Below the pieces are notes generated by a model, which made no database searches, was not told the origin of the DNA, and was given only the letters and a program-made list of their open reading frames with translations. From assembly GCA_003990705.1 (NCBI GenBank), contig AP018318.1, positions 620,001 through 684,000 on the forward strand: a stretch of DNA of 64,000 bases, written 5' to 3'. This DNA comes from Nostoc sp. HK-01. Lineage in GTDB: Bacteria > Cyanobacteriota > Cyanobacteriia > Cyanobacteriales > Nostocaceae. Made by a program: the position numbers and the translations under genes. Shown one piece after another: positions 1 to 64,000 of this stretch. The stretch's first letter is position 1, and the number at the start of each line of letters is the position of its first letter.

Positions 1-341
1 CGCGCCAGCATTTCTTCTACTTCAAAGGGCTTGGTGAGATAGTCGTCTGCGCCAGCGTTGAAGCCTTCCACTTTATCTTGAGTTTGACTTAAGGCAGTCA
101 ACATCAAGACGGGAATTTCCGCCGTTCGTTCGTCCCGACGTAGGCGTTGGCAAACTGTAAATCCATCTACTCTCGGCAGCATTAAATCAAGCATGATCAG
201 GTCTGGTTGTAGCTGGAGAGCTAACGCTTGACCTTTGATACCATCTTCAGCTTGACTGACATCATAGCCAGCCATTTCTAAATTGACGGCAACAAGCTCG
301 GAAATTGCTGGGTCATCGTCTATGACTAGAATCCTCGGCAT
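1..341 (-). CDS. rpaA: Response regulator RpaA, N-terminal part (cut by window edge)
   Basis: Reading the minus strand from the ATG at 341 gives 113 residues of a receiver domain that runs off the left edge. It starts [17 protein letters not shown]. The acidic pocket is D8-D10, the phospho-acceptor D52 lies in MLDLMLP, and the switch threonine T82 and lysine K104 ([12 protein letters not shown]) are present. The stretch [19 protein letters not shown] and the end [13 protein letters not shown] match my memory of cyanobacterial RpaA, the OmpR-type output regulator of the KaiC-SasA clock and of phycobilisome energy transfer. The DNA-binding domain is outside the window, so another OmpR paralogue such as RpaB cannot be fully excluded. 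It is divergent from the hydrolase gene at 500. Confidence 0.8.
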
Positions 342-499
342 TCTTAAAAAAATTATTGCTACTTATTAAGGAAAAATAAGAATCTTTGGTCGATACAAAG
401 ATTTCTGTCTTGATTATAAAAAAGATTTTAAATCTAACATAAATATTAAAACTAAATGATGAAAAATCAAAACTTAAGATACACGAAATTGAGAAAATA

Positions 500-1564
500 A
501 TGTGTTATCCGCCCTACAATCCAGCTAAGTTCTTGCAAAATGGTGTAGCTATGACTGTTTACACCGCTTTTTGGGGAAAACGTTACTGGGAAAGCACCTC
601 TTGTGATCCAGAGCCGCCCTATCATAAAACAATATTTCTAGGTGGGCAAGGTGTGCCTATTTTTAGCTGGGTGGCAATTCCAGAAAATGCCCACGGTACA
701 ATTATTGCAACTTATGGAATTACGGGCGAGTTAGAGCAGGAATGGTCGTTGAGGTTACTAGGACGCAAAGCTTACGCTCAAGGCTATGCCGTAGTTTTGT
801 TTGATTGGCGCGCCCACGGTAAAACAGCCCAATTGTCACCTACTTTAACCTCTGATGGGTTGTACGAGGGTGAAGATTTTGTGCGTTTAGCGGCGGCGGC
901 GGCGGCGATGGGATGTCCTAGTAAGTTTTGGTTTATGGGGTTTTCTTTAGGCGGACAGTTAGCGCTTTGGGGTTTAAAAGCAGCTGCGGAGTTAACGCAA
1001 GACGATGAAAATCTCGGTATCAAATACAGCGACATTGGTGGTGGCGCAGTTATTTGTCCAAGTTTGGATTCGTTGCGATCGCTCACCTATCTCACAAAAG
1101 ACCGATTTGGTAGACTAATCGAAGCTAGTATTGTCCGTGAGTTAAAAAAACTCGCTTGGCGAATTCATGATACTCATCCGGGAACTATTGACCCTCAAGC
1201 CATAGAACGGACAAATACCATCTGGGATTTTGACCACGAACTGGTAATAGAGAGACTAGGTTTTCCTAGTGTTGAAGCATACTACAAAGCCAGTAGCGCT
1301 CTCCAATTGTTACCAAAACTTACTAAACCAACCTTGATTGTCTACGCTGCGGATGATCCTTTATTTCATCCAGATATCATCCCTGAATTAGAAGCCGCCT
1401 GTAACCAAAATTCTGCCATAGATTTGCTACTTACCCGTTATGGAGGTCATGTCGGCTATTTAAGTAGCAAAGATTGTCAGTATCAAGCCCAAGACCCTGA
1501 CCCTTGGTGGGCTTGGAATCGGATTTTACAATGGCTAGAACAGCAACGTACTGACCTTGTTTAG
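500..1564 (+). CDS. Alpha/beta hydrolase, YheT-like
   Basis: A 354-residue alpha/beta hydrolase. The nucleophile elbow is GFSLGG with S149. The acid is probably in YAADDPLFHPD, and the histidine is in RYGGHVGYLS near the C-terminus, so the triad looks complete. The arrangement DGLYEGEDFVRL followed by the elbow is like the YheT/COG0429 group, whose substrates are mostly unknown. No signal peptide or membrane segment is seen, so it is probably cytoplasmic. The ATG at 500 follows a purine-rich stretch; the ATG at 551 (MTVYTAFWGKRYW) is an equally plausible start. Six consecutive GCG codons just before MGCPSKFWFMG make an alanine run. A strong terminator follows the stop codon. Confidence 0.75.
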   Translation: MCYPPYNPAKFLQNGVAMTVYTAFWGKRYWESTSCDPEPPYHKTIFLGGQGVPIFSWVAIPENAHGTIIATYGITGELEQEWSLRLLGRKAYAQGYAVVLFDWRAHGKTAQLSPTLTSDGLYEGEDFVRLAAAAAAMGCPSKFWFMGFSLGGQLALWGLKAAAELTQDDENLGIKYSDIGGGAVICPSLDSLRSLTYLTKDRFGRLIEASIVRELKKLAWRIHDTHPGTIDPQAIERTNTIWDFDHELVIERLGFPSVEAYYKASSALQLLPKLTKPTLIVYAADDPLFHPDIIPELEAACNQNSAIDLLLTRYGGHVGYLSSKDCQYQAQDPDPWWAWNRILQWLEQQRTDLV

Positions 1565-1632
1565 CCGCCTTGCCATTATATTTCTTCTAGTTTAAAGTGC
1601 GATCGCCCGGAAAATTCAAATGGTAAAGTTCT

Positions 1633-1657
1633 GAAGCTCTCTATTAAAGAGAGCTTC
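1633..1657. terminator. Bidirectional terminator between convergent genes
   Basis: Perfect 10-bp stem GAAGCTCTCT / AGAGAGCTTC with a 5-base loop, placed between the stop of the hydrolase (1564) and the stop of the convergent PEP-CTERM gene (1753). No strong T run follows, so termination strength is a guess. Confidence 0.65.
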
Positions 1658-1752
1658 AGGCTGTTTAGTTAGGAAATACCTGGGGAATGAAAGGTAAAAT
1701 ATTGGTCAATTACGGTTTTAATCAAGCTTGCATCAACTATTCAGCTTGCTGT

Positions 1753-2367
1753 TTAGATGGATGCTTGCTTTTTCTTGAAGAATCGGCTCAAAGAACCTGC
1801 TACTAACAAGCCTAAAATTGTACTTGGTTCAGGAACTGCTGTTGCTGTTAACTGACCACCAACATCTAACCGACAGTTGGGGAATGTACTACAGACTTCT
1901 GCTGACAAATCATCCTTCAAAAATATCGTAGCGTTTGGCAATCCTTGCTCAGGATTAACGTAAGTATAAAAAGATAGCCCTGTAACTTCCGTGGCAAAAT
2001 CAATTCCTAAGTCAAAGCCGATTGCTGTATCAAAGTTACCTGTTTGTAGAACAGTACGAGAAACGGTATCAAAATTAAAATTAAAACTGCTGTTGGGATT
2101 GGGAAAATCGTAGTCAAAACTTTGCAGCAAACTTCCTGTGGGGTCGAAAAAGGCAATAGTGAAATCACTTAGCTCATTTCTGGTGACAACGCCTCCTAAG
2201 AAACTGTCGTCAAATGAGAAGTTACCTCTAGCTGAATAACCTTGTCCTCCCAGCCAAGATAAATCATAAGAAGCCGCGTCCGCTTGGGGAATATTGATTA
2301 CAGTAGCCAAAGAAGTGACAGCCGCCACAGCTACGGTAGCTTTAAATTGGGTAAAAAATCTGTTCAT
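1753..2367 (-). CDS. PEP-CTERM sorting domain protein
   Basis: A 204-residue secreted protein. The N-terminus (MNRFFTQFKATVAVAAVTS...ADA) is a signal peptide ending near residue 31. The C-terminus carries VPEPSTILGLLVAGSL followed by the basic tail SRFFKKKQ, which is the PEP-CTERM sorting signal recognised by exosortase. The middle is a beta-rich, Phe/Asn/Asp-rich domain with two cysteines close together (CSTFPNC) that could form a disulfide. Family knowledge says such proteins are exported and anchored or released through an exosortase, often linked to extracellular polysaccharide. No exosortase gene lies in the window. The target or ligand is unknown. Confidence 0.85.
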   Translation of the reverse strand: MNRFFTQFKATVAVAAVTSLATVINIPQADAASYDLSWLGGQGYSARGNFSFDDSFLGGVVTRNELSDFTIAFFDPTGSLLQSFDYDFPNPNSSFNFNFDTVSRTVLQTGNFDTAIGFDLGIDFATEVTGLSFYTYVNPEQGLPNATIFLKDDLSAEVCSTFPNCRLDVGGQLTATAVPEPSTILGLLVAGSLSRFFKKKQASI

Positions 2368-2981
2368 TTCACTTAGTTAATGAGTGCAATATTAGGTAGA
2401 TAAAAGCCAAACAAAAATTTAACTAGACTGCTTGACATCTAGTTATTGCGATCATAATTGAGGTTGTTTGCTGCTTAGTAATTACCTAAAACATTCTGGA
2501 AAAATTTTATCATTAGATTTAATTTCATCTAGATATTGAATAATTAATTATTTAAAAATAAGCAAAAGATTTTAATGTTTCATAAAAACGATATTTTTTA
2601 GATTATTTAAACTAATTTTAACCTTGACTTAACTATATTTTGTACCGCTACAAATAAGTGAATTTATGGCGATCGCTATTCTCTAACCCTCTTAAGAGAT
2701 AAGCATATATATTAATTTAGTGTTTAATCAATTAAATATTTACAACTGTTGTTTTATTTGTATTATCTTCTGCTAAAGCACTATTTAATTTAAAATTTTG
2801 CCAATTTCTGCATAGATATTTTGTAAAAATTTTTTGCTGCTATGGATGCTCTTTAAGAGCGCCATTAGCAGCATTTATAAATGTATTATGGCGACTTTTT
2901 ATAACTCTGTTTTAAATAAAGCATTACCTAAGCTTAATCTATTTCCCATAACTTCTTCCAAGCATTTCCATTTGTAATCAA
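2368..2981. other. 614-bp AT-rich intergenic region with a Pho-box candidate
   Basis: Divergent promoter region between the PEP-CTERM gene and the PhoX-like gene. It is very AT-rich, has one HIP1-like site near 2668 and a Pho-box-like triple repeat at 2606-2635 (listed separately). I see no credible small gene or tRNA in it. Confidence 0.5.
2606..2635 (+). promoter_or_regulatory. Candidate Pho box (PhoB/SphR site)
   Basis: Three 8-mers spaced by 3 bases, an 11-bp period: TTTAAACT, TTTAACCT, CTTAACTA. The cyanobacterial Pho box is built from direct repeats close to CTTAACCT with the same spacing, so the match is 6, 7 and 6 of 8. A weaker fourth unit (TTTGTACC) follows in phase. It lies 346 bp upstream of the PhoX-like gene, a family often induced by phosphate starvation. 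The distance is longer than usual and the site could also serve the divergent gene. Confidence 0.5.
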
Positions 2982-4274
2982 ATGCAATTATCAAGACGTA
3001 AATTCTTTACATTAGCTGGGGCAAGTGCCGCTGGTACATTATTAGCCTCGCCTTTAGAAGCTCTTTATGCTAGACAAGCCAATGGTCAACCTATTTTTGG
3101 CACAGGTTATGGTGCGTTGGTTCCTGATCCTAATGGCTTGTTAGATTTACCACCTGGATTTCAATATCGAACTTTTTCTCGTACAGGCGAACTCATGACC
3201 GATGGTACTTTAGTGCCAGGCGCTCATGATGGGATGGCTGCTTTCCCAGGCCCCAGAAACACAGTTATTTTAGTTCGTAACCACGAACTAAGCCTCACTT
3301 CTAGTTCCCGCACCCAAGGCCCTAAACCCTACGATACTAAGGCCGCAGGTGGTACAACAACATTAGTTGTTGGTGCTAATCGCCAACTAATCAAAGACTT
3401 TGTTTCTTTGAGTGGCACCATTCGTAACTGTGCAGGTGGCCCAACTCCTTGGGGTTCTTGGATTAGCTGTGAAGAAGATACCACTAGACCTTCTGCTACT
3501 GGTGCAATACAGTATCACGGCTATAACTTTGAAGTTCCAGCTAGTGCGACCTCTGCGGTCACTCCAGAGCCTTTAGTTGCAATGGGAAGATTTAACCATG
3601 AGGCTGTAGCGGTAGACCCAAGAACTGGCATAGTCTATGAAACTGAAGATAGAGGAGATAGCCTGTTCTATCGTTTTATTCCCAAAGTACGCGGCAATTT
3701 AAAAGCAGGTGGTACTCTGCAAGCGTTGAAAATCGTCAATCAACCGAGAGTAAATACCTCAAACAGCGGTTTTATTCGGGGTCAAAAATTGGGTGTGGAA
3801 TGGGTGACTATTCCCAACCCCAACCCACTAGATGGAGACACTGTACGATTGCAAGGTCGTGATTTAGGCGCAGCTACCTTTGCCCGTGGAGAAGGTATCT
3901 GGTATGGTAACGGAGAATTTTATTTTTGTTGTACAAGTGGTGGTGCTGCACAAGCTGGTCAAGTTTGGCGTTACATCCCCACACAAGAGACTATTGAATT
4001 GTTTGTCGAGTCTCAATCCAGAGATGTACTCGATATGCCAGATAACATCACGGTGGCACCTTTTGGCGATCTCATTCTCTGCGAAGATGGAGATGGCGAC
4101 AACTTCTTAAGAGGTGTGACTCCCAACGGAGAAATTTATAATTTTGCCCGTAATGCCTTGAATGATAGTGAATTTGCAGGTGCTTGCTTCTCACCAGATG
4201 GTAGAACCTTGTTTGTGAACATTCAAACACCTGGGATTACTTTGGCTATTTGGGGGCCTTGGGCAAGAGCTTAG
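2982..4274 (+). CDS. PhoX-like DUF839 protein, Tat-exported (probable phosphatase)
   Basis: A 430-residue member of the PhoX/DUF839 family. The N-terminus (LSRRKFFTLAGASAAG) is a twin-arginine signal, so the folded protein is probably exported with metals bound. Family motifs include the metal/active-site stretch NCAGGPTPWGSWISCEED, RFNHEAVAVDP, YETEDRGDSLFYRF and DNITVAPFGDLILCEDG. PhoX enzymes are calcium- and iron-dependent alkaline phosphatases that release phosphate from organic esters in the periplasm. This protein is shorter than classical PhoX, so its exact substrate is not certain. A Pho-box-like repeat upstream and a long hairpin downstream frame the gene as a single unit. Confidence 0.8.
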   Translation: MQLSRRKFFTLAGASAAGTLLASPLEALYARQANGQPIFGTGYGALVPDPNGLLDLPPGFQYRTFSRTGELMTDGTLVPGAHDGMAAFPGPRNTVILVRNHELSLTSSSRTQGPKPYDTKAAGGTTTLVVGANRQLIKDFVSLSGTIRNCAGGPTPWGSWISCEEDTTRPSATGAIQYHGYNFEVPASATSAVTPEPLVAMGRFNHEAVAVDPRTGIVYETEDRGDSLFYRFIPKVRGNLKAGGTLQALKIVNQPRVNTSNSGFIRGQKLGVEWVTIPNPNPLDGDTVRLQGRDLGAATFARGEGIWYGNGEFYFCCTSGGAAQAGQVWRYIPTQETIELFVESQSRDVLDMPDNITVAPFGDLILCEDGDGDNFLRGVTPNGEIYNFARNALNDSEFAGACFSPDGRTLFVNIQTPGITLAIWGPWARA

Positions 4275-4602
4275 ATGACAGAAACATTCCAGATATGAGA
4301 TAGTCGGGGAATATTGACTGGAATAGTGTAAAAATGATAAACCGGGTTTTTCATGGCTCATCAGCCGAGATTTGATTACTCAAATCTGGAAAAAACCCGG
4401 TTTATATCTATTGTGCTTAAGTACGGGTTAGAGAAAATCTAACCACACAGACGCAGAGGCCACGGAAGAATGAGAAGTGAAGAGGGGTTTTGCGTAAGTC
4501 CGAGAAATTTCAGCATTAAATCTTCATAAACTTAAAGACTCTACGTTGGCTACAAGATTTCTTTGATCCTGATTCATTTAACGGCAAAACTTGACAGCCA
4601 GA
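4275..4602. other. Intergenic region with a large hairpin
   Basis: This 328-bp stretch between the convergent PhoX-like and patD-like genes holds the hairpin at 4338-4404, then a stretch near 4440-4480 (cacagacgcagaggcc) of a type that recurs between genes in Nostoc genomes. No gene is seen. Confidence 0.4.
4338..4404. terminator. Long hairpin downstream of the PhoX-like gene
   Basis: Inverted repeat of 14 bp (TAAACCGGGTTTTT / AAAAACCCGGTTTA) enclosing a second short stem (GATTTGA / TCAAATC). It could act as a terminator for the PhoX-like gene. It may equally be a copy of a palindromic repeat, since the AAACCGGGTTT core is of a type scattered in such genomes. Confidence 0.55.
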
Positions 4603-4962
4603 CTAATCTTCAGTGACTTCTGGTGTCTCTTGTTGCAGTATTGCATGGCAATATTGAATTAAGGTAGTGAGGCGATCGCTTATGGTTTGAAGTCTTGCTT
4701 GTGCTGTTGCAGTTTGCCGAGCGCCTTGCAAAAAGGTGACATCAATTTCTAATAAACGCAATTGTTTACTAATTTCCGTCCGAAAAGACTGCTCTTTTGA
4801 GTCTGCTGTTGCTAAAGGTACAATCTCTTGTTGAAATAACTGCTGCAAATCAGCAACACGCTGTCGCAGTTGACTTTTGTCAAGTTGCACAGCCGAGATA
4901 TCAGAACGTAATTGCACTAATAAATTTGCTAGTGCTTGATATTTCTCACAATTTAAAGACAT
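4603..4962 (-). CDS. patD: Probable heterocyst frequency control protein PatD
   Basis: A 119-residue soluble helical protein (MSLNCEKYQALANLLVQLR...), rich in Gln and Leu, with strong heptad character from about residue 30 to 105 (ISKQLRLLEIDVTFLQGARQ is the most distinctive stretch). From memory this matches PatD, a small protein of heterocystous cyanobacteria that influences heterocyst frequency and is reported to interact with the FtsZ division machinery. I have not been able to align it, so the name is tentative. The safe description is a conserved coiled-coil protein. It is divergent from rel, with 286 bp between them. Confidence 0.55.
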   Translation of the reverse strand: MSLNCEKYQALANLLVQLRSDISAVQLDKSQLRQRVADLQQLFQQEIVPLATADSKEQSFRTEISKQLRLLEIDVTFLQGARQTATAQARLQTISDRLTTLIQYCHAILQQETPEVTED

Positions 4963-5041
4963 CTAGTGCCATTTAAGATAGTATTAATGACAAGAAATTT
5001 TTCTTCTACAGTATATCTTCTTGAACTATTACTACTATCAC

Positions 5042-5067
5042 AAGCCTCAAATCCCCCTTTGAGGCTT
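5042..5067. terminator. Hairpin between patD-like gene and rel
   Basis: Perfect 10-bp stem AAGCCTCAAA / TTTGAGGCTT with a C-rich 6-base loop, followed on the plus strand by TATTAG. It lies between two divergently transcribed genes, where a terminator is not expected. It could be an attenuator in the rel leader, the end of an unlisted small RNA, or a repeat. The rest of 4963-5248 shows no gene. Confidence 0.4.
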
Positions 5068-5248
5068 TATTAGCCATCTATGGTTTGTCCAGCTTATGCT
5101 TGTTGAAAGCTAAAATGGATGACTACCACAGGCAATTGAGTCATCATCCTCACACTGCATTTACTACCCCCCATGAGGGAAACAGGATCATCACCAGATT
5201 GATGCTGTTAATTTCGTCCATCTCTACTATCCTCCGATCACCTCTTGT

Positions 5249-7519
5249 ATGAGCGGCATAGCTATTAGTACTTCAATTGACGTTACACTTCCAGAATGGC
5301 TTAACAAATGTTTGCGAGAGTCATCACCAAGAAGTGGCGAAGCAGAAGAAAGAAGGCAGAATGATGCTTCGTTAATTTGTCGAGCATTTACCTTTGCCTA
5401 TCAACTCCATCATGGACAATTTCGCAAATCTGGAGAACCATATATTTGTCATCCCGTCGCCGTAGCGGGTTTGCTACGTGATTTAGGGGGTAGTCCTGCT
5501 ATGATAGCAGCTGGATTTCTTCATGATGTAGTTGAAGATACAGATGTCACAATTGAAGAAATCGAAGAGCTATTTGGCTCAGAAGTACGGCAGCTAGTCG
5601 AAGGTGTAACTAAGCTTTCTAAGATTAATTTTAAAAGTAAAACCGAAAGCCAAGCCGAAAATTTCCGTCGGATGTTTTTGGCGATGGCTCAAGATATCAG
5701 AGTTATTGTCGTTAAGTTAGCAGATCGTTTGCATAATATGCGAACTCTGCAATACATGTCAGAAGACAGTCGTCGTCGCAGCGCCCAAGAAACACGAGAT
5801 ATCTTTGCACCTTTAGCCAACCGTTTAGGTATTTGGCATATTAAGTGGGAATTAGAAGATTTAGCATTTAAATATCTCGAACCGGAAGCTTTTCGCCAAA
5901 TGCAGCAGCATGTTTCGGAAAAACGCACGGCGCGAGAAGAGAAATTAGCTAAAGCTACAGCAATTTTGCGAGAACGTTTGCCACATGCTGGAATACACTG
6001 CTTAGATATTAGCGGTCGTCCCAAGCATTTGTATAGCATTTATCAAAAAATGCAGCGACAGCAAAAGGAATTTCATGAAATTTATGATTTAGCCGCGCTG
6101 CGAATTATTGTCCAAACGAATGAAGAATGCTATCGTGCTTTAGCTGTTGTTCATGATGCTTTTCGTCCGATTCCTGGTAGATTTAAGGACTATATAGGAT
6201 TACCTAAGCCCAACCGTTATCAATCTTTGCATACTGGGGTAATTGGTCTGACTGGTCGTCCTTTAGAAATCCAAATTCGTACCCTGGAAATGCACCATAT
6301 CGCGGAATATGGGATTGCAGCCCATTGGAAATATAAAGAAACGGGTGGTTCTAATAGTCCGTTCACAGCATCTGATGAAAAGTTTACGTGGTTACGCCAG
6401 CTATTAGAATGGCAAAGTGACCTGAAAGATGCTCAAGAATATTTAGATAGCGTCAAAGATAACTTGTTTGAAGACGATGTTTATGTCTTCACTCCCAAGG
6501 GCGATGTTGTATCTTTAAATCCTGGTTCTACCAGTATAGATTTTGCCTATCGCATTCATACAGAAGTTGGCAATCATTGTTCCGGCGCAAGGGTGAATGG
6601 GCGCATAGTACCTTTATCAACAAGGTTGCAAAATGGCGATATTGTGGAAATTCTGACCCAAAAGAATAGCCATCCCAGTTTAGACTGGTTGAATTTTGTC
6701 AGGACTTCTACGGCAAAATATCGGATTAAACAATGGTATAAGCGATCGCGCCGCGAAGAAAATGTCACCCGTGGACGAGACTTGTTAGAAAAAGAACTCG
6801 GTAAAACTGGGTTTGAGAGTTTGCTAAAATCAGACTCTATGCAGACTGTTGCGGAAAAGTGCAACTATCACAGCGTAGAAGATTTACTCGCAGGTTTGGG
6901 TTATGGCGAAATTACCTTGAATTTGGTACTCAACCGCTGGCGAGAAGTTGTCAAGGCACAGCAACCTGCCACAATGGTGATACCGCCATTTGTCCCCAAA
7001 GAATCATCAGCAACAGCCAAAGCTTTGCGAGAATTACCTCACAGTAGCTCCCGTGCCAGTGATTCGCCAATCGTAGGGGTGGAAGGTTTAGTGTATCATC
7101 TGGCTGGGTGTTGTACACCGATTCCTGGTGAATCAATTATTGGCGTAGTAACACGAGGACGAGGAATTTCTATCCATCGCCAAGGGTGTCATAATCTGGA
7201 TAATGTGGAGTGCGATCGCCTAATACCAGTAAAATGGAACTCCGCTGTAGAAACGAGGGCGCGTCCCCACACTTACCCTGTTAATATCCAAATTGAAGCT
7301 CTTGACCGTGTTGGCGTTTTAAAAGATGTTTTATCGCGGTTAAGCGACCAAGGAATTAACGTCCGCCATGCACAAGTCAAAACAGCTATTGGACAACCAG
7401 CTTTAATGGATTTAGGTATAGATATACGCGATCGCTCCCAACTAGAACAAGTGTTTGTCCAAATTAAAAAAATGAGCGATATTGTCAATATTCGCCGTGT
7501 TGGTCAAAATGAGGAGTAG
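5249..7519 (+). CDS. rel: Bifunctional (p)ppGpp synthetase/hydrolase (Rel/SpoT)
   Basis: A 756-residue long RSH enzyme that makes and degrades the stringent-response alarmone (p)ppGpp. The hydrolase HD domain is intact (H68 in ICHPVAVAG, H92-D93 in FLHDVVEDT, and VVKLADRLHNMRTL). The synthetase domain (about 240-370) has YDLAALRI and PKPNRYQSLHT, with RFKD in the RXKD form that marks bifunctional enzymes rather than EXDD RelA. A TGS domain follows (about 409-470, DDVYVFTPKGDV), then a Cys-containing helical/zinc-finger region (HLAGCCTPIPGE) and a C-terminal ACT domain (about 675-750). Length is normal. Monocistronic, with a heptamer repeat directly after the stop. Confidence 0.95.
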   Translation: MSGIAISTSIDVTLPEWLNKCLRESSPRSGEAEERRQNDASLICRAFTFAYQLHHGQFRKSGEPYICHPVAVAGLLRDLGGSPAMIAAGFLHDVVEDTDVTIEEIEELFGSEVRQLVEGVTKLSKINFKSKTESQAENFRRMFLAMAQDIRVIVVKLADRLHNMRTLQYMSEDSRRRSAQETRDIFAPLANRLGIWHIKWELEDLAFKYLEPEAFRQMQQHVSEKRTAREEKLAKATAILRERLPHAGIHCLDISGRPKHLYSIYQKMQRQQKEFHEIYDLAALRIIVQTNEECYRALAVVHDAFRPIPGRFKDYIGLPKPNRYQSLHTGVIGLTGRPLEIQIRTLEMHHIAEYGIAAHWKYKETGGSNSPFTASDEKFTWLRQLLEWQSDLKDAQEYLDSVKDNLFEDDVYVFTPKGDVVSLNPGSTSIDFAYRIHTEVGNHCSGARVNGRIVPLSTRLQNGDIVEILTQKNSHPSLDWLNFVRTSTAKYRIKQWYKRSRREENVTRGRDLLEKELGKTGFESLLKSDSMQTVAEKCNYHSVEDLLAGLGYGEITLNLVLNRWREVVKAQQPATMVIPPFVPKESSATAKALRELPHSSSRASDSPIVGVEGLVYHLAGCCTPIPGESIIGVVTRGRGISIHRQGCHNLDNVECDRLIPVKWNSAVETRARPHTYPVNIQIEALDRVGVLKDVLSRLSDQGINVRHAQVKTAIGQPALMDLGIDIRDRSQLEQVFVQIKKMSDIVNIRRVGQNEE

Positions 7520-7529
7520 GGAGTTATTT

Positions 7530-7558
7530 TAGGTGACAGGTAACAGGTAACAGGGTAT
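7530..7558. repeat. Short heptamer repeat (STRR) after rel
   Basis: About three units of a GTAACAG-type heptamer between the stop of rel and the stop of the convergent glycosyltransferase. This is the STRR class known from heterocystous cyanobacteria. Confidence 0.6.
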
Positions 7559-7565
7559 AAAATAT

Positions 7566-9680
7566 TTACTCAGCACTCAGTACTTTCCTGTAAAAACTTT
7601 CTAGCCCAGCAACACAAGCCTGGTCATCAAATAGTAGATGATGATTCTGACTCATTTTTTCGGCTATGTTGTTTCGCCAAGTAGAGTCTAGACCTAGTTT
7701 AACGGCGATATCAATATATTCTGCGGCATTTTGCGCGATGGTGTCGGTTACTCCCAGCATTTTAAGAAAGCTATCGGAGTGACGACCACGCATAAATTCT
7801 CCTGGACAAGTGACAACCGGAAGATTACAAGCGATCGCTTCTAAGGTAGTATTACCACCAGACCATGTAAAAGTATCCAGATAAACATCTGCAAGCAAGT
7901 TAATCATCAAATAGTCTAAACGTTCTGGGATACTCAAAAATACACAGTAATCTTCACTATTCAAATTAATCGCAGCAAAGGCGCGTTGTAGTCGCGCCTG
8001 GAGTAAAGTTCCTCGCAAAAATACAAATTTCGCTTGCGGAACACGACGCGCAATTTCCGCCAAAATAAAATCATATTGTGGTAAATATTTAAACGGTGCT
8101 TGGCAACATAAATAAATTACCGCATCATCTGGAAGTTGAAAATCTGAGCGAGTTTTGATAATTGGAGGAATATAAGGTTTGGGGTAAGATACACCAATAT
8201 TTGGTAAGCGAATTAGTTTCTCAGAATAATGTGCTTGTGCATTTTCTGTTTCCATTAACTCGCTAGATAAAAAATAATCAATTGTTGGTAAACCAGTTGT
8301 AACAGGATGTCCCCAAGCGACACATTGTACAGGTGCAAGCCGCAGTCCAGCAATTTGCATAGTTTGCGGATTCATGCCAATTTCAGGAAACACTAAAATA
8401 TGTAAATTATCAGCAATTATTTGTTCACAAACACCTGGCAAATTATGAGGAATATGGTGAAAAACATCGCTATATTCTTGAAATTGTTCTGTTACTGGAT
8501 CTGGTTCATTTCCTGTATAGTAACAGTAAATTTCAAAGAGTTGATGATTACAGTAGCGCAGCCAACCAGTTAACCATAATGTACCGCTATAAGAATGTAA
8601 GAAATGGGAAACATAGCCAATGCGAATTTTTTGCTGTGGCTGGAGATTTGGTATGGATAAAGGCGCAACCCACTGGGGATAATTTGCAGCCATAATTTTA
8701 TGGACTAATTGTCCATATTGACTTTGCAAATCTCGATCATTTTGTGCTTGATAAGATAGATAAAAGTTTGTCAGCCGACCTATACCAGCTAAGGCATTAT
8801 TTTTTGATTCTGGAGTATTTAGGCTGGTTTGTGCAATTAAATCTTGTAATCCTTGGATATAGCGCTGGCGATAAAAATTTATTTCATTTTCATGATCATA
8901 AATACTGGGAACTGTTAAATATTTCAGCAGTTTAAAAGTATAGTCATCAGGTATCCATTTACAAGCATTCTCAGCACTAGCAATTGCTTCTTTGGTTCGA
9001 CCATTACGACGCAGGTCAATAATTAGCGAAAAATGTAAGCTACCTTCAGTAGGGTATAATGCGATCGCCTGATTCAGGGTTGCATAATACGCCTCTGTTT
9101 GCTGGGAACTTCTATAGCAATGAATCAAATTACCATAAATTTCTAAACTATAGATTTGAAATTCTAGCAGTTTTTGATATTGTGCGATCGCAGCTTGCCA
9201 TTGTCCTTCTTGGCATAACTTATTAGCCAAATCATAAATAAGTTGAACTATCGATATATTACAGAATTCATCTATTGTATATTTTGGAATATTGTCGGCT
9301 GGCGAATAACTTAAATCTTCCCTATTACCATCATTTAAAATAATTTGGGCAGATATCATCTCCCAACATTCAGCATCTAAACTGTCAATTATAGAAATTT
9401 CACATCCTGTACTACTTATATCAGAATCATCTGACATCAAAAGATTCATCAATACGCCAGACAATACTAAATTAGCGATATCTTCAGTAACATTACTATT
9501 ATCTATAATTAGATTTATTTGGTTGCTATCAGGATGATGATTCACCGTTTGAATCACCCTTTCTAAATTTAGGCAAAGAGACTCTTCTGGCTGTGACCAA
9601 TCAGGAAAGATAATTATATTTATATTACTTGTATTCAGGTTATCTGAATCATTGATGGATTCCTTTTCTGTGCTAATCAA
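7566..9680 (-). CDS. SPINDLY-type O-linked N-acetylglucosamine transferase (GT41) with TPRs
   Basis: A 704-residue protein. Residues about 20-130 form a domain beginning INIIIFPDWSQPEES that also sits at the C-terminus of the next gene upstream (at 9848). TPR-like helices follow (about 145-265). The rest (about 350-704) is the GT41 catalytic part (RIGYVSHFLHSYSGTLWLTG, VFPEIGMNPQTMQIAGLRLAP, WSGGNTTLEAIACNLPVVT). GT41 enzymes transfer GlcNAc or fucose to Ser/Thr; the bacterial substrate here is unknown. The start is TTG at 9680: a GGAG Shine-Dalgarno (9689-9692) sits 8 bases upstream and no ATG occurs before the conserved domain. It probably forms an operon with the giant glycosyltransferase upstream. 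Confidence 0.85.
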   Translation of the reverse strand: MISTEKESINDSDNLNTSNINIIIFPDWSQPEESLCLNLERVIQTVNHHPDSNQINLIIDNSNVTEDIANLVLSGVLMNLLMSDDSDISSTGCEISIIDSLDAECWEMISAQIILNDGNREDLSYSPADNIPKYTIDEFCNISIVQLIYDLANKLCQEGQWQAAIAQYQKLLEFQIYSLEIYGNLIHCYRSSQQTEAYYATLNQAIALYPTEGSLHFSLIIDLRRNGRTKEAIASAENACKWIPDDYTFKLLKYLTVPSIYDHENEINFYRQRYIQGLQDLIAQTSLNTPESKNNALAGIGRLTNFYLSYQAQNDRDLQSQYGQLVHKIMAANYPQWVAPLSIPNLQPQQKIRIGYVSHFLHSYSGTLWLTGWLRYCNHQLFEIYCYYTGNEPDPVTEQFQEYSDVFHHIPHNLPGVCEQIIADNLHILVFPEIGMNPQTMQIAGLRLAPVQCVAWGHPVTTGLPTIDYFLSSELMETENAQAHYSEKLIRLPNIGVSYPKPYIPPIIKTRSDFQLPDDAVIYLCCQAPFKYLPQYDFILAEIARRVPQAKFVFLRGTLLQARLQRAFAAINLNSEDYCVFLSIPERLDYLMINLLADVYLDTFTWSGGNTTLEAIACNLPVVTCPGEFMRGRHSDSFLKMLGVTDTIAQNAAEYIDIAVKLGLDSTWRNNIAEKMSQNHHLLFDDQACVAGLESFYRKVLSAE

Positions 9681-9847
9681 TATAAATTCTCCGATTTTTA
9701 AATATTATCTAAACAGATTTTGAGAATAAACATGAAATTTAAGTATGTATTAAAGCAATGGGTAACGCACCACTAAATAAGATGCGTTACGGCCAATTAT
9801 CATTTTTTAAAACTGCCAAATTTTTGCATATCCGAAACACATTTTAC

Positions 9848-12800
9848 TTAACTCTGTAAAACACAGAGTTGATTAATCAAGCTTTCTAGTTCGCAAGCTG
9901 GTAGTGATTCTATAGATAATTCTGCTAAAACCGCTTTATCTTCATGTTCCATAATAATTCGGCTGTTGAGACGGGGTAATAAAGCTTGCCACTGAATATC
10001 TGCTAAACTACCAACCAAAGAAATTTCTAGTCCCTCACTGATGTCTAAATCTTCTTCCATCAGCAAATTCATTGTAATTCCAGAGAGTAACAGTTCTGCA
10101 TCCTCAGCAGAGATGTTACTTGTGTTGATTAGTAGAGTGGTTTTTTGGCTATCAGGATAAGTTGCGATCGCTTTAATTACAGATTCTAACTCTAAACCAA
10201 CCACATCTTCTGATTGCGACCAATCAGGAAAAACAATTAGATTAATTTCCTTAAGATTTAAAGATAGCAGACTAGCATTAATCAAAGCAGTACTGACTAT
10301 ATTTGCCATCTTTGACCAAGAAAAGTTTTGTGCTTGTACTAAACCAGCCTCAATTAATGCTTGACGAATACTAGGTTTCTGCACATCACATAAAGCATTT
10401 GCTAGTTCATTTATATCATCATCATTCACATATATTACCGCCTCGCCTCCAACTTCAGGAATGGAAGCCTTTGGACAAGTAATCACAGGACACCCACAAG
10501 CCATTGCTTCAACAATTGGCATTCCAAAACCTTCATATTTAGAAGGATAAACCAAAGCCAATGCACCAGAATAAGCCGTTGCTAACTCTTCATCACTAAG
10601 CTGCAACATATAAACATTACTACCTGAAGTACAATCTCTAAACTCAGGTGCTAATATCCCACCACTACCTGTACAAATAATATCAAATCCATAACTACTA
10701 GCGAGTTGCGAAAATGCTTGAAAGAATAACATACTATTCTTATAACCATTTCCTGTACCAATTAAAATAAAGTAAGGTTTTGTAATGCCATATTTAGCTT
10801 TAAATACATTAACTTTCTCAAGTTTACTTGGCGAAAAAGTACTACTTACTCCACAATGAGCCACAGCAATAGACTCTATAGGTATCTCAGGGAAACAGTT
10901 TGATAAATCATGCGCTGTATGCTCTGAAATTGCTATGTAAGCCGATGCGTGCTGGATACCTTGATGTTTTACCTGCCACATAGGATTATCCATATTCCAT
11001 CCCATCACTTCTGGAATCATGTCATAAGCCATGAATACAGAAGGTGTTGTTAATGGAGTGGTGTAGTAAGAAGAAATAAATAAATCTGCGCCTTCATCAT
11101 CACAGATTTGTTGAAGCATCTGTTTATCAGCTTCAGTATTGTTATAGTCATAATTGACAATATCTAAATACCTAACTCCAAAAATTTTAGGTGCAGTACC
11201 GCCACGATCAAGGACAACAATATGATTTGCAAATCCATTGGTTGCCCATTCTTCTAATAATGACTTCCAGACACGCGCAATCCCAGTTTGGTAGAGTTGA
11301 AAAAATATGCCATCTACAACAATTTTCGGAACCCTTTGTTTAAAGGTATCTAACTTTTCAAACCATACACCTGTGTAATCAATTGCGTGTAAATTAAATC
11401 TCGCTTTTTTTTGATGTTCAAACTCATGTATTGCTTTCTTACAACCTTCCCAATGGCCATAGTCATCTATCTGAATTCTGCCATGAGGAACAATACTCTC
11501 ATAGAGATTATTAAAAATGTCCATTGTTGATTCATACCAATCTCCATCAGCATGTAGAAAAGCAATACTGCCTATCTTGGACTTATACTGAGGTAATGTT
11601 TCTGCAAATAAACCTTTTACGGGTACAACAATATCCTGGACATTTAAACGTTGACAGATAGATTCTAAGTATTCTGCTATTGGAGCTTTTAAAGTACCAA
11701 CACCATAGCCTGTGAGGTTTGCAGGTGTTCCATTACAGGAGTCAAATTCAGTCGGTTCTGGCATTCCTTCAAAAGTGTCGCAAGCATATAGCAATCTTGA
11801 GGATAAACTGTAGCGTTGGATAATAACTGCTAAAAGTGCTGCTGCTCCTCCTTTATAACTTCCGCACTCCACAAAATTGCCAGGGATATTTTCTAAACAA
11901 ACTTGCTTCGCTAGAGAGTAAAGTGAATATAGCCGAGCTTCGCTCAGGAGAGTATATGGTCTGATAACATCTAAAATCTCCTGAAACTCGTTTACTGATG
12001 GAGTCTCAGATGTTCCACTGACAGAATAATGTTGTAAATGCTTTGGTAAATTCCAATTAACTTTTGGATCAGGCTGATGTTGCACTGGTTCAACGTTTCC
12101 ACGCCAAGCTACCCCCATAATTTGCATAGTTTGGTAGACCATTGTGTTCCACCCTTTCTGCTTAAAGTAGTCTAAGCCTTGGGCTACATCAGGAGAGTTT
12201 AAATCATGAAATAGAATCAATGCGTCAGGTTCTGCTAATTGTTCGCAGGCGATCGCATCATTGAGTGGCCCTGGTGCTTCATGATCACCGTCAATGAATA
12301 TCAAAGACCACTTACGTTGTAATTGCTGGGCTAACTCATCTACTTTTTGTGGGCTGTAACCAGCCACAAGATTTACTGAATCAAAAATACCAGCAGCTTG
12401 TAAAGAATTTCTTACACTGTCATGAATATCTTGTCTGTCTAATAGAGGATCTACTACATCTAATTCAACGCCTGCTAAAGCTAAATGACAGGCAGACCAA
12501 CCAAGCCAACAGCCAATTTCTAAAGCTCTTTTACCCTTAAACTGAAGTGCTGTATTGTAGACAATATGTGCCTCATCTCGACTGAGAAATCCAATACTTG
12601 GTTGTCTCTGATCTACATACCAATTATGGGGAATCTCACTACGTAAATAAGGCCATTTACAAGTGCTTGGATCACCCACAATCATATTAGGGAAAAATTG
12701 GCTCGGTTGGATAATTTTTAAGCCTGGTGAAACGTAATCTCCATCAGGTAATAATGCTCTTTCAACTACTGCCATCGTTTGTTCTAGCATCCGTTCTTCT

Positions 12801-13891
12801 CTAAACATCTCTTCTGCTCTTGCCTTGCACGCTTGACCAATTGAGTAGCGTAACTGGTAATTAACTACCCAGTCTTCAAGAGTGCTGACTAATTCACTAA
12901 CTGTGGCTTGTGGATCAACTTTAGGGTCAGTCAGCAGTTTACCCGCCTCACCCAATTCTTCAGGAATACCACTCACGGCTGAAGCAATGACTGGTAATCC
13001 TTTAGCCATCGCTTCCATAACACATAAAGGCATTCCTTCTAATACAGAAGGGAAAACAAAAATATCAGCAGTGTTCAGCCAATCTGAAACGTCAGATCGC
13101 TGTCCTAAAAAAATAACTTTATTGCTTATTCCTAGTTGCTCAACTTCTTCTTTCAAGCTGATTTCAAGTTGTGGTTCAAAAATTCCAGCACCTATCCAAA
13201 TAAAGTAAAGATTATTCCATATTGTGCTGTTGATTAGACGTTTAATTGCCTCTAATTGAAACTGATAACCTTTTCGTGTTTCTATGCGAGCAGCAGTGAA
13301 GCAAACTACTGCATCTGAAGGAATATTTAGTGATTGTCGTAAAGTTTTACGTAAATCTAAATCACAATCAGTGAAATATTGTGGAGGTCGTCCGTAATAA
13401 ATAACTTCACCTAATTTTTTAGGTAGCTTAAACAGTTGGTGTAATAAATTTAAATTCTCAAATGAAACTGCAATTACTGACTTAGCTTTATTATAGTGAT
13501 GAGATAAGTGTTCTAAATAAATTGAAAACTGCTCTGCTAAGTGAGGTTCAACAAGACCTTCAATAATAATGAAAGGTATACCAAGTTGAATAGCAATGTG
13601 TTTAATATTTAAATTAGCAAAAGGATTGGTATTACTACAAATAATTAAATCAGGCTGATTACCTGATATTGCTAAAATTTGAGATAAATTTTGAATAACT
13701 TCTTGAGTTAAGCAAATATGCTCAATCCCTAGATGTTTTTGCTGGCTGATTACACTATCATTTACTGTAAAAGGTTGTAGACAAGTAACTCGATAACCTA
13801 ATTTGGCTAATTTACATAAAAGTGCGTGATTGTATTGTGCAACTCCACCAACTCCCGGATCTTCTGTAGATAATAATATATGTTGATTCAT
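9848..13891 (-). CDS. Giant glycosyltransferase-methyltransferase fusion (GT4-MTase-TylF-GT4)
   Basis: A protein of 1347 residues counted from the ATG at 13891 (MNQHILLSTEDPGVGGVAQ); a TTG at 13924 would add 11. Order of domains: GT4 glycosyltransferase 1 (about 1-385, FPSVLEGMPLCVMEAMAKG); a SAM methyltransferase (about 425-610, ALEIGCWLGWSACHLALAG); a TylF/MycF-type O-methyltransferase (about 650-870, VECGSYKGGAAALLA and the metal-site-like HADGDWYESTMDIF); GT4 glycosyltransferase 2 (about 885-1225, YPSKYEGFGMPIVEAMACG); and a C-terminal FPDWSQ domain (about 1235-1347). It probably builds and O-methylates a glycan on one polypeptide. Acceptor and sugars are unknown. No membrane segment. It lies 167 bp upstream of the GT41 gene on the same strand. 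Confidence 0.85.
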   Translation of the reverse strand: MNQHILLSTEDPGVGGVAQYNHALLCKLAKLGYRVTCLQPFTVNDSVISQQKHLGIEHICLTQEVIQNLSQILAISGNQPDLIICSNTNPFANLNIKHIAIQLGIPFIIIEGLVEPHLAEQFSIYLEHLSHHYNKAKSVIAVSFENLNLLHQLFKLPKKLGEVIYYGRPPQYFTDCDLDLRKTLRQSLNIPSDAVVCFTAARIETRKGYQFQLEAIKRLINSTIWNNLYFIWIGAGIFEPQLEISLKEEVEQLGISNKVIFLGQRSDVSDWLNTADIFVFPSVLEGMPLCVMEAMAKGLPVIASAVSGIPEELGEAGKLLTDPKVDPQATVSELVSTLEDWVVNYQLRYSIGQACKARAEEMFREERMLEQTMAVVERALLPDGDYVSPGLKIIQPSQFFPNMIVGDPSTCKWPYLRSEIPHNWYVDQRQPSIGFLSRDEAHIVYNTALQFKGKRALEIGCWLGWSACHLALAGVELDVVDPLLDRQDIHDSVRNSLQAAGIFDSVNLVAGYSPQKVDELAQQLQRKWSLIFIDGDHEAPGPLNDAIACEQLAEPDALILFHDLNSPDVAQGLDYFKQKGWNTMVYQTMQIMGVAWRGNVEPVQHQPDPKVNWNLPKHLQHYSVSGTSETPSVNEFQEILDVIRPYTLLSEARLYSLYSLAKQVCLENIPGNFVECGSYKGGAAALLAVIIQRYSLSSRLLYACDTFEGMPEPTEFDSCNGTPANLTGYGVGTLKAPIAEYLESICQRLNVQDIVVPVKGLFAETLPQYKSKIGSIAFLHADGDWYESTMDIFNNLYESIVPHGRIQIDDYGHWEGCKKAIHEFEHQKKARFNLHAIDYTGVWFEKLDTFKQRVPKIVVDGIFFQLYQTGIARVWKSLLEEWATNGFANHIVVLDRGGTAPKIFGVRYLDIVNYDYNNTEADKQMLQQICDDEGADLFISSYYTTPLTTPSVFMAYDMIPEVMGWNMDNPMWQVKHQGIQHASAYIAISEHTAHDLSNCFPEIPIESIAVAHCGVSSTFSPSKLEKVNVFKAKYGITKPYFILIGTGNGYKNSMLFFQAFSQLASSYGFDIICTGSGGILAPEFRDCTSGSNVYMLQLSDEELATAYSGALALVYPSKYEGFGMPIVEAMACGCPVITCPKASIPEVGGEAVIYVNDDDINELANALCDVQKPSIRQALIEAGLVQAQNFSWSKMANIVSTALINASLLSLNLKEINLIVFPDWSQSEDVVGLELESVIKAIATYPDSQKTTLLINTSNISAEDAELLLSGITMNLLMEEDLDISEGLEISLVGSLADIQWQALLPRLNSRIIMEHEDKAVLAELSIESLPACELESLINQLCVLQS

Positions 13892-13962
13892 ATTTGTTAA
13901 TTTACTGTTATGGGTTACGTTCAACCAATATTTTTATTTTTTTGATAGTAGTCAAATAAGCC

Positions 13963-14358
13963 TTAGCGATCGCTCTTAATTTGCTGCTTTTTGACATCTT
14001 CTAGAACAACTTTATAGTCTTGTCTGTCAGGATGCAGTTGCACTAACTTTTCCATCAGCGCGATCGCACCTTTGGTATCCTTTAAATGCAGTCGAGCTAT
14101 AGCTAGTTTTTCTAAAGCAACTTGGTTGTTTGGTTCCCTTTCCAAAACTAGTTCATAACCCCGTGCTTGTTGCTGTAAAGAAGACTCAAGAGATACATTC
14201 TTTGTTGGAGGTTGCTGATGTGTTTGTTGTACCCCAGTAATCACCCCAAATACCGTAGAACCCACGAAAGATACTAAGCCTACTATCGTTAAAATCCTTT
14301 TCTTCTGCTCAATTTTCTTTTGTCGGGAAATAATATAATCATCCCCAGAATTAGACAT
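13963..14358 (-). CDS. Membrane-anchored TPR protein
   Basis: A 131-residue protein with a charged, Lys-rich N-terminus, one membrane segment (about 20-43, RILTIVGLVSFVGSTVFGVITG) and two TPR-like units towards the end (ARGYELVLEREPNNQVALEKLA and AIALMEKLVQLHPDRQDYK). TPRs usually bind protein partners; here they probably face the periplasm or thylakoid lumen. It lies 71 bp upstream of the giant glycosyltransferase on the same strand and could be its first operon partner, for instance as an assembly factor. That link is inference. Confidence 0.7.
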   Translation of the reverse strand: MSNSGDDYIISRQKKIEQKKRILTIVGLVSFVGSTVFGVITGVQQTHQQPPTKNVSLESSLQQQARGYELVLEREPNNQVALEKLAIARLHLKDTKGAIALMEKLVQLHPDRQDYKVVLEDVKKQQIKSDR

Positions 14359-14989
14359 GTATTAATAGTTGCTGTCAGAAATACTGAGGTGCCAGCAAGC
14401 CTCCAGTTATGAGAGTACCCAGCACCTTCAAGAAACTATCATCTAGATTGTAAAGTTTTTATAATTCTTCAGTGGCATACTCAAGCAATGAAATATCTAG
14501 CTAGGCTGCTGTTTAATCTCTATGAGAAAATTAATTATTTATAAATTTTTGTAATAAACATATCTACTGATTAGATGTTTGCGATATCTTTGATTACGTA
14601 TAAAGATACGCAGTAAACTCTCCTTCGCCGTGTCTTCAAAACCTCAAACCAGCCGAAATACTTGTTTTTCAAACAATTACTCACATACTGATGGCTGAGG
14701 TAGATAAAATTCTGTAACTTTAACTTGTGTTATCAGTGCAACTGTCAAGATGGCTCATTTTTTCGTTACGCATACACGATGACGTGTAAGGAAACTTCTC
14801 AGTTTTGTGGTGGTAATTACCGTACAAAACCGAATTTTCCCAAAAATAAGCAGTGTTTGTTATGGTATAGTTAGAAAGTTAAGACTAGCTTTACCAATTC
14901 CAACGCTCTACGCATCGATAACAATTGCCAAGCGGAAAGCAGTTTTGATTAAGCATTTACCCAAACGAAATCTGAATTCAATCTAGGTT
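14359..14989. other. 631-bp intergenic region, no gene seen
   Basis: Divergent promoter region between the TPR gene and the DUF4327 gene. It is AT-rich. A TATAGT hexamer near 14866 could be a -10 element for the DUF4327 gene. No repeat, RNA gene or small gene could be supported. Confidence 0.35.
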
Positions 14990-15208
14990 ATGACTCAGCA
15001 AGTAATTCACCCAATGGTGAAATTGCAGCGTAACGTGCAATCACTCGTAGAATCCAATATCATCAAACCAACTGATAGCATTTGGAAAATTGCCTTTCTC
15101 TATGGCAATGACTGGCAGCACTGGAAACAGGAACTGTTAGACTTTGGCTTCAGTATGCAAGACCCAATCAGTGAACTGCTATCAGTAGAAGCATGGGATG
15201 AAGAATAG
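14990..15208 (+). CDS. DUF4327 family protein
   Basis: A 72-residue soluble protein (MTQQVIHPMVKLQRNVQSL... ending SELLSVEAWDEE). The sequence, with IKPTDSIWKIAFLYG and WKQELLDFGFSMQDP, matches my memory of DUF4327, a small family confined to cyanobacteria with no known function. It is rich in Trp and acidic residues and has no membrane segment. The ATG follows CTAGG closely. It stands alone, convergent with the kinase gene. Confidence 0.8.
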   Translation: MTQQVIHPMVKLQRNVQSLVESNIIKPTDSIWKIAFLYGNDWQHWKQELLDFGFSMQDPISELLSVEAWDEE

Positions 15209-15279
15209 GGAGTAAGCAAGGGAGACAAGGGGGAAATAATTATTTATTCCTCCCAACTCCCCAATTCCAACTCCCCAAC

Positions 15280-16539
15280 CTATACCTTGCAAGCGGCTAA
15301 TGCAGTAGTTAATTCCCTGGCAGTTTGATAGCGATCGCGTGGCAATGGCTCTGTAACACATTCAATCACCTCTCTGATTTGGGGTGTAATCGTGGGAGAG
15401 TTTGCCACATCAAACCGGAAATTTCGTCCTTTTTGGCGGAAAAATTTAAAAGGATTTTCCCCAGTCAGCAGAAAAATTAGTGTTGGCCCAATGGCATATA
15501 AATCTGATTGAATCAGAGGTTGTCCCCGTTCTTGTTCGGGAGCGCAATAGCCTTCTGCACCAATTCGAGTGCCTGGTGTCGTGCCAATTTCTTTAACAGC
15601 ACCAAAATCTAGCACCACTATATGATTATTGGCATTTCGCACCATCAGGTTAGCGGGTTTGATGTCACGATGAATTAGTGGTGGTTCTTGGCTATGCAAA
15701 TAGTCTAAAATTTCGCAGGTTTGAATCATCCAGGCGATCGCTTGGCCGGGTGTTACAGGCCCAGTCATCTGAACACGTTTTTCCAAATCTTGCCCATGAA
15801 CTAATTCCATAGCCAAGTATTTTTTCCCACCTTCCACAAAAAAGTCGTAATACTTGGGGATACCTGGATGATTTAGTGATTTCAGCGTATGAGCTTCCCG
15901 CTCAAATAATTCTTGAGCTTTAGCAATTTTCGCCATATCAGCGTTCATTTGCTTTAAGACCAAAAGTTGCGGATTTCCAGTCATCCAACCTTTTGTATCC
16001 CAAGCTAAATAAGTGGTACCCATACCACCTTGTCCTAATGTTCGCAACACCTGATACTGACGAATTGTCTGTTGCACGACTAGTGGTTGACCACAATGGA
16101 TGCAAAACAAATTTTGTGAAGAATTACCTTCATGGGTACAAGTGTAAGCGGCTCTGGCAGGGTCATGACTTAAAGACACTGATGCAGCTAATTGTTCTTC
16201 TGCTGTACTACTTTCGGGTAATATTTCTTGAATTTGAAATTGCAGTATTGGCCCTCCCTGTGCCAGTTGCAGAACTGCATTATTAGGTAGTGGACTTTGA
16301 ATTACTAAAATGCCATTGAGGAAAGTACCATTTGTACCTTGGCTATATATCTGCCAAGATTCATCATTGTTATCAGCACTGATTTGCCTGAGTTCTAGAT
16401 GATGTCGGGAAACCAAACTATCGGATAAAACCACATGATTATCCGCCGCTCGACCAATGCGAATCACGGCGGAGTTATCAAAGCACCACTGTTTCAGAGG
16501 TGTTTTGTTTTGTGGTTCTAACAGTGTCACAATAACCAC
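15280..16539 (-). CDS. FHA domain serine/threonine protein kinase
   Basis: A 419-residue kinase. An N-terminal FHA domain (about 24-102: IRIGRAADNHVVLSD, SRHHLELR, GTFLNG) binds phosphothreonine. A short cysteine cluster follows (C134, C146, C149: CIHCGQPL). The Hanks-type kinase domain spans about 162-419: glycine loop GQGGMG (169-174), K196, HRDIKPAN with D292, and DFG at 311-313. All catalytic residues are present. No transmembrane segment, so cytoplasmic. The start is GTG at 16539, since no ATG precedes the FHA domain. It follows the PP2C gene by 88 bp with a hairpin between. Kinase and phosphatase probably share substrates. Confidence 0.93.
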   Translation of the reverse strand: MVIVTLLEPQNKTPLKQWCFDNSAVIRIGRAADNHVVLSDSLVSRHHLELRQISADNNDESWQIYSQGTNGTFLNGILVIQSPLPNNAVLQLAQGGPILQFQIQEILPESSTAEEQLAASVSLSHDPARAAYTCTHEGNSSQNLFCIHCGQPLVVQQTIRQYQVLRTLGQGGMGTTYLAWDTKGWMTGNPQLLVLKQMNADMAKIAKAQELFEREAHTLKSLNHPGIPKYYDFFVEGGKKYLAMELVHGQDLEKRVQMTGPVTPGQAIAWMIQTCEILDYLHSQEPPLIHRDIKPANLMVRNANNHIVVLDFGAVKEIGTTPGTRIGAEGYCAPEQERGQPLIQSDLYAIGPTLIFLLTGENPFKFFRQKGRNFRFDVANSPTITPQIREVIECVTEPLPRDRYQTARELTTALAACKV

Positions 16540-16597
16540 AATAAAACCTGCATAAAAAATAGGGAGTAGGAATTAATAAGTTAAAAATTAAAAGTAA

Positions 16598-16621
16598 AAA
16601 GGTAAAAGTCTTTTTACCTTT
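16598..16621 (-). terminator. Hairpin between PP2C and kinase genes
   Basis: Stem AAAGGTAAAA / TTTTACCTTT with a 4-base loop; on the minus strand it is followed by a T-rich stretch. It could partly terminate or attenuate transcription from the PP2C gene into the kinase gene. The surrounding sequence is made of related T/A-rich heptamer-like units (ACTTTTT, ACTTTTG), so it may simply be a repeat. Confidence 0.45.
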
Positions 16622-16627
16622 GACTTT

Positions 16628-18616
16628 TTACTTTTGACTTTCCATGTTTGGGCGGACTTTTGCCCGTACAAGTATTGCAGTAATGTTGTCATGACCATTT
16701 TTTTGGTTTGCCAAATCAATTAATTCATTAACACCCCGTTCTAGGTTAGCGCCAGAACTTAGCAAAGGAAGTAAATGAGTATTCCAATGGGTTTCTAGTA
16801 AATCATTATCTGATAAACCGTCAGAAGCGAGAATTAGCAAACTATCTTCATTAATGTCAAAAAATTCAACATCGGGGTAGATAGCGCTTTCGTCACGCGG
16901 CCCCAGAGCTTGCGTTAATTGATAAGCATCTGGACGTGCATAAGCTATGCTGGGTTCTACTCCCCGTGCAATTTCTCGCTGTCCAACTTCATGGTCTACA
17001 GTGATTTGTTCTAGCCCTCGTTTGCGAGTTAAGCGGTAGAGTCGGCTATCTCCCACATGAGCAACTACTACTTCGGTATCCTGAATCAAGAGGATGACTA
17101 AAGTAGTACCCATACGCCCAACTCCCGAACGGGCATCTTGTTGATTTAACTGATAAATTGCTTCATTCGCCAAATAAACTGCCTCGCGCATATTTTCTTC
17201 AGTTGGGCGCTGATCAGTAGTCCAAAGTTCTTGGAAGTATTGCCGCACTGTGTTAACGGCCAATTCACTAGCTATTTCACCACCAGCATGGCCACCCATT
17301 CCATCGCAGAGGATATACAAACCACGGGCTTGGAAGACTCGGTTCTTAGGAAATTCTAGCTTTTCAACTTTCGTGTCAATCCCAAAGTAGTCTTCGTTGT
17401 GCTGACGCTGACGACCTACGTCTGTGCGTCCAACATCTTCTAGACTGCTTAATTGCATTGACAGCACAATGGTGGGTAAATCATCGCTTTTGCCAGCACT
17501 GTCTTCATCTCGTTCATTTTCTAACTGGATGATGGTGGGTGCCGTTGGATGTTGGTTGGCGGTTGGCGAAAAACTGGGAATTGGCGATGCTTCTAGTTCT
17601 GTGGCGATCGCTTCTAGGCGCGATCGCAACTGGGCAATCATTTGAATTTTCCCTAATTTTAAATCCTCAAAAATCTGCAATACAGCACCAAATTGCGTAC
17701 GTTGAGACTGCCTAAATAGCTCCTGCCAAATCTCACCCAACACTTTTACACTAAAAGGCTGTTCTGTCAGCGATAATGTCTCATCTTCAGTTTCGGCATT
17801 TACTTGTGCCTCAACCTCCCCATACAATCTTGCTAACGCTAGTGTTTGGTCTTCATCCAATCGCAGATTCGACAATTCCAGCAGACTTTGACGACATTTT
17901 ATTGGTTCTAATAATGCCCAAAGCTGGGTCATTTGATAAAACCAATGTAAAATTTGTAACGAACTTGTGGTCTCTTCTTTCCAGAGTTCAATTAACCTTG
18001 GCCAATCAGAACGGTCTTCAATTAGCAAAATCTGGGTGTTACCTTCTTGCCAAGCATCGTGAATTACTGGTATTTCTGCTTGCCCTTTTGATTGTAATTG
18101 TACATAAGCTTTAGCTAACCGAGGAATTTTAATTTCTCTACCTGCGGATGTTAACAATCCTGTGTCTTGATTTTCTAATATTGCTTCAATAGGTGATATT
18201 TGATACGGTTGACAATCCAAAACTCGCACACAAAATTCTGTCTGGGTTGTATTCTCTTCTGAGATGGGTAGAGGTTCTAACAGTTGATAACGTTGTTCTT
18301 TATCTATGTAAGAACCTGCTTTTAAAACAGGTCTCGCAGCAAGCGGTACAGTATATTCCGTGGAAAGAGGTAAAGTTGGTAAATCATCCTGATCATCTTG
18401 CCAACTGCCTAATTCCCAGTCCCCGCTTCCTTCCTTTGTAATAATGGCCAACCAAATTTGCCCACATTCTGCACCGCAGTTATCACAACTTTGGGCATTC
18501 AATGGTACTTCTGTACCACATTCATGGCAAACCAGATGAGTTAGGGAGGTGCCACAGTTTTGACAAAATTTATTAGCTTTGGGGTTTTCAAATTTACACT
18601 GAGGGCAAATCAGCAT
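16628..18616 (-). CDS. PP2C-type protein phosphatase with zinc-ribbon N-terminus
   Basis: A 662-residue protein. The first 53 residues hold four CxxC pairs (CPQC, CQNC, CHEC, CDNC), that is two zinc ribbons. A long middle region follows (about 60-390) with Gln/Glu-rich helices, perhaps a degenerate kinase-like fold. The PP2C domain covers about 395-655: RQHNEDYFGID, LCDGMGGHAGGE, VAHVGDSRLYRL and LASDGLSDND hold the metal-binding aspartates. It removes phosphate from Ser/Thr and is the natural counterpart of the FHA kinase just downstream. Two coding stretches (18401-18430 and 17544-17590) are built from heptamer repeats like intergenic STRRs, giving low-complexity linkers. Confidence 0.92.
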   Translation of the reverse strand: MLICPQCKFENPKANKFCQNCGTSLTHLVCHECGTEVPLNAQSCDNCGAECGQIWLAIITKEGSGDWELGSWQDDQDDLPTLPLSTEYTVPLAARPVLKAGSYIDKEQRYQLLEPLPISEENTTQTEFCVRVLDCQPYQISPIEAILENQDTGLLTSAGREIKIPRLAKAYVQLQSKGQAEIPVIHDAWQEGNTQILLIEDRSDWPRLIELWKEETTSSLQILHWFYQMTQLWALLEPIKCRQSLLELSNLRLDEDQTLALARLYGEVEAQVNAETEDETLSLTEQPFSVKVLGEIWQELFRQSQRTQFGAVLQIFEDLKLGKIQMIAQLRSRLEAIATELEASPIPSFSPTANQHPTAPTIIQLENERDEDSAGKSDDLPTIVLSMQLSSLEDVGRTDVGRQRQHNEDYFGIDTKVEKLEFPKNRVFQARGLYILCDGMGGHAGGEIASELAVNTVRQYFQELWTTDQRPTEENMREAVYLANEAIYQLNQQDARSGVGRMGTTLVILLIQDTEVVVAHVGDSRLYRLTRKRGLEQITVDHEVGQREIARGVEPSIAYARPDAYQLTQALGPRDESAIYPDVEFFDINEDSLLILASDGLSDNDLLETHWNTHLLPLLSSGANLERGVNELIDLANQKNGHDNITAILVRAKVRPNMESQK

Positions 18617-18865
18617 AGTGGAAGTTCCTTATATTCCCGTTCCAAGGTGCTTCTAGCCACTAATATCCAAAGTGCCACAATTTAGTCGCCCCTGCCTACA
18701 GTAGACCTACAAGAGATTGTGGTTGCACCAGTGAATGTTGGTGGCAGTATTAATTGTGACGCATATTAGCTAAATATTTGAGATAACTGCAAATAAATTT
18801 TTGCTGATCAAATATTGTAAGCAATATTGACTTTGCTCATAAATTTTCTTTTTACTTTTACCTTT

Positions 18866-20191
18866 CTACTTTTTACTTACTTGGGTATGCAATGGTAATT
18901 GGATAGTAAAACAGGTACGATTTGACCCGCTTTCTACCTCTATTGTTCCTGCTAATTGCTTAATTAATTTCTGCACTAATGCCAGCCCTAATCCTGTGCC
19001 ACCTTGTTTCCACGGATCATTACTAGGAATACGGTAGAATTTTTCAAAAATATGTGTTAATTCCGAACTGGAAATTTCTACACCCGAATTAATCACATGA
19101 AATTGGATATTTTGTAAGTTTAATTGGGTAGAAATAGTGATTTCGCCCTCTGAGGGGCTAAATTTACAGGCGTTAGTTAGCAGTTCTATGAAGATCCGCT
19201 CTAGGCTAAAAGGGTCGCAAGCCAGTGGCGGGAGATTAGGTGTGATACTTAAAATCACCCTTTGCTTACATATAGCGCGATTACGTGCTTGAAATAACTC
19301 TACAACCCGCCAAAGCCATTGTTGGACGTGAATAGTTTCTAATACCCAAGGTGTCGCACTGGTATCTAATCGTTGTAAATCGAGAAAGTTATTAATCAGG
19401 TTGATTTCGCGATCGCACTCGTTATCTAAAATTTCAAAATAGCGAGATGCTTTTGAGCGTTCTGCTGCTGGCTTGGCCATTTCCAGCAAAAAATTTTGTT
19501 CTTGGTGTAGGGCAATTCCTAGCATTTGAATCGCCATTTTCATATTTGTCAATGGTGTACGAAGTTCGTGGGAGACTGTACTGAGAAATTCTTCTTTGAG
19601 GCGACTGAGGCTTTCCATTTCTGCCAACTGAGCCTGCATTGTAGTTTGGCTAGTTTGTTGGCTAACTTCTTTCTGCTTGTAAGTGGTGATGTCTTGACAC
19701 ACCATCAAAATCACGGAACTGTTCTCAGGACAGTCTTGTTCAGGCGATATTTGAACTGTAGTTTTTACCCATCTAATCTTACTATCAAGGCAGTTTAGGC
19801 GATATTCTCCATTAATAGAGTCATAGGGTTGAGCAGCACTGCAAAGCTCAATGAATGCCTCAGATAGTTTTTCTTTGTCTGTTGGCTCAAACAAATTAAA
19901 CACAGGAGTTTTGATTAATTGTTCAGGTGTGTAACCCAGACAATTAGCTCCGAACTGGTTTACAGATAGAATTATTCCTGCTGCATTCAAACTCAGGTAA
20001 ATCGTCGGTGTATTTTCATAGAGATGGCGATACCACTGGAGTTCTGCTTGTGTACGCTGTAGCATTTCTGCTGTGTACAGTTCTAAATCCGAGGTTCGTT
20101 CAGGCACAAGTTCCAAGCGAGCCGGAGGTGCTGACAAGGTATCTTGTTGTTTGCGGGTTTGATGCCAGAGCGATCGCTGATTAAAGCTCAT
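18866..20191 (-). CDS. PAS-domain sensor histidine kinase
   Basis: Sensor kinase of 441 residues from the ATG at 20191; an upstream TTG at 20212 would add seven. A PAS domain (about 45-170: YENTPTIYLSLNAAGIILS, CLGYTPEQLI) is followed by a coiled linker, HisKA with the phospho-acceptor histidine in STVSHELRTPLTNMK (H208), and HATPase_c with the N box (ELLTNACKFSP) and G2 box (GTGLGLALVQK). No membrane segments are present, so it senses something inside the cell. No response regulator is adjacent. The ligand of the PAS domain is unknown. Confidence 0.9.
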   Translation of the reverse strand: MSFNQRSLWHQTRKQQDTLSAPPARLELVPERTSDLELYTAEMLQRTQAELQWYRHLYENTPTIYLSLNAAGIILSVNQFGANCLGYTPEQLIKTPVFNLFEPTDKEKLSEAFIELCSAAQPYDSINGEYRLNCLDSKIRWVKTTVQISPEQDCPENSSVILMVCQDITTYKQKEVSQQTSQTTMQAQLAEMESLSRLKEEFLSTVSHELRTPLTNMKMAIQMLGIALHQEQNFLLEMAKPAAERSKASRYFEILDNECDREINLINNFLDLQRLDTSATPWVLETIHVQQWLWRVVELFQARNRAICKQRVILSITPNLPPLACDPFSLERIFIELLTNACKFSPSEGEITISTQLNLQNIQFHVINSGVEISSSELTHIFEKFYRIPSNDPWKQGGTGLGLALVQKLIKQLAGTIEVESGSNRTCFTIQLPLHTQVSKK

Positions 20192-20399
20192 AAGACGTAA
20201 ACTTGTACCCAAGGGCTAAAGTTCATTAATAGGGAATAAAAAGAATTTATTATATATAATTTTTTGGTTAGATTTAGCCAATTAAAGCCAGAAAAATCTG
20301 TTTGTAGTGTTTAATGCTTTCTATTGATAGCTCAGACCTACAGATGATTAATTACTTTTATTTACATCAATTTATTGATTTACCCGAACAATATATGTA

Positions 20400-21026
20400 C
20401 TAAGAAAATTTAGACTTCTTAGTTCTAGAGTCAGAATATTTGTGAGGTAAGTTATGCAGCAATTTGAGTTCTGATGCACTCAAGTCGCGCCACTGGCCTA
20501 GTTGTAGTCCATCCAAGTTGAGATGGGCTATGCTCACCCTGATGAGTCGCAAAGTGGGAAACCTTACAGCCGCAGTCATCCGCCGCACCTGACGATTTTT
20601 GCCTTCTGTCAAAGTCATTTCTAACCAGGCTGTCGGCACATTTTTACGAAATCTGATGGGTGGATGGCGATCGCCCACTGGTGGATCTTCGGGTAACAGT
20701 CTCACTTTTGCAGGTCGAGTGCGGTAATCTTGGATTTCTACACCCGTTTGCAATTTGGTTATAGCATCTGCATCGGGAATCCGCTCTACTTGTACCCAGT
20801 AAGTTCGCTGATGGCCAAAACGCGGATCAGAAAGTCGATGTTGCAATTTTCCATCGTTTGTCAACAGTAATAATCCTTCACTATCCCAGTCCAAACGCCC
20901 CACAGGATAAACATCAGGCACATCAATATAATCTTTGAGAGTACTATGGTTCGGTGTTTCCTGCGTAAATTGACTGAGGACACCGTAGGGTTTGTGAAAA
21001 ATCAGATACCGAAAGCTACTAGTCAT
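20400..21026 (-). CDS. rRNA pseudouridine synthase, RluE/RsuA type
   Basis: A 208-residue enzyme of the RsuA/RluB/E/F family, which converts uridine to pseudouridine in rRNA. Motifs: FHKPYGVLSQFT, VGRLDWDSEGLLLLTNDG with the catalytic aspartate in GRLD, and EGKNRQVRRMTAAV. There is no N-terminal S4 domain, which fits RluE (23S rRNA) rather than RsuA or RluB. The fit to RluE is by architecture and length; the target base is not verified. The stop lies about 190 bp from the histidine kinase start, and the gene is divergent from the glycosidase gene. Confidence 0.85.
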   Translation of the reverse strand: MTSSFRYLIFHKPYGVLSQFTQETPNHSTLKDYIDVPDVYPVGRLDWDSEGLLLLTNDGKLQHRLSDPRFGHQRTYWVQVERIPDADAITKLQTGVEIQDYRTRPAKVRLLPEDPPVGDRHPPIRFRKNVPTAWLEMTLTEGKNRQVRRMTAAVRFPTLRLIRVSIAHLNLDGLQLGQWRDLSASELKLLHNLPHKYSDSRTKKSKFS

Positions 21027-21148
21027 TAGATATTATCTATTTTTTCTCTACTCCTTAACTTTCCAATAGATAGTTAACAGAGGTTCGTGAGTGAAATTAT
21101 GCAAAAAATTGGGAATTTTAATAAAAAACACATAAGTGTGAGTTGATT

Positions 21149-22036
21149 ATGCTGAACTCTAAGATTTGCAGACGTTCTTTCTTGTTCCTGGGAGGTGCTT
21201 CCCTAGTAAACGGATTGTCATTAGCACTCCCCGCAACTGCTCAAACTGTACAAGTTAAAAAAGCCAAGGTGAATGGGATTTCTTTCTACCAGACAATTAT
21301 TGATCTTACTGACCCGCAAACCTTGATAACTATTGGTTTAGCCAAGAATGCAGCTTTTGCGAATACACAGCAGAAAAGTAGCGGTGATGAAGAATTTAGC
21401 AAAATGGTATCTCGTTATCGTGCCGCTGTGATTGCCAATGGGACTTTTTTCGCCAAAAATGCCCAGAAGACAGTCATGGGTAACATGGTAGCAGCAGGTA
21501 GATTTGTCAAATACAGCCAATGGGAAAATTTTGGCACTACCTTGGGTTTGCGAGTTGGCAACCAGCCAGAGATGATTACAGCACGGGTTGATGGTAAACC
21601 TGAATGGCATCAACATTGGTTTTCTCTCACCTGTGGCCCCCGATTGTTAAGACAGGGAAAAATTTGGCTCAACCCAGGACTAGAAGGATTTAAAGATCCT
21701 CATGTTTTAGGACAAGGCGCACGCACAGCTATAGGTTTCCCCGCTGATGGTAAAAAATTATTTTTGGTGAGTTTTGACAGTAGCTTAACTTTGCAACAAA
21801 CAGCACAAGCTATGAAAGCAGTCGGCTGTTATGAAGCCATGAACTTAGATGGTGGTGCGTCGAAAGCTTTAGCCGCCAATAATAAAATTTTAGTTCCGGC
21901 TGGTAGACCATTAACAAATGTAATTGTCGTTTATGATGGCAAAAATCCTGCTCCTACGGCTTTAAAACAAGATTGGATGAGATTTCAAAAAGGCGATCGC
22001 CCGATGGTTCAGAAGAACGGGACAAAACACCCCTGA
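21149..22036 (+). CDS. Secreted phosphodiester glycosidase family protein (NAGPA domain)
   Basis: About 295 residues from the ATG at 21149. The N-terminus (CRRSFLFLGGASLVNGLSLALPATAQ) is a signal peptide with an RR pair, possibly Tat. The NAGPA domain follows: AVIANGTFFAKN, SLTCGPRLLRQGK, ARTAIGFPADGKKLFLVSFD and the hallmark MNLDGGASKAL. Family members cleave GlcNAc-phosphodiesters or process exopolysaccharide; the real substrate here is unknown. The last 15 or so codons run into the start of a Uma2 remnant in another frame, and the junction lies at a HIP1 octamer (21993-22000), so the native C-terminus may have been replaced. Confidence 0.82.
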   Translation: MLNSKICRRSFLFLGGASLVNGLSLALPATAQTVQVKKAKVNGISFYQTIIDLTDPQTLITIGLAKNAAFANTQQKSSGDEEFSKMVSRYRAAVIANGTFFAKNAQKTVMGNMVAAGRFVKYSQWENFGTTLGLRVGNQPEMITARVDGKPEWHQHWFSLTCGPRLLRQGKIWLNPGLEGFKDPHVLGQGARTAIGFPADGKKLFLVSFDSSLTLQQTAQAMKAVGCYEAMNLDGGASKALAANNKILVPAGRPLTNVIVVYDGKNPAPTALKQDWMRFQKGDRPMVQKNGTKHP

Positions 22037-22395
22037 CTGGTAAATTTTGGGTGTATGAGCAGGCAATTAGAGTGCCATTCTACGGAATTTATGAGTTTAG
22101 TAAAGCTGCGGTGGAAGTCTATCACTTAGTAGATGGCAAGTATCAATTACTGCCAGCAAATGAAAGAGGTCACTATTCTATTCCGCCGATGGGTGTGGAA
22201 TTAGGGATTTGGCAAGGATAATATAAAAACATGGTAGCGCCTTGGTTGCGCTGGTGGGATGCACAAGGAAATCTATTGTTGAATAGTGATGAAAAGTCTC
22301 AACAATTAACACTACAGTTACAACAAGAATAGCAAAAAGCTGAACGCTTGGCAGAAAAGTTGCGTCAAATGGGGATTGACCTTGATCAATTGTAG
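21995..22395 (+). pseudogene. Remnant of a Uma2-family endonuclease gene (C-terminal part)
   Basis: One frame reads SPDGSEERDKTPLTGKFWVY, then IRVPFYGIYEF and GVELGIWQG. This is the C-terminal half of the longer type of Uma2 (DUF820) protein common in Nostocales. The frame then meets TAA (22219), continues as MVAPWLRWWDAQGNLLL, meets TAG (22330) and ends with LRQMGIDLDQL at the TAG at 22393. The N-terminal half is missing. Two in-frame stops and the truncation make it a pseudogene. It overlaps the end of the glycosidase gene. Confidence 0.8.
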
Positions 22396-22423
22396 AAGGC
22401 GATCATCATATCAAAGATATTTG

Positions 22424-23557
22424 CTAAATAAATTTTTCTATAATCCCTCTCAAAGAAGGTAAATCTTTCAAATCTGTGAGAGCTAAACCTTTTAAAGCTG
22501 TTTCTGCTTGCTTGCGGTAAGTTCGGAATTTTGATTTCAGGAGTTCTTCTTCCTCTAGTTTTGCTCCAGTTTCAAGTACAGAATTTACAGTAGCTAAAAT
22601 AGCGAGGGTAATACTTACACTAATAACTGCTGCTGCAACATCGACAACTCCTGTTGGTGGTAAAAATGATTTTACCCACAGAAATAAAGTTGTTGTAGCT
22701 GCCTCACTTGCAAAAGCAGGCAATATAGCAAAGGCAGCTTTTGATGAAATAATTTCTCCAGTATACAAATATGAGAGAGCAACAATTGCAGAAGCTTGTG
22801 TAGCTGTTATGTAAGCTGCGCTACCAGGAATAAATGCTTGAACAACAACTGCAACTAATGCAGTTGCGATAATGCCTATCGCGTATGATTTTTTCTCACC
22901 CATGTGACGAGCGAGTAGTAGATCCTTTCCCTTTGACGCTAAAAAATTTTCTATATCCTCCCGAAGCCAATAGACACCACGAATATCTAGTGGAGTGCTA
23001 GGTGAAATATCATTACCATAGCCAAATGCACACACTGGGTAAATTTTTTCTACTTTCAGCACCTCTTTCCACTGAGTAATAACATTTTCTAAAGCTGAAG
23101 GTAAATGCTTATCCCATTCATCAATTTTATTCAAAACAACAAATACAGAATCACAATGCGCTCGAAGATCATCTAAATATCTTTTTTGAGAAGCATCAGC
23201 AGCTCCTGTTAAAACTAATATACCGATGTCGATATGTTTTAGAAAGTCTCGTGTAACTTCACTATTTTCGGCGCGGACATCATCAAGTCCTGGTGAGTCT
23301 ATAAGTCTAACTCTTTCATCTAATCGCAAAATTTGTAATTTTGTAGTTACGCCAGCCTCAGCACCCACTTGAGCTAGGGCTTTTTTACGACTACGTTTGA
23401 GTAAAGCATTAATTAATGAGCTTTTCCCAGAACTAACTTTTCCAATAATAGCTATATTCAAAGTTTTAGAAAAATCTTGGACTTTTTCCTCAAATTGAGT
23501 ATTGACATTTTCCCAAAACGCTCTTTCATCTGAACTATCATTTGCTGAATTAGCCAT
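22424..23557 (-). CDS. Membrane-associated GTPase (Era/dynamin-like)
   Basis: A 377-residue protein. The GTPase domain has G1 GKVSSGKSS (39-47), G3 DSPG (87-90) and G4 NKID (143-146). After it come several hydrophobic segments (about 225-335: AIGIIATALVAVVVQAFIPG, VDVAAAVISVSITLAILATV), like the DUF697/YcjF-type membrane domains that follow some GTPases, and a short Lys/Glu-rich tail. It probably acts at a membrane. The substrate or partner is not known. The gene is divergent from thiC, and its stop lies 28 bp past the end of the Uma2 remnant. Confidence 0.82.
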   Translation of the reverse strand: MANSANDSSDERAFWENVNTQFEEKVQDFSKTLNIAIIGKVSSGKSSLINALLKRSRKKALAQVGAEAGVTTKLQILRLDERVRLIDSPGLDDVRAENSEVTRDFLKHIDIGILVLTGAADASQKRYLDDLRAHCDSVFVVLNKIDEWDKHLPSALENVITQWKEVLKVEKIYPVCAFGYGNDISPSTPLDIRGVYWLREDIENFLASKGKDLLLARHMGEKKSYAIGIIATALVAVVVQAFIPGSAAYITATQASAIVALSYLYTGEIISSKAAFAILPAFASEAATTTLFLWVKSFLPPTGVVDVAAAVISVSITLAILATVNSVLETGAKLEEEELLKSKFRTYRKQAETALKGLALTDLKDLPSLRGIIEKFI

Positions 23558-23737
23558 TTAAGTAATGTTTGGTAATTAAAGTTACATTTAAAATTATCGA
23601 TTTGTTTCTTTGGGCAAATAACAGTAAATTTGCTTAAATTTTTAAATTTCTGAACTTTTAACACATTCAAGCATTACACCTCATAAATTGTTAACCCTCT
23701 TGCCCCCAACCCTAAACAAGATGGTACAATCTACATC

Positions 23738-25211
<1,474 letters not shown>

Positions 25212-25222
25212 TTACTAGTTAA

Positions 25223-25249
25223 TAGCCCCAGATGTGCAATCTGGGGCTA
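25223..25249 (+). terminator. Terminator hairpin of thiC
   Basis: Perfect 11-bp stem TAGCCCCAGAT / ATCTGGGGCTA with loop GTGCA, starting 12 bases after the thiC stop. The GC-rich stem is right for a factor-independent terminator, though no T run follows at once. Confidence 0.75.
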
Positions 25250-25257
25250 TACCAACA

Positions 25258-25275
25258 AGCCTGCGATCGCAGGCT
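25258..25275. repeat. 18-bp perfect palindrome centred on HIP1, followed by a T run
   Basis: AGCCTGCGATCGCAGGCT is a perfect palindrome with a HIP1 octamer at its centre, followed by AATTTTTTTC. It lies 18 bp before the start of the restriction-modification gene. It may act as a second terminator for thiC, or as an operator for the downstream gene, as controller sites in such systems are palindromic. Neither is proven. Confidence 0.5.
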
Positions 25276-25293
25276 AATTTTTTTCACATCAAA

Positions 25294-27762
25294 ATGACGA
25301 CATTCCTCACAGACTCGACTGATATTAAAAGGGTTCATTTCTCCTCAAAACTGAATTTAAATCAGCGCAGTGAATTGGGACAGTTTTTCACTCCCGCCCC
25401 AGTTGCTAGGTTGATGGCGAGACAATTCAGCAATTTATCTGGTCATGTTAGTCTTTTAGATCCTGGGGCGGGAGTTGGTGCGTTAACTGCTGCATTTGTC
25501 GAACAACTATTAGCAAATCCTCAAAATATTGAAAGTTGTTTACTCACAGCTTATGAAGTTGAATCAGCTTTTATACCATCTTTGCGGCAATGCCTTACAG
25601 AGTGTTGTGTCGCTTTAGAAAAAATAGGGATTACAGCAAATTATTGCTTACATCAAGAAAGTTTTATTGAGAATATTAGTGAAACTAATTTACCACTTTT
25701 CAATCTGCCATCTAGTAGTTTTACCCATGCAATTCTCAACCCACCTTATAAAAAAATTAATAGCCAATCAATAGAAAGAAAAATCTTAGCTCAACTAGGA
25801 ATTGAAACTGTAAATTTATATAGCGCATTTGTTTGGCTAACTTTTTTAAATTTATCTCATAACGGAGAGATAGTTGCTATTACGCCTAGAAGTTTTTGCA
25901 ATGGTCTTTATTTTAGACCTTTTCGGCAAGCTTTTTTGCAAACTATGGCACTTTCAAAGATTCATCTTTTTGAGAGCCGTTCAGCAGCTTTCAGCGAAGA
26001 TAAGGTATTACAAGAAAATATTATTTTTCACGCAATTAAAACACAAGTTAGACCTGATTATGTAGAAATAACCAGAAATATTGAGAGCTATATAGAAGAA
26101 TTTTTAGAATTAAGATATGTTCCTTATAGCGAAGTTGTTAATGCTCATGATTCTGAAAGTTTTATTCATATTGTGACCAACTCTCTGGAAGATTATCTGA
26201 GAGCGCAAATGAATCAATTTTCGTCTACTTTAGATGACCTTGGCTTAGAAGTTTCGACGGGGCCAGTTGTGGATTTTCGTCTCAAATCAGCGTTGAGAAC
26301 TTGCTGCGATAATAACAGTGTGCCATTGATTTATCCAGAAGCGATCAAGGCAGGGAAAGTATGTTTTCCCCCTAGTAATCCCCGTAAAGCGATCGCTATT
26401 ACACAAAACCCAGAAACAGCAAAATGGTTAGTCCCATCAGGTTGGTATGTTTTAACAAAGCGATTTTCAGCTAAAGAAGAAAAGCGTCGTGTTGTAGCTG
26501 CTGTGTGTCCTCCTAGCGATTTTCCGGTATTTGGTATAGAAAATCACCTAAATTATTACCATGCTCACGGTCAGGGAATGAACCCTGATTTAGCACGAGG
26601 TTTAACAGCATTTCTCAATTCAACTTTATTAGATAGTTACTTCCGCCAATTTAGTGGACACACACAAGTCAACGCCACAGACTTACGGAAACTTAAATAC
26701 CCTAGCAAAGATGATTTAATTCGATTAGGAAGCCAAATTGGTGATTCTCACTTAGATCAGGAACAACTTGATCAAGTTGTACATCAAACTTTGTCGATTA
26801 TGAGCGAAGCCACAAATGCAATTCAGGCGAGTAAACGAATTGAGGAGGCGTTAGCAATTCTCAAAGCTATTTCTGCTCCTAAAGCTCAACAGAACGAACG
26901 ATCTGCATTGTGTTTACTGGCTTTAGCAGACATTCGGCCTGAAACATCTTGGTATCAAGCAACAGCACCAAGACGCAGAATCACAGAAATGATGGATTGG
27001 TTTCGTGATCACTACGGTAAACAATATGCACCAAATACACGCGAAACAGTGCGACGACAGACAATGCACCAGTTTGTGCAGATGGGGATAGTTGTAGAGA
27101 ATCCAGATCAACCAGAGCGACCGATTAACAGCCCAAAATGGTGTTATCAACTTCATCAACAAGCATTATCACTGATTAAATTGTACGCTTCGGAACAATG
27201 GGAAGAAGCTCGTCACAATTATGCTGTTTCAGTGACAAATTTATTGCAGGACAGAAAGCGAAATAGACCAATAATTCCTGTAACACTACCTAATGGTCAA
27301 GCTATTCAACTTTCATCGGGTGGACAGAATTTATTAATCAAAGACATTTTAGAAAGTTTCTGTCCCAAATTTACACCTAGAGGTTTTGTGATTTATGTAG
27401 GTGATGCTGGAGATAAGTTTATTATCAATGAAACTCAGAAATTCCGAGAACTGGGAATTGAGCTAGACACTCACGGTAAAATGCCAGATATTGTAGTTTA
27501 CTATGAGCAACAAGACTGGCTGATATTAATAGAGGCTGTGACAAGTCATGGCCCAGTCAACTTGAAACGCCGCAATGAATTAAAGCAACTGTTTCAGTCT
27601 AGTCGTAAAGGATTGGTGTTTGTAACTGCCTTTCCCAGTCGTCAGGAAATGACTCGGTATCTAGCTGAGATTTCTTGGGAAACAGAGGTGTGGATAGCAG
27701 ATCAACCTGATCACATGATTCATTTTAATGGGGAAAGATTTCTTGGCCCGTATGAAAGCTAA
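25294..27762 (+). CDS. Fused type II restriction-modification enzyme, PstI/BsuBI type
   Basis: Protein of 822 residues from the ATG at 25294. The N-terminal half is an adenine-N6 methyltransferase of the Eco57I/M.PstI class: SELGQFFTPAPVARLMARQ, motif I LDPGAGVGALTAAF and motif IV NPPY, then target-recognition sequence up to about 500. The C-terminal part (about 540-822) is a BsuBI/PstI-type endonuclease: NSPKWCYQLH, VIYVGDAGDKF, then the nuclease core KMPDIVVYY and LILIEAVTSHGPV (PD...ExA pattern). Family members recognise CTGCAG; specificity here is inferred. Normally PstI and its methylase are separate proteins, so the fusion stands out. No frameshift is seen, so both activities could be live. 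Confidence 0.87.
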   Translation: MTTFLTDSTDIKRVHFSSKLNLNQRSELGQFFTPAPVARLMARQFSNLSGHVSLLDPGAGVGALTAAFVEQLLANPQNIESCLLTAYEVESAFIPSLRQCLTECCVALEKIGITANYCLHQESFIENISETNLPLFNLPSSSFTHAILNPPYKKINSQSIERKILAQLGIETVNLYSAFVWLTFLNLSHNGEIVAITPRSFCNGLYFRPFRQAFLQTMALSKIHLFESRSAAFSEDKVLQENIIFHAIKTQVRPDYVEITRNIESYIEEFLELRYVPYSEVVNAHDSESFIHIVTNSLEDYLRAQMNQFSSTLDDLGLEVSTGPVVDFRLKSALRTCCDNNSVPLIYPEAIKAGKVCFPPSNPRKAIAITQNPETAKWLVPSGWYVLTKRFSAKEEKRRVVAAVCPPSDFPVFGIENHLNYYHAHGQGMNPDLARGLTAFLNSTLLDSYFRQFSGHTQVNATDLRKLKYPSKDDLIRLGSQIGDSHLDQEQLDQVVHQTLSIMSEATNAIQASKRIEEALAILKAISAPKAQQNERSALCLLALADIRPETSWYQATAPRRRITEMMDWFRDHYGKQYAPNTRETVRRQTMHQFVQMGIVVENPDQPERPINSPKWCYQLHQQALSLIKLYASEQWEEARHNYAVSVTNLLQDRKRNRPIIPVTLPNGQAIQLSSGGQNLLIKDILESFCPKFTPRGFVIYVGDAGDKFIINETQKFRELGIELDTHGKMPDIVVYYEQQDWLILIEAVTSHGPVNLKRRNELKQLFQSSRKGLVFVTAFPSRQEMTRYLAEISWETEVWIADQPDHMIHFNGERFLGPYES

Positions 27763-28040
27763 GGTGTTTAACTAGCTATTTAAATATCACTACTGTTATC
27801 GTTTTCAGTATTCCCAGTCTTCTCAAGATTCTGGCTGAAATACAGCTTCACAATCGCCTCTTACATCACCTTCAACACCCATACAGCCCGACTTTGCTGG
27901 AAATATTTTAATATAGCATCAGGATAAGTTTAGTTTTGGCTATTCTCACCAGACTAATATGATGCTGAATTTAGTTAGGTATTTTGCTACGATCGCTGTT
28001 TGATAGACCTAACTGTGATAGTGGTAAATTTATAATAAGT

Positions 28041-28415
28041 ATGTTAGTAAAACGCAAAAGCCGCAGTATCGCTGCTGTTCTCGCTTTTTCTGGTACGCTC
28101 ACCATTTCAGGACTGCACAAGTTTTATTTAGGACAGCCGGTGTGGGGTATTTTATATGTTCTGCTTTCTTGGACACCAATTCCCAAGGTAGCTAGTGCTA
28201 TTGAAGGCGTTTGGTATTTAGCTCTAGATGAAGAAGCTTTTGACCGGAATTTTAATCAGGGTAAGTCAGCCGTTAAGTTTTCCCAACAAGCAAGCAATCA
28301 AGTAGAAACGGTGGCGAATGCTTTGCGTGAGTTAGATGCACTGCGTCAAGATGGTCTAATTTCGGAATATGAATTTGAGCAAAAGCGCCGCCAGCTGCTC
28401 GACCAAATTTCTTGA
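28041..28415 (+). CDS. TM2 domain protein with SHOCT-like tail
   Basis: A 124-residue protein from the ATG at 28041. Residues 1-60 form a TM2 domain: a basic start (KRKSRS), a first membrane helix (IAAVLAFSGTLTIS), the turn GLHKFYLGQPVWG and a second hydrophobic helix. The C-terminus (LRELDALRQDGLISEYEFEQKRRQLL) is a short helical SHOCT-like motif, found at the end of many oligomerising bacterial proteins. Function is unknown. Its stop overlaps the TTG/ATG region of the next gene, so the two are probably cotranscribed. Confidence 0.75.
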   Translation: MLVKRKSRSIAAVLAFSGTLTISGLHKFYLGQPVWGILYVLLSWTPIPKVASAIEGVWYLALDEEAFDRNFNQGKSAVKFSQQASNQVETVANALRELDALRQDGLISEYEFEQKRRQLLDQIS

Positions 28416-28426
28416 TACAAGTAAAG

Positions 28427-28963
28427 ATGATGCACAACTGGCTACCTTTAAACTTCAAGTTACAAAAACTTCGTGCCAAACTGCTCAATGATCCTTACTA
28501 TCGGTTGCAATCTGGCGAAGAAATTCAAATAGCGGCACAATTAGGTATCCGCATTGATGTAAATCAAGCAACGGTAGATGATTGGTTACGCTTACCAGGC
28601 TTGTCGATTCACCAGGCGCGATCGCTTGTAGAACTTTCCCGTTCTGGGGTTAAATTTTACTGTATCGAAGATATTGCAGCCGCTTTGAGTTTACCTGTGC
28701 AAAGACTCAAGCCATTAGAGCCACTGCTGCATTTTGTTTACTATGACAACGAATCTTTGGTTCATTCCACTAATTTAGTCAACCCAAATACCGCTACAGT
28801 CGAGATTTTGGCGCAAACACCATTTTTTGATTTATCTTTGGCTCAAGCGGTTGTAGAAAATCGCCAAGTCAATGGACTATACCGGAATTTAGCTGATTTT
28901 CAGCAAAGATTGCAGTTGTCTGCCGAGGCGATCGCTCAGTTAATGTATTTTCTGCGATTTTAA
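28427..28963 (+). CDS. Helix-hairpin-helix protein (ComEA-like)
   Basis: About 178 residues. Two helix-hairpin-helix units can be seen: IDVNQATVDDWLRLPGLSIH (with HQARSLVELSR) and LVNPNTATVEILAQTPFFDL (with AQAVVENRQ). This is the ComEA/T2SK-type fold used to bind DNA or mediate protein contacts. No signal peptide is evident, so a role like periplasmic ComEA (DNA uptake) is not certain. The start is ATG at 28427, preceded by AAAG; a TTG at 28412 overlaps the TM2 gene stop. The likely operon is the TM2 gene with this one. Confidence 0.7.
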   Translation: MMHNWLPLNFKLQKLRAKLLNDPYYRLQSGEEIQIAAQLGIRIDVNQATVDDWLRLPGLSIHQARSLVELSRSGVKFYCIEDIAAALSLPVQRLKPLEPLLHFVYYDNESLVHSTNLVNPNTATVEILAQTPFFDLSLAQAVVENRQVNGLYRNLADFQQRLQLSAEAIAQLMYFLRF

Positions 28964-29741
28964 TTAATAGCTGGTTGCCATTTGTCATCTTATATTTCTC
29001 TACTAAATTTAGTAAATATACACAGATTTATTAAATTATTTATTAATTAAAAGATCCCTTATGTTAAATCATTGATCCCTGACTTATTCAATAAGTCGAT
29101 GGTGTCAGCTTTATAGCCATCTTCAGTTAGATTTAAATAAAAATTAATCACCAAACACTTACAAACAGGGACTTTCGAGCGCATTGCCTCTTCTGGAATG
29201 TATAACTTTTTTATGTCTTTGTTATGTTTAGCAATTAATATCAGCTTTCTCTATCTTGCTGAAAATTGGGCATAAATTTTTTTGAATTTATATAATCTCT
29301 AATTAATTGTCAAAAAATGATGACATTTGTCTAGAGGTATTCATAAAAACTTATTTCCCAAAATATTTTATATATATATTCCCTTGGTTACAAAGTGTTA
29401 AGAAATTCTTATTAAAAAATATTGCTACTACTTGATTTTGTTGTTAACGTGTGTTTAGCGCGCTGCTGATCAATGCTCTGAATCTAAAAGAGGTAATAAC
29501 TATGAGCCATATCTATGTCAGCCAATAGCGTAAAGTATTGATTTGCCATTTGGAAGGTAGAGAGAGGATTTCCGCAATGCAGATTGACACACAAATATCT
29601 GATTTGCTAACAGCTGAGTTCTCCTCTGAAATTCAACAATAATCGATGATTTGTCTTACCCGCGGGAAACGAGTAGCTGTAATTGCGTCTATCTGCAAGC
29701 CAAAAACGCGGACTAAGACTTAAATTCTGGAGATGAAACTG
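28964..29741. other. 778-bp intergenic region, no convincing gene
   Basis: AT-rich region upstream of the SDR gene. A small hairpin (GACTTATT-CAATAAGTC) lies near 29080. Two very short reading frames (8 residues at 29502, 21 residues at 29577, the second starting MQIDTQISDLLTAEF) could be leader peptides, but nothing supports their translation. GGAG (29729-29732) is the ribosome site of the SDR gene. Confidence 0.35.
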
Positions 29742-30617
29742 ATGAAAATTCAAGGTAATGTTGCTCTAATAACAGGGGCTTCTCGTGGTATTGGTAAAGC
29801 GATCGCCCTAGCGCTGGCGCAACAAGGAATGAAAAAGCTAATTTTAATAGCGCGCGATCGCCAAAAGTTAACTGAAGTCGCCGAAGAAATCGAAGTGCTG
29901 GGAACAGAAGCCGTCATCATGACACTAGATTTAACTCGCGCCACTGAAGTAAATATTGCTGTAGCGCAACTATGGCGCAATCATGGCCCGATTCATCTAC
30001 TGGTAAACTGTGCAGGAGTTGCATATCAAACTTCATTCTTGCGTTCTAAACTTTTGCAAGTGCAAGAAGAACTTTCGGTGAATTTGTTGGGAATGTATAC
30101 CCTAACTAGTTTGATAGCGCGACGGATGGCGAGCCAAAGACAAGGGACAATTGTCAATGTCTCTAGTTTAATGGGGAAAGTCGCTGCACCGACGATGGCA
30201 ACATATTCAGCCACCAAGTTTGCCATCTTAGGATTTACCCAAGCCTTGCGTCAGGAACTAGCCGAGTACAATATTCAAGTCAAAGCCTTATTACCTTCCC
30301 TCACCGACACAGATATGGTGCGCGACTTGCAACTATTCCGTTGGGTGATCCCGATGACACCGCAACAAGTAGCGCAAGCATTGATAGTTGGATTGCAGAA
30401 TGATGCACCAGAAATTTTAGTAGGATGGCAAAGTCATTTAGCTGTATGGTGTCAACGCCTCGCCCCTTGGTTGCTGGAGTTAATTTTAAAAATCGCCGCA
30501 CCACCAAAAAAGCAGCAGTTTGAAGAAAGACCAAGCTTATTGAGCAGAATTAATCGTTTCTGTGATGTTTTGCTATCGAGAAACGTGACTCCTTTAGCAT
30601 CTGCACGTAAGTCTTAA
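29742..30617 (+). CDS. Short-chain dehydrogenase/reductase
   Basis: A 291-residue classical SDR from the ATG at 29742, which lies 9 bases after GGAG; the ATG at 29733 is too close to that site. Motifs: cofactor loop TGASRGIG, NCAGVAYQ, catalytic serine in VNVSSLMGK, and YSATK with the Tyr/Lys pair. The longer C-terminal region (from about 205: WVIPMTPQQVAQALIVG, LAPWLLELILKIAAPP) is hydrophobic and basic, like membrane-associated ketoreductases. It resembles the type that acts on acyl or steroid-like ketones. Substrate is unknown. It is not obviously HetN, which I considered and could not support. A GH57 gene follows in the same direction after 45 bp. Confidence 0.8.
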   Translation: MKIQGNVALITGASRGIGKAIALALAQQGMKKLILIARDRQKLTEVAEEIEVLGTEAVIMTLDLTRATEVNIAVAQLWRNHGPIHLLVNCAGVAYQTSFLRSKLLQVQEELSVNLLGMYTLTSLIARRMASQRQGTIVNVSSLMGKVAAPTMATYSATKFAILGFTQALRQELAEYNIQVKALLPSLTDTDMVRDLQLFRWVIPMTPQQVAQALIVGLQNDAPEILVGWQSHLAVWCQRLAPWLLELILKIAAPPKKQQFEERPSLLSRINRFCDVLLSRNVTPLASARKS

Positions 30618-30662
30618 GAGATTCTGGCACGCGATCGCCTACTGCAACAATAAAGATACAGT

Positions 30663-32189
30663 ATGAGGGATGAAAAGTTTTATTCCTCATACTTTATGCT
30701 TTCCTTCCCTACAACCGTCCCACCAGAAATCATTGATGGTTTACCAAATATTTCTGGCTGGGAAAACGAGGTGCTTGCTGTAGTCAATCACAACGAACCC
30801 GTTTTTTTGCCCTCAACTAATATCAAGTTAGAGGATGTTAATGCAGTATTTGCGATCGCCTTACACATGCACCAGCCAACTATCCCCGCAGGATACAACG
30901 GCGAACTGATCAGCAATCTGCAATATATGTTTGAACATCCTAATGAAGGCGATAACCACAACGCCGCGCCTTTTGCTTATTGCTACAGCCGGATGGGTGA
31001 TTTTATCCCCGAACTCATCAGCCAAGGTTGCAATCCCCGCATCATGTTAGATTACTCTGGCAATTTGTTGTGGGGATTGCGTCAGATGGGACGCAACGAT
31101 ATCCTCGACAACCTCAAACGAATTACTTGCGATCGTACTTATCAACCTTACGTCGAATGGTTGGGAACAATGTGGAGTCATGCTGTTGTTCCTTCCACAC
31201 CAATACCTGATATTAAATTACATATTATTGCTTGGCAACAACATTTTGCAGCTATTTTTGGTTGGGAAGCATTGGCGCGAGTCAAAGGCTTTTCGCCACC
31301 AGAAATGCACCTACCAAATCACCCTGATACTCTATTTGAATTTATTAAATCACTCAAAGAATGTGGCTATCGCTGGCTACTAGTCCAAGAACATTCTGTA
31401 GAAACAATCAATGGCGAATCGCTGCGGTACAAACATTTACCACACCGTTTAATAGCCCGTAATTCTCAAGGCGAAACAATTAGCATCACCGCCTTGATTA
31501 AAACTCAAGGTTCCGATACAAAATTAGTTGCTCAAATGCAGCCATATTACGAAGCGAAAACCCTCTCCAAACAACAAATAGGCAATGTATTAGTACCACC
31601 AATCGTTAGTCAAATTGGTGATGGTGAAAATGGCGGGGTGATGATGAATGAATTTCCCAGTGCTTTCAAACAAGCTTGGTGGGATATGGTTAATCATGGT
31701 GGTGGGAAATCTGGTGTGATTGGGGTGTGCGGTACAGAATATTTAGAATTAATTGAAGCAGCAGGTTGCAACCCACAAGATTATCCGGCTTGTCAACCAG
31801 TAGGACAACATCAAATTTGGCAGAGAGTTGCACCCGATAATTGTCACCCTGAAGCTGTAGAAAATGCCATCCAAGAATTAAAACAAATTAATCCTAACTT
31901 CCATGTAGATGGGGCTTCATGGACAAATCATATTAGTTGGGTAAAAGGATATGAAAATGTGTTGTCTCCGATGAACCAACTCAGCAGTTTATTTCATGAA
32001 AAAGTAAATAAATCAGAGCTAAATGGTGAATCTGAAACGATTACAAAACAATCTCAATACCGCCAGACATTACTATATAATTTCTTGCTGCAAACTAGCT
32101 GTTTTCGTTATTGGGGACAAGGAACTTGGACAGACTATGCGAGAGAAATTTATCAACGTGGGGGGACTTTATTGCAAGCAAATTTATAA
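30663..32189 (+). CDS. Glycoside hydrolase family 57 protein
   Basis: A 508-residue cytoplasmic protein with the family 57 hallmark HMHQP (in AIALHMHQPTIPAGYNG) near residue 68. Other typical stretches are MLDYSGNLLWGLRQMG, GFSPPEMHLPN, and QIGDGENGGVMMNEFP. GH57 enzymes act on alpha-glucans such as glycogen, which cyanobacteria store. The exact activity, amylase or transferase, cannot be told. The start may be ATG at 30663 or at 30696; a 9-bp inverted repeat (30660-30668 / 30685-30693) spans the first possible start, which favours the second. A hairpin follows the stop. Confidence 0.8.
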   Translation: MRDEKFYSSYFMLSFPTTVPPEIIDGLPNISGWENEVLAVVNHNEPVFLPSTNIKLEDVNAVFAIALHMHQPTIPAGYNGELISNLQYMFEHPNEGDNHNAAPFAYCYSRMGDFIPELISQGCNPRIMLDYSGNLLWGLRQMGRNDILDNLKRITCDRTYQPYVEWLGTMWSHAVVPSTPIPDIKLHIIAWQQHFAAIFGWEALARVKGFSPPEMHLPNHPDTLFEFIKSLKECGYRWLLVQEHSVETINGESLRYKHLPHRLIARNSQGETISITALIKTQGSDTKLVAQMQPYYEAKTLSKQQIGNVLVPPIVSQIGDGENGGVMMNEFPSAFKQAWWDMVNHGGGKSGVIGVCGTEYLELIEAAGCNPQDYPACQPVGQHQIWQRVAPDNCHPEAVENAIQELKQINPNFHVDGASWTNHISWVKGYENVLSPMNQLSSLFHEKVNKSELNGESETITKQSQYRQTLLYNFLLQTSCFRYWGQGTWTDYAREIYQRGGTLLQANL

Positions 32190-32198
32190 ACTACAACA

Positions 32199-32228
32199 GT
32201 AGGGTGGACATGATAATACTCACCCTAC
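32199..32228 (+). terminator. Terminator hairpin after the GH57 gene
   Basis: Stem GTAGGGTG / CACCCTAC with a 14-base loop, starting ten bases after the stop of GH57. A T-rich stretch follows about 10 bases later. Confidence 0.6.
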
Positions 32229-32418
32229 AAGCTTTCTTGTAAATTTATTTTCTTCTCTGACATCCTACTCTACCCTTCGGAAACACCTGACGGCGACCGG
32301 GAAGCTACTTCTTGTTTATACATTCTTTACGCTTTATTTAAAAATATTTATGTAATCTCACGGTGGGTTAGGAGTAAAATCAATTTAAATTTAGTTTAGA
32401 TAATCAAATTTAAATTTT

Positions 32419-33172
32419 GGCGTTGCTGAATAAAGGGATGAATTAATTTATATAGGTACAATTTGATACTTCAAATAATGAAGTAATAATTTAATTGAGT
32501 GTCTCAGCATTTGTTCTGATTTGGAATAGCATAAAGTTTTTCTGTGAAGGCGTGCAAGATAATGACGTAATCGGGTATTTTCATTTTCTACTCGCGTCAT
32601 ATATGTTTTACTCACAATTTGGTCTCCATCTGGTATAAAACTGGGGTAAACTTTCCAGCCATCGGTCACATAAAAATAGCTTTCCCACTGTTTCACAATT
32701 TCCCATAATGGCTCGAATGTTTCCGCACTATGGTCTCCTAAGACCCAGGCTAAAATACCTTGAGTAAAGTGATTTACTGCTGTCCACAACCAGATTTTGT
32801 TTTTTTTGAACCTATGAATGTCTCTAATTCATCTAGTTCTCCAACTTCTGGTACAGCATCTTCTTGGGGTACGTCTGGCAGCTTTTCTCCTCTTTGTTTT
32901 ACCCAAGAGATTATAGTAGTATGATGTACACCTTTAACACGTTCAATCCCACGAAAACCCATCCCATTAAGATACATTTTTAAACATTCTTGTTTAAGTT
33001 CCTCTGAGTATCCTTTTGGCGGATCGTACACATCAATAAATTGGCGATCGCAGTTAGTACAGATGTGATTTTGTTTACCTCTCCGTTTTCCATTCTTTCT
33101 AATTTCCGTAGACTCACAGTATGGACATTGCACAGTAGATTACCTCAATTCATCCCTCTATTATGCAACGCC
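32419..33172 (-). mobile_element. IS1-family insertion sequence, complete, 754 bp
   Basis: Left end GGCGTTGCTGAATAAAGGG (with GATGAATTAATT after) and right end, read inward, GGCGTTGCATAATAGAGGG (with GATGAATTGAGG after) form imperfect terminal inverted repeats of about 30 bp. An 8-bp target duplication TAAATTTT flanks it (32411-32418 and 33173-33180). Inside is a transposase with a -1 frameshift. IS1 elements typically make 8-9 bp duplications. The insertion lies just upstream of the caspase-like gene. Confidence 0.92.
32448..33133 (-). CDS. IS1-family transposase (two frames joined by -1 frameshift)
   Basis: Two overlapping frames. The first (33133-32774, InsA-like, 119 residues) has a zinc-ribbon start CPYCEST...HICTNCDRQF and a helix-turn-helix (GFRGIERVKGVHHTTIISWV). 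The second (32448-32789, InsB-like, shown from about MWTAVNHFTQ) is the catalytic DDE-type part with GDHSAETFEPLW and VTDGWKVYPSF. Where they overlap, the transcript has A8C (on the plus strand eight T at 32800-32807). Slipping back one base there gives KKNKIWLWTAVNHF, a continuous InsAB protein. This is the standard IS1 control of transposase amount. Both halves look intact, so the element may be active. Confidence 0.9.
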
Positions 33173-33208
33173 TAAATTTTTATATAAAAACTCAGCGAGA
33201 GTAACAAA

Positions 33209-34567
33209 ATGTTGTGGCAAAAATGGCAACTATTGTTAGGAATTGCGGCACTAGTGTTGCCATTAACGTTTAGTTTAGCTCACGCCAGGATCAGGATAGA
33301 TGCAGCGATCACAGCCAAAGCTATTGCCCAAAATTCTATCCCTAATCAACGTCAACACCGTACTGCACTGATTATTGGCAATTCCAATTACAAATTAGCA
33401 GACACATTAGCTAATCCTGTCAACGATGCTACAGATATTGCTAACTCCTTACAGCAATTGGGATTTGATGTCATACTCCTTAAAGATGCAGATTTGCGAC
33501 AAATGGAAGAAGCACTTGAAAGCTTTAATCGCCGTTTGCGTCAGGGAGGAGTGGGACTCTTTTACTATGCAGGCCACGGACTACAAGTAGACGGAGAAAA
33601 TTATTTAATACCTGTAAATGCGCGGCTGGAAAGAGAACAAGATGTACGTTACGAAGCGATGGCGATGGGTAAAGTACTAAACGTTATGGAAGATGCGGCT
33701 AACGATGCTAACTTTATTATTTTAGATGCCTGTCGAAATAATCCCTTCTCTCGTCAATGGCGTTCTCTACAACGTGGTTTAGCAGCACCAACACAATCTG
33801 TTAAAGGTACACTCATTGCTTATTCTACCGCACCTGGAAAAGTCGCCTTGGATGGAGATGGCCGCAATAGCCCCTACACTACAGCCTTGTTACGCAATAT
33901 AAATACTCCCAGCCTAGATGTCGAGCAAATGTTTAAGCAAGTGCGGGCTGAAGTACTTCAAACAACTATTGGAAAACAAACACCTTGGGAATCTTCTTCT
34001 CTGGTTGGTTCCTTTGCCTTCAATCTGACAAATGATATTAAAAGAGATAATTTGAAACCTTCTACACCTCAACCATCTCCTCTAACTCCACCAAATTCAC
34101 AAGGAAAAATAGCTTTTATCCAACCGCCGAGTTTAGTTGAGGTAACGATTAGTTATAGTCGAATTAAAACCTTGGGAGCCACCTATTATTTTACAGTTCA
34201 CTTACCAGAAAATGCTGGAAGAACATTGCAACAAATTACAATTAACCAGCCTGAGAGTGCAGAATACATTCGCTTTAATCTCAACGAGAGTGTCGCTTTT
34301 AAAGGAACGCGTTCTCAGAAAGGAGAAAAACTAGAGTTAAAAGATATTAGCAGCGACGAAAAAACCCAAACTGTATCGTTTACTTTTGATCCTCCTGTGT
34401 CTCCTGGTAGTGAAGTTACTATTGGTTTAAAAGCTCTGCAAAATCCTCAAAGAAATGGTGTTTATGTCTTCGGTGTTACAGCATTTCCAATGGGTGAAAC
34501 ATCCAGTGGGCAATTTCTAGGTTTTGGTAAATTTCATTTTATCAGCACATCTAATACTAATTTGTAA
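33209..34567 (+). CDS. Secreted caspase-like (peptidase C14) protein with DUF2808 domain
   Basis: A 452-residue protein with a signal peptide (about 1-27, LLLGIAALVLPLTFSLAHA). The caspase/metacaspase-like domain (about 50-275) has the catalytic dyad H123 in YYAGHG and C175 in LDACRNNPF, so it is probably a live orthocaspase-type protease. After a Pro/Thr-rich linker (about 285-310) comes a DUF2808 domain (about 318-447: VEVTISYSRIKTLGATYYF, EVTIGLKALQNPQRNGVYVF). DUF2808 is a cyanobacterial extracytoplasmic domain of unknown function. The pairing suggests a periplasmic or envelope target. An IS1 element lies 36 bp upstream, so its promoter may be altered. Confidence 0.85.
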   Translation: MLWQKWQLLLGIAALVLPLTFSLAHARIRIDAAITAKAIAQNSIPNQRQHRTALIIGNSNYKLADTLANPVNDATDIANSLQQLGFDVILLKDADLRQMEEALESFNRRLRQGGVGLFYYAGHGLQVDGENYLIPVNARLEREQDVRYEAMAMGKVLNVMEDAANDANFIILDACRNNPFSRQWRSLQRGLAAPTQSVKGTLIAYSTAPGKVALDGDGRNSPYTTALLRNINTPSLDVEQMFKQVRAEVLQTTIGKQTPWESSSLVGSFAFNLTNDIKRDNLKPSTPQPSPLTPPNSQGKIAFIQPPSLVEVTISYSRIKTLGATYYFTVHLPENAGRTLQQITINQPESAEYIRFNLNESVAFKGTRSQKGEKLELKDISSDEKTQTVSFTFDPPVSPGSEVTIGLKALQNPQRNGVYVFGVTAFPMGETSSGQFLGFGKFHFISTSNTNL

Positions 34568-34614
34568 TTAATAATCTTCTAGGTTTTTTTCTCAGTATTA
34601 CTAACAGCTATACT

Positions 34615-35973
34615 TTATACTAAAGGCAAAAGTATTTTAAATTCTGACCCGACACCTACCTGAGAACGGAAATCTAATTTACCACCATGTCTAGCTGTAA
34701 TAATTCGGTAACTAACACCTAAACTAGTTTCTATATCCGCCCGTTTCTCAGTAGAAAAAGAATCCAAAATTTGTTTTTGAGATTCTGCCGACATCCCTGG
34801 ACTGTTGTCAACAATGCTAATGCAGACCCAACGAGAATCTGGCACATTTGGTTGGTTTGCTGTTTGTGAAATAACGGCTGTAGTAATGACAATTTGAGGT
34901 TGGTTGCTGTTATGACAACTCTTTTGTTGAAATTGCTGTCTCACTGCTTCATCTAATAAACCATCCACAGTTTGACTAAAAATATTCATTAATACTTGGT
35001 GTAATTGCCCCATGAAACAAGAAACAGGGGGAATCTTACCATATTTTTTCACAATCTCAATCTCTCCTTTTAAACGACTCTTCAGGAGAAGGATAATCCC
35101 ATCTATACAAGCATTAATATCTACTGGTTTGGGATAAATTTCATCAATATGACAGAAATTTTGTAAACTGGTGACGAGTTTTTTTAATCTTTCTGCACCA
35201 GTGTGGGCGCTTGTCAAAGCTTTGCCTAAATCTTCTTCTAAAAAATCAAATTCAATTTCGTCTTTAAGATAATTAATAGCGGCGGAACTCTGGGGGAAAT
35301 CTTCAGCGTAAGCTGCTATTAACTTGAGTAAGTCTTGACTATATTTAGATATGTACGTTAAATTTCCCCAAATAAATCCTACAGGGTCTAAAATTTCATG
35401 AGCTACGCCATCAACTAACCGCCCTAAGCGTGCCATTTTATCATTTTGAATCATTTGTGCTTGGCTACGTTCGTATCGTACCTGAGTTTCAATTCCTCGA
35501 ATTTGCCAAGCAGCTAGATTCAAATCATGAATATCTAATAATTTGTAAGTATTTGTCTCTGTTTGCACAACAACAGGTTCAGAAAAAAGTTCAGGCGATC
35601 GCTTGAGTGTATGCTGCATTGCTGTTAAGATTGTTGTCGTCTCTGGCAACAGTAAGATTTCTGCGCGTGCATAGCTGTAAAGCTCGCGTAAATTAGCTTT
35701 AGCAAATAACTCTTGTCCGAATGGGCGAATGAAAAATTCTAGTATTCTGCGGCGAGAAATCATTCCCAGGAATTTTCCTCTTTCTATCAACACTACTCCT
35801 GGTAATTGTGGGTATTTTTCCAAATAACCGATTAGTTCAATACATGTACAACTAATATCTACACCAAAGTTGTACATCGGTAGTTCTTGGAGATTTGACT
35901 CTAAACTGAGGTAGTGATTACTGGCAATAGATAAAACTGGTGGTGAGATTAAAGAAGTGAATTCTGGTGACAC
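34615..35973 (-). CDS. Sensor histidine kinase with CBS-like N-terminus
   Basis: Kinase of about 452 residues. The start is likely GTG at 35973, six bases after AGGG; a TTG at 35979 is the alternative. The N-terminal half (about 15-165) looks like a pair of CBS-type units (VVLIERGKFLGMISRRRILE). Next is a dimerisation helix with the H box VDGVAHEILDPVGFI, then an ATPase domain with an unusual N box region (HQVLMNIFSQTVDG), SIVDNSPGMS and a divergent final glycine motif (LGVSYRIITARHGG). CBS units sense nucleotides in many proteins. No response regulator is adjacent. It converges with the caspase-like gene. Confidence 0.8.
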   Translation of the reverse strand: MSPEFTSLISPPVLSIASNHYLSLESNLQELPMYNFGVDISCTCIELIGYLEKYPQLPGVVLIERGKFLGMISRRRILEFFIRPFGQELFAKANLRELYSYARAEILLLPETTTILTAMQHTLKRSPELFSEPVVVQTETNTYKLLDIHDLNLAAWQIRGIETQVRYERSQAQMIQNDKMARLGRLVDGVAHEILDPVGFIWGNLTYISKYSQDLLKLIAAYAEDFPQSSAAINYLKDEIEFDFLEEDLGKALTSAHTGAERLKKLVTSLQNFCHIDEIYPKPVDINACIDGIILLLKSRLKGEIEIVKKYGKIPPVSCFMGQLHQVLMNIFSQTVDGLLDEAVRQQFQQKSCHNSNQPQIVITTAVISQTANQPNVPDSRWVCISIVDNSPGMSAESQKQILDSFSTEKRADIETSLGVSYRIITARHGGKLDFRSQVGVGSEFKILLPLV

Positions 35974-36806
35974 TGGCAACCCTGATATATATAAGTTTTA
36001 AAGAGTAATTAATAAATAAAATGCTGATATTTTAAAGTTAACTGAGTAACTCTTTAGCACTAAATATTACTATATGGTGCAAGTTAAACAGACAAAAAAG
36101 GTTGATAAATGGCAAATTGACAACCTCACACGTTATTTTTATGTGTATATTTCGACTCGAATCTTTATTTTATTAACAGATGAATAATTTAAACAACTTA
36201 ATTCATCAAAATATTAACTAATAATAACAAAAATGATAATTTGCCAGATTTTAGGCAGTAGTAGCCGTGAAAATACTTGGAGTCTTTTTGAGAATTAGCG
36301 CCATACATAATGTTTACTAAAAATATTCCAAATTGGTATTGCCGTTTGCTAGTTTCTGTAGTAGAAATCAACCACGACTGATCTTTAATTTACAAAAAGT
36401 AAGTTAAAACACGGATATCAGTAACTAAGCGTGATCCCCAAATGTTTAAACTCTGTAAATCCTTGATGAAAATGCGTGGAAGATAACACAAAAATCAGCT
36501 AATTTACAGTAAGTATAAACATTAGGTAATTAAACGTCACCTAGTCCTATACCCATCAACCGATAATTCGGAACTATTTCGGAAATCAGACAATCTTCAA
36601 AATCGCAATCATCAGTAAATGCACTCATGTAAAATGACTATACTAAAACTAATGGGCGCTAGTTAGCGCTTAAGCAAGACTACGAATTAAACATGTTCTG
36701 GTTGTGTCAATGATGTTTAATCACCCGTACATGATTTTGATCACCATTTCGATAGAATGACTAGACATAACTTCAAAACTTTAAACCGCTTTTGACTGCG
36801 ACACCC
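35974..36806. other. 833-bp intergenic region, nothing definite
   Basis: A divergent promoter region between the histidine kinase and the permease gene. It is strongly AT-rich and has no repeat or RNA I can support. Partial palindromes such as TGATGTTTAATCA near 36712 recall metal-regulator sites, but are too weak to call. Confidence 0.3.
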
Positions 36807-37862
36807 ATGAATCAACTGAGCAATGGTTTCACGATATTTCTAAGTCTGCTAGTCGAAGCGATGCCTTTTTTGCTCCTAGGGGTTTTATTCTCTAGTTTGC
36901 TGCTATTTTTTGTTGATGAGCGCAAATTAGTCGAAAAAATGCCCAAAAATCCGTTGTTGGGCGCTTTAGTTGGCAGTATGGTTGGTTTTTTATTTCCGGT
37001 GTGTGAGTGTGGCAATGTGCCGGTAGCGCGGCGTTTGCTGATTCAGGGCGTACCCACACCTGTAGCAATTGGTTTTTTACTAGCTGCGCCAACCATTAAT
37101 CCCATTGTCATTTGGGCAACTTGGACGGCGTTTCGCGATCAGCCAGAAATAGTAGTTTTACGGGTAGTATTTTCTCTATTAATTGCCACAATTGTTGGCT
37201 TTGTCTTCAGTTTTCAAAAGGACTTGCATCCCATACTCCAGCCTGCGATCGCCCGTTATATGAAGTTTAATCCCCCAGCCAAAGTGGAACCGCAACGGCG
37301 GGGGAAACGTTACCAAATTCCCCAAGAACCAACCACACCAAATTTGTTGCAATCTGGGACATATATTTTGGGTGGGAAAGCAGGTACACCCACACGCATG
37401 GATGGGAGCATATCACCAGCAGATGATCCCCTCGCCAGCCCAAATAAACCACTGGCGGCGAAACTACGCTTGTTGATGGATAACAGCATTCAAGAATTAC
37501 GGGAACTGGGAGGAGTGATGGTGATTGGTAGTGCGATCGCAGCTGCCATTCAAGTCTTTGCACCCCGTGATTTAATCCTTAGTCTCGGTGCTGGCCCTGT
37601 CAGTTCGATCATTGTGATGTTAATTCTGGCAGCAGTTGTTTCTATTTGTTCAACAGTTGACTCCTTTTTTGCCCTATCTTTTGCCTCAGCATTTAGTAGC
37701 GGTTCTTTGCTGGCATTTCTGGTCTTTGGGCCAATGATTGACATTAAAAGTATTGGTTTAATGTTATCTATTTTCAAGCCTAGGGCAATTTTTTACCTTT
37801 TCGCCTTAGCCGGACAATTGACATTCTTATTTACCATTTTTCTTAACCTCCATGTTCTTTAA
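36807..37862 (+). CDS. Permease (DUF318/ArsP-like family)
   Basis: A protein of 351 residues from the ATG at 36807; an upstream TTG at 36792 also exists. Eight or so hydrophobic segments occur (for example TIFLSLLVEAMPFLLLGVLF, PLLGALVGSMVGFLFPVCEC), with the conserved PVCECGNVPVARRLL motif and the second-half repeat SICSTVDSFFALSFAS. The family exports or moves unknown solutes, including arsenic compounds in some members. A soluble loop lies between about 155 and 235 (RRGKRYQIPQEP). The next gene, 59 bp downstream, encodes a TIGR03943 membrane protein that co-occurs with this permease in many bacteria, so they probably work together. Confidence 0.82.
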   Translation: MNQLSNGFTIFLSLLVEAMPFLLLGVLFSSLLLFFVDERKLVEKMPKNPLLGALVGSMVGFLFPVCECGNVPVARRLLIQGVPTPVAIGFLLAAPTINPIVIWATWTAFRDQPEIVVLRVVFSLLIATIVGFVFSFQKDLHPILQPAIARYMKFNPPAKVEPQRRGKRYQIPQEPTTPNLLQSGTYILGGKAGTPTRMDGSISPADDPLASPNKPLAAKLRLLMDNSIQELRELGGVMVIGSAIAAAIQVFAPRDLILSLGAGPVSSIIVMLILAAVVSICSTVDSFFALSFASAFSSGSLLAFLVFGPMIDIKSIGLMLSIFKPRAIFYLFALAGQLTFLFTIFLNLHVL

Positions 37863-37887
37863 ACAGTGCTGAGTTAAAAGACAGAGA

Positions 37888-37928
37888 TGTCTAATAACTA
37901 ATGACAAAGGACAAATGACAAATGACAT
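37888..37928. repeat. Heptamer repeat (STRR) at the start of the TIGR03943 gene
   Basis: Units such as TAATGAC, AAAGGAC, AAATGAC and AAATGAC run directly into the ATGACA start of the next gene. The start codon sits inside the last unit. Confidence 0.65.
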
Positions 37929-38683
37929 CCAAATCTCAACGCTTTAATTTATTACTACCTTGGCTGGATGTTTTAGCCGTCACAGCTTGGGGAATTTTGA
38001 TGTTGAAATACTGGCTGACTGGCAAGCTGAACTTGTTGATTCATCCGAATTACTTTGGTTTAGTGGTAGTGGCTGGTATTGGCTTAATAATTGTCGGTTT
38101 ATTCAAAATGCAAGAACTTTGGCAACGTCGCCGCCGCGATATGGTGCCAAATGTCCAGCACATGACTTTGTTTCCGCCCGGTTGGGGTGGTGCTTTATTG
38201 TTAACGGCGGCAATTTTAGGTTTCATCTTTACACCGCAAGTTTTTGCCAGCGACAAAGCACTGAATCGTGGTGTAAGTGATTTACTCGGCACTTCACGTA
38301 TCAAACCCCAAGCCTTTCGGGCTTCAATTCGCCCCGAAGAGCGATCGCTAGTAGACTGGGTACGGACACTCAATGTTTATCCTGAACCAGACGCATACAC
38401 AGGGCAAAAAGCTAAAGTTCAAGGCTTTGTCATCCATCCCCCAGATTTAAGTAAAGAATATGTGTTTTTAGCCAAATTTGTTCTTTCATGCTGTGCTGCG
38501 GATGCTTACCCTGTAGGATTACCTGTAAAATTGCCCGCCAGTCAAGAACAGTACGCCCCTGATACCTGGTTAGAAGTTGAAGGACAAATGGCGACAGACA
38601 ATCTCAGCGGAAAACGCCAACTCACCATTGTGGCTAACTCCGTCAAAAAGATTCCCCAACCTCAAAATCCCTATAGTTATTAG
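37922..38683 (+). CDS. TIGR03943 family membrane protein (DUF1980)
   Basis: A 253-residue protein. It has three hydrophobic segments in the first half (about 15-30, 43-60, 90-107: WGGALLLTAAILGFIFTPQ), then an exposed C-terminal domain (about 135-245: VRTLNVYPEPDAYTGQKAKV, VFLAKFVLSCCAADAYPVGL) with two adjacent cysteines that could bind metal. This is the standard partner of the DUF318 permease; their joint substrate is unknown, possibly a metal or thiol compound. The start codon lies inside a heptamer repeat. Confidence 0.8.
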   Translation: MTSKSQRFNLLLPWLDVLAVTAWGILMLKYWLTGKLNLLIHPNYFGLVVVAGIGLIIVGLFKMQELWQRRRRDMVPNVQHMTLFPPGWGGALLLTAAILGFIFTPQVFASDKALNRGVSDLLGTSRIKPQAFRASIRPEERSLVDWVRTLNVYPEPDAYTGQKAKVQGFVIHPPDLSKEYVFLAKFVLSCCAADAYPVGLPVKLPASQEQYAPDTWLEVEGQMATDNLSGKRQLTIVANSVKKIPQPQNPYSY

Positions 38684-38705
38684 TGATTTGTTATTTGTCA
38701 TTTGC

Positions 38706-38763
38706 TAATGACCATTGACCATTGACTAATGACCATTGACTATTGACTAATTACCAATGACTA
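38706..38763. repeat. Heptamer repeat (STRR), about eight units
   Basis: About eight alternating units of AATGACC, ATTGACC, ATTGACT and AATGACT type in the gap before the next gene. The ATG of that gene at 38757 is part of the last unit. The class is typical of heterocystous cyanobacteria. Confidence 0.85.
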
Positions 38764-40250
38764 GTAAAACCCTTATCCAACCATTAGACCGTGTAGCGAT
38801 CGCCTTGATGCTACTGCTGAGTTTGTTGATTGGTTTTATCATCCTACAAGGTGATGTTGTTTCCCCCCGTGTCCGCAACTTTACTTGGCAAAATCAGCAA
38901 ATTGGTTCAGAAGATATTGCTTTTAGCCTCACCTTTAGCCGTCCAATGGATACAAAAAGCGTTGAGGATAACTTAAAAATTGAGCCGCCCTTAGCAGGAA
39001 AATTTAGTTGGGCAGGTAGACGGGTGGTCTATACATTATTAACACCAGCCCCTTACGGTACGAACTATAAAGTACAGTTACAACAAGCAAAAGATAAATT
39101 TGCCCAGAAAGAAAGTAAATCTAAAGTTATACAGCCTTTTGTTGGTAGTTTTCGTACCCGCGATCGCGTCATTATTTATATAGGAGCTAACCCCGAAGAA
39201 CAAGGCCAGTTAATTCTTTACAACTTAACTCAAGAGCAAAAAAAGGTACTTACCCCCAAAGACATCACAGTGATGGACTTTAAAGCATTTCCAGATGGGG
39301 AAAAAATCTTATTTTCGGCTCGTACTACCAACAACGAAGATTTACTCTCCGCCCAGTTGTACACAGTCACCACAGGAATTGCCGACAAGTCTGACCAAAA
39401 ACCAGAAGCAGCCGCTAAAGTTGACTTAATTTTAGATAATAAAGATTATCAAAACCTAAAATTTGACTTATCACCAGACGGACAAACTATCGTCGTCCAA
39501 CGTGGTAATAAAAATAATCCTGGTGACTTTGGGTTGTGGTATATGCCCACCACCTGGGATAAATCAGGCAAACAACCTACTCCCCAACGCTTACAAAGCC
39601 AACCAGGGGGAGATTTTATGATTACTCCTGATAGTAAAGCCGTTGCCGTTGCCCAAGGTCAAGGCGCGGCGATATTGCCACTACAAGCCGATGCGAGTAA
39701 ACCCCTAGACTTTTTGCCGCAATTTGGTCTAGTACAAGCTTTCTCTAAAGATGGCTCTCAAGCGGCAATGGTCAAATTTAACACCGATTACACACGAGAT
39801 TTATTTTTAGTCACTAACCAAGGTATCCAAAAACCTTTGTTAAAAACTACAGGCTCAATTATCAATTGCCAATTTGATCCGGCTTCACCCACCCTCTATT
39901 GCTTGCTGACACAGTTAATCACCCAAGCAGAATATGTAGAGCAACCTTATTTAGTCGCCATCAATCTGACAACTGGACAACAAAAACCGCTGCTAGTTTT
40001 ACCAGTTGATCAGCGGAACGTGGAAATGAGTTTATCACCAGATGGGCTAGGTTTGTTATTTGACCAAGTAGTAGCCCAACCAGAGAACGCGCAAACATCT
40101 GCCAATAGTTTAAAAACAGATGACGGTGAAGCAATCACCACTAGCAGTCTGTGGTTAATGCCACTGTTACCGATCGCTGATGCAGCAGTCACCACAATTA
40201 AACCAGAAAAGCTACCTTTAATTGGCTTCCATCCCCGTTGGTTGCCTTAA
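38757..40250 (+). CDS. Membrane-anchored protein with Ig-like domain and beta-propeller repeats
   Basis: A 497-residue protein. One N-terminal membrane anchor (about 11-32, VAIALMLLLSLLIGFIILQG) is followed by a bacterial Ig-like (Big_5/SbsA) domain (about 40-130: FSLTFSRPMDTKSVEDNLKI, VVYTLLTPAPYGTNYKV). Residues about 150-490 form TolB-like propeller blades (KFDLSPDGQTIVVQRG, PDSKAVAVAQG, LSPDGLGLLFDQ). The bulk probably lies in the periplasm and may bind a protein or envelope component. Its role is unknown. It follows the permease/TIGR03943 pair in the same direction and may share their transcript, though heptamer repeats separate all three. Confidence 0.72.
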   Translation: MTSKTLIQPLDRVAIALMLLLSLLIGFIILQGDVVSPRVRNFTWQNQQIGSEDIAFSLTFSRPMDTKSVEDNLKIEPPLAGKFSWAGRRVVYTLLTPAPYGTNYKVQLQQAKDKFAQKESKSKVIQPFVGSFRTRDRVIIYIGANPEEQGQLILYNLTQEQKKVLTPKDITVMDFKAFPDGEKILFSARTTNNEDLLSAQLYTVTTGIADKSDQKPEAAAKVDLILDNKDYQNLKFDLSPDGQTIVVQRGNKNNPGDFGLWYMPTTWDKSGKQPTPQRLQSQPGGDFMITPDSKAVAVAQGQGAAILPLQADASKPLDFLPQFGLVQAFSKDGSQAAMVKFNTDYTRDLFLVTNQGIQKPLLKTTGSIINCQFDPASPTLYCLLTQLITQAEYVEQPYLVAINLTTGQQKPLLVLPVDQRNVEMSLSPDGLGLLFDQVVAQPENAQTSANSLKTDDGEAITTSSLWLMPLLPIADAAVTTIKPEKLPLIGFHPRWLP

Positions 40251-40275
40251 AGATGAGTGTTAAGTGCTGAGTTAA

Positions 40276-40300
40276 AAAGACGTTGCAATGCAACGTCTTT
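40276..40300. terminator. Bidirectional terminator
   Basis: Nearly perfect palindrome AAAGACGTTGCA / TGCAACGTCTTT with a one-base centre, lying between convergent stops at 40250 and 40310. A and T tracts flank both sides, so it can act in both directions. Confidence 0.8.
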
Positions 40301-40309
40301 AAATTTTAA

Positions 40310-40588
40310 TTACTGTATTAAAATTTGACGGCTTAAAATGCTCATTACCTCATCGGGATTACCTGTTGGTTGCAGTGGACTCCAATCTCCCACACTGGCG
40401 TAGCCGATAACTTGCAAATAGTGAATTGTACTAGTGACAGCTTTGGGTGAACCAATCAGCAAATGTTTAATTGGCTCCCGGTAAGGAAATATTTGTTGAG
40501 AAATTTGCTGGCGATCAAGAGAGGGTAAATTTTGTCTTAAGAACTGGGCTATTTGAGATTGGGCGAAGTTGAGTAATTGTGCCATCAT
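40310..40588 (-). CDS. Conserved hypothetical protein, 92 residues
   Basis: A small soluble protein (start MMAQLLNFAQSQIAQFLRQN; a second ATG at 40585 is equally possible). It is mostly helical, with Gln-rich and Pro-containing stretches, and SPKAVTSTIHYLQVIGYASV in the middle. It resembles small proteins present across Nostocales, but I do not recognise a family. No signal peptide or membrane segment. A well-placed terminator at its 3' side and normal codon use support a real gene. Confidence 0.5.
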   Translation of the reverse strand: MMAQLLNFAQSQIAQFLRQNLPSLDRQQISQQIFPYREPIKHLLIGSPKAVTSTIHYLQVIGYASVGDWSPLQPTGNPDEVMSILSRQILIQ

Positions 40589-40950
40589 GATGTTGAAACT
40601 CCTTTATTTGGGTTTTGATAAAAGCGATCGCTCTCTTCTTGCCAGAACCAGACGATCGCTTTTATTTATTTTGGGGTTTAGATCAGGGCGATCGTTTTGT
40701 TCTTTGGGGAACTGGGCGATCGCCTTTATCATGTCTTTTAATATAATGTATAAATTTATACTTGTTAATTGTTAATACAAAGATTTTTGTTAACAATTTG
40801 CTAGTTTTTACAGAGACAAATTATGTTGCATCAGAGTAATCTTAGTAAGACTACCTAACAGAATTACTGCAATTGTGAACAGTTATTTAATTTAGATAAA
40901 GTTGATAATTTGGCTAAGTGCAATTACTAAATGAATATAGGATTTTGTAT
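40589..40950. repeat. HIP1-rich intergenic region with a 64-bp tandem pattern
   Basis: Four CGATCG cores start at 40625, 40653, 40689 and 40717, with spacings of 28, 36 and 28, so two 64-bp units each hold a pair of HIP1-like sites. The rest up to the 21-bp array shows no gene; a 69-residue hypothetical reading frame here has no support. Confidence 0.5.
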
Positions 40951-41150
40951 TGATTACTAACGACAAGGTTTCATGTAGTGACGACAAGGTTCTGATTACT
41001 AACAACAAGGTTCTGTGTCGTGACGACAAGGTTCTGATTACTAACGACAAGGTTTCGTGTCGTGACGACAAGGTTGTGATTACTAACGACAGGGTTTCGT
41101 GTAGTAACGACAGAGTTCTGATTACTAACGACAAGGTTTTGTGTTGTGGA
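40951..41150. repeat. 21-bp tandem array, nine full units in 42-bp pairs
   Basis: Units alternate between TGATTACTAACGACAAGGTT and CGTGTCGTGACGACAAGGTT types (both 21 bp with one variable end base), starting at 40951 and repeating at 40972, 40993 and so on to 41139, with a partial tenth. Each unit is three heptamers. Because 21 is a multiple of 3, both strands stay open: plus reads ITNDKV/CRDDKV heptads (69 residues from 40950), minus reads VIRTLSSRHETLS heptads (80 residues). Expression of either is not supported. Related 21-bp degenerate repeats occur at 54917-55105. Confidence 0.85.
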
Positions 41151-41344
41151 AAAATTTAGCTCTGCGACTTCTCTAATAATTTAAGGAGCTTTTTGTGTAA
41201 GAGCGATCGCAATTATGTAAAAACCAACATTATCAAAATTACTTGTACAAAGCATAAATCTAAATTTTTGCTTGAAATTGCGTAATTTCAAGCTGAATTG
41301 CTGTGTTGTTAAATAAGTAGGATGCACCTAAATTAAAGTAGCAT
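41151..41344. other. Intergenic spacer with a 10-bp stem
   Basis: A perfect stem GCTTGAAATT / AATTTCAAGC with loop GCGT lies at 41270-41293, 50 bp before the NB-ARC remnant. A single HIP1 site is at about 41204. No gene is seen. Confidence 0.45.
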
Positions 41345-43975
41345 ATGGAACCTTTAACTACTGCGGCGATCGCACTTGGCTCTGTAGTCGCCACCAAAGC
41401 CTTAGAAAGAACTGGTGACAAGATAATTATGGCGGAATAACTTGGTTTAATGACAGAGCAAGTAATCTCGCGGCTGAAGTATTGAGTTTTTTTGTTCAAC
41501 TTGGTTTGGAAATTCCCCAAGAACAAAGCGGAAGACTGTTAACCCTGAGAGAACAAGTTGCTTAGTGTTGGTTGCAATATCCCCAAGCTGACTTACCTAT
41601 ATTAATTGTTTTTGATGATGTCACTAGCTTAGACAACCTGGGCGAAGTTGTTCCCAGCGATAACCGTTTTCGTGTTTTAGTGACAACTCGCCTGCGAAAT
41701 TTAGATCCAAACTTTATTCAAGAAATTTCCTTAGATGTTCTCTCACCAGATAAAGCATTAGAACTGTTAAAAAAATTGTTGGGGAAAGACAAGCGAGTAG
41801 ACAACCAACAACAAGCCGCAGACGCAATATGTGAAGTTCTAGAATATTTGCCTTTGGGGATAGAGTTAGTCGGTGCTTATTTAGCACAAGACCCGGATTT
41901 ACATCTATATATAATGTTGGAGCGATTGCAACAACGCAAGTTAGCCGAAGCAGCACTACAAGACAGAGAAACACTCAACTCAACACAACTGGGAGTGAAA
42001 GCCGCCTTTGCTTTAACTTGGGAAGAACTTGAACCACCGACGCAACAACTAGGCAAATTTTTAAGTTTATTTGCGCCCCAGTCTATTTTATGGAATTTGG
42101 TGATGTGGGTGGCGACTGGTGGAGATGATGAAGATGACCCCTCTCCAAACCTCTCCCCCCGTGGGGGCTACGGTGTACACACAAGTACTATCTGCAAGGG
42201 TTTCAGGCGTTATAGACCCCTTAAATTGTCATTACGAGCGCAGCGACAGCGAAGCGAAGTAATCGCATAATCTTGTAGTTTTGGCGATTGCTTCGTCGTT
42301 CCTCCTCGCAATGACAGGTTTTCAAAGCGATCGCAAAACCGAAAGCTAGACGATGAAACCAAACGTTAGGTAAGATTTCAAGACTTGTGTGTACACCGTA
42401 GCCCGTGGGGGAGAGGCTTTGATTTCCCCATTCCCTCATAGGGAATGGGGACTAGGGTTAGGTTTATCATCAGATGAAAACAATGATTCCTCTTCAAACG
42501 TTTCCTCAACAGAAACAGAAGCTTTAATTCCCCCATTCCCTTGTAGGGAAGGGGGGCTAGGGGGGTTAGGTTTATCACCAGATGAAATAAACGAAGCCAA
42601 AAAACAACTCTACAAACGTCACTTACTGCAACAGGTAGAAGATAGCGAAGGATATTATAAAATTCATACCTTAGTGCGGTGGTTTTTGCAAGAACAGTTA
42701 GCCAACGCTGGTGAGATAAAGCTGGTTTTAGAAACCACCTTCGCTACTGCAATGATAACCGTTGCTCAAAGCCTTCCACACCCAACAACGTCTCAGGATA
42801 TCGAACGTGTTAAGGGTGTTATTCCCCACATTGAAGACTTGGGAGAACGAATAATTGCAGAGGTAAACCAAGCAAGAGAACAACAAATAAATTCCCCAGC
42901 ATCAGTACCTAATGATGAAGTAATTTGGGTGTTTGTGGGAGTAGCAACATTTTATAAGGGACAAGGAATATATCAATTAGCAGAAGATTGGTATAAAGAA
43001 TGCGTCAAAGTTTGCCAAGCTTTATTTTCAGGTGATCATTTCTACGTCGCAACTAGCTTGAACAATTTAGCTGCATTTTACAATAGCCAAGGGCGGTACA
43101 GCAAAGCCGAACCTCTGTACATCGAAGCCTTGGGGATGTACAAGCAGTTATTCACAGGCGATCATCCCTATGTCGCTACTAGCTTAAACAATTTAGCTTT
43201 CCTCTACAATAACCAAGGGCGGTACAGTGAAGCTGAAACACTGTACATCAAAGCCTTGGCGATGAGAAAACGGTTATTCACAGGAGATCATCTCGATGTC
43301 GCTATAAGCTTGAACAATTTAGCCCTACTCTACCGTAGCCAAAGACGGTACAGCGAAGCCGAACCTCTGTTAATTAAAGCCTTGGCAATGAGAAAGCGGT
43401 TATTCATAGGCGACCATCCCTATGTCGCCACCAGCTTAAACAATTTAGCTTACCTCTACGATAGCCAAGGGCGGTACAGCGAAGCCGAACCACTGTTCAT
43501 CAAAGCCTTGGCGATGAGAAAGCGTATATTCACAGGCGATCATCCCGATGTCGCCTCTAGCTTGAACAATTTAGCTGCACTCTACAATAGCCAATTGCGG
43601 TACAGCCAAGCCGAACCTCTGTACATTGAAGCCTTAGCAATGTACAAGCGGTTATTCACAGGCGATCATCCCAATGTCGCTACTAGCTTGAACAATTTAG
43701 CTTACTTCTACAAAAGCCAAGGGCGGTACAGCGAAGCCGAACCCTTGTACATCGAAGCCTTGGCGATGTTGCAACGAGTCTTAGGGGATAATCATCCCCT
43801 TACAGTGACAGTGAGAAACAATCTGGCAAGTCTGCAACGCCAGTTAACTCCCGTTCCTATTTGGCAACGGTGGTTAGGTAAGTTTTTCCAATTATTATTA
43901 GTAATATTAAGATTACCGTTTTATTTATTGTGGCAACTAGCTAAAAAAATAATAAAATTAATTAGTAATTCGTAA
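41345..43975 (+). pseudogene. Broken NB-ARC / TPR protein gene
   Basis: Pieces in order: MEPLTTAAIALGSVVATKAL (stop at about 41438), a frame-shifted part (FVQLGLEIPQEQSGRLL, TAG at 41563), then 41572-42270 with the Walker B side of the NB-ARC ATPase (ILIVFDDVTSLDNLG, RVLVTTRLRNLDP), and 42389-43975 with a winged-helix end and about seven 42-residue TPR units (SLNNLAYLYDSQGRYSEAEP). The Walker A/P-loop is deleted, so ATPase function is lost. A palindromic element at 42168-42401 splits the rest; removing it with one 10-bp repeat copy restores a continuous frame. Repeat sequence also fills the linker (EALISPFP... and EALIPPFP...). NB-ARC-TPR proteins are STAND-type sensors. The TPR half might still be translated alone. 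Confidence 0.85.
42168..42401. mobile_element. Palindromic miniature element (MITE-like), 234 bp
   Basis: Ends CTACGGTGTACACACAAGT and, at the right, its exact inverse ACTTGTGTGTACACCGTAG (19 bp, perfect). It is flanked by 10-bp direct repeats CCCGTGGGGG (42158-42167 and 42402-42411). The core contains a second hairpin with CATTACGAGCGCAGCGACA on one arm and a matching TTGCTTCGTCGTTCCTCCTC-type arm on the other. It has no coding capacity. It sits inside the NB-ARC/TPR gene. Its mobility would need a transposase elsewhere. Confidence 0.85.
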
Positions 43976-44107
43976 TCTCTCTTTAATCATATCCAGTCCA
44001 CGCAATCACTTATAATATGTCCGCCGCGAGTGCAACGAAGTGGAACGACGCGATCGCAAAAACTCTGCAATTACTTTACTTTGCTATCGCTACCTTCGGA
44101 TAAATTT
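43976..44107. other. Short intergenic spacer
   Basis: 132 bp between convergent stops, with one HIP1 site and a repeat-like GCAACGAAGTGGAACGACGC stretch. No gene is seen. Confidence 0.3.
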
Positions 44108-44419
44108 TCAACTTTGAATTGGTTGCACACTCAGGCGATAACCAAGATGATGCAGAATAAGGCTGATGGTTCGCAGTTCGGGGTTGCCTTCTGGTGACAA
44201 AATTCGGTAAAGATTCTGGTGGTTCAAACCCGTTTTTTCTGCAAGGCGCGTCATCCCCTCCTGTGCTTCCACCACGTTTCGCAGTGCTTCCAGAAAAAAC
44301 GCAATATCGCCATCCTGCTCGTACTCTTCAAGAGCAACGTCCAGGTAAGCCTTTGCCATTTCCGGGTTCTGCATCTGCTCAAACACAATCTCGTCATGGT
44401 TTCTCAGTTTCTTGGTCAT
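44108..44419 (-). CDS. HigA-like antitoxin (addiction module antidote)
   Basis: A 103-residue DNA-binding antitoxin. The N-terminus (DEIVFEQMQNPEMAKAYLDV) resembles toxin-binding regions of the COG3636 antidotes, and the C-terminal half is a helix-turn-helix (MTRLAEKTGLNHQNLYRIL) followed by TISLILHHLGYRLSV. It should neutralise the toxin encoded just upstream and repress the shared promoter. The genes overlap by 26 bp (start 44419 inside the toxin frame), so they are translationally coupled. Toxin-first order is normal for HigBA systems. Confidence 0.85.
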   Translation of the reverse strand: MTKKLRNHDEIVFEQMQNPEMAKAYLDVALEEYEQDGDIAFFLEALRNVVEAQEGMTRLAEKTGLNHQNLYRILSPEGNPELRTISLILHHLGYRLSVQPIQS

Positions 44420-44756
44420 CCTGTTCCTCCTGATAAGCCTCCCAATATTTTTTAGCTTTTTCTATGTCTTTATCTTGGCTATCCTTGTCGCCACCACACA
44501 GGAGAATTACCAGATCATTCGCAGATTCTCCAAAGTAAACGCGGTAGCCACTGCCGAAGAAAAACCTCAGTTCAAGCACGCCATCTCCAACTGACTTGAA
44601 ATCCCCGTAATTGCCCTGCTTAAGTCGCTCTATCCGTCGGATTATCCTTGAACGGATCGTGTAGTCCTTCAAGTTTTCTAACCATTCGGTGTACGGCTCC
44701 TTACCATCTTCTGTAGCGTATACTTTCAGAGTTTTTTGACGAACGATATCAGCCAT
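44394..44756 (-). CDS. RelE/ParE-superfamily toxin (HigB-like, COG3657)
   Basis: A 120-residue toxin of the type where the frame begins ADIVRQKTLKVYATEDGKEP and continues YTEWLENLKDYTIRSRIIRR, then FKSVGDGVLELRFFFGSGYR and VILLCGGDKDSQDKDIEKA. This is the phage-derived Gp49-like/HigB group, which cuts mRNA on the ribosome. Key features (GVLELRFFFGSGYRVYF, LLCGGDK) are present. It is the first gene of a two-gene operon with the HigA-like antitoxin. Promoter lies in the 227 bp shared with the parDE pair. It is divergent from parD. Confidence 0.85.
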   Translation of the reverse strand: MADIVRQKTLKVYATEDGKEPYTEWLENLKDYTIRSRIIRRIERLKQGNYGDFKSVGDGVLELRFFFGSGYRVYFGESANDLVILLCGGDKDSQDKDIEKAKKYWEAYQEEQDDQETEKP

Positions 44757-44809
44757 AGTTTAATTATAAAACGTAGCTTGAAAGTAGAAAATAGATAGTT
44801 GTAGATGCA

Positions 44810-44878
44810 GCGATCGCTCTTATCAAAAATAAAGATACGATAGTTTTGCGCTAGGCGATCGCTCTTATCAAAAATAAG
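44810..44878. repeat. 45-bp HIP1-containing repeat, left of parDE
   Basis: One full 45-bp unit (44810-44854) starting GCGATCGCTCTTATCAAAAA and the first 24 bp of a second (44855-44878). A relative with the same 45-bp spacing follows parE at 45561-45605. The unit holds a HIP1 octamer at its start. Confidence 0.65.
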
Positions 44879-44983
44879 GAAGCATAGGGGAGCATCGTCG
44901 TAGACATTGCCAAAACTTTTCTCAACGACAACGCCTCATCACTCTGATAACATAGATAAAAGTTCAACTGAACTACCAAAGTT

Positions 44984-45238
44984 ATGAGCAACATTAATAT
45001 TTCTTTGCCTGAATCAATGAAAGCTTTTGTTGAGGAACAAGTTACCAAAGGTTGCTACGGTTCAGTAAGCGAATATTTACAAGCATTAATCAGTAAAGAC
45101 CAAAAACGCCAGACACAAGAACACATAGAAGAACTTCTGATTGCTGGACTTGAAAGTGGAGAAGCAATAGAAGTGAATGACGAATGGTGGGAACAAAAAC
45201 GCACACACTTAATGAATAAGCTGTATGAAGAAAAATAA
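44984..45238 (+). CDS. ParD-type antitoxin
   Basis: An 84-residue protein with a ribbon-helix-helix start (NINISLPESMKAFVEEQV, GCYGSVSEYLQALI), the typical DNA-binding fold of ParD, followed by an acidic C-terminal helix (EELLIAGLESGEAIEVNDEW) that wraps the toxin. The TAATG overlap with the next gene shows translational coupling. It should neutralise ParE and repress the operon. Since ParE is frameshifted, the antitoxin may now be the only functional part. Confidence 0.88.
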   Translation: MSNINISLPESMKAFVEEQVTKGCYGSVSEYLQALISKDQKRQTQEHIEELLIAGLESGEAIEVNDEWWEQKRTHLMNKLYEEK

Positions 45239-45554
45239 TGACAAAACAGATAGTCATTACACCGAAAGCAAGTTTAGATATTGATGAGTGTTTTGCTTAC
45301 ATTGCTCAACAAAATCCCAACACGGCGCTGTTATTTTTTGACTCTGTCAGAGAAACATTTGCACAGTTAGCTAGAATGCCTGGAATGGGTAGTCGTTATC
45401 CTGTAGAAAATGTTCGTTTACAAGGTTTACGTAAATGGCTGTTAAAGGATTTAAAAAGTATCTAATTTTTTACTTTGAGCAAGATGAAAGTATTAATATT
45501 GTACGAATTATCTATGCAGGGCAAGATATAGAAAATATATTAGAAAAAGAATGA
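45238..45554 (+). pseudogene. ParE toxin, frameshifted
   Basis: The first frame reads 75 residues (start KQIVITPKASLDIDECFAYI, then FFDSVRETFAQLARMPGMG and GLRKW) and stops at 45465. The rest of ParE follows in the next frame: VKGFKKYLIFYFEQDESINI and RIIYAGQDIENILEKE, ending at TGA 45552. Inserting one base after TGG at 45436-45438 would join them. The toxin is therefore broken, or a sequencing error is present. The frame would give about 105 residues, normal for ParE. Confidence 0.85.
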
Positions 45555-45560
45555 AATTAA

Positions 45561-45622
45561 GCGATCGCTCTCATCAATGATCAAGAACCGATGGTTTTGT
45601 GGTAGGCGATCGCTCAAATTAT
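45561..45622. repeat. 45-bp HIP1-containing repeat, right of parDE
   Basis: A full 45-bp unit (45561-45605), starting GCGATCGCTCTCATCAATGA and containing GGTTTTGTGGTAG at its end, with the start of another unit (GCGATCGCTCAAATTAT). It is related to the copy at 44810 and both ends have the same unit length. Confidence 0.65.
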
Positions 45623-46181
45623 ATAAATTCCTGTTCATGTAGTGTCTACATTTTTGCTCTATCAAAAATATCAGGTGCGATCGCATTCAAAGCCTGAAAT
45701 CCAAATTATTTTACTTTTTTTAGTAAATGCGATCGCTCAAATTATTACCCCTACACCCTCATACCCCTAATTCCCCTGTAGTCTCACACCCCTGTTCCCT
45801 TAAAAGCAAGGTGTTTGGTAAATTATATACAGCGCAGATATTTATCTAGCGCCTGAATTCTTGCCAGGCAGCTGTTACTACCAAAGATTGTTCACCCAAA
45901 CCAAACTAGATACTACCTTTGTCCAGCATCTATGCTGAAGTCCGTACACAGTAACATTTGGCATCAAAACCTCATCCAGTCTCAGGTTGACGGTTTATCA
46001 GGTCATAATGTTATAACGTCATCAGTTCTAGATACAAAATGGGAACACTAGCTCATGACTAGTGACTCATGCTTGGGAAAAATTCAACTTAGTTACTAAA
46101 TCTAACGCCGAGTGAACAAAGTTGATGAGCAATGCTTAATGTTGCACTGCTGAGTATCTTTAGGTGGGTGGGTCAAGAGTG
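45623..46181. other. Intergenic region rich in HIP1 sites and short repeats
   Basis: Contains HIP1 sites near 45678 and 45730, the second followed by CAAATTAT as at the right parDE repeat. A C-rich heptamer-like stretch (about 45748-45800, with units such as TACCCCT and ATTCCCC) follows. The remainder to 46181 is ordinary leader sequence. No gene is seen. Confidence 0.4.
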
Positions 46182-47756
46182 ATGAATGAAGCTGACACCT
46201 CAAACAACAGGGCTGTGATGGAATCTCTCAATTCTGCTAATTCGCCACAACCAGAGCCGACAAGCTGTCCTTTTTATGCGGTTGTGCCTTCTGAAAATCT
46301 GGCTATCAGGCAATTGCCACTCCTCAAACCAGCAGAAGAAAAACAACAAGAGTTGCCAAATCCTCAATCTACGGAAAATGTTACCCCAGAAGAATGGGTG
46401 GCAGAACCAGATAGTGGAAAACAAGCCGTAATTGATGATGAATTTCAGAAACTGCTGGTGTTAAATGAAGAACTGCGTGCAGCTAACAATGAATTGTACG
46501 AACAGGTCGAACATCTTAAAGATGACTTAGCAGAGTCGGAAAAAGCTTTGCAGTGGCAGAAAAGGCGCTCCAGTGTCACTGAATCAATGCTCAACCAACA
46601 AGCTCAAGAACTGATTGCAGCTCAAGAACAAATTCAGTCCCTCTTTCAACAGTTAGACACCACTACACAAACTGTTCAACGTCAAGAAACTCTGATCGAA
46701 ACTTATAAAGCACAGCTACAAATTAGTCAGCAACGTCTTGCTCAGTTAGAACGGGAATGTGCTTTATTGCAAACTAATTATCATGAACAGTCTCAACAAG
46801 TGTTGCAGTCAGAAACTACTTGTCGAGAGTTGCGTACTCGGCTGATGCGCCAACAGCGCCAAACCCTGCAATTTAAGGCAGCTTTAGAAAAATGTCTAGA
46901 ACCACCAGCTGTCAACGACGACTCTTCAGAGGAGACAGGAAATAATACTGCTAATAGCACTACTAAGCAAAGTAGATTTTCTAGAAAAGCGCGATCGCTA
47001 TTTCCTAACGTACAGCCAATTAGACCTTGGTCAGCCGAACCAGAATCTCCTTCCGAAAATGTAGCTCATTCTTGGGGTGAATCTTCAGTACCACCTGCAT
47101 CCAGCCATAGTAACCCGACTCCCCAACCTTCATCTCCTTGGAATTGGCCGACTCAAGAAGAAACATCTGCACCAACAGAACCGGATACTTTCGCAGAAAT
47201 AGAAGATGAGCCAATCACATCAGAAACGGTTTCATCAGGAGAGTCTTCAGCCAAATTAGATGAGCAAATAGATAGTCTCATCCAAATGTTTTTTGCTTCC
47301 CAACCGGGAACTTCACCTGTGACTAGTGAAACCAATGTCACCAGTAATCAAGGTGAAAAACCTTTATGGGAGACTTGGGAAACAAATGAAGCACAATCAG
47401 AAACTACCCTAGAGCAGCAATTAGAAGCATTATCAACAGAAAATAATGCGCCAATTACTGTATCTAGTTCAGTAATTGAAGAGTCAACAATTTTACCAGA
47501 AAATAATTTACCAATTTCTTTTACTGTGCCGTTGACCAAAAAGACAACGGAAGAACCAGAAAATTTCTGGTTAGAAACTACACCAGAAAATACTGAGGAA
47601 TTGCCAGAAACAGATTTGTCTCAAGACACATCTGGTGACTATAGCAATGATCCTCAATCACCGTCACCAGTTGTTTATCCTCAGCGTCCACCCAAGGGAC
47701 GTAAATCTTTGGCATCAGTAGAATTACCAAATTTTCGCCCCAATAGCCAAACTTAG
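46182..47756 (+). CDS. Coiled-coil protein of unknown function
   Basis: Protein of 524 residues from the ATG at 46182; a GTG at 46164 would add six. The N-terminal 85 residues are unstructured. A long coiled coil spans about 85-240 (LLVLNEELRAANNELYEQVE, LAQLERECALLQTNY). The C-terminal half is Ser/Thr/Pro/Glu-rich with short Pro motifs and a basic end (RPPKGRKSLASVELPNFRP). No signal peptide, membrane segment or enzyme motif. It resembles cytoplasmic scaffold-like proteins of filamentous cyanobacteria, but I recognise no family. No close same-strand partner. Confidence 0.7.
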   Translation: MNEADTSNNRAVMESLNSANSPQPEPTSCPFYAVVPSENLAIRQLPLLKPAEEKQQELPNPQSTENVTPEEWVAEPDSGKQAVIDDEFQKLLVLNEELRAANNELYEQVEHLKDDLAESEKALQWQKRRSSVTESMLNQQAQELIAAQEQIQSLFQQLDTTTQTVQRQETLIETYKAQLQISQQRLAQLERECALLQTNYHEQSQQVLQSETTCRELRTRLMRQQRQTLQFKAALEKCLEPPAVNDDSSEETGNNTANSTTKQSRFSRKARSLFPNVQPIRPWSAEPESPSENVAHSWGESSVPPASSHSNPTPQPSSPWNWPTQEETSAPTEPDTFAEIEDEPITSETVSSGESSAKLDEQIDSLIQMFFASQPGTSPVTSETNVTSNQGEKPLWETWETNEAQSETTLEQQLEALSTENNAPITVSSSVIEESTILPENNLPISFTVPLTKKTTEEPENFWLETTPENTEELPETDLSQDTSGDYSNDPQSPSPVVYPQRPPKGRKSLASVELPNFRPNSQT

Positions 47757-47835
47757 AAGGTGAAAGGTCTTGTGGTGTCTCAGTTTGACCATTGACCTAA
47801 ATACCTTGGCTATTTGGGCTGAAATAGTCTAAAAA

Positions 47836-48905
47836 GGCGTTGTTGCGTGAATAGGCAAAATGGTAAATTTACTTATAGCCGATGTTTTCGAGCCGCCTAA
47901 CCCTGCATATGAAGACGAAAGCCCAGTACAAAGTTAAGAATTGGAACGCTTATGATGCTGCCCTCAAGCAACGAGGCAGTATAACTTTTTGGGTGAACGA
48001 AGAAATCATCGAGCAGTGGCGCAATCAGCAAAAAACCGGGAAAAAGGGGGCATCGAATCATTACAGTGATGTGGCAATCGCCACTATGGGAACAATCCAA
48101 TCGGTGTTTCATTTACCAGGGCGACAAGCAGAGGGGTTTTTAGAATCGCTGTTCACGCTCATGGGAATTGAGCTAGAAGTACCAGACCATTCCACGCTGT
48201 CTCGTCGTTTGAGCAAGTTGTCTGTGGAACTACCAGTTATCCCAAAAGACAAAGCTGTTCATGTGGTAGTGGATTCAACTGGTGTAAAAGTCTATGGTGA
48301 AGGTGAGTGGAAAGTCCGCACACATGGAGTAGGAAAACGACGGACGTGGAGGAAGTTGCATCTAGGCGTTGACTGTGAAAGCGGCGAAATTCTGGGTGCG
48401 GTGGTGACTACTAATGATATGGCTGATTGCGAGGTACTGCCTGACATATTGGAGCAGATTGAGCAACCGATAGAACAAGTATCTGGTGATGGTGGCTATG
48501 ATACAAAAGGTTGTTACGACACCATTTCACAACACGGGGCCAAAGCCATAATTCCACCGCGTAGCAACGCCAAAATCCAACAACACACCAACAATGAAAC
48601 ACACTTCCATCCCAGAGATGAAAATCTGCGACGAGTGAATCAAGTTGGGCGCAAGCAATGGAAACAAGAGAGTGGATATCATCGCCGTTCATTATCCGAG
48701 ACAGCTATATTTCGACTCAAAACCATTTTTGGTGGTAAGTTACGACGACGCTTTTTTAACAATCAAGCTGTCGAGCTATTTCTACAGTGTGCCGCCCTTA
48801 ACCGCATGATCCAGTTGGGCAAGCCAGACAGTTACAAAGTAGACAACTAACTTCTGTTCTAGTACCAGATTGGTGTGTCTTTTTTTTCTTTCATGCAACA
48901 AAGCC
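47836..48905 (+). mobile_element. IS5-family element (IS903 group), complete, 1070 bp
   Basis: Left end GGCGTTGTTGCGTGAA and right end, read inward, GGCTTTGTTGCATGAA form imperfect terminal inverted repeats like the GGCTTTGTTG ends of IS903. A 9-bp target duplication GTCTAAAAA flanks it (47827-47835 and 48906-48914), which is the IS903 duplication length. The single transposase gene is intact, so it may be active. Confidence 0.93.
47909..48850 (+). CDS. IS5-family transposase (IS903 group)
   Basis: A DDE transposase of 313 residues from the ATG at 47909 (MKTKAQYKVKNWNAYDAALK); a longer start at 47882 is possible but not supported by family ends. The catalytic residues lie in VVDSTGVKVYG (first D), SGDGGYDTKGCY (second D) and SLSETAIFRLKTIFG (E). 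Between are THGVGKRRTWRKLHLGVDCE and PDHSTLSRRLSKL. It moves the element that carries it. No frameshift is seen. Confidence 0.93.
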   Translation: MKTKAQYKVKNWNAYDAALKQRGSITFWVNEEIIEQWRNQQKTGKKGASNHYSDVAIATMGTIQSVFHLPGRQAEGFLESLFTLMGIELEVPDHSTLSRRLSKLSVELPVIPKDKAVHVVVDSTGVKVYGEGEWKVRTHGVGKRRTWRKLHLGVDCESGEILGAVVTTNDMADCEVLPDILEQIEQPIEQVSGDGGYDTKGCYDTISQHGAKAIIPPRSNAKIQQHTNNETHFHPRDENLRRVNQVGRKQWKQESGYHRRSLSETAIFRLKTIFGGKLRRRFFNNQAVELFLQCAALNRMIQLGKPDSYKVDN

Positions 48906-49066
48906 GTCTAAAAATATAATTTCTGTGGTGTAGGCACTGGACGGACTAGTACAGTTCGGCGTAAATAAACAGACCATCTGGAATTGCGAAAAGGCTTAGT
49001 ATCACTATTCTTTCTTTTTCCTTTTGACTTTTTACTTTTGCCTTGTTGTACTAGAAACCCATTGAC

Positions 49067-51154
49067 TTACGAATTACGAATTGGTATTACTGCTTCTGTT
49101 TTGACTGTGGATATTTGATTGAGCGATCGCGGTTTACCTGTAGTAATTACGTAGCGAAGTGCTAACAATTGTAACCATAATGCGGGATTGCGGGGTTCTA
49201 ACCAAGGTTGAATTCGGGTGAGAAAGCTGGGGAACCAAGAACTCAGTAATATCTTTACTAGGGCATTGCTACTAAAGTTAAAATAACTACCCAGCCATCT
49301 GAATAAATCTCTAGGGCCAGCCAGTTCCCAAATCCACAATAATAAGGCGGGGTTTTTGCGGGCGGCTTTGAGTGCTAGGCGGTTGAAGGTAAACCAATCG
49401 CATCTATCTTTGATGAAATTATCTGCAACCTCTGGCGGTTCACTAGCTAATAGCCCAAAGAAAGTATTCAGCATTGAGTTAATGCGCTGGGGAGGAAGGA
49501 ATTTCCCAGTTGGAACCATCATCCCTTTAGAAAATAGCCAAGTTACTGAAACATTGCTTTGATAAGCCCGAATTTGGTTTAAGTGACGGAAACTCAATAA
49601 GTCATGCTGGAGTGCGGTATCTAACAAAGTTGTTAAGCGTTCTAAGTTACGCACCAAAGAACCAAAACCTGTAAACACAAGGGGAGATTGGAGAGATGCA
49701 GCATCACCGATCGCAATTAATCTATCAACAGCAACTTGGCGATCGCTACTACTTACACTAAAATGCCCCGGTATATATCCAAATGTCGGCTTTTTCCACA
49801 CCAGTTTATCCAGATCGCAGCGGCGATACTCTGGCAAAATTGTGAAAAAGTCCTCGTACATCTCTAGCAGAGAACCGGGATTATCTGGATGGACTTCGTG
49901 GTAGTGAAATAAATAAATCGTTAGTTCCTCACCCGCACCGGGAAACAATTCCCAAATCAATTGTCTCCCCCGCGAAATATCACCGTGACTGTACAGCACA
50001 TCACCATACTGGGAATCCCAAACTTGTGGCTCAAATCCACCATCAACAACTGCACCCACTGTGGGACAAACACTATCAAAAGCCCGACCACCATTTAATT
50101 GCCATGCAATGGGCGAAGCGGTTCCCATTGCATCGACTAATAACCGTCCAGTTACTTGCTTATCTCCTTGGGTGGGTAAATGCTTGACTGTAATCACAAC
50201 TTGTGAATTATCAATATCCGCACGAATAAATTCGGTTTCGTCCCAGATATCACCGCCAGCCGCCCGCAGCTTTTGTCCGCACATTTGCAGCCATTTTTCT
50301 GAGTCAAGGGCAATATTTAAGACTGTGGGAGTGTGAAGAATAGGCGATCGCAATTTCGGCGGATTATTCCCATCAAAAAATTTGTTAAATCCGTCTTTGT
50401 ATTCTCTGACAATAATGCTTTCTAACTCGCTGGATGTCACCAAACCCAGATTGAGTAAGCTTTGTAATTCATCACGCGAAATATTCCATTCGCGGTTCAT
50501 CTTACCAAAAGGTAAACGTTCCACCAACAATACTTTATATCCCAGTTTAGCCATCACTGCCGCGTGGACTGCCCCTAATGCGCCACCGATGTAAATCAAA
50601 TCGTAATCTAATTTGGAATTTGGGACTTGAGATTTGGGATTGGAAAAAACTACCTGACGCGGTTCTTGGGGATGACGCACACCTTCGCGCCAGCGTTGTT
50701 CCCACCAATAGGCGCGTGTGAGGTCGTATTCGCCATGCGGCATTTTTTGGAAATATTTAACCGTGAGTGGGTAATCGGTTGCTAACGCCTCAAAAATTGA
50801 TTGTTGGGATAAATCAATTGCTGGTGGCTGGGGGTACTGATGGGGAAAGCGTTGTCTGATTTCTGTCTTGAGACGTAGCAAAATCTCCTTCTCTTGAGGG
50901 AAAGGCTGATCTGCCCAACGGAAGACCTTTAAATAAGTAGTTCTCTGGACAGACCACACAAAAATTGAAATTTCTGTCGGTAATTTTTCGGAAATAGTCT
51001 GCTCAGATGCTGTATAGTCTGTAGGTAATTTCAGGCAGAAGCCGTCTGGAGTCAGTGATTTTATGCCAATTCCTGGTTGAAAATCCACTTGTAGCCATTG
51101 ACGCACCGCTACTGTATCTGGAATTGGTACTTCTAAATAGAGGACTTCTTTCAT
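49067..51154 (-). CDS. cruA: CruA-type lycopene cyclase
   Basis: A 695-residue FAD/NAD(P)-dependent protein of the CruA/CruP family, which makes beta- or gamma-carotene from lycopene. The first 185 residues are an extra N-terminal part. FAD-binding follows: LDYDLIYIGGALGAVHAAVM, then MNREWNISRDELQSLLNLGL, EYKDGFNKFFDGNNPPK, LLVDAMGTASPIAW and AIGDAASLQSPLVFTGFGS. Length and the DGFNKFFDG motif favour CruA over the shorter CruP. Membrane association is likely. A heptamer repeat (about 50608-50645) codes the linker NPKSQVPNSKL between the N-terminal part and the FAD domain. No operon partner is close. Confidence 0.75.
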   Translation of the reverse strand: MKEVLYLEVPIPDTVAVRQWLQVDFQPGIGIKSLTPDGFCLKLPTDYTASEQTISEKLPTEISIFVWSVQRTTYLKVFRWADQPFPQEKEILLRLKTEIRQRFPHQYPQPPAIDLSQQSIFEALATDYPLTVKYFQKMPHGEYDLTRAYWWEQRWREGVRHPQEPRQVVFSNPKSQVPNSKLDYDLIYIGGALGAVHAAVMAKLGYKVLLVERLPFGKMNREWNISRDELQSLLNLGLVTSSELESIIVREYKDGFNKFFDGNNPPKLRSPILHTPTVLNIALDSEKWLQMCGQKLRAAGGDIWDETEFIRADIDNSQVVITVKHLPTQGDKQVTGRLLVDAMGTASPIAWQLNGGRAFDSVCPTVGAVVDGGFEPQVWDSQYGDVLYSHGDISRGRQLIWELFPGAGEELTIYLFHYHEVHPDNPGSLLEMYEDFFTILPEYRRCDLDKLVWKKPTFGYIPGHFSVSSSDRQVAVDRLIAIGDAASLQSPLVFTGFGSLVRNLERLTTLLDTALQHDLLSFRHLNQIRAYQSNVSVTWLFSKGMMVPTGKFLPPQRINSMLNTFFGLLASEPPEVADNFIKDRCDWFTFNRLALKAARKNPALLLWIWELAGPRDLFRWLGSYFNFSSNALVKILLSSWFPSFLTRIQPWLEPRNPALWLQLLALRYVITTGKPRSLNQISTVKTEAVIPIRNS

Positions 51155-51315
51155 GTTTCCTTGACATCTCCGCTTAAAATACTCATTTCGACAGATTTAT
51201 TAATGGCAAAAATTCTTGTACACTCCGCCCTATTACTCAAATAAAGATTCTGTAAAGAACTTTTAATAATTTGTCAAATTTTTTTTCTCATTTTGTAACT
51301 TTGTAAACCCACGCC

Positions 51316-51549
51316 ATGAATTATCCCATTCCAGATAGCCCTCAAGACATTCTTGCGTTACAACAAAAGCCCATTGATGAAGAACTTGTAGCTTCAGCGA
51401 TCGCCGGAGTAATTAAAATTGTCCGTTCTCAAGGTAAATCTTTGGATGACTTAACAGCCCAAATCCTCGAAGACGATCAATTGTTAGATCGGCAGCAGCG
51501 ACGTTGGCTGAGTCAATTGCTGGCTCAAGCCTGGGAAAGTTTTACTTGA
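51316..51549 (+). CDS. Conserved hypothetical protein, 77 residues
   Basis: A small soluble, helical protein (MNYPIPDSPQDILALQQKPI then SAIAGVIKIVRSQGKSLDDL, ending LSQLLAQAWESFT). It is the type of short protein conserved among cyanobacteria, but I do not recognise a family. Divergent from cruA. A heptamer repeat begins at its stop codon. Confidence 0.55.
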   Translation: MNYPIPDSPQDILALQQKPIDEELVASAIAGVIKIVRSQGKSLDDLTAQILEDDQLLDRQQRRWLSQLLAQAWESFT

Positions 51550-51597
51550 GGAGGCAGAAGGCAGAAGGCAGGAGGCAGAAGGCAGAAGGTGGGAGGA
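51547..51597. repeat. Heptamer repeat (STRR)
   Basis: About six units of GGCAGAA and near variants (GGCAGGA, GGTGGGA) between two convergent genes. The first unit touches the stop codon of the small protein. Confidence 0.8.
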
Positions 51598-51680
51598 ATA
51601 GAAGCTTCTACTCAGCACTCCTTATAAGAATACTTTGCTGTTAACTGAACTGTTTTAATTTAAAACCCACTATTTTTTGC

Positions 51681-54600
51681 CTACTTGCCACCTAAAGGAG
51701 TCCAATTACCAGAAGGCACAAACGCCGCCCAATATTGTGGTTCGTTATATTCTTGACTATTGAGTAATTCTAACTGTGCAGCACGCAAAGCATCATGTCT
51801 CCCCTTGCCTGCTTTCAAATTCTGGTAATACTTCACCATCAAATCCTTAGTCGCCGCATCATCCACCAACCACAGACTTAAAACCTGAGTTTGCGAACCA
51901 GCAATTACCAAAGCACGACGCAAACCATAGACACCATCACCAACTTTTACATCTCCTTTACCAGTGTCACAGGCTGACAAGACAACTAATTGATTAGAAC
52001 GCAAATCTAAACCAGCCACCTCCAACGCTGTCAATACACCATCATCATTTCCTGTTTTGACTTGATTGCGTTTGTTTGCACCAGCCAACGCCAACCCAGA
52101 ACGCAACAACGGGTTTTCCACTTCTAAAATCTTCGGTTGACGTGGTGTTAATTCTAAATCCGGTGAGGCGTTGAGATTTTGTTCAATATCAGTAATAAAA
52201 AAACCGTGAGTCGCCAAATGTAAAATGCTGGGACTGTGTAATTGTTTAACAGCCGTTTCTGTAGCATCCTTACCTAACAGCACTTTGGCATCGGGCAACA
52301 CCTTTTTAATAGCTGCGGCTTCATCTTTAGTATTCTCTAAAAGTGGAAATTCCAAAGTCGCCAAATCACTAGAACGGCGGTTTTGTAAACCACGCGAACT
52401 ACTTGTTTTAGCAGAGGCTATAGTTTGGGTTTGGTTGTTGTAATCAATATCTGCCAACAACACAGGCGCAGAAGCGTTGTTATTATTTGATTGAAAATGC
52501 AACAAATCTCTTCCACTGGTGAGATAAGAAAAAGCGTAACGTTCAATTAAAAATTTGTCTTGCTCATCCTTTAATGCTTCAAAGGGAATTAATGTTAATT
52601 GCCCATCGGGTGAAATTAAAATATGGCTGGCATCACCCAATAAAGGACGAATGGGTGCGATTAATTTTTCGTCTAAAGTACGGGCAAGTTTTTTGAATGG
52701 TCTTCCGGTAGCTAATGCTGCTCTAAAATCAATGGCTAATTTATCAATTTCTACGGCTTCACCTAAATCAAGCCACTTCGGTTCACCAGAAGAACGCAAC
52801 ACCGCAGCAGCATAACGTGGTTTACCCCACTTTTGAGCATCTGTTTTGGCTTTAACGTTAAATGGTTGATACTGGACAATTTCTACCAAGGCTGCATCTT
52901 GGGGTATTTTAGACTGAATGGCGGCTAATTGGACTAGTTGAGTTTGCTGACGGAATTCGGCACTTTTAGTACTAATTGCTGCTTCTAGTTTTTCTCTTTG
53001 TGCTTCGAGTTGCTCAAGTTGAGTTTTCAGGTTAGCAGTTTGTTTTGCTGGCTGGGAGAAGACTAAGGCTGAAAGTTGCTGTTGTACTTGCAGCCATTGA
53101 GTAAATAATTTTTGCGTTTCGGGGTTTTTGTTCAGTTGAGCGCGTAAAATTTGGATGCTGTCGGCTACCGCATCTAACACCAAACCTTTGCGGCGGAGTA
53201 CAGTAGTTAAAGCCAAAGATACAGCTGTTGGATTATTACGAGCTTCTTGTAGGGATAGAGAAACAATACCATTGGTTGTCCCTGAAAAAGTTCTAATGTA
53301 ATCCTGTTTGCTTTTTTCTGAGCCGACAGCAAAAATTAGATTAAGATTTTGTGCTTCAACTTCTAACCCACGACGTAAGAAATCAATCGTATGAGTAATA
53401 TCACCTTGTGCTTGATACAGTCCAGCCAAATTATTCAAGCTATTGGCAACATTGGGATGTTTCTTCCCCAGTACCTTCTCTGTAATAGCCAGAGAGCGTT
53501 GATACAAAGGTTCTGCTTGTTGATATTTTCCCTGTGCTTGATACAGTCCAGCCAAATTATTTAAGCTAGTGGCAACACTGGGGTGTTCCTTGCCCAGCAC
53601 CTTCTCTCGAATAGTCAAGGCGCGTTGATACAATGGTTCGGCTTCTTGATAATTCCCCTGTGCGAGATACAGTAGGGCCAAATTATTCAAGCTAGTGGCA
53701 ACATCAGGATGTTCCTTACCCAATACCTTCTCTAAAATAGCCAGGGCGCGTTGGTACAATAGTTCGGCTTGTTGGTAATTCCCCTGTGCTTGATACAGGG
53801 CAGCCAAATTATTCAAACTTCGGGCGACATAGGGATGTTCTTTACCTAGCAGCTTCTCTGTGATAGCCAGGGCGCGTTGATACAATGGTTCCGCTTGTTG
53901 ATAATTTCCCTGTGCAAAATACAGATAAGCCAAATTATTTAAGCTAGTGGCAACACTGGGGTGTGCCTTGCCTAGCAGCTTCTCTGTGATAGCCAGGGCG
54001 CGTTGATACAATGGTTCTGCCTGTTGATATTTTCCTTGTGCGTGATACAATGCAGCCAAATTATTTAAGCTAGTGGCAACATCAGGATGTTCTTTCCCCA
54101 GTACCTTCTCTAGAATAGCCAGGGAACGGAGATACAATGGTTCTGCTTGTTGATATTTTCCCTGTACTCGATACAGTTCTGCCAAATTATTCAAGCTTAG
54201 GGCGACATCCGGATGTTCTTTCCCCAGCACTTTTTCTCGAATAGCCAAGGCGCGGAGATACAATAGTTCTGCCTGTTGATAATTTCCCTGTTCAGAATAC
54301 AGATAAGCCAAATTATTTAAGCTAGTGGCAACATCAGGATGTTCTTTCCCCAGTACCTTCTCTGTGATAGCCAGGGCGCGGAGATACACTGTTTCTGCTT
54401 GTTGATATTTTCCCTGTGCAGAATACAGATAAGCCAAATTATTCAAGCTAGTGGCGACATCAGGATGTTCTTTCCCTAGTACCTTCTCTCTAATAGCCAA
54501 TACACGTTCTGCTAAAGGAATGGCTGCACTGTATTTACCTTCTTGGTATAACTTATCTACCTGTTGACTCAGTTCATTAGCTTCCTGTAAAGCTGTTTGC

Positions 54601-54746
54601 TCCTCTGGTGAATATGTGGGGGTTTGTTGTTGGGCTATTCCTGTGACTGGCATACTTAAAACTAACCCTGTTGCGATCGCACCTGCTATCATCCAAGGTG
54701 CAAGACACATACCCGCAGCATTAATCGCACTGAATAACTTTTTCAC
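51681..54746 (-). CDS. Secreted CHAT-domain TPR protein
   Basis: Protein of about 1021 residues. The start is GTG at 54746 or TTG at 54752. It has a signal peptide (about 1-40, IAGAIATGLVLSMPVTGIAQ), then about nine TPR units of 42 residues (about 75-470; SLNNLAYLYSAQGKYQQAE), a helical linker, and a CHAT domain (about 690-1020). The CHAT dyad is intact: H in LHLATHGFF and C in VLSACDTGKG. CHAT proteins are caspase-like proteases (separase group), and cyanobacteria have many with TPR parts. Family knowledge suggests TPRs recognise a target and the CHAT domain cleaves it. The target is unknown. The TPR units are near-identical, so the array could expand or shrink. Confidence 0.9.
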   Translation of the reverse strand: MKKLFSAINAAGMCLAPWMIAGAIATGLVLSMPVTGIAQQQTPTYSPEEQTALQEANELSQQVDKLYQEGKYSAAIPLAERVLAIREKVLGKEHPDVATSLNNLAYLYSAQGKYQQAETVYLRALAITEKVLGKEHPDVATSLNNLAYLYSEQGNYQQAELLYLRALAIREKVLGKEHPDVALSLNNLAELYRVQGKYQQAEPLYLRSLAILEKVLGKEHPDVATSLNNLAALYHAQGKYQQAEPLYQRALAITEKLLGKAHPSVATSLNNLAYLYFAQGNYQQAEPLYQRALAITEKLLGKEHPYVARSLNNLAALYQAQGNYQQAELLYQRALAILEKVLGKEHPDVATSLNNLALLYLAQGNYQEAEPLYQRALTIREKVLGKEHPSVATSLNNLAGLYQAQGKYQQAEPLYQRSLAITEKVLGKKHPNVANSLNNLAGLYQAQGDITHTIDFLRRGLEVEAQNLNLIFAVGSEKSKQDYIRTFSGTTNGIVSLSLQEARNNPTAVSLALTTVLRRKGLVLDAVADSIQILRAQLNKNPETQKLFTQWLQVQQQLSALVFSQPAKQTANLKTQLEQLEAQREKLEAAISTKSAEFRQQTQLVQLAAIQSKIPQDAALVEIVQYQPFNVKAKTDAQKWGKPRYAAAVLRSSGEPKWLDLGEAVEIDKLAIDFRAALATGRPFKKLARTLDEKLIAPIRPLLGDASHILISPDGQLTLIPFEALKDEQDKFLIERYAFSYLTSGRDLLHFQSNNNNASAPVLLADIDYNNQTQTIASAKTSSSRGLQNRRSSDLATLEFPLLENTKDEAAAIKKVLPDAKVLLGKDATETAVKQLHSPSILHLATHGFFITDIEQNLNASPDLELTPRQPKILEVENPLLRSGLALAGANKRNQVKTGNDDGVLTALEVAGLDLRSNQLVVLSACDTGKGDVKVGDGVYGLRRALVIAGSQTQVLSLWLVDDAATKDLMVKYYQNLKAGKGRHDALRAAQLELLNSQEYNEPQYWAAFVPSGNWTPLGGK

Positions 54747-54916
54747 AGTCAAATCTCAAGCTTTTCGGTTTGGCTATGAAATAAATCATGCCGGACTCAG
54801 CAATTTTCGCAAACCAGTTGTGATAAAAATCAAAAACTCCCCTCTTATCTTTTGCGCCTTTGCGCCTTTGCATGAGAAAATCCAACATCCCACAACACCC
54901 AACGCAGAAAATTTCC

Positions 54917-55105
54917 TGACACTTCCACCTCAAAGCCTCACCTTTCACCTTCTGAACCTCAACATTCGAGCAAAAAGCTGGAAACTTTGCCTTCGCAACT
55001 TGAAGTGTCAGCCTTGGAACTCCAACATTTGAGTAAAAATCTCGAAGCTTCACCTTCAGAACTCGAACGTTCTCACTTAAAACAAGAATGTTGTCGTTTA
55101 GAACT
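54917..55105. repeat. Degenerate 21-bp repeats
   Basis: Between the CHAT and Uma2 genes, a CCTTC-GAAC or AAAA-CTCGAA motif recurs about every 21 bp (for example near 54947, 54989, 55011 and 55052). It resembles the perfect array at 40951, but is decayed. A 110-residue minus-strand reading frame across it starts FYSNVGVPRLTLQVAKAKF-like and has no support as a gene. Two short direct repeats TGCGCCTTTGCGCCTTTG lie just before it at about 54852. Confidence 0.6.
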
Positions 55106-55118
55106 TAAAAAGCCAAGA

Positions 55119-55793
55119 TTAGCCAACGCTTTGAAAAATTTGTTCGACAGTTAAATTTAGTTCTGGGAAAGTTTGTGAGACAAGGCGCTCATTATTTCGG
55201 AATTGCTGCACTTGATATTCCCCGTCAACTAACGAGTAAACCGAGATAGTGGGTTGTTTGGGATTACCAATAAAGCGCCTACCGCCCAAAGCAGCATAAT
55301 TGACAATCCAGTATTCGGGGATACCTACGGCTTCATAGTCAGCGGCTTTTTTTAAATAATCATCCCTCCAGTTAGTACTAACCCTTACGGGTTCGTCAGT
55401 TGCTTCAAAGCGGGGAACCCACGCAACGCACTGACTCACCACCTCAATTACAATGGGAATTGATTCAGCTTGGCTTACAGTTGATTCTTTTTTCCATTGA
55501 GGCTCATTGACTAAATTAGGTTGATTTAAGATCAGCAAATCTGGTGAGTAAGCTGATTCACCTTCTAATGGTTTGACAAACGCTGTTTTCGGAAGGAAAT
55601 AGGGAAGTTTTAATTGCCTAATTTCAGCAGATATTTCTAGCATCAAAAAACCAATAATCTCTTCATGGTCGCCAGTTGGTGGAGGCATTTCCACAATTAC
55701 TCCATCATGCAATTCATAGCGTCGCTGTGGGTTTTCTGGATACCAAGCGCTAAATTCATCAAATGTAACGAGTTGACGTAAGGTTTGAGTCAT
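55119..55793 (-). CDS. Uma2-family endonuclease (DUF820)
   Basis: A 224-residue PD-(D/E)XK-like protein: YELHDGVIVEMPPPTGDHEE, then YSPDLLILN and SIPIVIEVVS, and WRDDYLKKAADYEAVGIPEY followed by WIVNYAALG. The family is abundant in cyanobacteria and of unknown role; nuclease activity is predicted only. Residues 121-139 (QCVAWVPRFEATDEPVRVS) are extra compared with relatives, where VVS is followed directly by TNWRDD. The DNA there is a palindromic repeat inserted in frame (55377-55433). It sits next to the degenerate 21-bp repeats and convergent structures, in an area with several repeats. Confidence 0.82.
   Translation of the reverse strand: MTQTLRQLVTFDEFSAWYPENPQRRYELHDGVIVEMPPPTGDHEEIIGFLMLEISAEIRQLKLPYFLPKTAFVKPLEGESAYSPDLLILNQPNLVNEPQWKKESTVSQAESIPIVIEVVSQCVAWVPRFEATDEPVRVSTNWRDDYLKKAADYEAVGIPEYWIVNYAALGGRRFIGNPKQPTISVYSLVDGEYQVQQFRNNERLVSQTFPELNLTVEQIFQSVG
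55377..55433 (-). repeat. 57-bp palindromic repeat inserted in frame in the Uma2 gene
   Basis: On the minus strand it starts CAGTGCGTTGCGTGGGTTCC and ends GAACCCGTAAGGGTTAGT. The last part forms the stem AACCC / GGGTT. This resembles the GTGCGTTGCGGGGGTTCCC-type small repeat scattered in Nostoc genomes. Its length (57 bp) keeps the frame, adding 19 residues. Confidence 0.75.
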
Positions 55794-55824
55794 CTGAGTG
55801 CTGAGTATTGAGTGCTGAGGTACG

Positions 55825-55857
55825 AGATCCCCGACTTCTTCAAGAAGTCGGGGATCT
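55825..55857. repeat. 16-bp perfect stem, palindromic repeat
   Basis: AGATCCCCGACTTCTT and its exact inverse, separated by a single base. It lies between cimA (stop 55878) and the start of the Uma2 gene (55793). It could act as a terminator of cimA, though no T run follows on the minus strand. It is of the kind that recurs in many intergenic regions of Nostocales. Confidence 0.7.
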
Positions 55858-55877
55858 GAGTACTGCCACCACTAGCA

Positions 55878-57512
55878 TTAAACCTTTAATGCTGCTTCTG
55901 CTTGGGAATGCAATAACAAACCATATTCCAAACCCTCAACCACTGCTTGATAGGAAGCTGCCAAAATATTGGTTGAAACGCCGATAGTCGTCCAGCGTTG
56001 ATGACCGTTTCCTGACTCTACTAAGGCTCTGGTTTTGGCTGCTGTTCCAGCGTGTCCGTCGAGAATCCGTACTTTATAGTCTGTCAACTCAAAGCTGGCT
56101 AGTTGGGGATAAAAGTTGACTAAAGCTTTGCGTAAGGCTGTATCTAAAGCTGCAACTGGGCCGTTACCTTCTGCCGCTTCTAAAATATTCTGACCGTTGA
56201 CTGCAACTTTCACTGTGGCTAAAGCACTGCTGGTTTCTTTCCCTTCTACTAGGTCACAGTGTACTTGAAAGCCTTTGACTTCAAAAAATTCTTGTCGAGC
56301 GCCTAAAGCTTCATACATCAACAGCGCAAAACTAGCTTCTGCGGCTTCAAATTGATAGCCTTGACTTTCTAATTGTTTGAGGCGTTGGAGAATTTGCCGT
56401 GCTTCTGGTGTTTGCTTATCTAATTCAATCCCAAAAGTGCGGGCTTTGGCTAATACATTACTTAGTCCAGATTGTTCGGAAATGACTATCCGTCGTCGAT
56501 TCCCGACTTGTTTTGGCTGAATGTGTTCATAAGTCAGGGGATTACGTTCAACTGCGGAGACATGTACCCCGCCTTTGTGAGCAAAAGCCGAACGTCCGAC
56601 AAAAGGTGCGTGTTCATCTGGGGCAAGATTTACTACTTCACTAACAAAGCGACTCGCTTCTGTTAGTTGAGTAAGCTGGTGTTCTCCGATACAGCTATAA
56701 CCCATCTTTAGTTGTAAGTTGGGGATTAAAGAACAAAGGTTGGCATTGCCGCAGCGTTCACCATATCCATTTATTGTTCCTTGTACCATTGTTGCCCCAG
56801 CCATGACAGCGGCTAGGGCATTTGCCACTGCCATATCACAATCATTATGAGTATGAATGCCAATTTGCGGAATTGTCTTTTGTCCTCCGTCCTTTGTCAT
56901 TAGTTTTTGACAAATGACTGTTTGCACACTTTCGCTAACTTCGTGAGGCAATGTTCCGCCATTTGTATCACATAAAACTAACCATTCAGCACCTGCGGCG
57001 ATCGCAGCCTCTAATGTCTGTAAAGCATAATCTCTGTTGTGTTTGTAGCCATCAAACCAATGTTCGGCATCGTAAATCACGCGTCGCCCATGTGAGCGAA
57101 AATACTCAATAGTATCGCGGATCATAGCTAAATTTTCTTCTAAAGTTGTCTTGAGACTTTCGGTAACGTGTAAATCCCAAGATTTGCCAAAAATTGTCAC
57201 CCAGCGAGAACCCGCAGTTAAAATTGCTTGCAACATTGGTTCAGCCGCAGCCACAGTATGAGGACGACGCGTAGAACAAAATGCCACAATTTCTGATTGT
57301 TTAAGCGGATCTTCTTGAAGTTGCCAGAAAAATTGAACATCCTTCGGATTGGCACCAGGCCAACCGCCTTCAATAAAGGGAATTCCTAATTGGTCGAGTC
57401 TCTTGGCAATGCGTAGCTTGTCTTCAATAGACACCGATAGCCCTTCGCATTGAGTGCCATCCCGTAGCGTGGTGTCATAAAGCCAAATTTGAGGAGAAGA
57501 ATTTGTGGTCAT
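55878..57512 (-). CDS. cimA: (R)-citramalate synthase CimA
   Basis: A 544-residue acyltransferase of the isopropylmalate/citramalate synthase group. It joins pyruvate and acetyl-CoA to citramalate for an isoleucine pathway that starts from pyruvate. Motifs: WLYDTTLRDGTQCEGLSVS with metal-binding D, IEGGWPGANPKD, WLVLCDTNGGTLPHEV, IGIHTHNDCDMAVANALAAV (HxH metal site) and the C-terminal regulatory domain (about 400-530: FEVKGFQVHCDLVEG, YKVRILDGHAGTAAKTRALV). The GWPGANPKD stretch and length fit the CimA type rather than LeuA. Isoleucine feedback is known for the family. It is a monocistronic gene, with the palindrome at 55825 behind it. Confidence 0.9.
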   Translation of the reverse strand: MTTNSSPQIWLYDTTLRDGTQCEGLSVSIEDKLRIAKRLDQLGIPFIEGGWPGANPKDVQFFWQLQEDPLKQSEIVAFCSTRRPHTVAAAEPMLQAILTAGSRWVTIFGKSWDLHVTESLKTTLEENLAMIRDTIEYFRSHGRRVIYDAEHWFDGYKHNRDYALQTLEAAIAAGAEWLVLCDTNGGTLPHEVSESVQTVICQKLMTKDGGQKTIPQIGIHTHNDCDMAVANALAAVMAGATMVQGTINGYGERCGNANLCSLIPNLQLKMGYSCIGEHQLTQLTEASRFVSEVVNLAPDEHAPFVGRSAFAHKGGVHVSAVERNPLTYEHIQPKQVGNRRRIVISEQSGLSNVLAKARTFGIELDKQTPEARQILQRLKQLESQGYQFEAAEASFALLMYEALGARQEFFEVKGFQVHCDLVEGKETSSALATVKVAVNGQNILEAAEGNGPVAALDTALRKALVNFYPQLASFELTDYKVRILDGHAGTAAKTRALVESGNGHQRWTTIGVSTNILAASYQAVVEGLEYGLLLHSQAEAALKV

Positions 57513-57966
57513 AAGACAAGATCATGCGAGACAACTGTAGAGGAAATGTGCCAATATACAACAAAACGCCGATTTGGTAACTTAAATATGCCCAAAGTAC
57601 TAACTCAAAGTACGAAAAATACGTTTGTCTGCCGCTGCGTTCAATGCCGTGTTTAGTTAGATTAAGGCGTATCGGGAAAATTTGGGGTTTAAATTACGAA
57701 AAATTTTGTTGCAAAATGGTATTGACCTCTAAAACGGCGGTGCTAAAGCAAAGAACAGTCAGTTAGTAGTGATGGTGCTAGTGCGATTGATAAAGTGATG
57801 TATTGGCCGTGAATTAGCGTCACAAAAGCAGCGATCGCTTCCTTCCCATTCTCCTACAATAGACCTGCGTTTAGCCGCTCATGCAGAGGATTTTACGGAT
57901 TATTGGATCAGGGCTATCGAATAGGAAAGGAAATCAAAAGGTTAGGTTACAAAGGAGAAAAACAAT
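57513..57966. other. 454-bp intergenic region, no gene seen
   Basis: Divergent promoter region between cimA and the next gene. It has one HIP1 site (about 57832) and AAAGGAG (57951-57957), the ribosome site of the downstream gene. No repeat, hairpin or RNA gene is supported. Confidence 0.35.
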
Positions 57967-58419
57967 ATGGGTAGATGGACACCGCTTATTCTCATGGGTG
58001 GAGGCTTGGCAATTTTATTGGGTACATTGCTAGGCATCAACTTTCCAATGGGTGGAGGACAACAAACTGCCAGTAATAATGCTCCTGGTGGCAAAACATC
58101 ACGCGTTCTCCCAGCTAATATTAATGTTAATAGCACTGCCCCCAGTAGAGGTAGTCGTGGCTTAAGTGAAGACAGAGCCAGCACTCCTCAAGAAGATAAT
58201 GCTCCCACAGAAGCTAGAGGCAGCAGAAGTGTTAGGCAAGAAAACCTGAATGCAAACACAACTGAACGCCGAACCAGCGTTGCTCAAAATACAACTCCCA
58301 GCGAATCATTTTCATCTCCTGACAATACAGATACAACAACTACCAGAGAAGTACAATCAACTGATACAACCACCAGTGATAACGAATCTACAAGAGAACC
58401 GATTCGCGCTTTGTGGTAG
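57967..58419 (+). CDS. Small membrane-anchored Ser/Thr-rich protein
   Basis: A 150-residue protein. One membrane helix near the start (about 6-24, PLILMGGGLAILLGTLLGIN) is followed by a low-complexity, disordered region rich in Ser, Thr, Asn, Arg and Glu (NINVNSTAPSRGSRGLSEDR, NATERRTSVAQNT-like). The strong AAAGGAG nine bases upstream of the ATG supports translation. The exposed part probably lies outside the cytoplasm. No domain is recognised and its role is unknown. thiO-thiG follows 164 bp downstream in the same direction. Confidence 0.6.
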   Translation: MGRWTPLILMGGGLAILLGTLLGINFPMGGGQQTASNNAPGGKTSRVLPANINVNSTAPSRGSRGLSEDRASTPQEDNAPTEARGSRSVRQENLNANTTERRTSVAQNTTPSESFSSPDNTDTTTTREVQSTDTTTSDNESTREPIRALW

Positions 58420-58499
58420 TGCGTGACTGGGTACTGGGGACGGATAAAAGATAAAAGATGAATTTTCATACTTCATACTTCATACTTTCCCCAATCCCT

Positions 58500-58590
58500 A
58501 GTCATTGGTTACAAGTTATTAGTTATAAGTTATGTAGTTGTGTACTAATGATCAATGGCTAATAACCAATGACTAATGACTAATGACTAG
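58500..58590. repeat. Heptamer repeat with inverted copies at the thiO start
   Basis: AGTCATTGGTTA (58500-58511) is an exact inverse of TAACCAATGACT (58563-58574), and heptamers such as TAATGAC repeat up to and over the ATG at 58583. The stem would close a 51-base loop and end 8 bases before the start codon. Confidence 0.75.
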
Positions 58591-60538
58591 CGATGTTTTA
58601 ATTATTGGTGGCGGTGTTATTGGCTTGGCGATCGCCGTCGAACTCAAATTGCGCGGGACAAATGTCACCGTGCTTTGTCGTGATTTTCAGGCTGCTGCTA
58701 CCCATGCTGCTGCGGGGATGTTAGCACCAGATGCAGAAATTATCCAAGATGAGATCATGGGTAAATTATGCAGGCGATCGCGTGCCTTATATCCAGAATG
58801 GACACGCAAATTAGAAGATTTAACTGGCATAAATACTGGTTACTGGGCTTGTGGTATCCTTGCGCCTGTTTATCAACAACCAGAATCTCCTGCGGCTTGT
58901 AATTCACCTGCGTATTGGTTAGATCAAGCTGCCATTCATCAATATCAGCCAGGATTGGGAAATGATGTCGTTGGTGGCTGGTGGTATCCTGAAGATGCTC
59001 AAGTTGATAATCGGGCGTTAGCTCAAGCACTATGGACAGCTGCTAAATCCCTCGGTGTGGAAATTCAAGAAAACATCACAGTCGAAGGATTAATCCAACA
59101 GCAAGGACAAGTTATAGGTGTACAAACCAACACAGGCGTAATTCGCGCTAGTCACTATGTTTTAGCTGCGGGTGCTTGGTCAAACCAATTGTTACCTTTG
59201 CCTGTGACTCCGCGCAAAGGGCAAATGTTAAGTGTCCGATTACCTGATTTTGTGCCGGAATTGCCCCTGAGACGAGTTTTATTTGGGGAAAATACTTACA
59301 TTGTACCCAGGCGGAATCGTTCGATTATTTTGGGTGCGACTAGCGAAGATGTGGGTTTTACTCCCAATAACACTCCTGCGGGTATTCAATCTTTACTTCA
59401 GCAAGCTATTCGCCTATATCCACAATTACAAGATTATTCCATCCAAGAATTTTGGTGGGGTTTTCGTCCTGCGACTCCAGATGAATTACCTATTCTCGGC
59501 ACTAGCCACTGTGAAAACTTAACTTTGGCTACAGGTCATTATCGTAACGGTATTTTACTCGCGCCTGTGACAGCAGCGTTAATTGCTGATTTAATCTGCG
59601 AACACAAATCTGATCCAATACTTGCCCATTTCCATTATTCTCGGTTTCACACCCAGCCATCTACCGCCCCTATGCTCACTCACTCTGCCAATTTTACCAA
59701 CGGCCATCGCCCAGTTTTATCACCACTACCTAATTCCCCACTCCCAGACTCCCCACTTGTAATAGCAGGTAAAACCTTCCAATCCCGCTTGATGACGGGA
59801 ACCGGCAAGTATCGTAGTATTGCAGAAATGCAGCAAAGCATTATTACTAGTGGTTGTCAAATTGTCACCGTCGCAGTCCGGCGAGTCCAAACTAAAACCC
59901 CCGGACATGAAGGTTTAGCAGAAGCACTGGATTGGTCAAAAATTTGGATGTTGCCGAATACTGCTGGTTGTCAAACCGCCGAAGAAGCGATTCGCGTTGC
60001 CCGTTTGGGTAGAGAAATGGCGAAATTGTTGGGGCAAGAAGATAATAATTTTGTGAAATTAGAAGTCATCCCCGATGCAAAATATTTACTACCAGATCCA
60101 ATTGGAACGCTGCAAGCTGCTGAACAACTGGTAAAAGAGGGGTTTGCCGTATTACCGTATATTAATGCTGACCCGATGTTAGCCAAACGGTTAGAAGAAG
60201 CTGGCTGTGCAACAGTTATGCCTTTAGCATCACCTATTGGTTCAGGACAAGGGCTAAAAACCACAGCCAATATCCAAATCATTATTGAAAACGCTCATAT
60301 ACCGGTTGTGGTAGATGCAGGTATTGGTTCACCCTCAGAAGCGTCTCAAGCAATGGAAATAGGTGCAGATGCCTTATTGATTAATAGTGCGATCGCCCTA
60401 GCCCAAAATGCCCCAGCAATGGCGTATGCGATGAATTTGGCAACCGTCGCTGGTCGTTTGGCATACTTAGCTGGCAGAATGCCCATCAAATCTTATGCTA
60501 GTCCTAGTTCCCCTTTGACTGGGACAATCAATACTTAA
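58583..60538 (+). CDS. thiO-thiG: Fused glycine oxidase / thiazole synthase ThiO-ThiG
   Basis: A 651-residue bifunctional enzyme. ThiO (about 1-355) is an FAD amine oxidase ([51 protein letters not shown]) that makes iminoglycine. ThiG (about 395-648) builds the thiazole phosphate ([25 protein letters not shown], catalytic lysine K492 in [38 protein letters not shown]). Fusion is a known arrangement in cyanobacteria and may channel unstable iminoglycine. The linker (about 378-392, [13 protein letters not shown]) is coded by a heptamer repeat. The start codon lies inside another repeat, and no riboswitch is seen, unlike thiC. Confidence 0.93.
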
Positions 60539-60577
60539 GAACTTAAGCCTGTGTCAGAGATTTTGAGTTGAGACTGT

Positions 60578-60612
60578 CAATAGTCCAAGAAAAGCTGAAT
60601 TTTGGACTATTG
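60578..60612 (+). terminator. Terminator hairpin after thiO-thiG
   Basis: Stem CAATAGTCCAA / TTGGACTATTG (11 bp) with a 13-base loop, 40 bases after the stop. The stem is also made of heptamer-type units (GACTATT), so it may be a repeat pair that works as a terminator. Confidence 0.65.
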
Positions 60613-60763
60613 ACTATTGGCTACTAATTGTTAAAACTGATTATTTTTTAAGACTTAATTTTAATTTTTTTGAAAATTCATTTATTTACTATTAATAAAA
60701 ATATAAAAAAGAAACCTGCAAAATAGCATTTTATGCTTTATACATTTAGTTGCTAGGTTTCAA

Positions 60764-60791
60764 TTCTAAAATCTAAAATCTAAAATTCAAA
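60764..60791. repeat. Heptamer repeat (STRR) before the DUF3352 gene
   Basis: Three to four units of CTAAAAT just before the ATG at 60792, with the last unit (TCAAAATG) overlapping it. Confidence 0.65.
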
Positions 60792-62678
60792 ATGGTATCA
60801 CCGATTATTACAGTATCGCTATTATCGGCTTTAGCAGTTGTTTCTCCTGCGGCTGAGACTAGCGAGCCTGCGGCATCTACTGCATCTACTACCCCAGCGA
60901 TCGCTAACATTTTACCAGCAGATACACCATTGGTAGGCTTAGTCAATACCAAAGTAGATGCTTGGACAGCCTTAAATCGTTTTTATTTATTTGAAAGAGC
61001 CTTTACCGCAGCCTCTAAATATTTACCGCCTTCTTTTAAACTTAGCTATGTCCGCGAGATTGAGTCTTTGCTAGGTGATCAAGTCGCATTTGCTTTTTTG
61101 CCCAAGGTTGAAGGTACAGCCGCAACCATAGATAATAATTTTGTGATGCTGGCTCCTATCAAGGATGAGTCACGCATCCAGCCTTTTTTAGACTTACTTA
61201 AAAATGGTGATCCAAAACGGGTAAAGGTTACGGAGTATAAAGGCATTACGATTGTAGAAGTGCAACCTCCAGAACAACCAAAATCAACACCCACGCCAGA
61301 AACACCAGAATTACCTGAATCAAATTCAGCACCCAAATTACCAGAATTACCCCCAGAGCCTGCAAATACACCTAAGATTCAACGCAAATCACAACTCAAG
61401 CAGGTTCGTTCTCAGAAAAAATCAAACTTAGCGGCTATACCGCCGATTTTAGGTAATCCAGATTGGTTAAAAACAAGACCAAGAGGAATTGCGATCGCTA
61501 CTTTACCAGGTTACATTGTCACCGGGATTACGGCTAAACCCATTGAGCAAATTATTGATGCTGCTCAAGGAGAGAATAATCTAGCTCAAAATGCCCAATT
61601 CCAAGACACAATCAAAAATCCTCAGTATGCTAAATCTTTGTTTTCAATGTATGAAAATTTGGCAACTTTTGTGCCTTTAATTAACGATATTAGCAAAGAT
61701 CCAAGCCTGCCTTTTCCTGTTCTTAGTGCTGATGCGATTAACCTTGATGAATTGAAAAACTTGGGTAGTGTCAATGGTTTTTTAACAGTAGAACCAGAAG
61801 GATTGCGTTTTCAAGCTACAGCCTATCGCCAAACTCCTAAATCAGAAAAAGATGAGTTTCAAACCGAACAGCCAGAAGCGATAGTATCAAGATTGCCAGC
61901 AGCCACCTACTCTGCTGCCACTGGTCGCAATCTAAATCAGAAATGGCTAGTTTTAACCGAAGCTTTGAGTACAAAGCCACAACTCAAAGAATATCTCACC
62001 CAACTGCGGAGTTTTGTTTTCAATAGTACTAAACTCGATTTAGAAAAAGACATTCTCAATTGGATGAATGGTGATTATGCCTTCTTTCTGTTTCCTTCTA
62101 AGGGAGGATTATTAGGCTCAGTTCCTAACTTGAATTTAGGGATAGGTATGGCTTTAGAAACTAACAATCGAGCCGCTGCTGAAACTACTCTGAAGAAGTT
62201 AAATGAATTTATTACATCTTTTTCAACAGGAGAAGTTGTAGTAAATACTCACAATATTAAAGGTCAAAACATCACGAGTTGGGATGTAGGTGGAGAAGCT
62301 TCACAAAGTTTGTTGGCTTATAATTGGGTAGACGAAAAAACTGTTGTAATTACAACAGGATTTGGCGCAATACAAGATTTAGTACCACAGCCTTATATTC
62401 CGTTACCTTCAACTTATAATTTTAAAACTGCGACTAATTCTTTACCCCGTCCTAACTATGGATATTTTTATTTAAATGGGGGGTCTACTTTGTCATGGAT
62501 TTATGGATTTTTACCCAGTTTCTTTGATGATCAAAGTTTCAGACCTTGGAAACCAATTATTGGCTCAGTCTACAGTATTAGTGCTACAAGTGCTACCACA
62601 TCAGATAAAGAACAATTCGATGTTTTAATGGTATTGGCTCCTAGTAGAAAGCCGATTAGTCACACAATTAAAGAGTAA
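60792..62678 (+). CDS. DUF3352 family protein, probably exported
   Basis: A 628-residue protein with a hydrophobic N-terminus (SPIITVSLLSALAVVSPAA), probably a short signal peptide, although it lacks a typical basic start. The DUF3352 parts are NILPADTPLVGLVNTKVDAW, EIESLLGDQVAFAFLPKVEG and the second-half repeat region (YAFFLFPSKGGLLGSVPNLN). A Pro/Glu-rich linker (about 158-215: TPTPETPELPESNSAPKLPE) interrupts it. DUF3352 is widespread in cyanobacteria with no known function. The gene has its own heptamer repeat in front and a terminator behind; its convergent neighbour is the aldo/keto reductase. Confidence 0.8.
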   Translation: MVSPIITVSLLSALAVVSPAAETSEPAASTASTTPAIANILPADTPLVGLVNTKVDAWTALNRFYLFERAFTAASKYLPPSFKLSYVREIESLLGDQVAFAFLPKVEGTAATIDNNFVMLAPIKDESRIQPFLDLLKNGDPKRVKVTEYKGITIVEVQPPEQPKSTPTPETPELPESNSAPKLPELPPEPANTPKIQRKSQLKQVRSQKKSNLAAIPPILGNPDWLKTRPRGIAIATLPGYIVTGITAKPIEQIIDAAQGENNLAQNAQFQDTIKNPQYAKSLFSMYENLATFVPLINDISKDPSLPFPVLSADAINLDELKNLGSVNGFLTVEPEGLRFQATAYRQTPKSEKDEFQTEQPEAIVSRLPAATYSAATGRNLNQKWLVLTEALSTKPQLKEYLTQLRSFVFNSTKLDLEKDILNWMNGDYAFFLFPSKGGLLGSVPNLNLGIGMALETNNRAAAETTLKKLNEFITSFSTGEVVVNTHNIKGQNITSWDVGGEASQSLLAYNWVDEKTVVITTGFGAIQDLVPQPYIPLPSTYNFKTATNSLPRPNYGYFYLNGGSTLSWIYGFLPSFFDDQSFRPWKPIIGSVYSISATSATTSDKEQFDVLMVLAPSRKPISHTIKE

Positions 62679-62699
62679 TTAATTATCAGAGGCAGAAGA

Positions 62700-62747
62700 C
62701 AGAAGGTCAAAGATTTCCAAATCTGAATTCTGCCTTCTGAATTTTTT
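62700..62747. terminator. Terminator between convergent genes
   Basis: Stem CAGAAGG / CCTTCTG enclosing a second stem AGATTT / AAATCT, followed by AATTTTTTGAT on the plus strand. It lies between the stops of the DUF3352 gene and of the aldo/keto reductase. Confidence 0.7.
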
Positions 62748-62753
62748 GATAAA

Positions 62754-63785
62754 TCAACCCAACCACTCAGGATTAAGTGCTGTACTGTCAAATTGACTAG
62801 TAGTTTTAAATAGTTCATATTGACCTTTCGCAGCAGCTTGACGAGTCCGATTTAGCAGTTCTTGGACTTGTGCTTGATTCATGGGTTGAAATGTTTTAGC
62901 TGCTTCAAAAGCTTGGTCTAAGATTTTCATGCTTTCAATGCCTGTAATCACGGTTGATGTTGGTAGATTCATGGCATAGTGTAAGCATTCTATGGGTTTA
63001 ACTGTGTTGCTTTTGAGAATGTTTTGATCGCCCATTGATTTCATCCCCAATACACCAATTCCATCTTTGACTAGTCTGGGCAAAACTTGGCTCTCAAAAC
63101 TGCGAAAATGAGCATCCATGACATTTAATGGCATTTGTACTGTATCAAAACGAAAGTTGTTTTGAGCAGCAACATCAAGCATTCTCAGGTGAACTAAGGG
63201 GTCTTTGTGACCAGTAAAGCCGATGTAGCGAATTTTGCCAGCTTTTTGGGCTTCTAGAACCGCCTCCATTGCGCCGCCAGGGGCAAAAATCCGGTCTGGG
63301 TCTTCCATCCGGATGATTTCATGATGTTGCAATAAGTCTATGCGATCGCTCTGTAATCTTTTTAAAGAATCATTAATTTGCTTGGCCGCAGCTTCTTTTG
63401 TACGACCATCAATTTTGGTCATAAGAAAAACTTTTTGCCGATAACCATCCCGGAGTGCTTTACCCATACGGATTTCACTCCCACCGTTGTGATAGTCCCA
63501 GCTATTATCCATAAAGTTGATACCGCGATCAATAGCTGTACGGATCAGCCGAATTCCTTCTTCCTCATCTTTTGGTCTACCAATGTGGTGTCCACCCAAA
63601 CCAATTACCGATACTCTTTCCCCAGTGCGTCCTAATTGCCGATAGATCATTTCGCCTGTTTTGGTCTGATTAGGCTGATTTTGGGCTAAAGCTTGTTTAG
63701 AAAGTCCGGTTGAAGCTGCTAGTCCGACTGTTCCTAAACCTGAAGCAGAAGCTATCTTCAGTAAATCTCGTCTGCTAATCTCCAC
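62754..63785 (-). CDS. Aldo/keto reductase with Tat signal
   Basis: A 343-residue protein. The start is GTG at 63785, eight bases after AAGGA on the minus strand. The N-terminus ISRRDLLKIASASGLG is a twin-arginine signal, cleaved probably after ALAQ. The reductase domain follows (YRQLGRTGERVSVIGLGGHH, FMDNSWDYHNGGSEIRMGKA with catalytic D and Y, LMTKIDGRTKEAA with K, IDLLQHHEI with H in the tetrad place). So the AKR catalytic residues D, Y, K and H are present. Substrate is unknown. An exported AKR probably reduces carbonyls in the periplasm, using a cofactor source that is unclear. Confidence 0.88.
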   Translation of the reverse strand: MEISRRDLLKIASASGLGTVGLAASTGLSKQALAQNQPNQTKTGEMIYRQLGRTGERVSVIGLGGHHIGRPKDEEEGIRLIRTAIDRGINFMDNSWDYHNGGSEIRMGKALRDGYRQKVFLMTKIDGRTKEAAAKQINDSLKRLQSDRIDLLQHHEIIRMEDPDRIFAPGGAMEAVLEAQKAGKIRYIGFTGHKDPLVHLRMLDVAAQNNFRFDTVQMPLNVMDAHFRSFESQVLPRLVKDGIGVLGMKSMGDQNILKSNTVKPIECLHYAMNLPTSTVITGIESMKILDQAFEAAKTFQPMNQAQVQELLNRTRQAAAKGQYELFKTTSQFDSTALNPEWLG

Positions 63786-64000
63786 AAGTGAATCCTTAAA
63801 ATCAAACTATGACATCCTCATAGCTTTGCACTGGCGAAAGTCAGCTGCATCTAACTGTTGAAGGAGAAGAGTATTGATGGAGAGGTATATTAAGTCACTT
63901 GTTGGGAATAGAAAGTAGGGACTGGGAAAAGAGTGCTAAAGACTATTTTTAGCTTTATTTAGTCTGAAAAATATTCTGCACCATGACTTTATCTGTACTC
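63786..64000. other. Right edge, upstream of the aldo/keto reductase
   Basis: The 215 bp to the window end carry the promoter region of the aldo/keto reductase and no visible gene. Confidence 0.3.

Follow-up and report, generated by a model that had tools for sequence, protein, structure and literature searches.

Two neighbouring predicted proteins of Nostoc sp. HK-01 carry homologous copies of a domain of about 117 residues, here called PDW, which in related cyanobacteria is fused behind very different catalytic modules and stays in place as a tail while those modules are exchanged. Within the family Nostocaceae the PDW cassette usually lies beside ogtA-pilA and is absent from all genomes without ogtA; moreover, the presence and absence of PDW follow those of the gene of a small membrane TPR protein (TPRmem). 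From these comparisons of sequences, PDW may be a small non-catalytic adaptor marking those enzymes of the cyanobacterial pilA-ogtA locus that form a glycan-building cassette, a reading to which we give slightly less than an even chance. The stretch analysed, hereafter the window, comprises 64,000 nucleotides of the forward strand (assembly GCA_003990705.1, contig AP018318.1, positions 620,001 to 684,000).

Both open reading frames of the preliminary description are present, as neighbours on the reverse strand with 167 bases between them. The PDW-TPR-GT41 protein (7566..9680, (-); 704 aa, TTG start) was confirmed as a member of GT41 by PF13844 in Pfam (E 6.7e-33, 114 bits against a curated cut-off of 25), with a catalytic part at approximately residues 349-681 and sub-threshold TPR matches, and is at most a putative O-GlcNAc transferase. 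The second gene (9848..13924, (-)) encodes a protein of 1358 aa if read from its TTG, or of 1347 aa if read from the in-frame ATG at codon 12, which corresponds to the end 13891 described earlier. Its Pfam order (GT4, Methyltransf_24, TylF, GT4) agrees with the architecture initially proposed, and PDW follows at the C-terminus. Beside it lie the TPRmem gene (13963..14358, (-); 131 aa), whose product has a hydrophobic stretch near the N-terminus, seen by eye, and weak TPR matches, and the gene of a DUF4327 protein (14990..15208, (+); 72 aa), a recurrent flank of the locus. Another recurrent flank in relatives is the pair of FHA/kinase-like (419 aa) and PP2C-like (662 aa) genes (15280..18616, (-)), which were named by eye without a family scan. 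Scanning the region for promoters and terminators yielded sites in numbers no higher than in shuffled sequence.

That the N-terminus of the GT41 protein and the C-terminus of the multidomain protein have a domain in common had been proposed from the letters alone, and the alignment bears this out. BLASTP of one protein against the other aligned residues 14-141 with 1221-1351 (50/132 identical, 38%; 83/132 positive; 92.8 bits; E 3e-23), and the Smith-Waterman score of the two regions was 220, against a mean of 35.0 (sd 6.4) and a maximum of 71 in 2000 shuffles, values that rule out a chance resemblance. The motifs pointed out beforehand (FPDWSQ, the SN...LVLSG/LLLSG stretch, MNLLM, DIS and EISI/EISL) are all present and mutually aligned. 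By profile boundaries, the N-terminal copy spans 9288..9629 ((-), residues 18-131) and the C-terminal copy 9902..10252 ((-), residues 1225-1341), and these are the only two copies in the window genome by protein search at E <= 10 and by profile search at E <= 0.001. On the PDW tree the C-terminal copy groups with other GT4-PDW copies, and the N-terminal copy falls in a clade termed N-type below.

The preliminary description knew no name for the domain, and searches of Pfam, NCBIfam, PHROGs and PDB sequences turned up no fitting named family. Among 83 PDW members, the best Pfam match had E 0.004, in one member only (25 of 28 families listed), and the best NCBIfam match E 2.1e-4, with purH models matching 11 members (25 of 29 families listed); such weak, scattered matches were set aside for want of recurrence across the family. 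In scans of the whole window proteins the PDW region was unmatched among the Pfam and NCBIfam matches listed (for the second protein, 25 of 44 in NCBIfam), PHROGs matched 0/39 members, and 177,635 distinct PDB sequences gave no match at E <= 10. Relatives were sought in viral contigs, plasmids and phages and none was found, which leaves a phage or plasmid module unsupported. A match to the TPR repeat, one of the cases raised at the outset against the docking idea, was not recovered either: hhalign against the TPR profile of the loci aligned one column at a probability of 0.07%.

Propensities averaged by a crude method over 214 PDW sequences suggest alternating strands and helices, with the conserved FPDW and E after the first predicted strand, as in a nucleotide-binding crest. 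These features, together with what we take to be an overall likeness to the GT-B donor half, would suit a reduced half domain of GT-B-like (Rossmann) type, retained to bind a sugar or an acceptor, a possibility that we consider rather doubtful. Indeed, profile-profile probabilities against GT4, GT41 and methyltransferase profiles were about 1% or less, one run giving nothing above reversed controls, so that this comparison lends no support to homology with GT-B domains; the lack of any PDB sequence match also counts against such an origin. Furthermore, when the ORFs of the loci were searched with an iterated profile and no filter, 224 matches were returned at E <= 0.1; all of them lay below 1e-3, and no weaker tail led towards other domains.

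PDW was found in 68/99 genomes of the family and in 63/386 genomes of the phylum, with holders that include Nostoc, Anabaena, Fischerella, Microcoleus, Okeania and Trichodesmium. A single copy is present in 40 of the 68 family genomes; a single-sequence search counted 102 copies, and the profile, run against the family loci that were fetched and the window, gave the same number. As a rule the genes are gathered in one locus, in the order DUF4327, small membrane TPR protein, PDW enzyme(s), ogtA, pilA. The loci compared are a non-random sample gathered by best matches, 91 in total, of which 71 belong to the family (70 fetched regions, two each for genomes G063, G016 and G090, plus the window) and 20 lie outside it and were picked largely for divergence. 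Pilin genes, called by the GFTLIEL pattern inside the fetched stretch only, so that the counts are lower bounds, were seen in 54/71 family loci, in 7/20 outside and in 61/91 overall, leaving 30/91 in which none was seen; ogtA is next to the pilin gene in most of the loci that hold one.

With OgtA called at E <= 1e-100 against the protein of the window genome, the 99 family genomes comprise 68 with both PDW and ogtA, none with PDW alone, 15 with ogtA alone and 16 with neither, kinship being allowed for in these co-occurrence tests by genus count only. Among the 60 genomes in which both lie on one contig, the distance is within 10 kb in 55 (median 1.85 kb) and above 10 kb in five. In the genus of the window the cassette is placed away from ogtA, and in the window genome itself pilA-ogtA lies 1 Mb from the PDW genes. 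In 17 regions from the 15 genomes with ogtA and no PDW, none of the ORFs reached E <= 0.1 against the PDW profile, and a pilin gene, called here by a looser pattern, stands side by side with a GT41 gene in 14.

The modules that precede PDW are diverse (GT4, GT41, GT2, DUF5672 and methyltransferases), and the domain itself may be C-terminal, N-terminal, internal or tandem. Among pairs of C-terminal copies that are 70-79% identical (n=80), the 350 residues in front are non-homologous in 21, and the tree requires 23 (GT4), 13 (GT41') and 14 (other) changes of preceding-module label, overlapping GT4 profile labels having been settled by score. Where the module in front is homologous, mean identity is 56% for PDW vs 66% for the module (1190 pairs), which fits a non-catalytic part. 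The tree was built by a quick method on 116 columns from 134 copies (91 loci and a few named loci), with 50/131 inner branches open and a long-branch warning; tree, exchange counts and distance tests all exclude copies under 95-100 residues.

Swaps directly upstream of PDW, and its lower conservation relative to the enzymes, would also be expected if the domain had no common binding role and its conserved coding sequence were mainly a recombination end for exchanging catalytic modules. We regard this as very improbable, since PDW also occurs in N-terminal, internal and tandem positions, since identity between C-terminal copies is only 30-60% in most pairs, which would make poor recombination substrates, and since the near-invariant FPDW and leucine positions imply constraint at the level of the protein.

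The preliminary description further suggested a docking or dimerisation module joining the two enzymes, and here its proposal stood in part. In its specific form, the C-type PDW of the multidomain protein would bind the N-type PDW of TPR-GT41 and so hold both enzymes together. As expected of a cognate pair, the majority of N-terminal copies group in a clade of their own (10 rows plus the second tandem copy of locus L110; SH-aLRT 95), with C-terminal copies elsewhere on the tree; the place of this clade relative to others depends on weak forks. Moreover, homologues of both window enzymes are fused in one chain in 5/71 loci; L110 has both PDW copies in tandem in such a chain, and the other four fused chains carry one copy each. 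However, three more N-terminal copies fall in a separate clade, PDW is found on many other enzymes, and a cognate pair wherever the system occurs is contradicted by the single-copy genomes. Among the 71 loci, 11 have the arrangement of the window, with an N-terminal copy on TPR-GT41, 20 hold TPR-GT41 without any PDW copy, and in 35 TPR-GT41 was undetected by profiles, a group in which at least three loci (L081, L092 and L095) have a version that is broken or lacks TPR. Thus the domain is real and the N-type clade and fusions speak for the idea, but homotypic binding seems unlikely to us; docking of these two enzymes alone is too narrow because of the 40/68 single-copy genomes and the 35/71 loci without detected TPR-GT41, and a common partner is plausible.

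The elements that do recur around PDW are the pilA-ogtA locus and the TPRmem gene. A common recruitment tag fits the data better than pairwise docking, and TPRmem would be the best candidate for its partner. At E <= 1e-25, which leaves out a longer paralogue matching at E 1e-17 to 1e-10, TPRmem was detected in 66/68 PDW genomes vs 4/15 genomes with ogtA but no PDW; outside the family it is present in 7/20 PDW loci. By genus, 43/50 are uniform, with PDW and TPRmem in 36, PDW only in one, TPRmem only in one and neither in five. In partial Mantel tests, PDW and TPRmem distances correlated given OgtA and PilA (r 0.40, 46 loci, p 0.0005) and given trxB (r 0.47, 29 loci, p 0.0005); given the flanking kinase and phosphatase genes r fell to 0.23, and the kinase gene itself gave 0.14 (29 loci, without a permutation test). 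Since TPRmem adjoins the PDW genes, linkage, like shared ancestry, can yield part of this correlation. The correlation of PDW with OgtA was weak (r 0.22, p 0.01) and that with PilA absent (r -0.07, p 0.87), so modification of PilA itself by the PDW enzymes is unsupported by co-variation.

In the adaptor reading, PDW would bring the attached glycosyltransferase or methyltransferase into a single assembly at the membrane, with TPRmem (or OgtA) as its most likely binding partner, and swapping catalytic modules could alter the glycan on pilin, or on a different acceptor linked to the pilus, while the assembly stayed as it is. In the lineage of the window the enzyme chain appears to be split between two PDW copies, and for this reason both proteins are probably members of one complex, in which their PDW domains may also be in contact with each other. 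The fullest version, in which PDW is an address tag that brings unrelated enzymes to a TPRmem membrane platform beside OgtA, with pilus sugars changed by exchanging the enzyme, is possible but held with considerable reserve. The finding brings forward a domain without a name, a candidate for its partner at the membrane, and a defined cassette that many filamentous cyanobacteria possess; were the tag a general adaptor, it would show how unrelated enzymes can be recruited in nature via one small domain.

In cyanobacteria, the Ogt adjacent to pilA takes part in PilA glycosylation and many other genes influence pilin size, while the enzyme set that builds or varies the pilin glycan is not named in the part of the review considered here (PMC12288463). 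The OgtA-type gene of the window genome (1629552-1631789) is beside pilA, encodes a protein without PDW and, from this position, presumably corresponds to the published OgtA. The GT41 protein of the window resembles OgtA in having TPR and GT41 parts, and PDW genes are near ogtA in most family genomes; however, it carries PDW and lies about 1 Mb from the OgtA-type gene and pilA at 1.63 Mb, and was rejected as the pilA-adjacent OgtA. In comparison with solved GT41 structures (OGT, bacterial OGT-like proteins, SPINDLY and HMW1C), its residues 507-678 align with OGT chains (whole-protein E ~1e-34), whereas PDW residues 18-131 are covered by none of the stretches displayed. The FK/YK lysine, aligned with the YK lysine of OGT, is kept, but the His within GNHPTSH of OGT, which we take to be catalytic there, is not kept in the alignment as printed. 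Finally, docking domains of the polyketide synthase type are small, lie at the ends of catalytic chains that can be exchanged, and in some cases give way to a fusion. PDW differs from the typical ones in being larger, in its alternating alpha/beta character by crude propensities, and in occurring also internally or in tandem and often as a single copy without a partner copy; it resembles them as a small domain on catalytic chains that are exchanged.

The TPR-GT41 protein of the window (704 residues; 7566-9680, minus strand) and the product of the gene upstream of it, a 1358-residue protein of GT4, Methyltransf_24, TylF and GT4 modules (9848-13924, minus strand), had been described as neighbours on one strand that share a domain without a known name, and all three points were borne out. 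Aligned across 132 columns, residues 14-141 of the former and residues 1221-1351 of the latter are 38% identical (E 3e-23); the two regions reach a local score of 220, whereas none of 2000 shuffles exceeded 71. The domain, named PDW here after its FPDW motif, spans residues 18-131 and 1225-1341, respectively. Among the matches listed (25 of 44 for NCBIfam and the second protein), neither Pfam nor NCBIfam placed a family over PDW in either protein. Across 83 homologues there was no consistent match: Pfam families were hit by at most two members each (among 25 of 28 families shown), and NCBIfam matches were weak and scattered, purH models being the commonest (11/83, among 25 of 29 families shown). 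PHROGs gave 0 matches for 39 members, PDB sequences gave none at E <= 10, and a description of the domain was not found in literature on cyanobacterial GT41/Ogt, pilA, pilin glycosylation and the PDW motif, in a search that took in few subscription-journal papers. PDW is a real, unnamed domain family. Its averaged propensities suggest strands alternating with helices, a pattern that by eye resembles the GT-B donor half; PDW matched GT4, GT41 and methyltransferase profiles no better than reversed profiles, and an earlier profile comparison without controls had given a probability of at most 1.07%.

A single-sequence search detected PDW in 68/99 Nostocaceae genomes (43/56 genera), and a profile of 39 members in 63/386 genomes of Cyanobacteriota (38/142 genera), with hits in further families of the order and in further orders of the class. 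Both copies found in the genome of the window lie in the window. Scanning named species genomes with the most conserved peptide of PDW, which is blind to motif-less copies, returned 221 stretches, 200 of them relatives; among the best 80 matches listed, the 78 loci all carry cyanobacterial names, including Nostoc, Anabaena, Fischerella, Microcoleus, Okeania and Trichodesmium. No relative was found in the viral contigs, plasmids and phages searched.

Using profiles built from the window's own domains, we read 91 loci (70 Nostocaceae regions, 20 outside the family and the window). The recurrent order is PP2C-like and kinase-like genes, DUF4327, the gene for TPRmem (a 131-residue membrane TPR protein) and the PDW enzymes, followed by ogtA (GT41, ~740 residues), pilA and trxB, which face the PDW enzymes. 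A pilin gene was seen in 61/91 loci (54/71 in the family, 7/20 outside) and TPRmem in 63/91, seven of these among the 20 outside. All 68 PDW genomes among the 99 of the family carry ogtA, which lies within 10 kb of PDW in 55 of the 60 genomes where a single contig holds the two; the 31 family genomes without PDW divide into 15 with ogtA and 16 without. As its placement shows, PDW belongs to a cassette that recurs at the pilA-ogtA locus of cyanobacteria. This pilus-glycosylation locus is split apart in the genome of the window: the flank and TPRmem (13963-18616) accompany the PDW enzymes in the window, and ogtA, pilA and a trxB-like gene are found at 1.63 Mb, about 1 Mb off (G000:C1:1622000-1638000), where Pfam identifies ogtA as GT41 and pilA as Pilin_GH plus N_methyl. 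In the three other genomes of the genus, ogtA likewise lies apart from PDW, separated by 283 kb in one case and placed on a different contig in the remaining two. As side observations, an ORF adjoining ogtA in the distant region (6475-7416 of that region, L106, plus strand) resembles a GT8-type glycosyltransferase by eye, and a protein of mostly ~440 residues, dioxygenase-like by eye, recurs near pilA in 25/91 loci (e.g., L228, 10666-12903, minus strand).

Of the 135 PDW copies that were placed, 89 have their end no more than 60 residues from the C-terminus, 17 begin no more than 60 residues from the N-terminus and 29 are internal; the module ahead is the second GT4 type in 61, GT41-type in 20, another PDW in seven and unnamed by the profiles in 25. 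Of ten proteins scanned that were of this last kind or related to it, Pfam named some part of nine (DUF5672, GT2, GT4-like, methyltransferases, TylF) and nothing in one; one of the nine matches, DUF6716 (E 0.0064), fell below its curated cut-off. In another family of the order (L223, L224, L225 and L226), PDW-bearing proteins end in at least two tandem PDW-like units, one of which, in three of the four loci, was matched in two pieces, as if split by insertion.

In a tree of 134 copies the labels of preceding modules were mixed, requiring 23 changes for GT4, 13 for GT41' and 14 for others; all three counts were below those of shuffles, and the labels are therefore clustered too. For C-terminal copies 70-79% identical, 21/80 pairs had unrelated sequence in the 350 residues ahead (no BLASTP match at E <= 1e-3), as did 1/17 pairs at 80-89% and 0/7 at 90-99%. 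Enzymes have therefore been swapped while the PDW tag remained, as expected of a glycan-varying locus. Where the modules ahead are homologous, PDW is 56% identical vs 66% for the modules (1190 pairs). Conservation within PDW is highest at an asparagine, at FPDW, at a single glutamate and at sites that are mostly hydrophobic; this lower conservation and the pattern of positions would speak for a non-catalytic, binding part.

The preliminary description proposed that PDW docks the two window enzymes to each other. Consistent with this, N-terminal copies mostly form their own clade (11 rows, SH-aLRT 95), with the window copy inside and the second copy of a fused chain, L110, included; L110 carries the two types side by side as a tandem of single copies, and the window resembles this chain severed between them. 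The two enzymes are fused in 5/71 loci. Several counts speak against docking as a general role: 40/68 genomes have a single PDW copy, and the TPR-GT41 gene lacks PDW in 20/71 loci (in six of which it shares 4 or 8 bases with the PDW gene) and was not found in 35/71 (at least three with broken or TPR-less versions). The recurrent companions of PDW are TPRmem, ogtA and pilA. A second clade of N-terminal copies has three distant members. Separately, one 2634-residue ORF (L090, 3-7907, plus strand) reads GT4, two methyltransferases, GT4, PDW, GT41, PDW, TPR, GT41, and naturally unites a large share of the cassette in a single chain. Most likely, PDW would serve as a recruitment tag shared by exchangeable enzymes; the likeliest candidate partner is TPRmem, followed by OgtA and then by another PDW.

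TPRmem (13963-14358, minus strand) occurs in 66/68 PDW genomes vs 4/15 ogtA-positive, PDW-negative genomes (Fisher p 6e-9, without correction for kinship). Seventeen regions fetched from the latter held no PDW-like ORF (profile, E <= 0.1), and 14 had pilin and GT41 genes side by side. By genus, 43 of the 50 with ogtA were uniform: 36 with both, one with PDW only, one with TPRmem only and five with neither. In line with this, distances between loci for PDW and TPRmem correlated given OgtA and PilA (partial Mantel r 0.40, p 0.0005, 46 loci) and given trxB (r 0.47, 29 loci); conditioning on the kinase and phosphatase genes of the flank lowered r to 0.23, vs 0.14 for the kinase gene itself (29 loci, no permutation test). 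Part of this correlation may be linkage, because TPRmem is the next gene. PDW correlated weakly with OgtA (r 0.22, p 0.01) and not with PilA (r -0.07, p 0.87); OgtA and PilA correlated strongly (r 0.62). Many family genomes also hold a longer TPRmem paralogue in open frames of ~280-360 residues (E 1e-17 to 1e-10), exemplified in the window's genome by G000:C1:1882868-1883227.

The GT41 enzyme of the window should be called an O-GlcNAc transferase only with caution. Its residues 507-678 align with OGT chains and keep the FK/YK lysine, but around residue 360 the histidine stretch is different; in OGT, this lysine and the residues of the histidine stretch presumably have catalytic roles.
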